Origin: an uncultured Acidobacteriota bacterium
GTDB lineage: Bacteria; Acidobacteriota; UBA6911; CAINFC01
Assembly (NCBI GenBank): GCA_903847975.1
Contig: CAINFC010000081.1
Location: 1 to 46,301 of the forward strand
Direction of reading: 5' to 3'
DNA length: 46,301 nt
Below, piece after piece: positions 1-46,301 of the stretch. Position numbers and translations under genes: made by a program. Below the pieces are notes generated by a model. The model saw only the letters and a program-made list of their open reading frames with translations, was not told the DNA's origin and did not search any database. Each line of letters opens with the position of its first letter. The stretch's first letter is position 1.

Positions 1-551
1 CATACCAGCTGCTTGCGCAGCCCTTACAGCGCTGATTTTCAAACAAATCCGCCTACCCGGGGTAGCGCCTATGCGGCGCAACCCCGGGCTGTGTTCCGGA
101 ACCCCTTTCGGGGTTCCAGACTTTTGGGCGGCGCCATCTTCCTGGATAATCTCGTAAAAAATCCCACATCTTATTTCCGAAAAAAGCCAAGGGCCAAAGG
201 CCCGGCACATCATAGCCTGGGGTGGAGCGTAGCGCAGCCCCAGGTATGCAGTTCAGATAAACATAAGGGCTGAAAGCCCGAAACATTCTTTCGTCCTATC
301 CCCAAAGGAAGGTCCCGGACAAAAATCTTTGTAAAGGATCGACCCCAGAGGATGGGTCTCGGGCTTTCCGCCCGCCTTGCTGAATACAAATCCTTACCGG
401 CCCACACGTCCTCTTCCGGAGAGGGAAAGTCCTCTTCCGGAAGGCACCCGCTCGATTTTTTGCACTTTCCTCTTCTGTCTTCCTTCCGGATCTTCCCGTC
501 TTCCTGTGAAAGGATTGGGCTCACAGGAAACAAATCGGAACGGCCGGCCTA
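1..551. repeat. Repeat-rich non-coding stretch
   Basis: No credible gene is visible. Bases 14-117 are a near-identical copy of the intergenic repeat at 21839-21938. Bases 155-179 (a motif around TCCCACATCTT) recur at 46221-46248. Bases 197-285 carry another hairpin pair (AGCCTGGGGT...GCCCCAGG, then AGGGCTGAAAGCCC). Bases 471-540 hold the pyrimidine-rich repeat with core CCCGTCTTCCTGTGAAA, which is also seen near 6945 in closely similar form. Short ORFs across it on both strands show no family features and follow the repeat sequence. Confidence 0.75.
14..117 (+). repeat. Intergenic two-hairpin repeat, copy 1
   Basis: About 100 bp match 21839-21938 almost base for base, with a few substitutions and a 3-base insertion. 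It has a GCCCTTACAGxGCT hairpin, a second hairpin built from ACCCGGGGT and ACCCCGGGCT, and a third from GGAACCCC and GGGGTTCC. No ORF in it is conserved in frame, so it looks like a structured repeat and not a gene. Confidence 0.8.
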
Positions 552-1217
552 CTAATCCAGCAACCGCACGAAGCCGGTCCAGCCGTCCTTCTGCAGACTG
601 CGCTGCATTTTTTCGGCTTCCTCGCGCGTGTCCGACTTTCCGACCTGAATCCGGTAGCCGCCTCCGGTGGCAGGAATAACGGCGACTTCCCTGTACCGCG
701 CCTGAATCTCCCCCTGCAGCCGGATCGCGTTCCGGCGCTCCTCGAAAAAGCCCACCTGCACGGTATACCGCGCAGACTGCCCCGCAGGCAGGGAACCCTT
801 GGAAAGCAGAGCAAGGCGCACCGGCGCCGTCCCGGGAGAAACCATGTCGATTTTCCGGGCCGCCGCCAGAGACAGGTCGATTATGCGCCCTTCTACAAAA
901 GGTCCGCGGTCGTTGATGCGCACCACGGTTTTCTTCTGATTCAGCAGGTTCGTCACCTGAACCCGGCTGTCGAAAGGGAGAGTCTGGTGCGCGGCTGTCA
1001 TGGCGTACATGCTGTAGGTTTCGCCGCTGGAAGTACGGCGACCGTGGTAGGGTTTCCCGTACCAGCTGGCAATGCCTTCCATGGCGTCCGGACCCGCAGC
1101 GGAAGCCTTTCCGCTTGCCCCGGGAACCGCCACTTTGGTTTTTTTCCTCGACCCGCATCCCGATACCCCGGCCAGCAGGAAAACCAGGACTGGCATTAAT
1201 ATCAAGTATTTTCTCAT
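552..1217 (-). CDS. rlpA: RlpA-family septal ring lipoprotein with SPOR domain
   Basis: 221-residue lipoprotein. Residues 1-21 form a lipoprotein signal ending VSGC, so C21 is the lipidated residue. Residues about 46-140 are the double-psi beta-barrel (GIASWYGKPYHGRRTSSGE, later INDRGPF and IDLS), and residues 149-221 are a SPOR domain that would bind denuded septal peptidoglycan. RlpA proteins are lytic transglycosylases or their relatives acting at the septum. I chose the ATG at 1217 and not the in-frame GTG at 1235, because a good promoter (TTGACC at 1276-1271, 17-bp spacer, TATCAT at 1253-1248) puts transcription start near 1241, and the lipoprotein signal begins cleanly at 1217. No strong Shine-Dalgarno is visible. 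It is divergent from the next gene. Confidence 0.9.
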   Translation of the reverse strand: MRKYLILMPVLVFLLAGVSGCGSRKKTKVAVPGASGKASAAGPDAMEGIASWYGKPYHGRRTSSGETYSMYAMTAAHQTLPFDSRVQVTNLLNQKKTVVRINDRGPFVEGRIIDLSLAAARKIDMVSPGTAPVRLALLSKGSLPAGQSARYTVQVGFFEERRNAIRLQGEIQARYREVAVIPATGGGYRIQVGKSDTREEAEKMQRSLQKDGWTGFVRLLD

Positions 1218-1247
1218 GACTGCCAACTTAAACACTTATCAATAAAC

Positions 1248-1276
1248 ATGATAATCGTATTTGTAATTCCGGTCAA
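1248..1276 (-). promoter_or_regulatory. Candidate sigma70 promoter for rlpA
   Basis: On the minus strand, -35 TTGACC (1276-1271) and -10 TATCAT (1253-1248) are separated by exactly 17 bp. Predicted start is near 1241, giving a short leader of about 24 nt to the ATG at 1217. Seen by eye only. Confidence 0.55.
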
Positions 1277-1423
1277 TCCCCAGCCTCTCCGGTCCAGGGC
1301 CCGCCGGCGAAAGGAATGAACTTTTCTCTCCGGGGATCTGTCTATGACATATGAAAGAATGGCAACGGAAGGAAAGGTTTTACCAATATTAGGATTTTCT
1401 AACTCGGGAATGAAGGAGCATAT

Positions 1424-2524
1424 ATGCGAGGCAAAAATTTCAGGTTTTTCGCCCGCCGCCATGCGACGCGAACGGCGGCCTGGTTCTTCTGCGGACTTCT
1501 GCTGGCTGCGCAGCCGGCCCCGGAGCGGGATCCGGCCGGAAGCGGGCGAACCCAGGAGCGCGAACGACGCATGATCAGCACGGTCTGGGGATTCGACCAT
1601 GGCTACCAGCAAGGCTTCGAAGCCGGACAGAAGGACGGCCTGGCCCGCACCCGCTTCGACAGCCAGGCCAGCCAGCCCGGAGAAGACTTCGGTTTCCAGG
1701 AGCGCTTCGGATTCCGCGAAGCCTATCGTCAGGGATTTCGCAAGGGATTCGAGCAGGGATATGGGGATGGTTTTTATCGCCGTGAAAACCTGTTCCTGCT
1801 CCGGTACTGGGATCTGGGATTTGTCGGCCAGGAAGCCGCAGACCGTAGGGAGGCCCTGCCGGTACCGCAGCGCGAGGCGCCGCTGCCCAGGCCGGAGAGC
1901 CGTCCGGAGCCCAAGCCGGTGCTCAAGCCCAGGCCGGCGGCGACCAGCGGCGAGCTGCTCCCGGTGCCCTCCGACACCGTGATGCGGCTTCTTCTGGTCG
2001 ACACCCTGAGCACCAACTACAACCACCCCGGCGATCCTTTCTCCGCCCGGGTGGATGAGCCGGTGGCGGTGGCCAACAAGGTAGTGATTCCCAAAGGCAG
2101 CACCGTCAAGGGGCGCCTGGTGACGATCGACAAGGCCGGCAAGGTCTCCGGGCGCGCGGAAATGAATCTGCGGTTTGAGCAGCTGCTATTGCCCAATGGC
2201 CGGACCGTCGATATCGTAGCCACGCTGACCGGTCTTCCCAACCGCGGAAAGGAAACGGTCAAGTCCGAGGAAGGAACCATCCAGGGAGAAGGATCCAGGA
2301 AGCAGGATGTGGCCACCATCGGCACCGCCGGCGGAGCCGGCGCCGGTATCGGGGCCATCGCCGGAGGAGCCCGGGGAACCGCCATCGGTGCCGCCGTAGG
2401 GGGCATCGCCGGACTGGCGGGAGTGCTGTTTTCCCGCGGCAAGGAGCTGACCGTGCCGGCGGGAACGGAAATGGCCATCCGGTTGGATAAGCCCCTCGAC
2501 CTGCCCGTCTACCAGCCGCTCTGA
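1424..2524 (+). CDS. TrbI/VirB10-like barrel protein with GX3 repeats and glycine zipper
   Basis: 366 residues, probable envelope protein of unknown role. Residues 15-30 form a hydrophobic signal-like segment. Residues 57-118 hold two clusters of glycines every fourth residue (G60, G64, G68, G72; G104, G108, G112, G116), the pattern known from Yae1-type deca-GX3 motifs. A Pro-rich linker (145-172) precedes a TrbI/VirB10-like beta-barrel segment (180-275; note VVIPKGSTVKGRL and the closing VPAGTEMAIRLDKPL). A glycine zipper at 300-336 interrupts that barrel and could insert in a membrane. Start is supported by AAGGAG at 1413-1418. No conjugation or type IV secretion genes are nearby, so it is likely a stand-alone protein with this fold. 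Confidence 0.7.
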   Translation: MRGKNFRFFARRHATRTAAWFFCGLLLAAQPAPERDPAGSGRTQERERRMISTVWGFDHGYQQGFEAGQKDGLARTRFDSQASQPGEDFGFQERFGFREAYRQGFRKGFEQGYGDGFYRRENLFLLRYWDLGFVGQEAADRREALPVPQREAPLPRPESRPEPKPVLKPRPAATSGELLPVPSDTVMRLLLVDTLSTNYNHPGDPFSARVDEPVAVANKVVIPKGSTVKGRLVTIDKAGKVSGRAEMNLRFEQLLLPNGRTVDIVATLTGLPNRGKETVKSEEGTIQGEGSRKQDVATIGTAGGAGAGIGAIAGGARGTAIGAAVGGIAGLAGVLFSRGKELTVPAGTEMAIRLDKPLDLPVYQPL

Positions 2525-2530
2525 TCGAAA

Positions 2531-3379
2531 TCAGATCCGGATCGTCGGGCGCAGCTCGCCGGGTCCGGCTTCTCCCGGATAGGTGACCCGCTCCAGGAAC
2601 AGACCGGAGCTGGGCGCCGTCCAGGGAGCAATCTCGAACGTCTTTCCCTGCAGCGATTCCACAAACGATTCCAAGGGAAACTCTCCCTGGCCGATGCGCA
2701 CCAGAACGCCCACCAGGCGGCGAACCATCCGCCACAAAAAATGCGAGGCCCCGATGCGGAACAGCAGCAGGTCTCCGGCGCGGTCCAGCTCCGCGGAGGC
2801 CACCTTGACGACCGTGGAGGTGCTTCCGGGATTCCGCCGGTCCTGGTAGCAGGCAAAATCGTGCCGGCCGGGAATCAGAGCGACGGCTTGGCTGATCCGG
2901 CCGAAATCCAGGGGTGCTTTCACCCACCAGACAAAATCCTTGGCAAAAGCCGTTCGCCGCAGCGCCAGCTGGTAAAGGTAGTAGCGCAGCTCGGCATCGT
3001 GGCGGGCATGAAAGGTACTCTCCGCCTTGTCGACGGAAAGCACGCAGATATCCGCGGGCAACCGGTAGTTCAGTCCCTCCAGAATGGTTTGGGAAGGAAG
3101 CGTGCGCGTGCAGCGCAGGTGGGCCACCTGTGCGAGAGCATGCACTCCGGCATCGGTCCGGCCGGCCCCTCCGATTTCCACCTGGGACTTGAAGAGGTCC
3201 CGACAGGACGCCTCAAGAATCCCCTGGACCGTTTTGGCGTTGTCCTGGCTTTGCCAGCCGTGATAGCGGGATCCCTGGTACTCCAGGGTCAGCTTCCAGG
3301 TGGGAAGACTGCCCCGCGGGCCGATCCTCGCCTCTCCTTTTCCGTAGTCGGTTCTTTCTGTTCGGTTTGGTCTTTCCAT
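2531..3379 (-). CDS. truA: tRNA pseudouridine(38-40) synthase TruA
   Basis: 282 residues. Converts U38-U40 in tRNA anticodon stems to pseudouridine. The catalytic Asp lies in GGAGRTDAGVHA (D76). The N-terminal KLTLEYQGSRYHGWQSQ and the central RHDAELRYYLYQL and FLWRMVRRLVG blocks are typical of TruA. Compared with usual family members there are about 25 extra residues before KLTLEYQG, and no other good start inside; AGGA precedes the ATG at 3379 by a suitable distance. Last gene of the tlyA-nadK-thioredoxin-truA run, 33 bp after the preceding gene. Convergent with the TrbI-like gene, with 6 bp between their stops. Confidence 0.95.
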   Translation of the reverse strand: MERPNRTERTDYGKGEARIGPRGSLPTWKLTLEYQGSRYHGWQSQDNAKTVQGILEASCRDLFKSQVEIGGAGRTDAGVHALAQVAHLRCTRTLPSQTILEGLNYRLPADICVLSVDKAESTFHARHDAELRYYLYQLALRRTAFAKDFVWWVKAPLDFGRISQAVALIPGRHDFACYQDRRNPGSTSTVVKVASAELDRAGDLLLFRIGASHFLWRMVRRLVGVLVRIGQGEFPLESFVESLQGKTFEIAPWTAPSSGLFLERVTYPGEAGPGELRPTIRI

Positions 3380-3412
3380 GATGATCCTGGATAGGCTGCG
3401 GAGCCTGGAGAT

Positions 3413-4216
3413 TTACTTTTTACCGGACTCGACGGCAAGCGGGGCCAGGCAGGATCCCAGCAGGGCATAGGCTTTGGACGGCCCCTCCGGAAGATAGTCG
3501 GCCAGAGCGGCAACCCGCAGCCGCTCCCAGGGGACTTTTCCTTTGTAGATCCCGGCAAGCTGCTTCTGCAGATCGGGGGTTTCCAGGATGAACGGGATCG
3601 TCGCGCCCGGCCGCAGGTCCTGATACACTTCGGTCGTGACCATCGCCCGCAGAGGGTAGGCGGCAAAGTACAGTTCCGCCTGATCGTAGACCAGGATCTG
3701 CAAGGCCGGCTGGTGCTCCTGGTAGGTGATGGCGTTTGGCCCGGAATAGACAAGCTTTAAGAAGACCCGGAAGGTATTCCCAACCCGGTGGGTTTCCCCC
3801 GTCAGGGCTGCCGGTGCGGGCCGGGCCATCGCCCGGTCGAGCATTCCCCGGAAGGCGCTGGCGTAGGTTACCGGCCCGGCACTCAGCTCTTCTCCGCTGT
3901 CCACCATGACAAACGGGAGGGCCGCCGAATCCTTGCGGTTATACTTTTTCTGCCAGCGCTGAAAGCGGTTGCCGAGGGAGCGGTCTGCGTGCTGTTCCAG
4001 AAAAAGCACCGGGCGGCCCGCATATTCCTTGACCATGTCATGAACCACAGCGGCGGCCGCCTTGCAGTGGCCGCAGCTGGTGCGGTCGAAGATTTCGAAA
4101 ACGGTCAGCTTCCCCGCTCCGCCGGGAAGAGGAGACTGGGCCTCGGCCGGGCCGGCGCCCGCCAGGAGCGCAAGGGCCATCGCCAACAACAGAAAGAATA
4201 TTCGTATTTGCTTCAT
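3413..4216 (-). CDS. Secreted thioredoxin-fold protein (CGHC)
   Basis: 267 residues. A signal peptide (MKQIRIFF... to about residue 27) is followed by a thioredoxin-like region, VFEIFDRTSCGHCKAAA, with redox pair C48/C51. The C-terminal half (about 130-267) resembles an immunoglobulin-like or Omp28-like extension and carries no motif I can name. It would act outside the cytoplasmic membrane as a thiol oxidoreductase, or simply keep the fold. The ATG at 4216 is preferred because the signal peptide begins there; an upstream in-frame GTG at 4240 would add eight residues. It sits between nadK and truA with gaps of about 35 bp, so it is probably co-transcribed. Confidence 0.7.
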   Translation of the reverse strand: MKQIRIFFLLLAMALALLAGAGPAEAQSPLPGGAGKLTVFEIFDRTSCGHCKAAAAVVHDMVKEYAGRPVLFLEQHADRSLGNRFQRWQKKYNRKDSAALPFVMVDSGEELSAGPVTYASAFRGMLDRAMARPAPAALTGETHRVGNTFRVFLKLVYSGPNAITYQEHQPALQILVYDQAELYFAAYPLRAMVTTEVYQDLRPGATIPFILETPDLQKQLAGIYKGKVPWERLRVAALADYLPEGPSKAYALLGSCLAPLAVESGKK

Positions 4217-4253
4217 ATCATCGCAGATAAGGCCATCCACAAGGGGCGCCGGG

Positions 4254-5123
4254 TCAGCGCTCGCCCCATTTCAGTTTCTGGCGCAGAATGAGAAAGTGGT
4301 TTTTATCGGGAGGCTTGACCAGCCGCGTGGGAACCGCAGCCTTGCGAACGGCAACTACATCCCCGACGGTCATCGGTTCCCCGACCTGCCCGTCGAGCGT
4401 CAGCATGGCATTATCGCCCATCTTCAGCTCCACCTGGATCTGCACCGTATCCCGCAGGACAATCGGCCGGTTGGAGAGCGTGTGGGGGCAGATGGGAGTA
4501 AGGATGAACGCCCCCAGGTCGGGCTGTAAAATCGGCCCTCCCGCCGAAAGCGAGTAGGCCGTAGAGCCGGTCGGGGTGGAGACGATCAGCCCATCCGACT
4601 TGAAGTGATTGACAAAATGGCCGTCAATTCGTATTTCCAGGTCCATGATGCGGGCCAGAACCCCGTTATGAATGACCGCATCATTGAGCGCCAGAAAGCG
4701 GCGGACCGGCCCTTTACCCGGGCGGAATTCGACGGCCAGCATGACGCGCTCCTGGATCTGATGCTCGCCGCGGATTACCGTTTCCAGGGCGGGAAACAGC
4801 TCGTCGATGGTGAATTCGGTCAGATACCCCATCGATCCCAGATTCACTCCGAGGATTGGCTTGCTGCAGGCGGCAGCCGCCCGGGCGGTGCCGAGCAGCG
4901 TGCCGTCTCCGCCCAGAACCAGCAGGAGATCGGCACGGCGGGCCAGCCTCTCCAGGGAGGCAGCCGGCTTGATTCCGCATCGCTCCGCCAGCCTGGGCTC
5001 GGCCAGCAGGGTGATGTGCCGGGGACGACACCAGTCGCCGGTCCGACGCACCAGGTCCTCTACGCCGGCGGAGCCCTCTTTGGCGACCACTCCGATGATT
5101 TTCAATGACTCGGATGATTTCAT
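4254..5123 (-). CDS. nadK: NAD kinase
   Basis: 289 residues, ATP-dependent phosphorylation of NAD to NADP. Diagnostic motifs are GGDGT at 71-75 with the catalytic Asp, GVNLGSMGYLTEF at 92-104, NDAVIH at 147-152 (the family usually has NE here), and STPTGSTAYSLSAGGP at 182-197. Length is normal for the family. It follows tlyA by 38 bp, a pairing common in bacteria, and precedes the thioredoxin-like gene by 37 bp. Confidence 0.96.
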   Translation of the reverse strand: MKSSESLKIIGVVAKEGSAGVEDLVRRTGDWCRPRHITLLAEPRLAERCGIKPAASLERLARRADLLLVLGGDGTLLGTARAAAACSKPILGVNLGSMGYLTEFTIDELFPALETVIRGEHQIQERVMLAVEFRPGKGPVRRFLALNDAVIHNGVLARIMDLEIRIDGHFVNHFKSDGLIVSTPTGSTAYSLSAGGPILQPDLGAFILTPICPHTLSNRPIVLRDTVQIQVELKMGDNAMLTLDGQVGEPMTVGDVVAVRKAAVPTRLVKPPDKNHFLILRQKLKWGER

Positions 5124-5161
5124 ACTTGATCCTTAATTATACCTTCCCTTGCCGCCCGGTC

Positions 5162-5986
5162 TTATCCAGCCGGAGAAGGCCGGCCCGCTGCCAGGCCCGG
5201 GGACCGCAGTTCGCCGCTTCCGGGGGACCGATCGCCGGTGTAGAGAAAAAACTCCCGGTTGCCTTGGGCTCCGGGAAGGCAGCTCTCCACCCAGCCCCTG
5301 GTTTCCATGCCCAGGGATTCCGCGCAAAGGCGAACCCGCTCCACGGCCTGGCGGTGCCGCTCCGGATCACGGACAATGCCCCCCTTTTCCACGCAGTTCC
5401 GGGGGAGCTCGAACTGGGGCTTGACCAGCAGGAGAGCTTCCATTCCAGGGCGTGCGCTGGCGGATGGCCGGCAGGCCGCGGCCACCGCCGGAAGCACGGC
5501 GCAAAGCGATATGAATGCCAGGTCGGCCACCACCAGCTCGGGCGGCTCGGGCAGTTCTTCCGAGCGCAGGAACCGGACATTGGTCCTCTCCAGAAGCAGT
5601 ACGCGAGGGTGGCGGCGCAGCTCGGCCGCCAGCTGGGAGCGGCCGACGTCCAGGGCCATCACCAGCGCCGCGCCGCGACGGATCAGGCAGTCGGTGAATC
5701 CGCCGGTGGAGGCTCCGATATCCAGGCACACTTTTCCGGCGGGGCGTATTCCGAAATGATCCAGGGCGCCGGCCAGCTTATGGCCACCCCGGCTGATGTA
5801 GCCGGAGTGCAGCGGCCGGATGCAGAGCTCCGCATTCTCCTCCACCCGGTCGCCCGGCTTCCCGACCCGCCTCTCGCCCTGCCAGACCTGCCCGGCGAGA
5901 ATCATAGCCTGGGCTTTGGCCGCCGTGGCTGCCAGTCCGCGAAGGACCAGGTGGAGGTCGGCCCGCACTTTTTTCCCCTTCTCCAT
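5162..5986 (-). CDS. tlyA: TlyA-family rRNA 2'-O-methyltransferase
   Basis: 274 residues. An N-terminal S4 RNA-binding domain (1-60, VRADLHLVLRGLAATAAKA) is followed by the TlyA signature YISRGGHKL (63-71) and an FtsJ/RrmJ-type methyltransferase fold whose SAM loop is LDIGASTGGFTDCL (88-101). TlyA enzymes 2'-O-methylate cytidines in 16S and 23S rRNA; some homologues are labelled hemolysins. I chose the ATG at 5986 because S4 domains normally begin within a few residues of the start; an upstream ATG at 6034 would add 16 residues and crowd the divergent SDR promoter region. First gene of the four-gene minus-strand run. Confidence 0.92.
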   Translation of the reverse strand: MEKGKKVRADLHLVLRGLAATAAKAQAMILAGQVWQGERRVGKPGDRVEENAELCIRPLHSGYISRGGHKLAGALDHFGIRPAGKVCLDIGASTGGFTDCLIRRGAALVMALDVGRSQLAAELRRHPRVLLLERTNVRFLRSEELPEPPELVVADLAFISLCAVLPAVAAACRPSASARPGMEALLLVKPQFELPRNCVEKGGIVRDPERHRQAVERVRLCAESLGMETRGWVESCLPGAQGNREFFLYTGDRSPGSGELRSPGLAAGRPSPAG

Positions 5987-6053
5987 ATCGGCTGCATTAT
6001 GGCCCGCTTCGGGAGCGGTGTCCAGAAGCGGCATTTGTGTTATGCTTTAGCGC

Positions 6054-6845
6054 ATGACAGACAAAATACGCAATCAAACAGTTCTGATCACCGGTGCTTC
6101 CAGCGGGATCGGCTACGTCACCGCCCTGGAGCTGGCCCGGCGGGGCGCCAGGCTCGGGCTGGCCGCCCGGAGAGAGGACCGCCTGGAATCCCTGGCCCGA
6201 TCGGTGGCCGAGTGCGGGGCGCAGGCATTTGCCTGCCGGACGGACGTGCGGGAACGCTCCCAGGTGGAGCGGTTCGTGCAAATGGCCCTGGAGCGCTTCC
6301 AGACCGTGGATGTGCTGATCAACAACGCCGGATACGGCATCCGGGCGCGGATCGAGGACACCACCCCGGAGGAATACCTGGACCTGCTGCAGGTCAACCT
6401 TCTGGGAACGGTGTACGGCATCCATGCCGTTCTGCCGGCCATGAAGCGGCAGAAGCGGGGGCACATCATCAATGTCTCCTCCGTGGCGGGCAAGCGCGCC
6501 ATGCCCCAGAGCGGAGCCTACAGCTCCACCAAATTCGCCGTGAACGGCATGAGCGAAGCCCTGCGCGTGGAGCTCAAACCGTATGGGGTCCGCGTCAGCA
6601 CGGTGCTCCCGGTGTCCACCGCCACGGAGTTCTTCGATGTGGCCGGAAGGAAGAGCGGAAAGCCGGCCAAACCGGTCGGCCCGATTCAGTCTTCGGAAAA
6701 GGTTGCCCGGGCGATAGTGCGCTGCATCGAGCGCCCCCGGCCGGAGGTCTTCTGCTTCCCCCCCTCGCGGGCTCTGGCGGTGCTCAACAACCTGGCCCCC
6801 GGCCTGGTGGACCGCATTGCCGCCCGCTTCATGACCATGCACTGA
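6054..6845 (+). CDS. Short-chain dehydrogenase/reductase
   Basis: 263-residue classical SDR. TGASSGIG at 13-20 is the nucleotide-binding loop, NNAG at 90-93, S142/S143 in NVSS, and the YxxxK pair is Y156/K160. Substrate cannot be read from sequence. The C-terminal region (VFCFPPSRALAVLNNLAPGLVDRI) is common in SDRs that act on acyl or sterol-like substrates, but this is weak. No Shine-Dalgarno precedes the ATG and a TATGCT box lies only a few bases upstream, so the transcript may be nearly leaderless. Divergent from tlyA; its 3' side is a repeat region. Confidence 0.88.
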   Translation: MTDKIRNQTVLITGASSGIGYVTALELARRGARLGLAARREDRLESLARSVAECGAQAFACRTDVRERSQVERFVQMALERFQTVDVLINNAGYGIRARIEDTTPEEYLDLLQVNLLGTVYGIHAVLPAMKRQKRGHIINVSSVAGKRAMPQSGAYSSTKFAVNGMSEALRVELKPYGVRVSTVLPVSTATEFFDVAGRKSGKPAKPVGPIQSSEKVARAIVRCIERPRPEVFCFPPSRALAVLNNLAPGLVDRIAARFMTMH

Positions 6846-7166
6846 TCCGCATTCTTCGGAAAGGGTCCATGTCCCGGTAAAAAATCCCTCTTCCCATCCG
6901 AAATGCGGTGATGGCTTCTTTCTTCCTTCCTGATCTCCCCGTCTTCCTGTGAAATGATAGGGCTTACAGAAAGATAAGGAAGAGCGGGAAGAAAAGCCGA
7001 AGGGCTTGTCGCAAGGCGTGCGACTTTTTGCGAACGGATCACCGAAGATACCTTCGCAAAAAACCGGGAACCACAACGGGGGTCCGGAACTCGCTTTGCC
7101 ACGAAGCCATCAGGGCGGATAAATAAACAAATCCGCTCCGCCGCGGTTGGCGCCAAGCGGCGGGGC
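6846..7166. repeat. Convergent intergenic region with repeats
   Basis: About 320 bp between the stops of the SDR and tyrA. Bases 6920-6976 carry the pyrimidine-rich repeat (CCCGTCTTCCTGTGAAA) shared with 471-540. Bases 7025-7034 (TTTTTGCGAA) and 7053-7062 (TTCGCAAAAA) form a perfect 10-bp inverted repeat that could end transcription from either side. No gene seen. Confidence 0.65.
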
Positions 7167-7922
7167 TCAGGGCAGCGAGCCGCTTTGCAGGGGCGGGAGG
7201 TCGGCATCCATCTTCTCCAGCACGCGGATGAACTCCTTGCGGCGCTTTTCGGCAAAGGGATTCAGGGTCTGCAGATCGATAAACAGCTGCCGCGTGTCCT
7301 TCTGGAGGATGGCAAAATCCCGGAACAGCTTCTCCGGCCCCGGTGTGGCGATTTCCGAAAGATGAATATCCATTTCCTGGATCGCCCGGGCCATCAGGTG
7401 AAAAAGGCACTGGGTTTCCGCCATGGCCCGGTCGTGCTCTTCGGGGGAAGCCTGCAGCACGCGGAGCCCCAGGCCCTGCAGATATCCCCGGACCGCTTCG
7501 ACATGACGATCCGACAGCGGGCAGAGCACGATTTTCAGGCCCGCCAGCCCGTCCCGGCCGCTATCCGGTCCGAAAAGCGGATGGGTGCCGATGATCTCCA
7601 CCCCCGCGGGAAAGCTTTGCCGCATGACCTGCATGGGATGCATTTTCACGGAGCAGGTATCCAGGACCAGCTGCCCCGGCCGCAGCATGGGCGCCAGCTC
7701 CCGGCAGACCTCCTCCATGGCGCACATCGGAACGGCGAGCAGAAGGATCTCTGCGGCGGTGGCTTCGGCCAGAGTGACCCGGCGGTACGATTCCCCGGCC
7801 GTCGCCTGGGCTTCGGGATCGGCGTCGTAGATCCGCAGATCGAAATCCTTCTGCAGCAGGGGCGCCAGGAAGCGGCCCAGACGGCCGTATCCCAGGAGGG
7901 CCAGCACTTTTCTTCGGTCCAT
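7167..7922 (-). CDS. tyrA: Prephenate dehydrogenase-type enzyme
   Basis: 251 residues. N-terminal Rossmann fold with GYGRLG (11-16), then the family signatures LLAVP, LDTCSVK (88-93) and GTHPLFGPDSG (112-122) containing the His expected near the active site (H114). It would oxidatively decarboxylate prephenate (or arogenate) to the tyrosine precursor, using NAD(P). No chorismate mutase domain is attached. The ATG at 7922 was taken over a TTG at 7943 because it begins directly before the Rossmann strand. Divergent from the antiporter gene and not beside other aromatic pathway genes. Confidence 0.85.
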   Translation of the reverse strand: MDRRKVLALLGYGRLGRFLAPLLQKDFDLRIYDADPEAQATAGESYRRVTLAEATAAEILLLAVPMCAMEEVCRELAPMLRPGQLVLDTCSVKMHPMQVMRQSFPAGVEIIGTHPLFGPDSGRDGLAGLKIVLCPLSDRHVEAVRGYLQGLGLRVLQASPEEHDRAMAETQCLFHLMARAIQEMDIHLSEIATPGPEKLFRDFAILQKDTRQLFIDLQTLNPFAEKRRKEFIRVLEKMDADLPPLQSGSLP

Positions 7923-8156
7923 GGCTTTTGGTATTGAATTCAAGGTATCGTACTATTTCATCCGGCATCCCCGCGATCCCGAGCTAGGATTTTGGCCCGG
8001 GTTGCCCTTGGGGGTCAATGGAAATTTGCCTCTCCCGCCGTCGGCGACGAACGGAGAGGCAATCGGAATCCGTATCAACAACAGACGATTGAGGCACGGC
8101 GCACCGCACCCGAAGAAAAAAGGGGATCGGCACCCGGTGTCTCCGGGGGCAGATCG

Positions 8157-9278
8157 ATGACGAGTAAAGCTTCTTCCACCAACGCACACGGCTGGTCCAA
8201 GGGGGACTGGATTTTGAACTCTCTGCTGCTGTTCATCCCCATTACCCTGGCCCTGAAGCTGGCCGGAGCCTCGCCGGTGGCCATCTTCGCTTCCAGCTGC
8301 CTGGGGATTATTCCCCTGGCCGGCTGGATGGGACGCTCCACGGAGCACCTGGCCGACGGCGTCGGGGCCGGCCTGGGGGGTCTGCTGAACGCCACCTTCG
8401 GCAACGCCACGGAAATGATAATCGCCCTGCTGGCGCTGCGCGAAGGGCTGGCGGACATGGTCAAGGCCTCGATCACCGGCAGCATCCTGGGCAACAGCCT
8501 GCTGGTGCTCGGCGCGGCGATTTTCGCCGGCGGAACGCGCTATGCGCGCCAGACCTTCAACCGCACCGCCGCCGGCATGGCCTCCACCCTGCTGGCCCTG
8601 AGCGCCATCGGCCTGGTGGTTCCGGCCATCTTTCACCGCCTGGTGGGCGCCGGGCAGGCAGACCGCGAACGGGAGCTGAGCACCGAAATCGCCGTGGTCC
8701 TTTTTGCCAGCTACCTGCTGAGCCTCTGGTTCAGCCTGCGGACCCACCGGCACCTCTACGACGGCGTTGTCGAGGAGAATCCCCTGATGGCTGCCGAAAA
8801 AAGGGTCCACGCGTCGTGGAGCCGCAAAAAATCCCTGGCCGTCCTGATCGGCAGCACTCTCCTGGTGATCCTGCTCAGCGAGATGCTGGTCGGCTCGATG
8901 GAACACAGCATCGAAGCCCTGGGCCTGACTCCCGTATTCGTCGGCGTCATCCTGGTGGCCATCATCGGGAATGCCGCCGAGCACAGCACCGCCATCCTGG
9001 TGGCCATGAAAAACCGCATGGATCTGGCCCTGCATATTGCCGTCGGCTCCAGCATCCAGATCGCCCTGTTCGTGGCCCCGGTCCTGGTGTTTGCCGGCCG
9101 ATTGTTCGGATGGCCCATGGATCTGATTTTCACGCCCCTGGAAGTTTTATCCGTCGTGGTTTCCGTAGGGGCCGTGGCCCTGGTCTCCGGCGACGGGGAA
9201 TCGCACTGGATGGAGGGGGTGCAGCTGCTGGCGGTGTACATCATCCTGGCCTTCGCCTTCTACTACCTGCCGGCCTGA
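8157..9278 (+). CDS. CAX-family calcium/proton antiporter
   Basis: 373-residue inner-membrane protein with about eleven hydrophobic segments in two homologous halves. Each half carries the CAX alpha-repeat: [20 protein letters not shown] with [14 protein letters not shown] in the first, and [20 protein letters not shown] with [18 protein letters not shown] in the second, separated by a charged loop. These enzymes exchange cytoplasmic Ca2+ (or other divalent cations) for protons. I start at the ATG at 8157 ([11 protein letters not shown]), preceded by a GGGGGCAG stretch; the ORF is open upstream but shows no coding signal. RsmE starts 5 bp after its stop, so the two are probably co-transcribed. 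Confidence 0.9.
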
Positions 9279-9283
9279 TTGCC

Positions 9284-10042
9284 ATGCGCCGGTATCGCTG
9301 CTTTGCCGCTCCGCAGGACATCTCCGGTAACCGGGCCCGGCTTTCCCCCGCGGAAAGCCACTACCTGCAGCACGTGCTGCGCCTTTCGCCCGGCAGCACC
9401 CTGGAGCTGTTCGACGGGCAGGGCCATTCCTACCGGGCGGTGCTGCGCTGCCTGCAGCCCTCGGCGGAGGCCGAGATCCTGGAAGCCTGCCCGGAGCCCC
9501 AGCCCGGAGAGAGCCCCCTGCGCCTGGTTCTGGTGCAGGCACTGATCCGGGCCGATCCCTTCGAATGGGTTCTGCAGAAAGGAACCGAGCTGGGGGTCCA
9601 CGCGTTTTTCCCGCTGCATGGCCGCCACTGCGAAATTCATCCCGGATCCCCCGAGTCGCAAAAAAACAGGCAGCTTCGCTGGGAAAAAATCGTTCAGGCC
9701 GCCGCCCGCCAGTGCCGGCGCTCCGCGGTTCCCATCGTGCATCCGGTGGCGGACTTCTCTTCTCTGAAGGACCGCGCCCTTTCGGATCCGGCCACGCTCC
9801 GCATGGCCCTGCTGGAAGAGGGCGGCCGGCCTTTCACCGATCTACCCGCCTTGCCGGAGCCGCCGGCCGTACAGCTCTGGATCGGCCCGGAAGGCGGCTG
9901 GTCCGCGGATGAAGCCGCTTTTCTCCGTTCCTCCTGTTTTCCTCTTTCCCTCGGCCCCCGGGTGTTGCGGGCCGAAACCGCGGCGGTAGCCGCCGCCGCG
10001 CTGCTGCAGTCCCTCTGGGGCGACCTCAGCGGACACGCCTGA
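9284..10042 (+). CDS. rsmE: 16S rRNA (uracil1498-N3)-methyltransferase RsmE
   Basis: 252 residues. An N-terminal PUA-like domain (MRRYRCFAAP... SPAESHYLQHVLRL) is followed by a SPOUT methyltransferase with the knot motifs IGPEGGWSADE and LGPRVLRAETA. RsmE methylates N3 of U1498 in 16S rRNA using SAM. The start at 9284 lies 5 bp after the antiporter stop; no strong ribosome site is visible, so translation may be coupled. Length is normal. Convergent with the long membrane protein gene. Confidence 0.93.
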   Translation: MRRYRCFAAPQDISGNRARLSPAESHYLQHVLRLSPGSTLELFDGQGHSYRAVLRCLQPSAEAEILEACPEPQPGESPLRLVLVQALIRADPFEWVLQKGTELGVHAFFPLHGRHCEIHPGSPESQKNRQLRWEKIVQAAARQCRRSAVPIVHPVADFSSLKDRALSDPATLRMALLEEGGRPFTDLPALPEPPAVQLWIGPEGGWSADEAAFLRSSCFPLSLGPRVLRAETAAVAAAALLQSLWGDLSGHA

Positions 10043-10053
10043 ATCCGGCCCCC

Positions 10054-10094
10054 ATCCCGTTGGGCTGCGCCGTCGGGCGGCGGGGCGGGATTTT
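10054..10094 (+). terminator. Weak candidate terminator after rsmE
   Basis: ATCCCG (10054-10059) pairs with CGGGAT (10086-10091) around a GC-rich loop that can itself pair, followed by TTT. It lies between convergent stops. The U-tract is short, so this is tentative. Confidence 0.3.
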
Positions 10095-12789
10095 ACCGGG
10101 GCTCCAGGACGATGTCGCGCCAGTTGAGCCAGTCGGCCACCGTGTTGTTTCCCGGGGCATTGGTGCACTTCAGGATCAGCTCCGCCTCCCGGCCGGCGAA
10201 GGGCTGCAGGTCGATCTTCACTTCCCGCCAAAACAGGCTTTTCCGGCCGGGATCGGGATGCATGTATTCCCGGAACAGAACGCTCTCGCCTTGCGAAGTG
10301 CGCAGGGCGGCCTCCGCCCAGGCTCCGTCTCCCAGGCGGTTCATCCAGGACACGTCAAACCGCAGCTGTAACCCGGCCTCCAGGAGACCCAGGGGCGCAA
10401 CCAGCGTAGAGGCGCCGATCTGCGTTACGATTTCCTTCCCGGGCAGGGGGAAGAATACCGGGGCGCCGGTGGGCGTTCCGAACCGCTCGTAGTCCGGATA
10501 AAACTCCGACCGGTCGACGCTCCAGCGCAGCCCCTCGAGGCCCGGAATCACCCGCCGGGCCCGGCTCAGCCGCCGCCCCTTGTAGTAGCCGGTCACGTCG
10601 CTGAAGGTTCCGGACATGTACTGCAGGATCCAAAGGTCGCCCTGTTCCCGGTAGGAATCCGGCAGCCGGGCCCCTTCATCCGCGAACAGCGTTTCCACCG
10701 GGCTGCGGCACACCCGGTTCCGGCAAAGCGGATCGCGGCGCACGGGCAGCGGGACCCGGCCTTCGAAGGTGGGCAGCAGGAAGAGAGTCATTTTCCCGCC
10801 CGGCTTGAGATAGGAGCTGACATCGTAGAAGGTTCCGCCCACCTCCTGGAAAAAGGAGACCTGAGGCGATCGCAGGTATTCCTCGGGCAGCCGGGCCAGC
10901 TCCGCGGAAGAAAGAAACCGCACCCGGCTCCCGGCCAGGCGATCCGCCGTGGAAGGGCAATCCCGCAGCGACCGGATGGGGGGCACCTTGCCGTCGATGG
11001 TGGGAAGCAGCAGCAGGGTGTCCGGCTGCCGGCCGTAGTAATAGGAGGTGACATCGTCGAAATGCCCGTCCAGGTACTGCAGAACCCATATGTTCCTGCG
11101 GAGAAGATAATCCTCCGGCAGCACGGCCCCCTGGTCGCCGATGCTCAGGTCGACGTACCGGCCGTAAATACTTCGTCCGCCGGCGGGAATCTTTTCGAGC
11201 AGAGGGGCACCGGTACCCTCGGAAGTGGGCAGCAGGAAAAGAGTCATCTTGCCGCCTTCCCGGAAATAGCGGGACACATCGTACAGGTGCCGGTCGAGGA
11301 ACTGCAGCACGATCCAGTCGCTGCGCCCGGCGAAATCCGCCGGAGGCCGCTCGCCCTTATGGGCAAAGAAAGCCCGGATGCGGGTCTGCGGATAAAACAG
11401 CCCGAACAGCTGCCCGCGATCGATGGGCGGCACGGACAGCAGCTGGGAAATGCCGTCGTCAAAAGCCGGAAGGAAAAACAGATTCACTTCCGCGGGAAGC
11501 ACGGGATGGGCCTCCCGGAAATCGTTCAGGCACTCTTCGAGGATTTCCGATTGATACTGGGCATCGGAGGCCGCCAGGTAGCTTCGGGTCTGCTGCAGGG
11601 AGGAGTAGCAATGCGGCGCCACCAGCAGACCGACCAGCAGTATGCCGCCTGCCGGCGAAAGGCGCGCGACCGTACGCCCGGCGGAAAGGCGTTCCGCCAG
11701 TACGGCAAAAAGCAAAGAAACGCCGAACAGGGGCAGGTACAGGTACCACTTCCCGAGGCGGCTGGATAAAAGCAGCGACGGCAGGTTAAGGCCGAAAAAC
11801 CAGGCGATTCCGGCCCACTCGACCGCCGAAAGGCGGAAACGGCGGCGGGCCAGGTCGGCAAGCCATACCAGGAAAAGAAGCCCCGTCGAGGCGAAAATCA
11901 GCTTCCGGATCCGATCGGCCTCATGGAGATGCAGCCCGTCGGGCAGGTTCAGCGCCCAGTAGACGTATTTCAGCTTGGCGGCCGGATTCGACCAGGGATC
12001 GATGCTGTAAGCAGCCTGGGTGCTCCGGGTGTAAAGCTGCCCGGACTGCTGCCAGTACAGGAACAGGCCGGCGAAAGCCGCAGCCGGAACGGCATAGAGG
12101 CAGACCCGTCCGAAGTTTTGCCGCATGGCCTGGAGCAGATCCTTTCCCGCGGGGACGCTGTTCCGCGAGCGCAGGTCGAAGAGGGCCAGAACCAGCCAGA
12201 CCGCCAGGGGGAAGGTAACCGCCGATTCCTTGGTCAGCAGGGAAAGCAGGAACAGAAAAAGCGAAGCCGCCTGCCGGCCGGGAGAGTTTCGCCGCCGGGC
12301 CTCCACGCCCAGAAGCAGGGAGCCGAGCAGCAGAAAGGCCAGCAGGAAATCCGACAGGTAGGTGATATCGTAAGTGATCCAGCCGGCCACGGAATGCAGG
12401 CCCCAGAAGGCGGCCGCGGCCAGCGCCGGAACCGGCCCGCCCAGGATCTGCCGGGCCAGAAAATAGAACAGTGCCGTATTGGCCAGGTGAAATGCCGGAG
12501 GAACCCAATGATACAGGACCGGGTCCAGTCCCAGCCAGGGGCGCAGCAGACCGACCACCGCCATGTTGAGCGGCCGGTAGTTCTTTTCTTCCCCGGGAGC
12601 CGCCAGATAGCGCCAGAGATCCTGCCAGGACTGCGGGGCGTGGATCAGGTAGAACAGGCTGTCATGGGTGAAGAACCGGGAAAAGGAGCCGGAGAAAAGC
12701 CATGCCTCCAGGACCAGAAGCAGCAGCAGAGCGGCCTTTTCGAAGGCTGCCTCGCTGCCCATGAATCGGAATCGGTATCGCCGGGTCAC
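10093..12789 (-). CDS. GT-C-like multipass membrane protein with C-terminal tandem repeats
   Basis: 898 residues. Residues 1-395 hold about ten hydrophobic segments with an early THDSLFYL (D43) and a YRPL motif (71-74), the layout of GT-C glycosyltransferases such as the PMT/TMTC group, which move sugars from lipid carriers. Residues about 480-745 are an extracytoplasmic region of about four imperfect repeats with a roughly 76-residue period: key Trp/Phe at 492, 568, 647 and 720, then LQYxxGxFxDVT and LLLPT. Residues 775-898 look like a jelly-roll carbohydrate-binding module ending NNTVADWLNWRDIVL. The start is GTG at 12789 with GGAGGAAG upstream; a TATAAT lies at 12823-12818. Function is inferred from topology only. 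Confidence 0.6.
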   Translation of the reverse strand: MTRRYRFRFMGSEAAFEKAALLLLLVLEAWLFSGSFSRFFTHDSLFYLIHAPQSWQDLWRYLAAPGEEKNYRPLNMAVVGLLRPWLGLDPVLYHWVPPAFHLANTALFYFLARQILGGPVPALAAAAFWGLHSVAGWITYDITYLSDFLLAFLLLGSLLLGVEARRRNSPGRQAASLFLFLLSLLTKESAVTFPLAVWLVLALFDLRSRNSVPAGKDLLQAMRQNFGRVCLYAVPAAAFAGLFLYWQQSGQLYTRSTQAAYSIDPWSNPAAKLKYVYWALNLPDGLHLHEADRIRKLIFASTGLLFLVWLADLARRRFRLSAVEWAGIAWFFGLNLPSLLLSSRLGKWYLYLPLFGVSLLFAVLAERLSAGRTVARLSPAGGILLVGLLVAPHCYSSLQQTRSYLAASDAQYQSEILEECLNDFREAHPVLPAEVNLFFLPAFDDGISQLLSVPPIDRGQLFGLFYPQTRIRAFFAHKGERPPADFAGRSDWIVLQFLDRHLYDVSRYFREGGKMTLFLLPTSEGTGAPLLEKIPAGGRSIYGRYVDLSIGDQGAVLPEDYLLRRNIWVLQYLDGHFDDVTSYYYGRQPDTLLLLPTIDGKVPPIRSLRDCPSTADRLAGSRVRFLSSAELARLPEEYLRSPQVSFFQEVGGTFYDVSSYLKPGGKMTLFLLPTFEGRVPLPVRRDPLCRNRVCRSPVETLFADEGARLPDSYREQGDLWILQYMSGTFSDVTGYYKGRRLSRARRVIPGLEGLRWSVDRSEFYPDYERFGTPTGAPVFFPLPGKEIVTQIGASTLVAPLGLLEAGLQLRFDVSWMNRLGDGAWAEAALRTSQGESVLFREYMHPDPGRKSLFWREVKIDLQPFAGREAELILKCTNAPGNNTVADWLNWRDIVLEPR

Positions 12790-12817
12790 CGCTCGCTTCC
12801 TCCATGCAAATGCGTTT

Positions 12818-12846
12818 ATTATACGTCCATTTTTTTGAGCGCGCCG
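12818..12846 (-). promoter_or_regulatory. Possible promoter of the membrane protein gene
   Basis: A perfect TATAAT -10 box lies at 12823-12818 on the minus strand, about 30 bp before the GTG. The -35 position (12846-12841, CGGCGC) does not match consensus, so only the -10 is convincing. The whole 12790-12957 divergent interval is AT-rich compared with its surroundings. Confidence 0.35.
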
Positions 12847-12957
12847 ACTGGGAAAATTTCCTAAAAAAGCGTATAAGAATACACGAAAACAGTATGGATC
12901 CGGATTCCTTCATGCAAACAACCCGTAATCTTTATTTCCAGACCGAAAGGTGAATTT

Positions 12958-15717
12958 ATGAAAATGAATTCCATCGATTTTGGCCTCCGGGCCTTTCTCC
13001 TAGTGTTCTCCTGTTGGACCTGGGCGAGTGCCGCCCTCGCCGCCGAGCCCCTCTCCGTCGGCCGGCTGCGCTGCGAATACCAGGCGAATCCGCTGGGGAT
13101 CGACGTCCTCCAGCCGCGGCTGAGCTGGCAGGTGACGGCCGATTCGCGGGGGTGGATGCAGTCGGCCTACCGGATCCAGGTGGCGGAAAAACCATCCGCC
13201 TTCCAGGCGGAAAAGGAGCTGCTGTGGGACAGCGGCCGCATCTCCTCCGACGCCTCTCTGCACCGGGCCTACGGCGGGCCGGCCCTGCAGTCTGCCAGAA
13301 GATATTTCTGGCGGGTGCAGGTCTGGGACCGCAGCGGAGCCGCTTCGCCCTGGAGCGAGCCCGGCTGGTGGGAAACGGGCCTGCTGGCGCCTGCCGACTG
13401 GCAGGGAGCCGCCTGGATTCAACCCGAAGGCGATGAGCCCAAGGCGGAAAACGGATTTATGCTGCGGAAGGAGTTCGAGGTGCCGGGCCCGGTGGAATCG
13501 GCGCGGGCCTACGTCAGCAGCCTCGGCCTGTACGAGATGCGGCTGAACGGCAAGCCGGTGGGCGACCAGGTGCTCACTCCGGGCTGGACCAGCTACGAGT
13601 ACCGGGTGCAGTATCAGACCTATGACGTCACTTCCCAGCTGCAGGGCGGAACCAACGCCGTAGGCATCGCTCTGGGGGGCGGCTGGTACCGCGGCGGCAT
13701 CGCCCGCGGCTCTTACGGGGACAAGCTGGCAGCCATCGCCTGGTTGCAGATTGTGCTGAAGGACGGGCGGCGGATTGCCGTCGGCACCGACGGCAGCTGG
13801 CAAAGCGCCGCCGGCCCGATCCTGAAGACGGACATCTACAATGGAGAGGCCTATGACGCCCGGCAGGAAAAACCGGGCTGGGATCAGAAGGCCTACGGCT
13901 CCTCGGGATGGCGCGGGGTCCGCGTCCTGGAGCATCCCAAGACCGTCCTGGTCGCGCCGGCCGGTCCGCCGGTGCGCCGCATCGAGGAGATCCGTCCGGT
14001 GAAGATCCTGAAAACCCCGGCCGGCGAGACGGTCGTGGACATGGGCCAGAACATGGTCGGATGGGTGCGGCTGAAGGTGTCCGGGCCGGCCGGCAGCACC
14101 GTCCGGCTGCGCCATGCGGAAGTGCTGGACAAAGCCGGCAACTTCTACATCCGCAATCTCCGGGCCGGCAAGCAGCTGGTGGAGTACACGCTCAAGGGCG
14201 GGGGCACGGAATCCTACGAACCGCACTTCACCTTCCAGGGATTCCGCTACGTGGCGGTGGAGGGCTATCCCGGGGAGCTCACCCTGGACAGCCTGACCGG
14301 CGTTGTGGTCCACTCCGAAATCCCGCCCACCGGGGAGTTCGAATGCTCCAACCCGATGATCAACCAGCTGCAGCATAACATCCGCTGGGGGCAGAAAGGG
14401 AATTTCGTGGACGTGCCCACCGACTGCCCGCAGCGCGACGAGCGGCTGGGCTGGACCGGGGATGCCCAGGCCTTTGCCCGCACTGCCAGCTTCAACGCCG
14501 ACGTGGCCGCCTTTTACACCAAATGGCTGCGCGACGTAGCCGCCGACCAGAAGCCGACCGGTGCGGTCCCGCACGTGGTCCCCAACGTGCTGGGCCGGCG
14601 GGATCCCAAGGCCAACACGGCTTCCGCGGGATGGGCGGACGCCGCCGTGGTGGTTCCCTGGACGGTTTACCTCTGCTACGGAGACACCCGCATCCTGGAG
14701 CAGCAGTACGCGAGCATGCGGATGTGGGTCGAATACATGAGCTCCCGCGCCGGAGAATCCTGCTTCTGGAACAACGACTTCACCTTCGGCGACTGGCTGG
14801 CGTTTGCCACCACCCGCTCGGACTATCCCGGGGCCACCACCGACAAGGACTTTATTTCCCAGGCCTATTTTGCCCGCTCCACCGACCTTCTGCAACGGAC
14901 CGCGGCGATTCTGGGAAAGAAGGAGGACGCCCGGAAATATGCCGATCTGCTGGTGCGCATCAAGAAGGTGTTTGCCGACGAGTTCCTGACCATCAACGGG
15001 CGCCTGTCTCCCAACACGCAGACCGCCTACGCCCTGGCGCTGGGATTCGACCTGCTGCCGGAAGCGCTGCGTTCCACGGCTGCGCGGCGGCTGGCGGAGG
15101 ATGTCCGCCGCTTCAAGCATATCACCACCGGGTTCCTGGGCGCCCCCCTGGTCTGCCAGGTGCTCAGCGACAACGGATATGCCGACGAGGCTTTCCTGCT
15201 GCTGAACCGCAAGGAATACCCCTCGTGGCTTTACCCGATCACCAAGGGAGCGACAACCATCTGGGAGCGCTGGGACGGCATCAAGCCCGACGGATCCTTC
15301 CAGGACGAAGGGATGAACTCCTTTAACCACTATGCCTACGGCGCCATCGGGGAGTGGCTGTACAAGTTCGTGGCCGGGCTGGAGATCGACGAACGGAATC
15401 CCGGCTACAAACACATCCTGGTCCAGCCGCACCCCGGCGGCGGACTGACGCAGGCCAGGGCCCGCATCCTCTCGCTTTACGGCCCGGCCTCCTCCGGTTG
15501 GGAAATCAAGGAGGGGCGCATGCGGGTGACGATCGAGATACCGCCCAACACCACGGCCTCGGTGCGGCTGCCGAAAGCCAGGCTGGACCAGGTCCAGGAG
15601 GGAGGCCGCCCCCTGGCCGGCGCCGTCGGAATCACCCGTTCGCTCCAGGAGGATAAGACGGCGGTGCTCGAGGTGGGCTCCGGCCGCTACGATTTCCAGT
15701 ACCCGATCAGCGAGTAG
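12958..15717 (+). CDS. Secreted GH78 alpha-L-rhamnosidase
   Basis: 919 residues. Signal peptide to about residue 29 (AALAAEP). The order is that of large bacterial rhamnosidases: N-terminal beta domain beginning VGRLRCEYQANPLGIDVLQPRLSWQV, further beta domains, an (alpha/alpha)6 catalytic barrel and a C-terminal beta domain. DCPQRDERLGWTGD contains the Glu (E495) that aligns with the general acid of characterised GH78 enzymes, and TTIWERWDG contains the matching general base (E770). It removes terminal alpha-L-rhamnose from glycans or glycosides outside the cytoplasm. AAAGGTG lies six bases before the ATG. It stands alone on the plus strand; downstream is a repeat region. Confidence 0.93.
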   Translation: MKMNSIDFGLRAFLLVFSCWTWASAALAAEPLSVGRLRCEYQANPLGIDVLQPRLSWQVTADSRGWMQSAYRIQVAEKPSAFQAEKELLWDSGRISSDASLHRAYGGPALQSARRYFWRVQVWDRSGAASPWSEPGWWETGLLAPADWQGAAWIQPEGDEPKAENGFMLRKEFEVPGPVESARAYVSSLGLYEMRLNGKPVGDQVLTPGWTSYEYRVQYQTYDVTSQLQGGTNAVGIALGGGWYRGGIARGSYGDKLAAIAWLQIVLKDGRRIAVGTDGSWQSAAGPILKTDIYNGEAYDARQEKPGWDQKAYGSSGWRGVRVLEHPKTVLVAPAGPPVRRIEEIRPVKILKTPAGETVVDMGQNMVGWVRLKVSGPAGSTVRLRHAEVLDKAGNFYIRNLRAGKQLVEYTLKGGGTESYEPHFTFQGFRYVAVEGYPGELTLDSLTGVVVHSEIPPTGEFECSNPMINQLQHNIRWGQKGNFVDVPTDCPQRDERLGWTGDAQAFARTASFNADVAAFYTKWLRDVAADQKPTGAVPHVVPNVLGRRDPKANTASAGWADAAVVVPWTVYLCYGDTRILEQQYASMRMWVEYMSSRAGESCFWNNDFTFGDWLAFATTRSDYPGATTDKDFISQAYFARSTDLLQRTAAILGKKEDARKYADLLVRIKKVFADEFLTINGRLSPNTQTAYALALGFDLLPEALRSTAARRLAEDVRRFKHITTGFLGAPLVCQVLSDNGYADEAFLLLNRKEYPSWLYPITKGATTIWERWDGIKPDGSFQDEGMNSFNHYAYGAIGEWLYKFVAGLEIDERNPGYKHILVQPHPGGGLTQARARILSLYGPASSGWEIKEGRMRVTIEIPPNTTASVRLPKARLDQVQEGGRPLAGAVGITRSLQEDKTAVLEVGSGRYDFQYPISE

Positions 15718-15920
15718 CAGCGGACGGATGGGAAAAGAAATTTGTTTCAGGCCGCCCTTACAGGGCTTGACATCCCATACAACATCGCTTCCCGGGGCAA
15801 AGCCCCGGGAAGGAATCATTTCCCCCCTGCCGGGCGTTCAACCATTTTTGCCGGTTCGTCCTGCCAAAGCATTTTTCGCTTTTCTTCCCGATCTTCCTGT
15901 CTTCCCGCGAAGAAGGCGGT
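15718..15920. repeat. Intergenic two-hairpin repeat plus pyrimidine-rich repeat
   Basis: Bases 15754-15766 (GCCCTTACAGGGC) form a small hairpin and 15789-15811 a perfect 10-bp stem (TTCCCGGGGC / GCCCCGGGAA) with an AAA loop, the same module order as at 21845 and 32366. Bases 15880-15910 hold the pyrimidine-rich repeat (CGATCTTCCTGTCTTCC). The block separates convergent genes and may also act as a terminator. No gene seen. Confidence 0.7.
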
Positions 15921-17345
15921 TCAGCCCTTCGCCCAGGGTGCGGACGCGAGGGCCCTGGTTTTTTCCTCCAACCGGAACAGCCGGTAGGCGTTGCCGCGCA
16001 TCACCGGATCGACCAGATCCAGGGCGGCATCCGAGGTCAGCCAGCCATCCTCCACCAGCCGCGCCAGGCTGTTTACAATTCCCCGCCGCGCGAGAGCGGC
16101 ATGGCCCACCACCGGCTCAACCGGGCCGTAGTCGCCGCCGAAACTCAGCACCTTGCTGGCCGGGGCGGTGACCAGGAACTGCGAAAGGAACCGGGCGCCG
16201 GCCACCGGGCTGATGATCCAGGCCCAGCACATGTCGATGTAGGCGTTGGACCACTGCTTGGCCAGCGCGATCATCTCCTCGTAATAGGGGTAGCCGATGT
16301 GCATGAAGACGAAGGTGGTCTCGGGCGATTTGCGGCACAACTCGCAGGCCGCTCCGGGATTGCCCTGCAGCCGGGCCAGGGGCATGGAGTTGACTCCGGC
16401 GTAGAATCCGGTATGCAGCTTGACGGGCAGCCGGTATTCCGTCGCCCGGCGCACCGCGTACCAGAAAAGGTGGTCTTCCAGCTGCTTCTGCTCCACGGGC
16501 GTCAGCGGCTGCTCCTGCATCTTTTTCCGAAAGACCGGCGCAGCGGTCTCCGCGTGGACATCCTCAAAGTCGATATTGCGCGAGTAGGCCGCCTGGCTTT
16601 TCACCGCCACGGCGTAAGGTCCGTATTTCTTGAACCAGGCGTCGATGACCGCGTGCCAGTCTCCGAGGTCCTTGACTTCGATCCCGGTCATCGGGGCGTA
16701 CGATTTCAGGTTGGGCCCCATGTGCATGCCGATGATGCTGATATCCTGCATGAGCAGCAGCGGCTGCCGGCTTTCGCTGAACGGAGACCCTTGAAAATTT
16801 ACCTGGCAGGACTCGATGCCGGCGATGCCCTGCAGGATTTCCCGGTAAAAACCGGGCCGGATCCGCTCGCGGTAGGCCGACTGGATGCGGGGAACGGTAT
16901 CGCGCCCCAACCCGGGAACCCCGTAAAGCTCGCGCACGGCGATATCCACCGCCTGGCCATAGCCGGTATTGCGAACTGCCGGCCAGTAGGGCTCGATCAG
17001 CTCCCACTTTTTCAGCGGGTCGGTCGAGGGGGAGAAGAAGGCGTTATAGGAATCCCGGGACATCCCGGCGCTGCGCAGGTCGGAGTCCAGGTAGTGCGAA
17101 AGGAGCAGCGACCAGTCGTTCACCTTGACGCGCGGGGCCTCCCCCTTCAGGCGTTCCTCCTCTTCCATCAGATGTTCGTGGGTGTCGATAAGCCGTGTGT
17201 CCTGCACGCGTTTTTCGATCTGCTCGCGGAAATCCGACGGCCGGGCTGCAGGCGCCGCCGCCGCTCCTCCGCCGGCCAGGGACGTGCAAGCCAGCGCCGT
17301 GTTCCGCAGCGCGCCGCGGCGGGAAACCTTCGATATTGGGGCCAT
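15921..17345 (-). CDS. Tat-exported amidohydrolase-family metallohydrolase
   Basis: 474 residues. The N-terminus carries a twin-arginine signal (KVSRRGALRNTAL, Ala-rich to about residue 34). The HxH metal motif of the amidohydrolase superfamily is IDTHEHL (H56, H58). Later VKLHTGFYAG, FVFMHIGYPYYEEM and FGGDYGPVEPVVGH supply candidate metal and substrate ligands, in the style of amidohydrolase_2 (and, distantly, uronate isomerase) proteins. Substrate is unknown; an exported cofactor-bearing enzyme acting on a sugar acid or lactone is a guess. The start at 17345 is supported by GGAGG 9-10 bp upstream and by the Tat signal; the ORF is open further upstream without coding signs. Confidence 0.75.
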   Translation of the reverse strand: MAPISKVSRRGALRNTALACTSLAGGGAAAAPAARPSDFREQIEKRVQDTRLIDTHEHLMEEEERLKGEAPRVKVNDWSLLLSHYLDSDLRSAGMSRDSYNAFFSPSTDPLKKWELIEPYWPAVRNTGYGQAVDIAVRELYGVPGLGRDTVPRIQSAYRERIRPGFYREILQGIAGIESCQVNFQGSPFSESRQPLLLMQDISIIGMHMGPNLKSYAPMTGIEVKDLGDWHAVIDAWFKKYGPYAVAVKSQAAYSRNIDFEDVHAETAAPVFRKKMQEQPLTPVEQKQLEDHLFWYAVRRATEYRLPVKLHTGFYAGVNSMPLARLQGNPGAACELCRKSPETTFVFMHIGYPYYEEMIALAKQWSNAYIDMCWAWIISPVAGARFLSQFLVTAPASKVLSFGGDYGPVEPVVGHAALARRGIVNSLARLVEDGWLTSDAALDLVDPVMRGNAYRLFRLEEKTRALASAPWAKG

Positions 17346-17517
17346 GATCCGTTCCTCCAGAAAATGATGGTCATTCTCCTCCACCGGAGAACTCCTTGTC
17401 AATGCAGTCCTGGTTCGGGCCTTGCGGGCAATTTGCCGTCGTTTGACTTCAAGGGTGTTCGGTCTTACCATGTATAAATGGGGTTAAGTTTTCCATGTAC
17501 AACAAGGAGGAACAGAC

Positions 17518-18642
17518 ATGAAAACGAAAAGCGGGAAGTTATGGATATTCGTGGGGCTTACTTTGACCCTGGCGGCCGTTCTGCTGCTCTTCGGCATGAC
17601 GTCTGCGGCGGCTCCGCCTGACGACCTGCCCACGGCGGCTCATCCGAAAGTCAAGGCCGCGATTGCCGTCCAGGAGGCCGTCACACCCAACCTGATGGCC
17701 CTGGAGAACATCCTGGGCACGGCGGTCGGCATGGATGACAGCGGAGAAGCCCACCTGACTGTCTACGTCAACGAGCACGGCAGGGAAATGGCGGAAACCG
17801 TGAAGTCGCTGCCGAAAACCATTAAGGGGCTGCGCGTCGCCGTGGAAGTGACCGAGCCGTTTCGCGCCATGGCGGCTGCCGTGACCGCCGATGCTCCCCA
17901 CACCGCAAAGCAGGCGGCCCCGATTCAGCTGGGAACCTCCGGGGGCTGGAGACTGGATCTGGCCAACGGATATTGCTGCGGCGGCACGCTGGGTTCCCTG
18001 GTGCAGGTCAATGGAACCCAATATGTCCTGAGCAACTACCATGTGCTGGAGGCGGACATTGTTAGCGGCGGGAATGGACACGTGGCATTAACCGGAGATA
18101 ATGTAATCCAGCCCGGGCTGATCGATGTTCGGTGCAATGCAGGCGGCGCCCAGAATGTGGCCACTCTGGTCAAGTTGAGCTCGCTGCCCGGTTCGAATGT
18201 GGATGCCGCTGTGGCCCAGGTCAGTCCCGGAATGGTCCGCACGGACGGCTCCATTATAGACATCGGCATGATTTCGGGCCAGACGGTCACCCCCGCCCTT
18301 AAAAGGGCGGTGAAGAAAAGCGGTCGGACCACCGGCCTGACCCGGAGCACCATTTCCGGCCTGAATGCCACTATCTCCGTCGCCTATGAAAACGAGTGCG
18401 CCGGGGGTGCCGCTTTCACCAAGACATTCACCGGACAGATCGTCATCGCCAACAAGGGGAGCAGATTTCTCAACAGCGGCGATTCCGGCTCGCTGCTGGT
18501 GGAGGATGCGGCCAACAACCCCAGGGCCGTCGGTCTGCTCTACGCCGGCAGCAACACCACCGCTATCGCCAATCCGATCGGCCAGGTGTTGGCCTTTTTA
18601 GGCAGCAAGCTGGGCGGAACCGCCACCATGGTCGGAAATTGA
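17518..18642 (+). CDS. Secreted trypsin-fold serine protease, NAL1-like
   Basis: 374 residues. Hydrophobic signal segment at 8-31. Residues 40-135 form a small alpha/beta pro-region (TVYVNEHGREMAETVKSLP). The protease domain begins near GTLGSLVQVNGTQYVLSNYHVLEAD; the visible triad is H175, D229 (in NVDAAVAQ) and S323 (in NSGDSGSLL). CGGTLGSLV, QPGLIDV and KSGRTTGLTRSTI are blocks shared with the plant NAL1-type trypsin-like family and its bacterial homologues. Likely an exported endopeptidase; its target is unknown. AAGGAGG lies about 9 bp before the ATG. Divergent from the amidohydrolase; convergent with the S9 peptidase. Confidence 0.75.
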   Translation: MKTKSGKLWIFVGLTLTLAAVLLLFGMTSAAAPPDDLPTAAHPKVKAAIAVQEAVTPNLMALENILGTAVGMDDSGEAHLTVYVNEHGREMAETVKSLPKTIKGLRVAVEVTEPFRAMAAAVTADAPHTAKQAAPIQLGTSGGWRLDLANGYCCGGTLGSLVQVNGTQYVLSNYHVLEADIVSGGNGHVALTGDNVIQPGLIDVRCNAGGAQNVATLVKLSSLPGSNVDAAVAQVSPGMVRTDGSIIDIGMISGQTVTPALKRAVKKSGRTTGLTRSTISGLNATISVAYENECAGGAAFTKTFTGQIVIANKGSRFLNSGDSGSLLVEDAANNPRAVGLLYAGSNTTAIANPIGQVLAFLGSKLGGTATMVGN

Positions 18643-18692
18643 AAGCGCCCGGCCTCTTCGGTCCTTGATAGTACCGGCTCCGGCCCGGCGCT

Positions 18693-20756
18693 CTACCTGG
18701 CCGCCAGGGCGCGCCAGCGCCGGTACTGCGCCGTTTTGCGGGGATCGGGATCCTCGCAGCCCTGCAGCCAGTACCGGAACCAGTCCAGGTTGCGTTCCAT
18801 GGAAGCCCGGCGATGGCTGGGCAGAGAGAAAACATGGGGCGCACCCGGGTAGATCACCTGCTCCACGGGCTTTCCCAGGCGGCGCAGCGCCATGTAAAAC
18901 TCCAGCGACTGCACCCCCACATCGCCGCCGTATTCGCGCAGCAGTGGGATATTCATCTTATCGGCATTCAGGGCCGGGGCCACCCGCCGGTAATTCCCGT
19001 ACGCTTCCCCGAATGGCGGACCGCCGAAAAAATCGTCGAGGTAGCGCTGCATCCCGGCACTGCCCGTCACCCAGTACTGCCCGGCATTGTTCAGCCCGCC
19101 CTCCCCGGCCGACGCCGCCTGGAACAGCCCGGACTGGGTAATGGCCATCTCCGCCAGGAAAGCCCCGAAGCTCCACCCCAGGACACCCACCCGCTTCGGA
19201 TCGGCGATCCCCTCCTCCACCAGGCCCCGGACGGCGGCCTCCATGCCGGCAAGCGGGTTATAAACCTGCGACATCGCCGCTGCCTCGAAGTCGCCCGGCT
19301 TCCAGCCCAACTCCCGCGGGTAGTTGAACAGCAGCACGGCAAACCCGGCCTCGACAAAATGCTGCACCGGGTAGCTGGCGATCCACTGCGCCTGGGTCGT
19401 GAATTTGTTCGAAAACTGGTAGTGAACCATGAGCAGGGGGAGACGCTCTTCTTTCCACGGCCTGTCGGGCAGGAACAGAAAGCCGCCGACTTCATGGCCG
19501 AACCGGTTTTTCCAGGAGCGCTCCGCCGCGTCGCGCAGGCGGACGGAATCGAACTGCGGATTCAGCCGGGTCAGAATCCTGGTCCGGCCCGACTCCGCAT
19601 CCAGCAGGGCGATTTCCGGCGGAACCGTCAGCGCCTGCCGGATGCAGGCCGCCTGCTTTTTATCCGCCGAAAAGCTGAATTCGGAATAATGCGCGCCGTC
19701 GGAGGGCACGGCCTGGATCGGACCGGTCCCGAGCGGCGCGCGGTAGAGGGTCGAGTTTCGGCGATCGTCGTATTCGATCAGCAGGTTTTCTCCCCGACTG
19801 TCAAAAAGAACGGAGGAAAGAAAGAACCAGTCCCTCGCGCCGGCCACGGGAGCCGGAAGAGAATTTTCCTCCAGGGCCCGCAGGAGCGGCCGGCTGCGCG
19901 GCACATAGGTTTTCCCCTCCTCGCCGGTGGCCACGAACGCCAGGCGCCGCCCATCCGAACTCCAGGCGACCCCCCGGTTCCGCAGGCCGTCCTGCACGAA
20001 TGGACGGAACGCAAAAGGGGTACGGTCCAAATCCAGCAGGCCGATCCGCTCCCCCGGTCCGGCCTCGGTATAGGAAATGGCCGCCTGGCGGCCGGAAGGC
20101 GCCCAGGCCAGCCCGAGCAGGGAGGTCACTCCGCCCAGATCCGCGTCGATGCGTCGGGCGGCCGTCGTCCCCTTTTCCCAGAGCCAGAGCTCCGGCCGGC
20201 CCGGGGCCGTCCAGCTGCGCTGCGTAAAGGAGCGGATCCCGTGGAAATTTTCGTCATAGACCACGCCCTCCCGCTCGATCCGGCTGCGCTCTTCGGCCGG
20301 AACCGGGGGGACGGTGACGAAGAGCAGCCGGGACCCGTCCGGAGACCAGTCATATTGCATCACAGGGGTGGGATGCTCGAACAGGGGCTGGACGTCCTCC
20401 GTTTCCGTGGAGATGCGCCAAAGGGCGGTTTCTCCCGGTCGGGGCAGGATCGCCGAAAGCGCGCGGCCGTCCGGCAGCCATTTCAGTCCGGCAGCCGAGG
20501 AGGCCATCAGCCGCCTCGGCGCGGGCAGGCTTTCGCCGGCCAGCCACAATTCCGTGCGGCTGCTGTTCTCGGCCAGGCTGGACTGCCTTATCAGGAATGC
20601 AACCGTGCGGCCGTCGGGGGAAAGGCGCGGCGAGGAAGGCTCGCGCTGCTCGATGATATCGGCAAAGGTCAGCGCCCGCTTATCCTGGGCCGCGCCGGCC
20701 GGGATGAGCAGCAGAAGAAGAAAAAGCAAACGGAGTGCGGGTCGTGCACGGGTCAT
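18693..20756 (-). CDS. Exported S9-family prolyl oligopeptidase-like peptidase
   Basis: 687 residues. A signal peptide (to about AGAAQ) is followed by a TolB/WD40-like propeller with recurrent SPDGRTVAFL, SPDGSRLLFV, APSGRQAAIS and SSDGRRLAFV strands, then an alpha/beta-hydrolase domain. The catalytic triad is S529 (GWSFGA, the last Gly of the usual GxSxGG replaced by Ala), D612 (YGGDVGV) and H641 (GAPHVF). Such enzymes cleave short peptides or remove N-terminal residues. The ATG at 20756 has GAGGGG upstream and begins the signal peptide. It follows the acetolactate decarboxylase gene on the same strand after 110 bp that contain an inverted repeat. Confidence 0.88.
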   Translation of the reverse strand: MTRARPALRLLFLLLLLIPAGAAQDKRALTFADIIEQREPSSPRLSPDGRTVAFLIRQSSLAENSSRTELWLAGESLPAPRRLMASSAAGLKWLPDGRALSAILPRPGETALWRISTETEDVQPLFEHPTPVMQYDWSPDGSRLLFVTVPPVPAEERSRIEREGVVYDENFHGIRSFTQRSWTAPGRPELWLWEKGTTAARRIDADLGGVTSLLGLAWAPSGRQAAISYTEAGPGERIGLLDLDRTPFAFRPFVQDGLRNRGVAWSSDGRRLAFVATGEEGKTYVPRSRPLLRALEENSLPAPVAGARDWFFLSSVLFDSRGENLLIEYDDRRNSTLYRAPLGTGPIQAVPSDGAHYSEFSFSADKKQAACIRQALTVPPEIALLDAESGRTRILTRLNPQFDSVRLRDAAERSWKNRFGHEVGGFLFLPDRPWKEERLPLLMVHYQFSNKFTTQAQWIASYPVQHFVEAGFAVLLFNYPRELGWKPGDFEAAAMSQVYNPLAGMEAAVRGLVEEGIADPKRVGVLGWSFGAFLAEMAITQSGLFQAASAGEGGLNNAGQYWVTGSAGMQRYLDDFFGGPPFGEAYGNYRRVAPALNADKMNIPLLREYGGDVGVQSLEFYMALRRLGKPVEQVIYPGAPHVFSLPSHRRASMERNLDWFRYWLQGCEDPDPRKTAQYRRWRALAAR

Positions 20757-20774
20757 ACAATCACCCCTCGGTCC

Positions 20775-20822
20775 TCGCAAAATGGAAAGGATGGAAGTCG
20801 AAAAAGACGTGACCTTTTGCGA
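20775..20822. repeat. Inverted repeat TCGCAAAA / TTTTGCGA
   Basis: TCGCAAAA at 20775-20782 and TTTTGCGA at 20815-20822 could form an 8-bp stem with a 32-nt loop between the decarboxylase and S9 genes. The same arms, in the other order, occur at 7025-7062, and one arm at 25371-25384. Confidence 0.45.
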
Positions 20823-20866
20823 ATCCGCCCAGGAAGTGGACCTCTTATCCCGGAGGGCGGAAGGGC

Positions 20867-21670
20867 CTACTTCCTGTCGCTGAGGATGCGCCGCATTTCC
20901 TGCATGCGGTCCTTGCCGTACTGCACGTTCTGGAAAGCGGTGGGATCCTCGGGAAGGGCCAGCTCATAGCGGCTCATGGTCATGATGCGGACCTGCCCGC
21001 TTTCCATCTCGCAGGCGAACAGGTGCCCGCCCTTCTGCCGGTCTTCGCTGATGAAATGAAAATGGTATCCGGGGTAGTTGATCCCCTGCACGTAAGGAGG
21101 GCAGCGGAAGCCCAGCAGGGTTCCCGGGACCCGGTCGAACTCGGCCACCACCTGCCCTTTGACCGCCTCGAGCAGGCTGGTGTAAGGCCGGCTCTGCTCG
21201 GGGACGGTGCGGGTCCGGACCTTGTTGAAAAAACCGCTGACCCGGAAGGCGTAAAACAGGTGGGGGTTGGCTGCCGCCTGGTCCAGCAGCCCCTGCAGCG
21301 ATTCCATGGTGGTCCCATTGGGAATCTCGCGGGCGGCCCCCCCGGCAAACCGGCAGGCAAAGGCGTACGGCGTCAGCGCCTGCGGGGAAGGCTGATACAC
21401 TTTCCCATCCGCCTTGGCCTGGTACAGCTTTCCGTCCAGGAGAATCAGCTCTCCGCCGAGGCGGTCGAAAGCCCCGATGCCGAAATCGCCGTGCCGCTGC
21501 AGCTCGGCAATCGGCATCCGCCCGTCAAAATTGCCGGAGAGCAGAGCTTCGAAGAGCGCAAACTGAAACAAGGTTCCCGAGGCGGGAGGGGCGGATTGCG
21601 CCCGAATCCCCGGGGAAAGCACCAGTCCAAGGAAAACCCAAACCCACAGGACGCGCCGTTTCTCTCCCAT
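20867..21670 (-). CDS. budA: Alpha-acetolactate decarboxylase, exported
   Basis: 267 residues. Family signatures run through the protein: LFQFALFEALLSGNFDGRM (34-52), GDFGIGAFDRLGGELILLDG (61-80, with the conserved Glu E74), and YPGYHFHFISEDRQKGGHLF (199-218) with zinc ligands H203, H205 and H216. The reaction is decarboxylation of acetolactate to acetoin. An N-terminal signal peptide (RRVLWVWVFLGLVLSPGIRAQ) means the protein is exported; this is known for some homologues. No acetolactate synthase or butanediol dehydrogenase lies nearby. The start at 21670 has GGAAGG upstream and begins the signal; the longer ORF runs into a repeat. Confidence 0.88.
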   Translation of the reverse strand: MGEKRRVLWVWVFLGLVLSPGIRAQSAPPASGTLFQFALFEALLSGNFDGRMPIAELQRHGDFGIGAFDRLGGELILLDGKLYQAKADGKVYQPSPQALTPYAFACRFAGGAAREIPNGTTMESLQGLLDQAAANPHLFYAFRVSGFFNKVRTRTVPEQSRPYTSLLEAVKGQVVAEFDRVPGTLLGFRCPPYVQGINYPGYHFHFISEDRQKGGHLFACEMESGQVRIMTMSRYELALPEDPTAFQNVQYGKDRMQEMRRILSDRK

Positions 21671-21965
21671 TGTCCCTTCCTTTCCTTTTATTGAAGGTGC
21701 AAAAAGTTTCACGCGAAAGCCCTTATAGGGCTTCGGAACGTAGCCCGGGGTTGGCGCGCTTCGCGCCTGCCCCGGGCAGGAATGTTCGGAGGAGGCAACC
21801 CTGCAAGGATTGCTCAAAATCCAGCCATGGCAGGTGGTTGCGCAGCCCTTACAGGGCTGATTTTCAAACAGATCCGCCTACCCGGGGTAGCGCCTGCGGC
21901 GCAACCCCGGGCTATGTTCCGGAACCCCCTTGGGGTTCCTGCTACTTGTTGCACCTTCTTTTCCA
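21671..21965. repeat. Intergenic repeat cluster
   Basis: Two elements lie head to tail. Bases 21719-21780 match the right end of the window (46258-46301) over AGCCCGGGGTTGGCGCGCTT and the preceding hairpin. Bases 21839-21938 match 14-117 almost exactly. Both consist of short GC-rich hairpins. No gene is present in the interval, which separates the ferredoxin and decarboxylase genes. Confidence 0.8.
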
Positions 21966-22775
21966 TTAACTGAGTGCGATGGCGTTCTTTTCGCACACCG
22001 ACCGGCAGATTCCGCAGCCGTAGCACTTGCTGGCATCGATCCCGGCCTTCTTCCGGCCGGCGCTGTAAAAGACGGCCCCGAACTGGCAGACCTCCATGCA
22101 GCGTCGGCACCCGGTGCACTCCTGCAGGTTAACCGAAGCCCGGCCGTGCCCCTTCTCTATGGCGGGAAGCCCGTGGCTGATCGCGGACTTCAGGGCCAGG
22201 CAGTCGGCGCGGTCGCAGTTGCAGATGCCGCCGATGAAGGGGGTCAGGAAAGTCCACACGCTATGGCACAGGCCCTGCCGCTCATGCTGCCGGAAGGCCT
22301 GCAGCGCCTCCTCCCGGGTCAGGGTTTCGAAGCCGCGGCAGTCCGGGCCGAGCAGAAAACTCCCGCCACCCCCCTGGAGGATTTCCACGAACTTTCCTCC
22401 GGCGGGCCCCATGCTTATCCCGTAGCAGAATCGCTTTTCTTCGCCGGTGGTGACTTTGCGGCAGACGCAGGGAATCCGCACGATGGAGGTGGCCATCTGA
22501 AAGATCCGCTCAACGTCCTCCAACGGCAGGACCTGCCCGAAATGGTCCCTCCGCAGCTTGCGCCGCATCTGCCAGCGGAAAAACCACTGCAGAAAAGAGG
22601 GCAGCCGGTCATAGGCCGGAAGCTGCTCGGGCACCTTGCGTAGTTCATCGACATTGCCGAGCATGTGCCGGATGACTTTCCGGCGCCGCAAATCGCTAAG
22701 CAGGTCTTCGGAATAGTTCCGGGCGTCGAAATACCAGCGCTGCCCTTCCCCATGCTGAACACAGAACTGACACAT
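21966..22775 (-). CDS. Cysteine-rich 4Fe-4S ferredoxin-like protein
   Basis: 269 residues. The C-terminus holds two classical 4Fe-4S motifs, C220-C223-C226-C230 (CTGCRRCMEVC) and C251-C254-C257-C261 (CYGCGICRSVC). The N-terminal 200 residues are not ferredoxin: they carry C2/C5, C103/C105, C117, C146, C170 and a CNCDRADC group (185-192) that may bind a further metal centre. No signal peptide, so cytoplasmic. Homologous stand-alone proteins beginning MCQFC are known in anaerobes, but I know of no assigned role. The ATG at 22775 follows a GGAGGAGAAAGGAAGGA stretch. It lies 26 bp after the propeller gene on the same strand. Confidence 0.75.
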   Translation of the reverse strand: MCQFCVQHGEGQRWYFDARNYSEDLLSDLRRRKVIRHMLGNVDELRKVPEQLPAYDRLPSFLQWFFRWQMRRKLRRDHFGQVLPLEDVERIFQMATSIVRIPCVCRKVTTGEEKRFCYGISMGPAGGKFVEILQGGGGSFLLGPDCRGFETLTREEALQAFRQHERQGLCHSVWTFLTPFIGGICNCDRADCLALKSAISHGLPAIEKGHGRASVNLQECTGCRRCMEVCQFGAVFYSAGRKKAGIDASKCYGCGICRSVCEKNAIALS

Positions 22776-22801
22776 GCGCCGTCCTTCCTTTCTCCTCCGC
22801 G

Positions 22802-25324
22802 TCAGGGCAGAGGCAAAACCGGAATGGTGGTAAACACGTTGTTGCCCTGAATCGGGCCCTGGAACTGGTAAAGCAGGCCAATGGCCGTCGTGACCTGCGT
22901 CGAGTAGATCTCCACGACTCCTTCCGGCACCGCGCCGACTCCCGGGAAATACTGGGAGACAAACCTGGCCACCTGCTGGCGGGCATCCAGCATGAAGGAA
23001 GAGGACGAGACGATCACCCCCGCGGAGCTGATCAGCCGCATGGAGATGCTGACCGGCGAATCGGTCGGATTGGCAATCGCAATGCCGGTGTCGTTGAGCG
23101 CCCCCATCTGCGGGGCGGCAACCGCCATCTTTTTCCAACGGGGAGAGGGGTAAACCGTCGCTTCGGAGATCACCTTGTTCCCTTCCAGGGACTGATATAC
23201 GGCCAGACCCGAAATCGGCCAGCTTGAGAATACCTGACACCACCCGGTTTTCAGTTCTCCGCTATCTTCCAGCCTCACGTTCAGCGAGGCCAGCGGACCC
23301 AGGACGGTGTTGAAGGCATTCACCAGGGCTCCGTTGATCGTCACCCCCAGGGGGAGTCCCTGCGGAGAAATAAACCGCACGGTAATCTGCACCGAGGAAG
23401 TGCTGGGATTGTACAGGAAGAGGCTGGTCCGGTAGCCGCCTCCCAGGGCAATCTGCGGAAACTCCAGGAGCGTGCTGGGACCGAGAACCGGCAGGGTGGT
23501 GGTGGTCGAGGAAGTGGAAGTGCTCGTTGTGGTTGTGCTGGTGGTGGAAGTGCTGGTGGTGGAAGTGCTGGTGGTCGATATCAGCAGGGAGCTGGAGGTG
23601 GTCGTGCTGCTGGTGGAAGTGCTCGTGGTGGTTGTGGAGGTAGATGTGCTGGAAGTCGAGCTGGTGCTGGTGGTGCTGGTCGTCGTCGGGATCACGATGA
23701 TCGTGGTGGAGGTGGTCGAAGTGGAACCCGTGGTGCTGGTCGAAGTGCTGGTCGTAGTGCTGGTGGTAGAGATGGTCGTGGAAGTGACATCCGTGCTGCG
23801 GTCGTGCAGGAACACGTCCGACGCGCCGTTGGTATCGCCGGAAATCAGGTTGGTGGCCAGGGAATGAAAGGAAATGAATCTTCCCAGCGTAGCCACCGCC
23901 GGCGCCCCGCGGTCAAAGGAAGCCGGACCGGTCACGTTCGGCGATGCCCCGGAGGCGTCGTTGGCCTCCAGTCCGGCCGAATCCACGGAAATCCGGGAAA
24001 CGACTCCGGTAGACCGGTCGGCCAGGAAAACATCCGCCTTGCCATTGCCGTCCGAGGAGATCAGGTTGCTGGCCAGAGAGCGAAAAGCGATGGTTCCCCC
24101 GTCGGCGGCAAGGGCCGGGAATTCCGAAGCCCCATTGGCTTCCGTGCCGGAGGTGCTCACCGAAATCCGCGTGGTGCGAATCCCGGCCCCGGTTTCATCG
24201 AACGTGTTGTTGCCGTCCGCATCCCGATCGTGCAGAAAAACATCGGCGACCGCGTTGACGTCGCCGGCGACCAGGTTGGCGGCCAGCGAGCTGAACACCA
24301 CAAACCGTCCGTTGGCCGACACGGAGGGATGCAGCGACCAGTTGTCGCCCTGCGCCAGCTCGCTGGAAACGGACATGCGGACGGTTTTCACGCCGCCCGG
24401 CTCATCAAAAATGCCGTTGTTGTCGGTGTCCCGGTCCCGAACGAATATGTCGTCCGTCTGGTTGGTATCGCCGGTAACCAGGTTGGAAGCCGCCGAATGG
24501 AAGACCACAAAGCGGCCGGAGGAAGAAATGGCAGGGGGTCCGTGGTAAAGGCCGGTGAATCCGGAAGGCCCGTTGGCTTCGATCCCTTCGGTCGAAACCG
24601 ACACCCGGACCACCTTGTTCGGCAGATTCATATCGTAGACAAATATATCCGCCTGATTGTTGAGATCGTTGGCCACCAGGTTGCTGGCCAGGGAAACAAA
24701 GGCCACATAACGGCCGTCGGCGGAAAGGGCCGGAAAAAGGGACATCCCGTTGGCCTGGCTGCCGTCCGAAGCCACCGATACCCGCACCGTGCGGATGTCG
24801 CCGGCCGTATCCAGGATTCCGTCCCCCGTCCTGTCGCGGTCGTGAACGAACACATCCGGGCAGGTTCCGGTTATGGAGTAGTAGGTACAGGTGTTGGTGT
24901 CGTTGTCGATCAGGTTGTTGCTCTCCGAGTAGAAAGCTACCAGCCGCCCGGCAGAGGACAGGGACGGCAGGTAGGAGTCGCCGTTCCCCTGCGTCCCGCT
25001 GGAGGAGACCGACACCCGCACCGTCTTGGTCCCGCTCAGCTCCCGGCTGCGCACGTAGACATCCGTCCTGGCGTTGGTATCGTTGGCCGCCAGTGCGGCC
25101 TGGGACCAGAAGGCCACATGCGCCCCGTCGGTGGAAACGGAGGGATTGAAGGATCCCTTTCCGGACTCGCCCTGGTTTCCCGCGGAATCGACGGAAAGCC
25201 GGCTGGTCAGAGCCGCAAGGACCGCTTCTTGAGAGTTTCCCTGGCCGGCCAAAGCCGAAAGACAGGCAGCCGAAAGGATCAGCAGCAGCCCGGTCCGCAG
25301 AACGAAGTGCCTTTTACTGGTCAT
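22802..25324 (-). CDS. Secreted seven-repeat TolB-like propeller protein with Ser/Thr linker
   Basis: 840 residues. Signal peptide to about residue 31. Residues 38-510 are seven repeats of about 65 residues, each ending in a DVFVHDRD-type strand (DVYVRSRE, DVFVHDRD, DIFVYDMN, DIFVRDRD, DVFLHDRD, DVFLADRS, DVFLHDRS), consistent with a seven-bladed beta-propeller. Three repeats contain an extra calcium-loop-like insert such as DRDADGNNTFDE. Residues about 512-610 are almost only Ser and Thr, a flexible, possibly glycosylated spacer. Residues 611-840 form a C-terminal beta domain (LEFPQIALGGGYRTSLFLYNP) of a type common at the ends of acidobacterial exported proteins. No catalytic motif; probably surface binding. 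AAGGAGG precedes the ATG. Confidence 0.75.
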   Translation of the reverse strand: MTSKRHFVLRTGLLLILSAACLSALAGQGNSQEAVLAALTSRLSVDSAGNQGESGKGSFNPSVSTDGAHVAFWSQAALAANDTNARTDVYVRSRELSGTKTVRVSVSSSGTQGNGDSYLPSLSSAGRLVAFYSESNNLIDNDTNTCTYYSITGTCPDVFVHDRDRTGDGILDTAGDIRTVRVSVASDGSQANGMSLFPALSADGRYVAFVSLASNLVANDLNNQADIFVYDMNLPNKVVRVSVSTEGIEANGPSGFTGLYHGPPAISSSGRFVVFHSAASNLVTGDTNQTDDIFVRDRDTDNNGIFDEPGGVKTVRMSVSSELAQGDNWSLHPSVSANGRFVVFSSLAANLVAGDVNAVADVFLHDRDADGNNTFDETGAGIRTTRISVSTSGTEANGASEFPALAADGGTIAFRSLASNLISSDGNGKADVFLADRSTGVVSRISVDSAGLEANDASGASPNVTGPASFDRGAPAVATLGRFISFHSLATNLISGDTNGASDVFLHDRSTDVTSTTISTTSTTTSTSTSTTGSTSTTSTTIIVIPTTTSTTSTSSTSSTSTSTTTTSTSTSSTTTSSSLLISTTSTSTTSTSTTSTTTTSTSTSSTTTTLPVLGPSTLLEFPQIALGGGYRTSLFLYNPSTSSVQITVRFISPQGLPLGVTINGALVNAFNTVLGPLASLNVRLEDSGELKTGWCQVFSSWPISGLAVYQSLEGNKVISEATVYPSPRWKKMAVAAPQMGALNDTGIAIANPTDSPVSISMRLISSAGVIVSSSSFMLDARQQVARFVSQYFPGVGAVPEGVVEIYSTQVTTAIGLLYQFQGPIQGNNVFTTIPVLPLP
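23500..23790. repeat. Low-complexity DNA encoding the Ser/Thr linker
   Basis: On the plus strand this stretch is built from near-tandem GGTGGT, GTGCTG and GTCGTG units (Ser and Thr codons on the coding strand). Repeats of multiples of three bases could expand or contract in frame. Confidence 0.75.
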
Positions 25325-25537
25325 CGAGATATCCTCCTTGATTTTGTCCCTATTCTATCACTGTTACCGCTTCGCAAAAAGTCGAATTAGTATCGATGCG
25401 GATCTTTCGCTTTCCTGTCGACCCTTCCCATTCCTGCGGTGCGCTTTTCATTTTTTTCTTTTTCCACATCCTTCTTCCTTCGGGAATGCGATACAATTCC
25501 CTAAAAAATGGCGACAAAAATAATGAAGGAGAAAAAT

Positions 25538-27358
25538 ATGACTGACAGCGCTTTCCCTGCCTTGCAGCCTCCCGTCAACCGCCTGCTCGGCCCGCTGCCG
25601 AAGGTTGGCATACGCCCGGCCATCGACGGCCGCCGCAAAGGGGTTCGGGAATCCCTGGAAAATCAGACCATGGACATGGCCAGAAGTACGGCCGATTTCA
25701 TTTCCAAAACCGTGAAGCATCCCTGCGGCCTGCCCGTCGAGTGCGTGATCGCCGATCGCTGCATCGGGGGAACCGCAGAGGCCGCCCTTACCGCGGAACA
25801 GTTTTCGCGCGCCGGAGTGGGCGTATCGCTGACCGTCAGCCCATGCTGGTGTTACGGGATTGAAACCATGGACATGGACCCCTGCCTGCCCAAAGCCGTC
25901 TGGGGCTTCAACGGCACGGAGCGGCCCGGAGCGGTTTACCTGGCGGCGGTCATTGCCGCCCACGCCCAGAAAGGCCTGCCGGCCTTCAGCATGTACGGGC
26001 GCGACGTTCAGGATGCCGGCGACACCGCCATACCCGAAGACATCCGGGAGAAAATCCTGCGATTCGTCCGCGCCGGCCTGGCGGTGGCCTCCATGCGCGG
26101 CAAGTCCTACCTCTCGATGGGCGGTACCTCCATGGGTATTGCCGGATCGCTGGTCGACTCCGCCCTCCTGGAAAAATATCTCGGACTGCGGGTGGAGCCG
26201 ATCGACATGTCGGAATTCACGCGCCGGGTGGAGGAAGCCATCTATGATCCCGCCGAGTACCGGGAGGCCCTGGCCTGGGTTAAAAAATACTGCCGCGAGG
26301 GGAAGGACTTCAACCGCCCCGCCTCCCAGCGGAGCCGCGAGCAGAAAGACCGGGACTGGGAATTTTCCGTCAAGATGGCCCTGATCGCCCGCGACCTGAT
26401 GGTCGGCAATCCGCGGCTCGCCGAGATCGGCTACGAGGAGGAGGCGATGGGCCGCAATGCCGTCGCCGCCGGCTTCCAGGGGCAGCGCCAGTGGACCGAT
26501 CACTTCCCCAACGGCGATTTCATGGAAGCCATTCTGAACTCCTCCTTCGACTGGACCGGCATCCGGCAGCCCTACATCCTGGCGACGGAAAATGACGCGC
26601 TGAACGGCATGGCTATGCTCTGGGGCCATCTGCTGACCGGAACCGCGCAGATTTTTGCCGACGTGCGCACTTACTGGAGCCCGGCAGCGGTGGAGCGGGT
26701 TACCGGCTGGAAGCCCGAGGGAATGGCCTCCGGCGGATTCCTGCACCTGATCAATTCCGGCGCGGCGGCCCTGGATGCCGCCGGACGCCAGTCGGCCGGC
26801 GGATCCCCGGTCATCAAGCCCTTCTGGGAAATCAGCCCGGAGGAAGCCGCGTCCTGCCTGGCGGCCACCAGCTGGCATCCGGCGGAGCTGGAGTACTTCC
26901 GCGGAGGCGGCTACTCCAGCCATTTCGTTTCGCCCGGAGGGATGCCGCTGACCATGTGCCGGCTGAACCTGGTGCACGGGCTGGGACCGGTGCTGCAGAT
27001 CGCCGAAGGCTGGAGCGCGGAGCTCCCCGCCCGGGTAAACGAGATCCTCGACCTGCGCACCAACCCGACCTGGCCGACCACCTGGTTTGTGCCGCGCACC
27101 GACGGACGGCATCCTTTCACCGATCCGTACACGGTGATGGCCAACTGGGGAGCCAACCACGGCTCGCTCTGCTTCGGGCACGTGGGCGCCGACCTGATCA
27201 CCCTGGCTTCCATCCTGCGGATCCCGGTTTTCATGCACAACGTTCCGGAGGAAAAGATCTTCCGGCCGGCGGTATGGTCCGCCCTGGGCACCCGCGACCT
27301 GGAATCGGCCGACTTCCGCGCCTGCGCCCTGTTCGGGCCGCTCTACGGAAAGTACTAG
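25538..27358 (+). CDS. fucI: L-fucose isomerase
   Basis: 606 residues (E. coli enzyme 591). Converts L-fucose to L-fuculose in the cytoplasm; also acts on D-arabinose. Similarity to FucI is strong throughout, including NSSFDWTG and [18 protein letters not shown]. The Mn2+ ligands aligned to E. coli E337, D361 and H528 are E351 (ATENDALNG), D375 (FADVR) and H541 ([19 protein letters not shown]). AAGGAG at 25526-25531 sets the start at 25538 and not at the in-frame ATG at 25508. It is followed after 114 bp by a rhamnulokinase-type kinase on the same strand. No aldolase gene follows. Confidence 0.95.
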
Positions 27359-27402
27359 CGCTTATTCGGATGCCGCGAATGCACGATGTACAGGAACCTG
27401 CC

Positions 27403-27422
27403 ATCCCGGCGAAAGCCGGGAT
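27403..27422 (+). repeat. Perfect GNRA-capped hairpin between fucI and the kinase
   Basis: ATCCCGGC and GCCGGGAT form an 8-bp perfect stem closed by a GAAA tetraloop. The sequence resembles the widespread REP-like CCCGCGAAAGCGGG class of intergenic repeats. In the mRNA it could protect the upstream fucI message or set the ratio of the two products. Confidence 0.6.
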
Positions 27423-27472
27423 ACGGCTGCTCCCTGCAACGATTCACTAACGATTCTTTAAGGATGAATGCC

Positions 27473-28963
27473 ATGAATCCTCCGATCCAATCCTATCTGG
27501 CCATCGACCTGGGCGCCGAAAGCGGGCGCGCGGTGCTCGGCATCCATGACGGTGAAACCCTGACGCTGCGCGAAATTTCCCGCTTCCCCAACGGACCGAA
27601 GACGATCCGGGGAACGCTGCGCTGGGACGCCTTCGGCCTCTTCTCGGCCATCAAGCAGTCCATCCGGCAGGCATTCCCGGAAGGAGGGGAGGGCCCGGCG
27701 TCCATCGGCCTGGACACCTGGGGCGTCGACTTCGGGCTTCTGGACCGCCACGGCCAGCTGATCGATCCGCCTTTTCATTACCGCGATGCGCGCACCAACC
27801 GGATTCTGACCCGGACCTTCGAGATCCTGCCGGCCGCGGAGATTTTTACCCATACCGGCATTCAGTTCATGCAGTTCAACACCCTTTTCCAGCTGATGGC
27901 CATGAAGCTGCAGGGCGACGTGGAGCTTGGGAAGGCGGGCACCCTGCTGATGATGCCGGATCTTTTCAACTACTGGCTGACCGGACGGATGGCCTGCGAG
28001 CGCACCATCGCCAGCACCAGCCAGTGCTATGATCCGAAAAGCCGCCAGTGGGCCTTCTCCCTGCTCGACAAACTGGGACTGCCCGCCGGCATCTTCCCGG
28101 AAATCATCGACCCGGGATCGGTCCTGGGAACCCTGAAGCCGGAACTGGCCGAGGGCCTCGGCGTTCCCGCCATTCCGGTGATCGCCCCGGGCTGCCACGA
28201 TACCGCCAGCGCCGTGGCCGCCGTGCCCGTCGGCCCGGAGTACGAGAGCGATTTCGCCTACATCAGCTCCGGCACCTGGTCGCTGATCGGGGCCGAAATC
28301 CCCGAGGCGGTCATCAACCAGGACAGCCTGGCATTCAACATTACCAATGAAACCGGTGTGGAAAACACCATCCGCTTCCTCAAGAACCTGGCCGGGCTCT
28401 GGCTGGTGCAGGAGTGCCGGCGGACCTGGAAAGAGCAGGGCCAGGAGCTCTCCTACGATGAGCTGACGCGGATGGCCACCGAAGCCCCCGCCTTCCAGTC
28501 GCTGGTGGACCCGGACGATTCCACCTTCCTGGCCCCCGGCGACATGCCGGCCCGCATTCAGGAGTTCTGCCGGCGGACCGGACAACAAATCCCGGAAAGC
28601 AAGAGCGCCATCGTGCGCTGCGCCCTGGAAAGCCTGGCGCTGAAAACCCGGTGGGTCATCGACCGCCTGGCGGCGCTGCTGGGGCGCAAACTCCCGGCCA
28701 TCCACATCGTCGGAGGCGGCACCCAGAACCGGCTCCTCAACCAGTTCATCGCCGAAGCCACCGCCCGGCCGATCTTCACCGGACCGGTGGAGGCCACAGC
28801 CATCGGCAACATCCTGATGCAGATGCTGGCCCAGGGGCGGATCGCTTCCCTGCGGGAGGGGCGCGACCTGGTCCGGCGCTCTTTCCCCATGGAAACCTAT
28901 CTTCCGCAGGATCCCGGCGCCTGGGAAGACGCCTATCGCCGGTTCCAGACCTGGCTGGCCTGA
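27473..28963 (+). CDS. rhaB: FGGY kinase of the rhamnulokinase type
   Basis: 496 residues. The N-terminal AIDLGAESGRAVLG (10-23) is the ATP-binding start typical of rhamnulokinases. GLDTWGVDFGLLD (79-91), MMPDLFNYWLTG (160-171), GCHDTASAVAAVP (240-252, catalytic base D243) and IVGGGTQNRLLNQFIAEAT complete the family pattern. It would phosphorylate L-rhamnulose, or here, given the fucI neighbour, L-fuculose. AAGGATG at 27459-27465 favours the ATG at 27473 over the one at 27464. Same strand as fucI, and ended by a strong terminator-like hairpin at 28986-29011. Confidence 0.87.
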   Translation: MNPPIQSYLAIDLGAESGRAVLGIHDGETLTLREISRFPNGPKTIRGTLRWDAFGLFSAIKQSIRQAFPEGGEGPASIGLDTWGVDFGLLDRHGQLIDPPFHYRDARTNRILTRTFEILPAAEIFTHTGIQFMQFNTLFQLMAMKLQGDVELGKAGTLLMMPDLFNYWLTGRMACERTIASTSQCYDPKSRQWAFSLLDKLGLPAGIFPEIIDPGSVLGTLKPELAEGLGVPAIPVIAPGCHDTASAVAAVPVGPEYESDFAYISSGTWSLIGAEIPEAVINQDSLAFNITNETGVENTIRFLKNLAGLWLVQECRRTWKEQGQELSYDELTRMATEAPAFQSLVDPDDSTFLAPGDMPARIQEFCRRTGQQIPESKSAIVRCALESLALKTRWVIDRLAALLGRKLPAIHIVGGGTQNRLLNQFIAEATARPIFTGPVEATAIGNILMQMLAQGRIASLREGRDLVRRSFPMETYLPQDPGAWEDAYRRFQTWLA

Positions 28964-28985
28964 GCGGTTTTTTTTGATTATCCGG

Positions 28986-29018
28986 CAGGGGCGGGTTAAA
29001 ATCCGCCCCTGTATTTAT
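28986..29018 (+). terminator. Rho-independent terminator after the kinase gene
   Basis: CAGGGGCGG (28986-28994) and CCGCCCCTG (29003-29011) form a perfect 9-bp stem with an 8-nt loop, followed by TATTTATTT. It separates the fucI-kinase unit from the polyamine operon. Confidence 0.75.
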
Positions 29019-29037
29019 TTGGGAGGAGAAAAAATTT

Positions 29038-29988
29038 ATGAGTGGTGAAGACCGGTTCCAGGCACCCTGGAACTTCCTTGGACTGCCGGAGGAGATTTCG
29101 TCTCCGCAGCACGCCCGGGGATGGCTTCTGCCGATTCCCTACGAGTCGACCACCTCCTACGGTGCGGGAACGCGCGAAGGTCCGTCGGCCATTCTCAGCG
29201 CTTCCCGGCAGGTGGAGCTTTACGACCATGAGTTCCAGGGAGAGCCGGCGCTGGCCTACGGCATTCACACTACCCCGGCCCTGAACCTGGTCCACCGCTC
29301 CCCGGAAGCCATGGTGGCCAACGTGGCCGAAGCGGTAGCCGAATTGCTGACCGGATCGCCGCGGCCCGAGGTGCTGGGGATCCTGGGCGGGGAGCACACC
29401 CTTTCGGCCGGCGTGGCCCGCGGCCTGGCCAAAATCATGGACCCTGCGTCCCTGGTCGCGGTGCAGATCGACGCCCACGCCGACCTCCGGGAGGAATACG
29501 AAGGGTCGCCCTTCAGCCATGCCTGCGCCGCCCGCCGGATCCTGGATGTCTGCCCGGTTTTTCAGATCGGCATCCGCAACCTCTCCCTGGGAGAGGCGGA
29601 GTTTCTGAAGAAAAACCGCAGGGTGCGCACCGTTTTTTCCGAGGAATCCAGCGAGCCCCGGGGCCGTTTTCTCGAGGACCTGGCCCGGTTCGTCAAGGGC
29701 AAAACGGTTTTCTTCACCATCGACCTGGACGGCCTGGACCCGGCGATCATGCCGGCCGTAGGCACGCCGGAGCCCGGGGGAATCTCCTGGCAGCGGCTGC
29801 TGGAAGTCGCCCGGGTCGTCTGCCGGCAGTCCCGCAAAGTGGCGGTGTTCGACATTGTCGAGCTGGCCCCCCTCCCCGGCTTCCGGGCCCCCGACTTTCT
29901 TTCCGCCAAGCTGGTTTACAAATTATTTTCCTATATTCTTCTGGGCCGGGAGAAGACAAAAAAACCTAAGCAGGAGAAGCGATCATGA
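29038..29988 (+). CDS. speB: Agmatinase/arginase-family ureohydrolase
   Basis: 316 residues. The binuclear Mn motifs are complete: GGEHT (H120), DAHADLR (D145, H147, D149), H161 in FSHA, and IDLDGLDP (D229, D231). The family hydrolyses guanidino compounds, releasing urea; agmatine to putrescine is the standard reaction, but aminopropylagmatine and guanidinobutyrate enzymes have the same motifs. GGGAGGAG precedes the ATG. Its last codons overlap the next gene by 4 bases (ATGA), so translation is coupled. Its partners are a DHS homologue and a PLP decarboxylase, which ties it to polyamine synthesis. Confidence 0.9.
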
Positions 29989-31142
29989 GCAAGATTAAGC
30001 TCCCCAGGAAGTTCATCAGCAAGTACCCCCATAAGTTCAGCAAGGGCAAGCAGCAGTTCCTGCGCGGCAAGCGCATTCTGCCTCAGCCGATCACCGGCCA
30101 GGAATCGCTGGCCGACCTGATCGACGGCACCTTCCAGGCCTACAACGCCGCCCGGCTGCAGGAGGCCTGCCGGCTGTTTACCGAAAAAATGCTGGCGCCC
30201 GGGGTGACCATCGGCATGAGCCTGGCGGGCGCGCTGACTCCGGCCGGGCTGGGCTCGGCGGCGGTCATTCCGCTGATCAAGGCCGGCTTCGTGGACTGGA
30301 TCGTGGCCACCGGCGCCAACCTGTACCACGACATGCACCATGCCATGAACATGCCGCTCTACCGGGGCTCGCCGTTCGTCCGCGACCCGGAGCTGCGCAA
30401 GGTCGGCGTAGTCCGCATCTACGACATCCTGCTGGACTACAACGACGTCCTGATGGCCACCGACCACCTGCTGCGCCAGATCCTGATGCAGCCCGAGTTC
30501 CAGCACGAGATGGGCACCGCCGAGCTGCACTTCCTGCTGGGTAGATACTGCGCGGAATTCGAAGAGCAGACCGGCCTCCTGGACAGCTCCGTGCTGGCCG
30601 CGGCCTACCGGGCGGGCGTACCCTGCTTCTGCCCCTCGCCGGGAGATTCCACCATCGGGATGAATATCGCCGGGCTGGAGCTGCGCGGCAGCCAGCTGCG
30701 CGTCAACCCCAGCCGCGACGTCAACGAAACCACGGCCATCGTTCTGGATGCCAAGCGCCGCAAAAACAAGACCGGCGTGCTGCTGGTGGGCGGCGGCTCC
30801 CCGAAGAACTTCACCCTGCAGACCGAACCCCAGATCCAGGAAGTACTGCGCATCAAGGAGGCCGGGCACGACTACTTCATCCAGTTCACCGACGCCCGCC
30901 CCGACACCGGCGGCCTTTCCGGCGCCACGCCGCACGAGGCCGTCAGCTGGGGAAAGGTCGACCCCACCCAGCTGCCCGATGCTGTGGTCTGCTACCTGGA
31001 CTCCACCGTGGCCCTGCCGATGGTTACCCACTACGCCCTGGCCCGCCATAAGCCTCGCGAGCTGAAGCGCCTCTACGGGCGGCTGCCGGAGCTGATGGAG
31101 ATGGTCTCCAAGGAATACTGGAAGCACAACAAAAAACTCTGA
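29985..31142 (+). CDS. Deoxyhypusine synthase homologue, probable homospermidine synthase
   Basis: 385 residues. The fold and NAD-binding motifs of deoxyhypusine synthase are present: [13 protein letters not shown] (76-88), [13 protein letters not shown] (104-116), [11 protein letters not shown] (215-225), and [14 protein letters not shown] (312-325). K274 in GGGSPKN lies where eukaryotic enzymes have the Lys that carries the butylimine. Bacteria have no eIF5A, and bacterial homologues studied so far act on small polyamines, typically making homospermidine from putrescine. This gene starts inside the agmatinase stop and is followed 13 bp later by an ODC-like gene, which supports that role. 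A guanidino acceptor (see findings) is possible. Confidence 0.82.
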
Positions 31143-31155
31143 GGGAAGCGGCGCC

Positions 31156-32295
31156 ATGAGCAAAACGCAACGGCTGGCCCAGCTGGCCCGGCAGCACGGC
31201 ACACCGCTGTTTGTGGTGGATCACCAGGTCCTGCGCAGCAACTACGCCCGGTTCCGGCGCTTTCTGCCGCGGGTGCAGGCCTATTACGCAGTCAAGGCCA
31301 ACAGCGAGCCGGCCATCATCCGCACCCTGTATGAAACCGGCGCCAGCTTCGACGTGGCTTCCCTGGCGGAATTCATGCTGGTCTACGAGAACATCCGCAA
31401 GCTCCCCGCCCGGGCCCGCCAGGATTTCATCTGGGACAAGATCATCTACTCCAATCCCATCAAGGACCGCAAAACCCTGGAGGAGCTGGACCCCTACAAG
31501 CCGCTGGTCACCTACGACAACCGCGAGGAGATCGGCAAGATCCGCCGGCACGCCCCGCACGCCGGCCTGGCGCTGCGGATCCGGGTGGCCAACACCGGGT
31601 CCATGGTTGAGCTGTCCAGCAAGTTCGGCGCCTCCCCCGGCGAGGCGGTGGACCTCATCCTGGAGGCCGCCGACGCCGGGCTGACCGTGGAGGGCCTGAG
31701 TTTCCACGTGGGCAGCCAGTGCACCAACTTCGACAACTACGTGCAGGCCCTGTCGGTGTCCGCGGCGATCATGGAAGAGTCCGAGGTGCGGGGAGTGCCG
31801 CTCCAGCTGCTGGACATCGGCGGCGGCTTCCCGGCGCGCTACGATCGCCATGTCCGCCCCTTCCGGGACCTGGCCCGCATCCTGAACGCCGAGCTGGACC
31901 GCCTGTTCCCCAAAAGCATGGAAATCCTCTCCGAGCCCGGCCGCTTCATGGTGGCCACGGCGGCCACGCTGGTGGCCGAAGTGATCGGCAAGGCGCGGCG
32001 CGACGGCAAGCAGTGCTATTACATCAACGACGGGATCTACCACACCTTCTCCGGGATCCTCTTCGACCACTGCCCCTACCACGTGAGGGCCTTCCGGCGC
32101 GGCCGCAAGGAGATCAGCGCGGTTTTCGGGCCGACCTGCGACGCGCTGGATGTCATCTCCCAGGCCGAGGAGCTGCCGGACCTCAAGCTGGGAGACCTGG
32201 TGTACAGCGAAAACATCGGCGCCTACACCCACGCCAGCTCCACCCGCTTCAACGGCTTCCCGCCGGCTCAGGTGGTGCACATCAACCGGAAGTAG
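31156..32295 (+). CDS. Ornithine decarboxylase-like PLP enzyme (alanine-racemase fold)
   Basis: 379 residues. K47 in YYAVKANSEP is the PLP Lys. HVGSQC, LDIGGGFP, and SEPGRFMV supply PLP and phosphate contacts, and FGPTCDALDV contains the catalytic Cys (C328). D304 in ILFDHC fits the Asp that selects ornithine (or lysine) in fold-III decarboxylases; the chlorovirus arginine decarboxylase has Glu there. It would make putrescine from ornithine. Third gene of the agmatinase-DHS-decarboxylase operon. Length is shorter than arginine decarboxylase SpeA (over 600), so that identity is excluded. Confidence 0.87.
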   Translation: MSKTQRLAQLARQHGTPLFVVDHQVLRSNYARFRRFLPRVQAYYAVKANSEPAIIRTLYETGASFDVASLAEFMLVYENIRKLPARARQDFIWDKIIYSNPIKDRKTLEELDPYKPLVTYDNREEIGKIRRHAPHAGLALRIRVANTGSMVELSSKFGASPGEAVDLILEAADAGLTVEGLSFHVGSQCTNFDNYVQALSVSAAIMEESEVRGVPLQLLDIGGGFPARYDRHVRPFRDLARILNAELDRLFPKSMEILSEPGRFMVATAATLVAEVIGKARRDGKQCYYINDGIYHTFSGILFDHCPYHVRAFRRGRKEISAVFGPTCDALDVISQAEELPDLKLGDLVYSENIGAYTHASSTRFNGFPPAQVVHINRK

Positions 32296-32531
32296 CCTCC
32301 TTCAGGAAAAAGGACCAGGAAAAAGGACAGCCATTGATTGATGGCCCGGCAAATAGTATGAAATAGCCCTGAAGGGGCGAAATGATTCCAGCCCGGGGTG
32401 AAGCCCCGGGCTGAGGATATTTGAGGCCTTCCGCTTCCTTCACAGCAAGAAAAAGGACAGCCGCTTTTTGAAACGCCACCGGGAAAGCGGGTATCCCTAC
32501 TTCCCCGGGAGGAAATCTTTCTCTGCACGGC
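32296..32531. repeat. Intergenic hairpins and 13-bp direct repeats
   Basis: AAAAAGGACAGCC occurs at 32320-32332 and again at 32450-32462, flanking a copy of the two-hairpin repeat (GCCCTGAAGGGGC at 32366-32378 and the perfect 9-bp stem AGCCCGGGG / CCCCGGGCT at 32390-32412). Bases 32482-32510 carry the GGAAAGCGGGTATCCCTAC repeat that recurs at 34401. No gene seen. It separates the polyamine operon from the convergent GH51 gene. Confidence 0.7.
32390..32412. repeat. GC hairpin, part of the two-hairpin repeat
   Basis: Perfect 9-bp stem with a TGAAG loop. Without a T-run it is more likely a repeat than a terminator, though it lies between convergent genes. Confidence 0.6.
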
Positions 32532-34208
32532 TTACCGGACCAGGGGAATCTCGATGCACGATACCGAGCGCTCCGGCAGGGAGACCATGAGCAGTCTGCC
32601 CGGCTGGGCGATGGGGCGCGTGGATTCAATGCCGATCTGTTCCGGCTGGCCATCCGTCGGCTTATCGTTGAGCCTCCCTTCCACCAGGTGATGCACGGCG
32701 CCGGCGCCCGCCTGAAACCCCGACAGATCGATGGTGACCTTCAACGGGCGATCGAAACCGCGATGGAGAAGATGGACAAAGACGGCCGTCCCGCTGGCGG
32801 TGGCGACCGCATCGAGGGCCGCCACCTTCTTTTGGGGCAGGATCTCTCCCATGCGGTAAGGCTGCTCGTAGACGGGCAGGCCCGACATTGCGACCCGTAC
32901 CAGCCGCTCTCCATGGTGTTTCGAATAGAAGGCCGTCAACTGCCCCGTCGGAAGGTAGACCGGGTCTTTCACACCCGCCGGATCGGCGAACACGGCGGAA
33001 ATCCCCCAGCCCATACCCACCAGCATCGACTGGCAGCCGATGTCGATCACGTCTCCGGATCGCATCATGGCGTGAACAAACCCGGCGGCGCCCATGCCTT
33101 TGGCCCACCGGGAGTTCAGCGGCGGCGCTGTTTTCGCCCGCCATTGTCCGTTCCAGTTCCATTCCGTGACGGCCGCACGATACCCGGCCCGCCGCGCCGC
33201 GTCCAGGCCCGCGGAACGCCAGACACTCTGCCCCTGTTCATCGAACTCCGTCATCGCCGTCCAGGCTTTCCAGACGTCCTCGGGTGAGAGCGTCTCCACC
33301 GCCACCGGCTGCCCGTTTCGAAAGATCGCCGTCATCCCCCAGGGCCGGTAGAAATGCGTTGCGAAATAGTCGACGCGCCCCCGGAGCCGCTCCAGAACCA
33401 GGGGGACCGCTCCGCCCAGCAAGCCGTCATCCCCGTCTACGATGATCTCGATCTTCGGGTCCACCGACTTCATGGCGTCGATGTAAGCCTGGAGGCAATT
33501 TACGTAATGGGCCGCGAAGTTGTCCGGCGCCAGCCCTCGGGCCTCTTTCAGGAAAGCCCAGGTCTCGTTGCCGATCTGAAAGTACCTGGCACGGTATGGT
33601 TGGGTCCGCCCGTTCCGGGCGCGCAGACCCGGCCAGTCGAACATCCCCGGGGGCAGCGCGGCCCCCACGGGCGCATTGCAGTAGGCCACCAGCGCCGCGG
33701 CGTGCGCGGCCGCCTCCGCCACGGGCTTCTTCTGCAACAGGCCGTCGCGGAAGTTCACCACCACAATCGCCTCGGCCCCGGTCTGCTCGCAGAATTGCAG
33801 AAATTCGTCATACCCGAAGAGATTGCCTACCTTGTGCCCCCGATGCCCCGTGCTGACCGGCCTCTCGGGAGCGCGGTCCGGCACGTTGGAAACCATGTCC
33901 CGCCAGTCCATAAAGTCGACGTCCGTGCCCCCCGGAAACCGGACGACCGGCAGCTTCATGGCCTCCAGCAAGGCGCGCACTTTGGGCTGCAGCCGGCTGG
34001 TACCCGGCACCAGCGCGCCTTCCACGCCGATCTCTCCCCAGCTCGGCCGCTCCATGAACTGCCCGAACATCCGCCGGTCGATGCGGTGCACCGTCTCGTT
34101 GCGGACCGTGAGCCGTATCTCCTCTGCCTGGACCGCGGCCATGGCGACCGCCAGAACCAGGCCAGCGCCTAGCGTTCCCCAACCTCCTGCCCATCCAGCA
34201 CGACGCAT
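32532..34208 (-). CDS. Exported GH51-like alpha-L-arabinofuranosidase
   Basis: 558 residues. Signal peptide to about A28 (AAVQAEE). The TIM barrel has the GH51 hallmarks: RMFGQFMERP near the start, VVRFPGGTDVDFMDWRD (88-104), the acid/base E215 in YFQIGNETW, and the nucleophile E349 in AAVTEWNW. A C-terminal beta domain follows. It would release arabinofuranose (or a related sugar) from polysaccharide outside the cytoplasm. AAGGAG before the ATG at 34208 and the signal peptide fix the start; the upstream ORF extension is not coding. Divergent from the sulfatase operon. Confidence 0.82.
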   Translation of the reverse strand: MRRAGWAGGWGTLGAGLVLAVAMAAVQAEEIRLTVRNETVHRIDRRMFGQFMERPSWGEIGVEGALVPGTSRLQPKVRALLEAMKLPVVRFPGGTDVDFMDWRDMVSNVPDRAPERPVSTGHRGHKVGNLFGYDEFLQFCEQTGAEAIVVVNFRDGLLQKKPVAEAAAHAAALVAYCNAPVGAALPPGMFDWPGLRARNGRTQPYRARYFQIGNETWAFLKEARGLAPDNFAAHYVNCLQAYIDAMKSVDPKIEIIVDGDDGLLGGAVPLVLERLRGRVDYFATHFYRPWGMTAIFRNGQPVAVETLSPEDVWKAWTAMTEFDEQGQSVWRSAGLDAARRAGYRAAVTEWNWNGQWRAKTAPPLNSRWAKGMGAAGFVHAMMRSGDVIDIGCQSMLVGMGWGISAVFADPAGVKDPVYLPTGQLTAFYSKHHGERLVRVAMSGLPVYEQPYRMGEILPQKKVAALDAVATASGTAVFVHLLHRGFDRPLKVTIDLSGFQAGAGAVHHLVEGRLNDKPTDGQPEQIGIESTRPIAQPGRLLMVSLPERSVSCIEIPLVR

Positions 34209-34523
34209 TCCACCGCTCCTTGCATGAAAAGTTTCCATCGCCTGAGATCCCCGTCGGCCCGCTGGCCGCAACGGTCCATTCTACCAACAGAACCCACTCC
34301 CACGAAAGGGAAACGGAGCCCTTGGTTCCTCCTCTGGGCTCTCTGTAGCTGAAACACGGAGGAAAGCCGATCCCAACGAATCCGCCGCTTCCGCTTTATC
34401 GGAAAGCGGGTGTCCTTGCTTCCCCTTGCTTCGTTGACCTGCTTCCTTGACTTGGGCGCATCCGCACTCTACAATCGCGCCATGGTACGGAAACGAACGG
34501 CATGATTTCAAGATAAACGAGCT
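34209..34523. other. Divergent intergenic region, GH51 gene / sulfatase operon
   Basis: 315 bp without a gene. Bases 34401-34425 (GGAAAGCGGGTGTCCTTGC) repeat the sequence at 32482. A strong promoter for the sulfatase operon lies at 34447-34475. Nothing else recognisable. Confidence 0.6.
34447..34475 (+). promoter_or_regulatory. Strong sigma70-type promoter of the sulfatase operon
   Basis: -35 TTGACT (34447-34452) and -10 TACAAT (34470-34475) are spaced by exactly 17 bp. Predicted start is near 34482, about 40 nt before the first sulfatase ATG. Confidence 0.65.
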
Positions 34524-35864
34524 ATGAAACGTACGTTTTGGGCGGGCATGCTGCTCGCACTGCTGGCAGGGACAGGGATCGCCTCGGCCAAAGCATCCGC
34601 CGCGAAGCCGAACATCATCTTTATTCTCGCCGACGATCTCGGGCCGGGCGACGTGGGCGTCTACGGCGGCCGATTGGCGCCGACGCCTTCGCTTGACCGG
34701 CTTGCGGCCCAAGGCACGCGCTTCACGCAGTATTACTCGGCGTCGCCGATCTGCTCGCCGTCGCGCTGCGGACTCATCACCGGCATGTATCCGTCGCGCT
34801 GGCGGATCACCAGTTTCCTGCAAACCAGGAAAGGCAACGCGGGCTGCGAAATGGACGACTTCCTGGACCCGCGGGCGCCGTCCCTGCCGCGCGCCTTGAA
34901 GGAGGCCGGCTATCGGACCGCGCACATCGGCAAGTGGCACCTCGGCGGCGGACGCGACGTGACGGACGCCCCCCGGTTCGCGTCCTATGGGTACGACGAA
35001 GGCGTGGGCACCTACGAGAGCCCCGAACCGCACCCGGACATCACTGCCACCGACTGGATCTGGCACGAGACCGACAGGGTGAAGCGCTGGGACCGCACGC
35101 GGTTCTTCATCGACCGGACTTTGGATTTCCTCGACCGCCATCCGGGCCAGCCGGTCTTCGTGAACCTGTGGCTCGACGATCCGCACACCCCCTGGGTGCC
35201 GGATGCCCGGTCGGACCGCAAGGACACGCCGCAAAACCTGAAACCGGTGCTCGCCGAAATGGACCGGCAAATCGGCCGGCTGCTCGACGAGCTGAAGAAG
35301 CGCGGCCTGGAAGAAAATACCATCGTGATCTTTACGAGCGACAACGGCGCGCTGCCTTCGTTCGATGGCGCCCGCTCCTGGCCGTATCGCGGCCATAAGC
35401 TGGCACTTTACGAGGGCGGAATCCGGATGCCGTTCCTGGTGCGCTGGCCCGGCCAGGTGCCCGCAGGGAAGATCGACAACCGCTCGCCGCTGATGGCCGA
35501 GGATCTGTTTCCCACGCTCTGCGCCATTGCGGGTGCGCCGCTCCCGCGGGAGCACCGTCTCGACGGGATCGATGTGTCGGCGGCCTGGCGCGGGCAGGCG
35601 CTGGCCAAGCGCGGACCGATGTTCTGGGAGTATGGGCGCAACGACGAGTTCTTCCGTTTCGGTCCCGAAAGGAGCCCGAGCCTTGCCGTGCGGCGCGACA
35701 ACTGGAAGCTGCTGATCCACGCCGACGGGACAAGGCCGGAGCTCTACGATCTGGCCACAGACGTGAAGGAGGCCCATAACCTCGCCGCGGAACAACCCGA
35801 AATCACCCGGGAGCTGAAGAAGCTGGTAATGGACTGGCGGGCCGCATGGCCCAGGAAGGATTGA
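34524..35864 (+). CDS. Sulfatase 1 (Cys-type, CSPSR), exported
   Basis: 446 residues. Signal peptide to about residue 26. Metal-binding IIFILADDLG (31-40) and the formylglycine site CSPSR (77-81) with LITG following mark a type I sulfatase; TSDNG and a C-terminal RRDNWKLL...ELYDLATDVKEAHNLA complete it. C77 must be converted to formylglycine by a maturase not found here. It would remove sulfate esters from a glycan in the periplasm or outside. First gene of a two-sulfatase operon under the promoter at 34447. By eye its Leu codons are more mixed (CTC, CTT, TTG) than in the genes to the left. Confidence 0.92.
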   Translation: MKRTFWAGMLLALLAGTGIASAKASAAKPNIIFILADDLGPGDVGVYGGRLAPTPSLDRLAAQGTRFTQYYSASPICSPSRCGLITGMYPSRWRITSFLQTRKGNAGCEMDDFLDPRAPSLPRALKEAGYRTAHIGKWHLGGGRDVTDAPRFASYGYDEGVGTYESPEPHPDITATDWIWHETDRVKRWDRTRFFIDRTLDFLDRHPGQPVFVNLWLDDPHTPWVPDARSDRKDTPQNLKPVLAEMDRQIGRLLDELKKRGLEENTIVIFTSDNGALPSFDGARSWPYRGHKLALYEGGIRMPFLVRWPGQVPAGKIDNRSPLMAEDLFPTLCAIAGAPLPREHRLDGIDVSAAWRGQALAKRGPMFWEYGRNDEFFRFGPERSPSLAVRRDNWKLLIHADGTRPELYDLATDVKEAHNLAAEQPEITRELKKLVMDWRAAWPRKD

Positions 35865-35866
35865 GT

Positions 35867-37366
35867 ATGCAGGCAGACACCCATACAGGATACGGCCTCG
35901 CGGCGGGCCGTTGGTTATTCACCCTTTCGACCGGCCGGCCCGGGAGTCGGGCCCTGTGGTTCGCGCTCCTGGTTCTGGGCTCCTGGTCGGCACCCCTCTT
36001 CGCATCCGACCCCGCCCGGCCCAACATGGTCATCATTCTTTCCGACGACCACAGCCTGCTCGACTCGACCGTTTACGGGTCGAAGGAGGTTCAAACGCCG
36101 AACATGCAGCGGCTGGCCGACAGCGGGATGACGTTTGACCGTGCCTTCGTCGCCTCGCCGAGCTGCGCGCCGAACCGCGCGGTGCTGCTGACCGGATTGA
36201 TGCCGGTGCGCCATGGGGCCGAAGCCAACCACACCCGGCCGCACGCCGGGATCAAAAAGCTGCCTGCCTACCTGAAGGAGCTGGGCTACGAGGTGGTGGC
36301 CTTCGGCAAAGTATCGCACTACAATTACACCGCAGACTACGGATTCGATTATTTCGCGCATGACAAGTTTCATGAGGACGTCGCCATCCCGGAAGGGGTG
36401 AAGTGGCTGCGGGCACGCAGCAGCGACAAGCCGCTGTGCATTTTCTTCGGCACCAACTGGCCGCACGTGCCCTGGCCGGCCACCCCCGAGGGTTACGATC
36501 CGGCCAGGGTCACCCTCCCGCCGGGGCACATCGACACCCCCCGCACCCGAGAGGCGCGCGCCAAATACTACGCCGCCGTCACGCGGATGGACAACGACCT
36601 CGGCCTGATACTCGATGCCGCCAGGCAAGTCCTGGGCGAAAACACCTTCTTCCTCCATACCGCGGACAACGGCGCGCAGTGGCCGTTCGCCAAGTGGACC
36701 CTTTACGATGCCGGCATACGCACGCCGATGATCGCCGCCTGGCCGGGCAAAATCAAACCCGGCGCGCGCACCGACGCCATGGTGAACTGGTCGGACATCC
36801 TGCCCACCCTGGTCGAGGTGGGCGGCGGCAAGCCGCCCGCGGACATCGACGGAAAGTCGTTCGCCGGCGTGCTCCGCAACGGGAAGCGCAAGCACCGCGA
36901 TAAGATCTTCGCCACCCACAGCAGCGACGGGCAGTACAACATCTACCCCGCACGCAGCCTGCGTGACGGCCGATGGAAATACATCCGCAACCTGCACCCC
37001 GAATTCTATTTCTCGACGCACGTCGATCTGGTCCAGGCGGAAGGCTACTTCGGAAGCTGGGTCGACAAAGCCAGAACCGACCCGGCGGCGGCGGCGGTGC
37101 TGCAGCGTTATCACCAGCGGCCGGCCGAGGAGCTATACGATCTCCGCGCGGATCCGAACGAGCAGAAGAACCTCGCCGCGGATGAGCGGCAGGCCGCACG
37201 GCTGAAGGCGATGCGCGAGGAGGTGACCGCCTGGATGAAAGCCAACAGCGACCAGGGCCGGGTCTACGGCAAGCCGCGGCTCCTGGACGACCCCCGACGG
37301 GATGAGCCGCCGCCGCAGGCGGGGAAGGCCAGGCCCGGCGCCAACCCCTCACCCCGCTCCTTTTGA
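35867..37366 (+). CDS. Sulfatase 2 with CAPNR site, exported
   Basis: 499 residues. After a long N-terminal region with a hydrophobic signal (29-47), MVIILSDDHS (54-63) provides metal ligands. The maturation site is CAPNR (100-104) and not C-x-[PA]-S/A-R as usual: Cys, Pro and Arg are kept, but the Ser is Asn. TADNGAQWPFAKWTLYDAG and the C-terminal EELYDLRADPNEQKNLA are typical of the family. Overall it resembles iduronate-2-sulfatase and heparan N-sulfatase types. It starts 2 bp after the stop of sulfatase 1, with AGGAAGGA upstream, so the pair is one operon. Its end is marked by a repeat. Confidence 0.87.
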   Translation: MQADTHTGYGLAAGRWLFTLSTGRPGSRALWFALLVLGSWSAPLFASDPARPNMVIILSDDHSLLDSTVYGSKEVQTPNMQRLADSGMTFDRAFVASPSCAPNRAVLLTGLMPVRHGAEANHTRPHAGIKKLPAYLKELGYEVVAFGKVSHYNYTADYGFDYFAHDKFHEDVAIPEGVKWLRARSSDKPLCIFFGTNWPHVPWPATPEGYDPARVTLPPGHIDTPRTREARAKYYAAVTRMDNDLGLILDAARQVLGENTFFLHTADNGAQWPFAKWTLYDAGIRTPMIAAWPGKIKPGARTDAMVNWSDILPTLVEVGGGKPPADIDGKSFAGVLRNGKRKHRDKIFATHSSDGQYNIYPARSLRDGRWKYIRNLHPEFYFSTHVDLVQAEGYFGSWVDKARTDPAAAAVLQRYHQRPAEELYDLRADPNEQKNLAADERQAARLKAMREEVTAWMKANSDQGRVYGKPRLLDDPRRDEPPPQAGKARPGANPSPRSF

Positions 37367-37375
37367 ACCGCTGCC

Positions 37376-37448
37376 GGAAAAGCGGGGGTCCGGTTTCAGA
37401 AAGTTACGCGGAAACAGCGGATGAAGCGGATGAAAGCCGATCCGATCC
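37376..37448. repeat. Sulfatase-island repeat, copy 1
   Basis: TTTCAGAAAGTTACGCGGAA followed by GCGGATGAAGCGGATGAAAG and CCGATCCGATCC (37394-37448) recurs at 40483-40537 and 45511-45564. A preceding GGAAAAGCGGGGGTCC segment is related to 32482 and 34401. It lies between the stops of sulfatase 2 and the histidine kinase. Confidence 0.75.
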
Positions 37449-40349
37449 TTAGTTCTTGCTTTTTTCCAGCGCCTCCCGAATCCTGGCTCCCAGGTCCCTC
37501 GAGGTGAATGGCTTCTGAATGAAGTGCACGCCTTCGTCCAGCACGCCATGGTGTGCGATGACGTTCGCCGTGTAGCCCGACATGAACAGCTGCCGGATTC
37601 CCGGACATATGGCAAGAAGGTTTTGTGCCAGATCCCGTCCGTTCATCTCTGGCATGACCACGTCGGTCATGAGCAGGTCGATGCCGCCCGCGTGCTCCCG
37701 GGCCAGACGGATGGCCTCCCCCGGGGTGCGCACCGCCAGCACACCGTACCCCAGCCGTTCCAGCATCTTGGCGGTCAATTCCAGGATCATCGGTTCGTCC
37801 TCCACCAGCAGGATGGTCTCGGTGCCGCGCGCCGCCTCCCGCGGCGGCACGTCCCTCGTTTCATACACCCCCCCGGCCGTGTGGCGTGGCAGATAAATTT
37901 TGAATGTCGTTCCCTGACCCGGCTCACTGTACACATCGATGAAGCCGTTGTTCTGTTTGACCGCGCCATACACGGTAGCCAGGCCCAGGCCGGTGCCCTG
38001 GCCCATCCGCTTGGTGGTGAAGAAGGGCTCGAAGATGTGGGAGATGGTTCCGGCATCCATGCCGCAGCCGTTGTCGCTCACGGCCAGCAGTACGTAATCC
38101 CCGGGGAGAAAACCCTTATGCCGGGCGCAGAACTCCTCTTCGAAAACTACGTTTTCCGTCTCGATGACGATCTTACCCAAGCCGGTGATGGCATCCCGGG
38201 CATTGACGCACAGGTTGGCCAGGATCTGGTCGATCTGCGCGGAATCCATTTTGACCGGCCACAGATCCAGACGGGGCTTCCACGACAGGTCGATGTCTTC
38301 GCTGAGGAGCCTCTGCAACATCTTGAGCATGGTCTTGATCGTTTCATTGAGGCTCAGCACCCTGGGTACGATGGTCTCCTTGCGGGCAAAGACCAGCAGC
38401 TGGCGGGTGAGATCGGCCGAGCGGCTGGCGGCCTTATGGATCTCCTCGAGGTCGGCATGCAGGGAGCTGCCCGGTCCGACCTGGTCCAGGGCCATCTCCG
38501 CGTGCCCCAGGATGACGGCCAGCATGTTGTTGAAGTCGTGGGCCACCCCGCCCGCCAGCCGGCCTACCGACTCCATCTTCTGGGCCTGATTCAACTGCGC
38601 CTGAAGCTTCTCCCGCTCCTCCTCATTCCGCTTGCGCTCCGTAATGTCCTGGTTAATCGCCACAGCGCCGATCATGAGGCCTTCCCTGTCCAGAACCGGG
38701 GCGGCCGTATTAAGAACCGTGGCCCGGGTACCGTCGAACCGCCGGATATCGACAACGTCCCCGACGGTTACCTTTTCGCCCCTCAGCGCCCGGCTCATCG
38801 CCCAGTCCTCCGGCTGGAGAGGTCGGTCCGTACCGGACCACCAGCCCTTATACAGCTCATAGCCCGCTACGCTATCCGGCAACGGGGCCTGTTGGCTCCC
38901 TCCCCATACATTGTGAACTCCCCGGTTTACTTCGACGATCCTGCCGTTCACATCGGCGATGAAAACAGCGGCAGGAATGGAGTTTAATACCGCCTGCAGG
39001 CGCCCGCGCTCCTGGGAGATTTCTTTCATGAGCAGCGATTGCTCTTCTTCCTCTCTTTTGAGTTCAGTGATGTCCGTATTCAGCCCGATCATCCGGAAGG
39101 GCTTCCCGTCCGGATCGCGGAGCACCATCCCATCCGCCTTGATGTGGAGAACGGTCCCGTCCGGGTGCCGGACCCGGAATTCCGTGTGATAATCCTTCTC
39201 GCCGCGCAAGGCCGCTTGAGATTCCTCGATCGCACGGGCATAATCCTCCGGATACAGTCCCCGCTCCCAGGCCTCGACCCCACCCGGAAAAGTCTCCGGG
39301 GTGAAACCGTAGAGTTCAAGCATTCGGTCATCCCAGATCAACTCCCCGGTCCGCAGGTTCCAGTCCCAAACGCCCGCTTTTGCAGAATCTGTGGCCAGGC
39401 GAAAGCGCTCCGTCATTTCCCACAGTCTTGCCTCCGCCTGCTTGCGCTCGGTGATGTCCCGGAAGGTTCCCAGCAAGACTTCTTTATGGTCCAGGACCAT
39501 CGACTGCGATACCACTTCAACCGGAATCACCGCACCGTCCGAGCGCAGCACGGAAACCAGTTTGGGATTGGCAACTCCGTGGTCCCGGGATTCAGCGATA
39601 TGTTGCTGGAAAGATTCTTTTGAAAAACCGTAATCCTCGGCAGGATGCAGGCCCGTCTGGTGCATCCCGATAATTTCTTCTCTGGACTTCCTTAACAAAC
39701 GGGAAGCCGCGATGTTGGCGTCGAGGATTATCCCGGTTACGGAATCGGCAAGAAACATCGCATCCGGCGCATATTCGATCATCTTCCGGAACCGCACCTC
39801 GCTTTCCGCGACTTTCTTTCCCGCCTCGATCTCCCTCAGCCGCTTCAGCCCGCTCTCGGAAATGACGGCGATCAGGCCCTTGATAAAAAAGAGATAGTTG
39901 TCCAGCTGCTGCCTGGTCCAGATGGGAACTTTCCTGACTGCCTCCAGGTAGGCCTCTTCGTCGAACCCGTACTTCGCGGCCTGCTTCCGGAAAAAGTCAA
40001 GGTCCGGAGGTTCGAGGAAGAACTGCCCGGTGAAGAAATTTCCCAAATGCTCGCCGTCAATGATGATGGGGGTAGCATTGTCGATGAGCCCATGGGGGCA
40101 TCGGTAGCTGACCGCAGGGTTGGCCTCGGCCAGGTGGTCGCGGATATACCGGTCGCTCTTGATACACTCCTTCTCGCACTCCTTGTTTTGCCTGTGGAAC
40201 TTGGTGCATACATCCTGCCAGGCCGTGGCGGTCAGCACGACCCCGTCATTGTCGATAATGGCGGAGGGGAAAGAATAGATTTCGTTCAGCCGGTCCTGCA
40301 GCGACTGGAACTGCTCGATATCGATGAGATCTTGAAGCCGATATTTCAC
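37449..40349 (-). CDS. Hybrid sensor histidine kinase with PocR input domain
   Basis: 966 residues, no membrane segment, so a cytoplasmic sensor. Order: PocR ligand-binding domain (1-165, with C48, C58, C62 and C84 and GNFFTGQFF), coiled linker, PAS at 183-300, PAS/PAC at 312-430, PAS at 445-570, HisKA with phospho-acceptor H604 (VAHDFNNML), HATPase_c (N716, DNGCGM 759-764, TGLGLATVYG), and a C-terminal receiver with D896 (LLMTDVVMPEMNG). PocR domains are known from the 1,2-propanediol regulator and are thought to bind small hydrocarbon derivatives. The start is GTG at 40349, weak AGGA. A good promoter lies at 40449-40421. No partner response regulator gene is adjacent. Confidence 0.92.
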   Translation of the reverse strand: MKYRLQDLIDIEQFQSLQDRLNEIYSFPSAIIDNDGVVLTATAWQDVCTKFHRQNKECEKECIKSDRYIRDHLAEANPAVSYRCPHGLIDNATPIIIDGEHLGNFFTGQFFLEPPDLDFFRKQAAKYGFDEEAYLEAVRKVPIWTRQQLDNYLFFIKGLIAVISESGLKRLREIEAGKKVAESEVRFRKMIEYAPDAMFLADSVTGIILDANIAASRLLRKSREEIIGMHQTGLHPAEDYGFSKESFQQHIAESRDHGVANPKLVSVLRSDGAVIPVEVVSQSMVLDHKEVLLGTFRDITERKQAEARLWEMTERFRLATDSAKAGVWDWNLRTGELIWDDRMLELYGFTPETFPGGVEAWERGLYPEDYARAIEESQAALRGEKDYHTEFRVRHPDGTVLHIKADGMVLRDPDGKPFRMIGLNTDITELKREEEEQSLLMKEISQERGRLQAVLNSIPAAVFIADVNGRIVEVNRGVHNVWGGSQQAPLPDSVAGYELYKGWWSGTDRPLQPEDWAMSRALRGEKVTVGDVVDIRRFDGTRATVLNTAAPVLDREGLMIGAVAINQDITERKRNEEEREKLQAQLNQAQKMESVGRLAGGVAHDFNNMLAVILGHAEMALDQVGPGSSLHADLEEIHKAASRSADLTRQLLVFARKETIVPRVLSLNETIKTMLKMLQRLLSEDIDLSWKPRLDLWPVKMDSAQIDQILANLCVNARDAITGLGKIVIETENVVFEEEFCARHKGFLPGDYVLLAVSDNGCGMDAGTISHIFEPFFTTKRMGQGTGLGLATVYGAVKQNNGFIDVYSEPGQGTTFKIYLPRHTAGGVYETRDVPPREAARGTETILLVEDEPMILELTAKMLERLGYGVLAVRTPGEAIRLAREHAGGIDLLMTDVVMPEMNGRDLAQNLLAICPGIRQLFMSGYTANVIAHHGVLDEGVHFIQKPFTSRDLGARIREALEKSKN

Positions 40350-40589
40350 GGTATATTCCTAATGCCATAACGGTTATCAGAATGGATTGGCAATCACTTT
40401 TTCCTGTTTTCTTCTTCACAATTATAGGGAGCCGCCATAGCGAAATCAAGAGAACAGGGGGGGCAGGGGCAGGAGGAAACTGTTTTCAGAATGTTGCGCG
40501 AAAACAGCGGATGGAGCGGATGAAAGCCGATCCGCTCCGCTATCGTCCGTAAAATCCGCCGTTGCGCTTACCCCCGGGAGCGGGGGGTC
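40350..40589. other. Intergenic region: kinase promoter and island repeat copy 2
   Basis: 240 bp without a gene. The part near 40350 holds the histidine kinase leader and promoter. Bases 40483-40537 are the second copy of the sulfatase-island repeat, with GCGGATGGAGCGGATGAAAG, followed by CCCCCGGGAGCGGGGGGTCC at 40570-40589 next to the stop of sulfatase 3. Confidence 0.7.
40421..40449 (-). promoter_or_regulatory. Sigma70-type promoter of the histidine kinase gene
   Basis: On the minus strand, -35 TTGATT (40449-40444), 17-bp spacer, and perfect -10 TATAAT (40426-40421). Predicted start near 40414 gives a leader of about 65 nt to the GTG. Confidence 0.65.
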
Positions 40590-41936
40590 CTACTTCCCTT
40601 TGTCGGGGGACGGAGGCTGCCAGGGGACCGAGCCCCCGCGCTGCATGTGCGCCCGGAGGGCGGCGGAGAGCTCCGTGAAGATTTTCTTTTCCGCGGCCGC
40701 CCGGTTTTGCTTTTCCTGCGGGTCCTCCCGAAGGTTGTACAGCTCCAGGGGCGAATAGGGATCGTTCTGCATCAGCTTCCAGTCGCCGCGGATCAGCGCT
40801 TCGTAGCTCTTTCCGCCGTAAGCCGCACCGCCTTCGCGCCGCACGAAATAGAGATCCCGCGGCCCGGGCAGGGTTCCGCCGCGCAGCACCGGCAGCAGGC
40901 TCACCGCGTCGGTGCCCGCCGGGACGGCCGCCCCGGCGGCTTCCAGGAAGGTCGGAAACAGATCGAAGGACTGCCCGGAATATTCGCTTTGCGATCCCGG
41001 CCGGACCGTGCCCGGCCAGCGAACCAGGAAGGGCACCCGCAGCCCCCCGTCATAGTGGCTCTGCTTGCCGTCCCGCCAGGGGTCGTTGCACTGGCCGTGC
41101 GGCAGCGAGCCGCCGTTGTCGGAGACGAAGGCCACCAGGGTGTTCCCGGCCAGTCCGCTCTTCTCCAGGGTGTCCAGCACCCGGCCGATCCCGGAATCGA
41201 GGTGCTCCACCAGGGCCACGTTCCTGGCGCGCAGCCCGGTCATCTGCGGATCGCGGGCCTTCACCCGCTCGAGCGATTCGGCCGGCGGCTCGATCGGAAA
41301 GTGCGGGGCGTTATAGGCCAGGTAAAGGAAGAACGGCTGCCGCCGGGCGGCCTGCTCCTCCAGGTAGGCGCAGGCCCAGCGGGTGAAAAGCTCGGTGGCA
41401 TGCCCCTCGGGCCGTATCTCCTCCCGGTTGCGGCGCATGTAGTTGTTGCCGTGGCGCAGGTGGGTGGTGTAGCTGTCCATCATGTCCCCGAGAAAGCCGT
41501 GGAAAAAGTCGAAGCCGCGCAGGTTGGGCAGGTTGGGCGCCTCCAGGCCCAGGTGCCACTTGCCGACGATGGCCGTGGCGTAGCCTGCCGGGCGAAGGCG
41601 GTCGGCCAGCGTGGGGACGGCGGGATCCAGGTAGCCCCAGGAATCGGCCGGGTGGGTGCGGATCACCCCGGGCACCCCGACGCGGTCCGGGTAGCGCCCG
41701 GTGAGGATGGCGGCCCGCGAGGGGGAGCAGACGGTGCAGTTGGAGCGCATGTTGCGGAAGAGCATCCCCTCCCGGGCCAGCCGGTCGATCTGCGGGGTGC
41801 GCACGTCGCTGCGGCCGTAGGTGGAGACATCGGCAAAGCCCTGGTCGTCGGTCAGGATGATCAGCAGATTCGGCTTTTCGGCCCGCACCCACAGGGTAAA
41901 GAGCAGCACGATTCCCAAATGCCCTATTCTTTTCAC
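40590..41936 (-). CDS. Sulfatase 3 (CSPSR), exported
   Basis: 448 residues. A short signal (VKRIGHLGIVLLFTLWVRAE) precedes LLIILTDDQGFADVSTYG (24-41). The formylglycine site is CSPSR (70-74) in NCTVCSPSRAAILTG. Later KWHLG, FVSDNGGSLPHGQ and LYNLREDPQEKQN are family motifs. Arylsulfatase A-like length. GTG at 41936 is the start: GAGGAGATGAG sits upstream at the right distance, and an ATG inside it is out of frame. It follows the GH43-like gene by 4 bp, so both are one operon and probably act on the same glycan. Confidence 0.92.
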   Translation of the reverse strand: MKRIGHLGIVLLFTLWVRAEKPNLLIILTDDQGFADVSTYGRSDVRTPQIDRLAREGMLFRNMRSNCTVCSPSRAAILTGRYPDRVGVPGVIRTHPADSWGYLDPAVPTLADRLRPAGYATAIVGKWHLGLEAPNLPNLRGFDFFHGFLGDMMDSYTTHLRHGNNYMRRNREEIRPEGHATELFTRWACAYLEEQAARRQPFFLYLAYNAPHFPIEPPAESLERVKARDPQMTGLRARNVALVEHLDSGIGRVLDTLEKSGLAGNTLVAFVSDNGGSLPHGQCNDPWRDGKQSHYDGGLRVPFLVRWPGTVRPGSQSEYSGQSFDLFPTFLEAAGAAVPAGTDAVSLLPVLRGGTLPGPRDLYFVRREGGAAYGGKSYEALIRGDWKLMQNDPYSPLELYNLREDPQEKQNRAAAEKKIFTELSAALRAHMQRGGSVPWQPPSPDKGK

Positions 41937-41940
41937 GGTC

Positions 41941-43839
41941 TCATCTCCTCTCGTTGCTTTGGACCAATGGCTCAGGAAGGTTATCTTTCCACCCGACGCG
42001 CACCCGGGACAGGTAGTAGGTGGCGCCGCCGTCGGGATTGCCCTGGTAGAAAAGCCAGAGCGTTCCGTCGTCGTCGCGGAAGACGGCAGGATGCCCCGAT
42101 TCCGCGGCATTCCACTGGTTCTCCCCGCCTTTGGGCAGCACCGGCTGCCGGCGGCAGCGCTCCCAGGCGATCCCGTCGCGGCTGCGGGCCAGGCCGATCT
42201 GCTGCCCCTCGTGGTTGTAGGCTCCGGCGTAAAACATCCACCAGGCGCCCTGCTGGCGGAAGACCGCCGGCGCCTCGATGCAGCTCAGCTCCCAGGGCAG
42301 CTCCGGCTGCAGCAGCGGCTCGCGGCTGATCTGCTTCCAGGAATCGCGGACAAAATTCCCGGCCAGCGGCGCCACGGCCACTCCCAGGAACTGCTTGCCG
42401 TAGGCCGGATCCCGCGTGGCCCAGTAGAGGTAGGCGCTATCGCCATCCACTTCCAGGTCGGCATCGATGGCCCGGCCGCAGTTCCAGTCTCCGGTCGGGG
42501 CGAACACCGGGTTGGTCGGGTTGCGGACGAAGCGGATTCCGTCTTCCGACCAGGCATGGCAGATGGCGTCCTTTTCCCGGTTGCCGTAGGTCTGGTAAAA
42601 AAGGTGCACCTTTCCGCCGATCGCTTCGGCCGCGGGGGCGCAGAGGCCGCGCGCTTCGTAGGACTGCTCCGGCGCGATCTCCCCGGCTTTTTTCCAGCGC
42701 TCCAGGTCTTCGCTCACCGCGATGCCTATGCTCCAGCCGCCGGAAGGCTTTCCCGCCTCCTCCTTCGGCGGAAGCGAGTAGTAAAGGTAGTACCGGCCGT
42801 GGAACTTCACGACCGCGGGATCTTTGGCGTAAGGCCGCCCCTTGCGCGACTCGTCGCGGTAGAGCATGGCGGGAGGCTCGTCGAGGGCCAGCAGCGGGGC
42901 CAGCGCTTCCCGGGAAACCGCCAGGACCGTCCCGTGGCGCAGACCTTCCGGCAGCTGCAGCCGCGCGGAGCGGTCCTCCCACGTGCGGAGATCCCGGGAC
43001 GCCAGCAGCCCGTAAGCGCGGTCGCGGTACTTGTCGAAGTAGAGGTGCCACTCCTCCCCGATCCGCACCGCCGTAGGGCCTTCCGCCCAGTAGCCGCCGG
43101 TGATCGGTGCGCTGCTCGGGCCCCAGGGTCCGGTGGCGGAATCGGCGTAGGCGATGCGCAGGTTTTTCTGCGCCCGGGGCAGCTCGGTTTCATCCTTGAG
43201 GAACATGACGTAGCGCGCACCCAGCCGGTAGATGGAGGCGTCGATGGCGTTGAATCCCGGGTCGTAGAGCAGCCGCGAAGGCGCAAACGACCGGAAGTCG
43301 CGGGTCAGGGTGTAGTATAAGCGGTGGTTCCGGGTGTCGCCCGCCCGGGTGCTGCCGGCCGTTTCCGGAAAGCGGCCGGGGATGGTGGTGGACCAGTAGA
43401 GAATAAATTCCCCGCGCTCCGGCAGGTAAAGGATCTCCGGCGCCCAGCAGTTCTGCGCCCCGGGCTCGGAAGCCATCACCGGGATGGCCTGCTGCCGCGA
43501 CCAGTGCCGCAGATCGCGGGAGTTCGCATAGCCGATGGTTTTACCGTTCCAGGAGGTGGTCCAGACCATGTGGTAGGCGCCGTCCGGGCCGACGGTGATG
43601 CAGGGGTCGCGCATCAGCGCGCTTTCCCCCACCAGCGGGAAAAGGACCGTGCGCCCCCGGTTGACCGGTTCCCAGCGCTGCCCGTCGCGGCTCCAGGCCA
43701 GGTGCAGGCCGTCCTCGCCGTTGCCGGTGAAGTAGGCAAAAAGAAAATGGTTTGGGCCGGGAGCCGGCGCGCTCCGGGCGGTGGCCGGGGCCAGCGCGAA
43801 GAGAATAAGAAAAGCGGGAAGGAGGAGTTCTTTTTTCAT
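41941..43839 (-). CDS. Exported GH43-like protein with two tandem five-bladed propellers
   Basis: 632 residues. Signal peptide to about residue 23. The first module (about 25-310) contains MRDPCITVGPDGAYHMVWTT, NCWAPEILYLPERGEFILYW and GGYWAEGPTAVRIGEEWHLY. The second (about 325-632) begins AKDPAVVKFHGRYYLYYS and has ARGLCAPAAEAIGGKVHLFY, ELSCIEAPAVFRQQGAWWMFYAG and ESGHPAVFRDDDGTLWLFYQG. Both have the Asp/Glu blade starts of GH43/GH62/GH117-type propellers, so each could be a hydrolase or a binding module. The start at 43839 is the signal peptide Met; the ribosome site is weak. It is the first gene before sulfatase 3 on the minus strand and is divergent from sulfatase 4. Confidence 0.75.
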   Translation of the reverse strand: MKKELLLPAFLILFALAPATARSAPAPGPNHFLFAYFTGNGEDGLHLAWSRDGQRWEPVNRGRTVLFPLVGESALMRDPCITVGPDGAYHMVWTTSWNGKTIGYANSRDLRHWSRQQAIPVMASEPGAQNCWAPEILYLPERGEFILYWSTTIPGRFPETAGSTRAGDTRNHRLYYTLTRDFRSFAPSRLLYDPGFNAIDASIYRLGARYVMFLKDETELPRAQKNLRIAYADSATGPWGPSSAPITGGYWAEGPTAVRIGEEWHLYFDKYRDRAYGLLASRDLRTWEDRSARLQLPEGLRHGTVLAVSREALAPLLALDEPPAMLYRDESRKGRPYAKDPAVVKFHGRYYLYYSLPPKEEAGKPSGGWSIGIAVSEDLERWKKAGEIAPEQSYEARGLCAPAAEAIGGKVHLFYQTYGNREKDAICHAWSEDGIRFVRNPTNPVFAPTGDWNCGRAIDADLEVDGDSAYLYWATRDPAYGKQFLGVAVAPLAGNFVRDSWKQISREPLLQPELPWELSCIEAPAVFRQQGAWWMFYAGAYNHEGQQIGLARSRDGIAWERCRRQPVLPKGGENQWNAAESGHPAVFRDDDGTLWLFYQGNPDGGATYYLSRVRVGWKDNLPEPLVQSNERR

Positions 43840-43912
43840 GGTTTTTCCGCTATGTTTATACCACAGAGATCGGGGATACGGAGAGTTTTGACAGGATAGA
43901 AAGGAGCAGCCT

Positions 43913-45493
43913 ATGCATCGACGACAGTTTTTGGAGCACCTGGCGGGCGGGTCCGCCGCCGGCTTTCTGGCCGCCGGCACGGAGGCGCCGGCCCGGCCGA
44001 ATATGCTGATTGCCGTGGCCGACGACTGGTCCTTCGGCCACGCCGGGGCCTACGGCTGCCGCTGGGCCCGCACGCCGGCCTTCGACCGCGTGGCCCGCGA
44101 GGGGCTGCTTTTCCAGCGGGCCTACACGCCGAACGCCAAGTGCGCCCCGTCGCGGGCGGCGCTGCTCACCGGCCGCAATCCATGGCAGCTCAAGGCCGCC
44201 GCCAACCACACCTGCATTTTCCCGCCGGAGTTCAAGACCTACCCCGAGGCCCTGGGCGAAAAGGGGTACTTCGTCGGCAAGACCGGAAAAGGCTGGGCCC
44301 CCGGCAAGGCGGAAGACGCCAGCGGCAAGCCGCGGCAGATGGCCGGGGCGCCTTTCGACCGGCACACCGCCGAGCCGCCCACGGCGGCCATCAGCCGCAA
44401 CGACTATGCCGCCAACTTCGCCGCCTTTCTGGATTCGGCCCCCAAGGATAAGCCCTGGTGCTTCTGGTACGGCTCCACGGAGCCGCACCGCGCCTACGAA
44501 TACGGCTCGGGAGCCGCCCGGGGCGGGAAGAAGACCGGCGACCTGGACCGCGTGCCGGAATGCTGGCCGGACAACCAAACCGTCCGCAACGATCTGCTGG
44601 ACTACGCCTACGAGGTGGAGCACTTCGACCGCCACCTGGGGCGCATGCTGGCCCTGCTGGACGAACGAGGCATGGCCGCCGGGACGCTGGTGGTAGTGAC
44701 CTCCGACAATGGCATGCCCTTCCCCCACAACAAGGGGCAGGCCTATCATGACTCCAACCACCTCCCCCTGGCCGTGCGCTGGCCGCAGGGAATCCGGCAG
44801 CCGGGGCGGCGCATCGAGGACTTCGTCAGCTTCATCGACCTGGCTCCCACCCTGGTGGAGCTGGCCGCGGTACCCTGGGCGAGCACCGGCATGGCTCCGG
44901 CCGAAGGGCGCAGCCTCGTGGAAATTTTCCGCTCGGCCAAGGAGGGGCAGGTGGTTGCCGGGCGCGACCACGTGCTGATCGGCAAGGAGCGCAACGACGT
45001 CGGCCGGCCGAACGACGCCGGCTACCCGATCCGCGGCATCGTCAAGGGCGGCATGCTATACCTTCACAACTTCCAGCCGGACCGCTGGCCGGGGGGCAAC
45101 CCGGAGACCGGCTACCTGGACTGCGACGGAAGCCCCACCAAGACCGAGGTCCTGAAATCGCGGCAGATCCCGGAGCAGAAGCGCTTCTGGGATTTGAACT
45201 TCGGCCGGCGCCCGGCCGAAGAACTGTACGATTTGCGCCAGGACCCGGACTGCGTGCGGAACCTGGCCGGCGAGCCCCGGCACCGGGCCGCGGCCGCGCG
45301 GCTCAAGGAGCAGCTTTTCCGCGAGCTGCGCCGGCAGGAGGACCCGCGGGTGTTGGGCCAGGGGCATATCTTCGACCAGTACCCCTACGGCGAGGAATCG
45401 ATGCGCAACTTTCACGAGCGCTACACCCGGGGGGAAAAAGTCAAAGCCGGCTGGGTGAACGAATCCGACTTCGAAAAGATCCCGGACCGATAG
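43913..45493 (+). CDS. Sulfatase 4 (CAPSR), Tat-type signal
   Basis: 526 residues. The N-terminus [21 protein letters not shown] is a twin-arginine-type signal. [19 protein letters not shown] (30-48) gives metal ligands; the formylglycine site is CAPSR (77-81) with AALLTG after it. [21 protein letters not shown] and [17 protein letters not shown] are typical. A Tat signal would imply folding before export, which suits cytoplasmic formylglycine maturation. AAGGAG at 43901-43906 sets the start. It is divergent from the GH43-like gene by 73 bp and followed by the island repeat. Confidence 0.9.
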
Positions 45494-45506
45494 CCCGACA
45501 GAAAAA

Positions 45507-45600
45507 GCAGTTTCAGAAAGTTACACGGAAACGGCGGAAGGGACGGATAACATCCGATCCGATCAGCCGGGATCCGTTCCATCCGCTGTTTCCGTACAAC
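45507..45600. repeat. Sulfatase-island repeat, copy 3, with inverted half
   Basis: TTTCAGAAAGTTACACGGAA (45511-45530) begins the same repeat seen at 37394 and 40483. The second half (45571-45594) is the inverse complement of the first, ending CCGCTGTTTCCG, so the copy can fold into a long imperfect hairpin. It lies just after the sulfatase 4 stop. Confidence 0.7.
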
Positions 45601-45609
45601 GGACGGTCC

Positions 45610-46075
45610 CTGCGGGAGGTTCATGCGGCGCAGCAGGGCCTGGAAGCGCGGCTCGGTGCGCAGGTCATCAAAGAAAGGCATGTAGCTGATGTACGGGATG
45701 TTGGGTTCTCCCTCGGCAAAAGCTCTCTCGAGCAGATCAGTAGCGCATTGCCGCAGCAACGGCGCCGGCGTACTCCCGTTTCATATGCCGGGCGATGAAG
45801 ACCGTGCCCCAGGGCGGTACGTTCCCCATCCGTGCGGCCGCCTGCCCCCGCAGCTGTTGCGGCGACATGTAGGCCAGGGTTCCCACCACCATCCCCCGCT
45901 GGGTCACTTCCGTTTCCATATCCTGGTCGGCCGCGGCGTCCGCCAGGTTCTGCCGGGCCAGCCCGAAGTCCATCACCCTGGCATGGCCCGTCGGCGTCAG
46001 CATGATGTTGCCCGGCTTGATGTCCCGGTGGACGATCCCCTTGCCGTGGGCCGCTTCCAGCGCTTCCGCCGCAGT
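45610..46075 (-). pseudogene. Decayed Ser/Thr protein kinase (TPR type)
   Basis: One frame (about 46075-45840) reads [25 protein letters not shown] and [13 protein letters not shown], that is the catalytic loop, DFG and activation segment of a bacterial Ser/Thr kinase. The N-lobe with its Gly loop and Lys is missing, and nothing kinase-like lies upstream. A different frame (about 45738-45613) reads MPFFDDLRTEPRFQALLRRM plus NLP, the usual C-terminal tail of acidobacterial kinases with TPR repeats. The rest of the kinase and the TPR region between is lost. So this is a remnant with at least one large deletion and a frame change. Confidence 0.8.
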
Positions 46076-46220
46076 TCCGGATCGGATGGCCCGTCTCTGA
46101 GAAGCAGTACCATAGGCGCTTTCAGGGAAATCAGGTAAAAACAAGCCCACGTATTGCTCCAAGGGAACATCCATAACACTATATCCGTGCAACAATCGCC
46201 GGTCAAGGATGATGGCGCGG

Positions 46221-46301
46221 TAAAAAGTCCCACATCTTCGAGTTTCCGTTGGGGATAGCCCTGAAAGGGCTTCGTAACACAGCCCGGGGTTGGCGCGCTT
46301 C
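46221..46301 (+). repeat. Intergenic two-hairpin repeat at the right end
   Basis: Bases 46221-46248 match 155-179 (TCCCACATCTT core). Bases 46258-46301 match 21719-21762 (hairpin GCCCTGAAAGGGC, then AGCCCGGGGTTGGCGCGCTT) and run off the window, so the element is partial. Confidence 0.75.

Follow-up and report, generated by a model that had tools for sequence, protein, structure and literature searches.

A GT-C-like membrane protein of an uncultured acidobacterium with four tandem alpha/beta units ahead of a predicted beta-sandwich

The window, that is, the whole stretch of 46,301 nucleotides that was analyzed, derives from contig CAINFC010000081.1 of an uncultured Acidobacteriota bacterium. 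The features of the gene described here are listed in Table 1. Its surroundings comprise an RNA methyltransferase, a Na/Ca exchanger and an alpha-L-rhamnosidase, and hold no glycan cluster. The alpha-L-rhamnosidase (window 12958-15717), together with an L-fucose isomerase followed by an FGGY sugar kinase (window 25508-28960), suggests deoxy sugar use.

Table 1. Features of the gene and of its product, in window coordinates.
Feature	Residues	Position	Strand	Basis or remark
Whole gene	1-898	10093..12789	minus	898 aa, GTG start; membrane core of the GT-C kind, then four tandem units and a beta-sandwich
GT-C-like membrane core	19-391	11617..12735	minus	hydropathy of the protein and its homologues; PMT_2 matches
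D43, invariant acidic residue, first outer loop	43	12661..12663	minus	second D of TMTC motif M1; alignment with motif table of PMC7801869
Y71-R72-P73	71-73	12571..12579	minus	part of TMTC motif M2 (SHKSYRP); alignment with motif table of PMC7801869
D147	147	12349..12351	minus	D of TMTC motif M3 (RxD), R not kept; alignment with motif table of PMC7801869
K187-E188	187-188	12226..12231	minus	TMTC motif M4 KE(T/Q)xxT, phosphate/metal site; alignment with motif table of PMC7801869
LYLP	350-353	11731..11742	minus	Y351 is the Tyr of TMTC motif M7; alignment with motif table of PMC7801869
Helix from membrane to first unit	397-434	11488..11601	minus	common to single-unit relatives
Unit 1 (80 aa)	435-514	11248..11487	minus	self-comparison, unit alignment; corresponds to the single unit of relatives
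Unit 2 (76 aa)	515-590	11020..11247	minus	self-comparison, unit alignment
Unit 3 (76 aa)	591-666	10792..11019	minus	self-comparison, unit alignment; lowest conservation between paralogs
Unit 4 (73 aa)	667-739	10573..10791	minus	self-comparison, unit alignment
C-terminal CBM-like beta-sandwich	about 742-898	10096..10566	minus	structural matches of model; present in relatives

Hydropathy places about 11 transmembrane (TM) segments in the membrane core, with one long outer loop behind TM1 and another that links TM7 to TM8; the helix boundaries were merged by eye from several homologues. The initial annotation had proposed a GT-C-like transferase core, a reading backed by weak, repeated matches to PMT_2 (PF13231), by the 11 TM segments and by conserved motifs. 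The window protein, for which Pfam gave no other family, scores 20.2 bits against PMT_2, below the Pfam gathering cutoff of 26.1, and is for this reason classed as GT-C-like on its sequence and not as a PMT_2 member; five of the ten aligned relatives match the profile (best 3.6e-10). A GT-C protein is recognized by a core of several TM segments together with an acidic residue in the first loop on the outer side; the window protein has both, in its 11 TM segments and the invariant D43. The residues kept from the TMTC motif table of PMC7801869 are D43 (M1), YRP 71-73 (M2), D147 (M3), KE 187-188 (M4) and Y351 (M7), and the alignment shows D43, YRP, D147 and KE to be retained in nearly all relatives as well. 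Motif M5, a DW between TM7 and TM8, and the Arg of M3 (RxD) were absent from the window protein in the alignment with the motif table, so that the full set M1-M7 is not present, and the C-terminal TPR array that defines TMTC proteins is not found either. Given an odd number of helices and an N-terminus inside, the repeats would lie on the outer side, the same side as the catalytic loops.

The protein shares with TMTC1-4 (GT-C/PMT clan, C-terminal TPR arm; PMC7801869) the 11 TM segments, the long TM7-TM8 loop, the motif residues D, YRP, D, KE and the Y of M7, and, presumably on the outer side, an array of repeated domains behind the last TM helix. Apart from the missing M5 and R, it differs from TMTC1-4 in having alpha/beta units instead of TPR and a sandwich at its end. 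Two GT-C relatives outside the subfamily, from the same phylum (L010, G000:C252; L019, G006), carry TPR-like arms in place of the alpha/beta units and are thus of the TMTC type. ArnT, the structural template in PMC7801869, likewise has a soluble periplasmic domain C-terminal to its GT-C core; it differs in its 13 TM helices and single soluble domain, and the likeness is one of architecture only. The lack of M5, the TPR-like arms in the same position in G000:C252 and G006, and the loss of catalytic positions in one relative (G027b, see below) would fit a protein with a GT-C fold that transfers no sugar and acts, for example, in assembly, with the array as a protein-protein interaction arm. Such a role is regarded as unlikely, in view of the retention of the four catalytic motif positions both here and in nearly all relatives and of the location of several relatives within glycan clusters.

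Self-comparison of residues 401-898 gave ungapped match scores of 199, 95, 85 and 60 at offsets of 152, 77, 75 and 227, respectively, and none of 100 shuffles scored above 47, which confirms the four imperfect repeats first noticed in the 898-residue protein from the sequence alone. The aromatic residues that mark them (W492, W568, F647 and W720) and the reading frame lie where the initial annotation had put them. Its bounds for the array, about residues 480-745, required correction to 435-739 (window 10573-11487), since the first unit begins at VNLFFLPAF, about 45 residues further upstream. The proposed period of 76 residues is close to the average of about 75, with individual units of 80, 76, 76 and 73 residues. 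In the unit alignment units 2 and 4 (42% identity) and units 3 and 4 (39%) are closest, and unit 1 is the outlier at 25-28%; the maximum at offset 152 nevertheless reveals a likeness between the pair of units 1-2 and the pair 3-4. A Trp/Tyr and an RLP...LQY...DVT pattern are kept across the units as a consensus, part of which has been lost from unit 3, the least conserved. Pfam and NCBIfam scans of the repeats gave no match, so that the expectation of no named domain was borne out for Pfam; a sequence search of the PDB with the protein found no relative, and a literature search of partial coverage found no paper describing this repeat. The unit family is absent from Pfam, and the multiplication of the domain is a modest variation on known enzymes.

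A structure model that spans units 1 and 2 and the helix ahead of them (residues 412-590) reached a pLDDT of 85 and a pTM of 0.83. The predicted order of elements, namely a strand, helices, a strand and a two-strand hairpin, is identical in both units. Structure prediction, which had been named as a check that could overturn the repeat, thus returned a repeated alpha/beta fold, here with no Pfam match. TPR-type repeats were considered for the array and rejected, because the predicted units are mixed alpha/beta and Pfam scans contained no TPR. Compared with the PDB in Foldseek and VIA-align, the two-unit model had no clear counterpart, the best E being 0.21 and the best Z 3.8 over 72-82 residues, a result that is not evidence of a new fold. 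Modeled as a whole, the soluble part came out poorly (pLDDT 65, pTM 0.39), mainly in units 3 and 4, and the placement of units and sandwich relative to one another is not readable from this model.

For the C-terminal domain, annotated initially as a jelly-roll, the model predicts a beta-sandwich with Z near 11-12 to CBM51, CBM16 and a hyaluronan-binding module, which supports that annotation. The rmsd is 2.7-3.0 over 125-131 residues to CBM51 and the hyaluronan-binding module, and Foldseek E values reach down to 8.5e-6. MAM domains and other binders of non-glycan ligands match the predicted sandwich too, so the fold alone is no proof of glycan binding. The suggestion that the repeats could form an acceptor- or glycan-binding arm is plausible; the resemblance to known glycan binders is confined to the sandwich and does not extend to the units.

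The same genome encodes a paralog of 956 residues (G000:C78) with four units that match those of the window protein one to one, at 53-75% identity per unit; overall the two are only about 65% identical. The paralog adjoins a peptidase-like gene and a TonB-type receptor (read by eye), and it too lies outside any glycan cluster. Intact relatives with two units were found in G026 and G027, which belong to another family of the class; the G026 protein also occurs, with identical sequence, in L033 (Acidobacteria bacterium isolate CTSoil_012). G027 additionally holds a second two-unit copy (L020, G027:C24, here G027b; minus strand, 1405-3408), which looks like a decaying gene: YRP and the K of KE are gone, D147 is replaced by N, and the frame stops before the sandwich. 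About 11 relatives in the phylum have a single unit (G000:C22, G001, G002, G003, two in G004, two in G007, two in G022, and G375, the last by profile), and a twelfth (G026b) is cut by a contig end. The single unit sits after the last TM helix; in some relatives the sandwich follows, and others end at the unit. Of 396 genomes sampled from the phylum, 10 contain a match to a profile of the leading helix and unit, and nine of these belong to the class of the window. A scan of contigs with a single protein as query gave no match, and four loci were found with the alignment as query.

A tree built from the membrane core joins the five multi-unit proteins with support of 100/100 and nests the four-unit pair within that clade at 100/99. 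Judged from these alignments, members of this GT-C family normally have the unit as a single-copy domain. The simplest history would lead from one unit to two and then to four, with the four-unit state predating the split of the paralogs. The last step may have been a duplication of a unit pair: the offset-152 signal favors this, but the unit tree does not group unit 3 with unit 1.

The dN/dS ratios between the paralogs are about 0.17, 0.28, 0.36 and 0.10 for units 1 to 4, 0.26 for the core and 0.21 for the sandwich; as dS exceeds 1, these ratios are rough. They show purifying selection on all four units, with the outer units apparently the most constrained. A neutral expansion, in which recombination-driven tandem duplication added units that are tolerated and have no function of their own, would account for the restriction of more than one unit to five proteins of a single clade and for the weaker constraint on the inner units. 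It is considered rather unlikely, as the four units have survived unit by unit in both of the diverged paralogs, with all dN well below dS. The constraint on the outer units, and the consensus kept across all units, could also be read as the mark of a multivalent acceptor clamp, each unit binding one stretch of glycan or peptide rather than acting as a passive spacer. This, too, is given a low probability. The conserved residues lie mainly in predicted strands and turns, as expected for a fold core; unit 3 has lost part of the pattern; and a likeness to a known glycan-binding fold was not found with the two-unit model in Foldseek or VIA-align, where weak matches prove nothing either way.

Several relatives lie among genes for glycan synthesis. 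The G026 gene, as seen in L033, adjoins a GT2, an NAD-epimerase, a DegT aminotransferase, a methyltransferase and a GT4; the G027 gene is near a GT4, a GT2 and a methyltransferase; the G001 gene directly adjoins an ABC ATPase with Wzt_C and a GT2/GT4 fusion; and the G022 gene adjoins a methyltransferase and an epimerase. A parallel is offered by the GT136 enzyme ORF12 of Citrobacter youngae, which combines a GT-C domain with a C-terminal CBM and modifies an exported O-polysaccharide (PMC11127046). Its CBM binds the acceptor, yet the enzyme could do without it under the conditions of that study, which left unclear what the additional soluble domains do. Shared with the window protein are the GT-C core and the C-terminal CBM-like sandwich, likened here by architecture and not by sequence, as well as the setting, since relatives of the window protein occur in polysaccharide clusters, one of them beside a Wzt-type ABC exporter. 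ORF12 differs in being described with no tandem alpha/beta units. The mycobacterial EmbA/B/C and AftD, GT-C enzymes with CBMs cited in PMC11127046, are comparable as outer-face enzymes whose extra soluble domains contact the acceptor polysaccharide; their soluble domains are different ones, and the comparison implies no sequence relation.

The glycan clusters of the relatives and the ORF12 parallel are the grounds for reading the protein as an outer-face GT-C transferase that modifies an envelope polysaccharide with a polyprenyl-linked sugar, the multiplied units serving as a spacer or as an arm that guides the acceptor; this reading is assigned a probability of roughly 0.6. The enzyme, from the PMT/ArnT/TMTC side of GT-C, would take its sugar from a polyprenyl-phosphate donor at the outer face of the inner membrane and transfer it most likely to an envelope or secreted polysaccharide, or to another glycoconjugate. 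The small alpha/beta domain after the last TM helix, single in most relatives, has here been multiplied, from one to two to four in the simplest history, and the resulting tandem array links the membrane core to the CBM-like sandwich, the putative acceptor-binding part. As a spacer or arm, the array may set the reach between the active site and the sandwich. The more specific idea that the unit is an undescribed periplasmic GT-C domain whose copy number acts as a ruler, fixing how far from the membrane or along the polysaccharide the sugar is placed, is a long shot. The natural series of one, two and four units on one enzyme core gives a handle on the role of GT-C soluble domains, and the unit points to a domain family absent from Pfam.

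Further genes were noted elsewhere in the window. Genes of the arginase family, the deoxyhypusine synthase family (PF01916) and the ornithine/arginine decarboxylase family follow each other at 29038-32292 and form an apparent polyamine set in a bacterium. Two long frames overlap on opposite strands (18813-20969, plus; 18696-20780, minus); the plus-strand frame is probably spurious, because Pfam supports the minus frame as a prolyl oligopeptidase. The frame at 17518-18642 matches the Nal1 C-terminal domain (2.3e-7), a name that derives from a plant protein.
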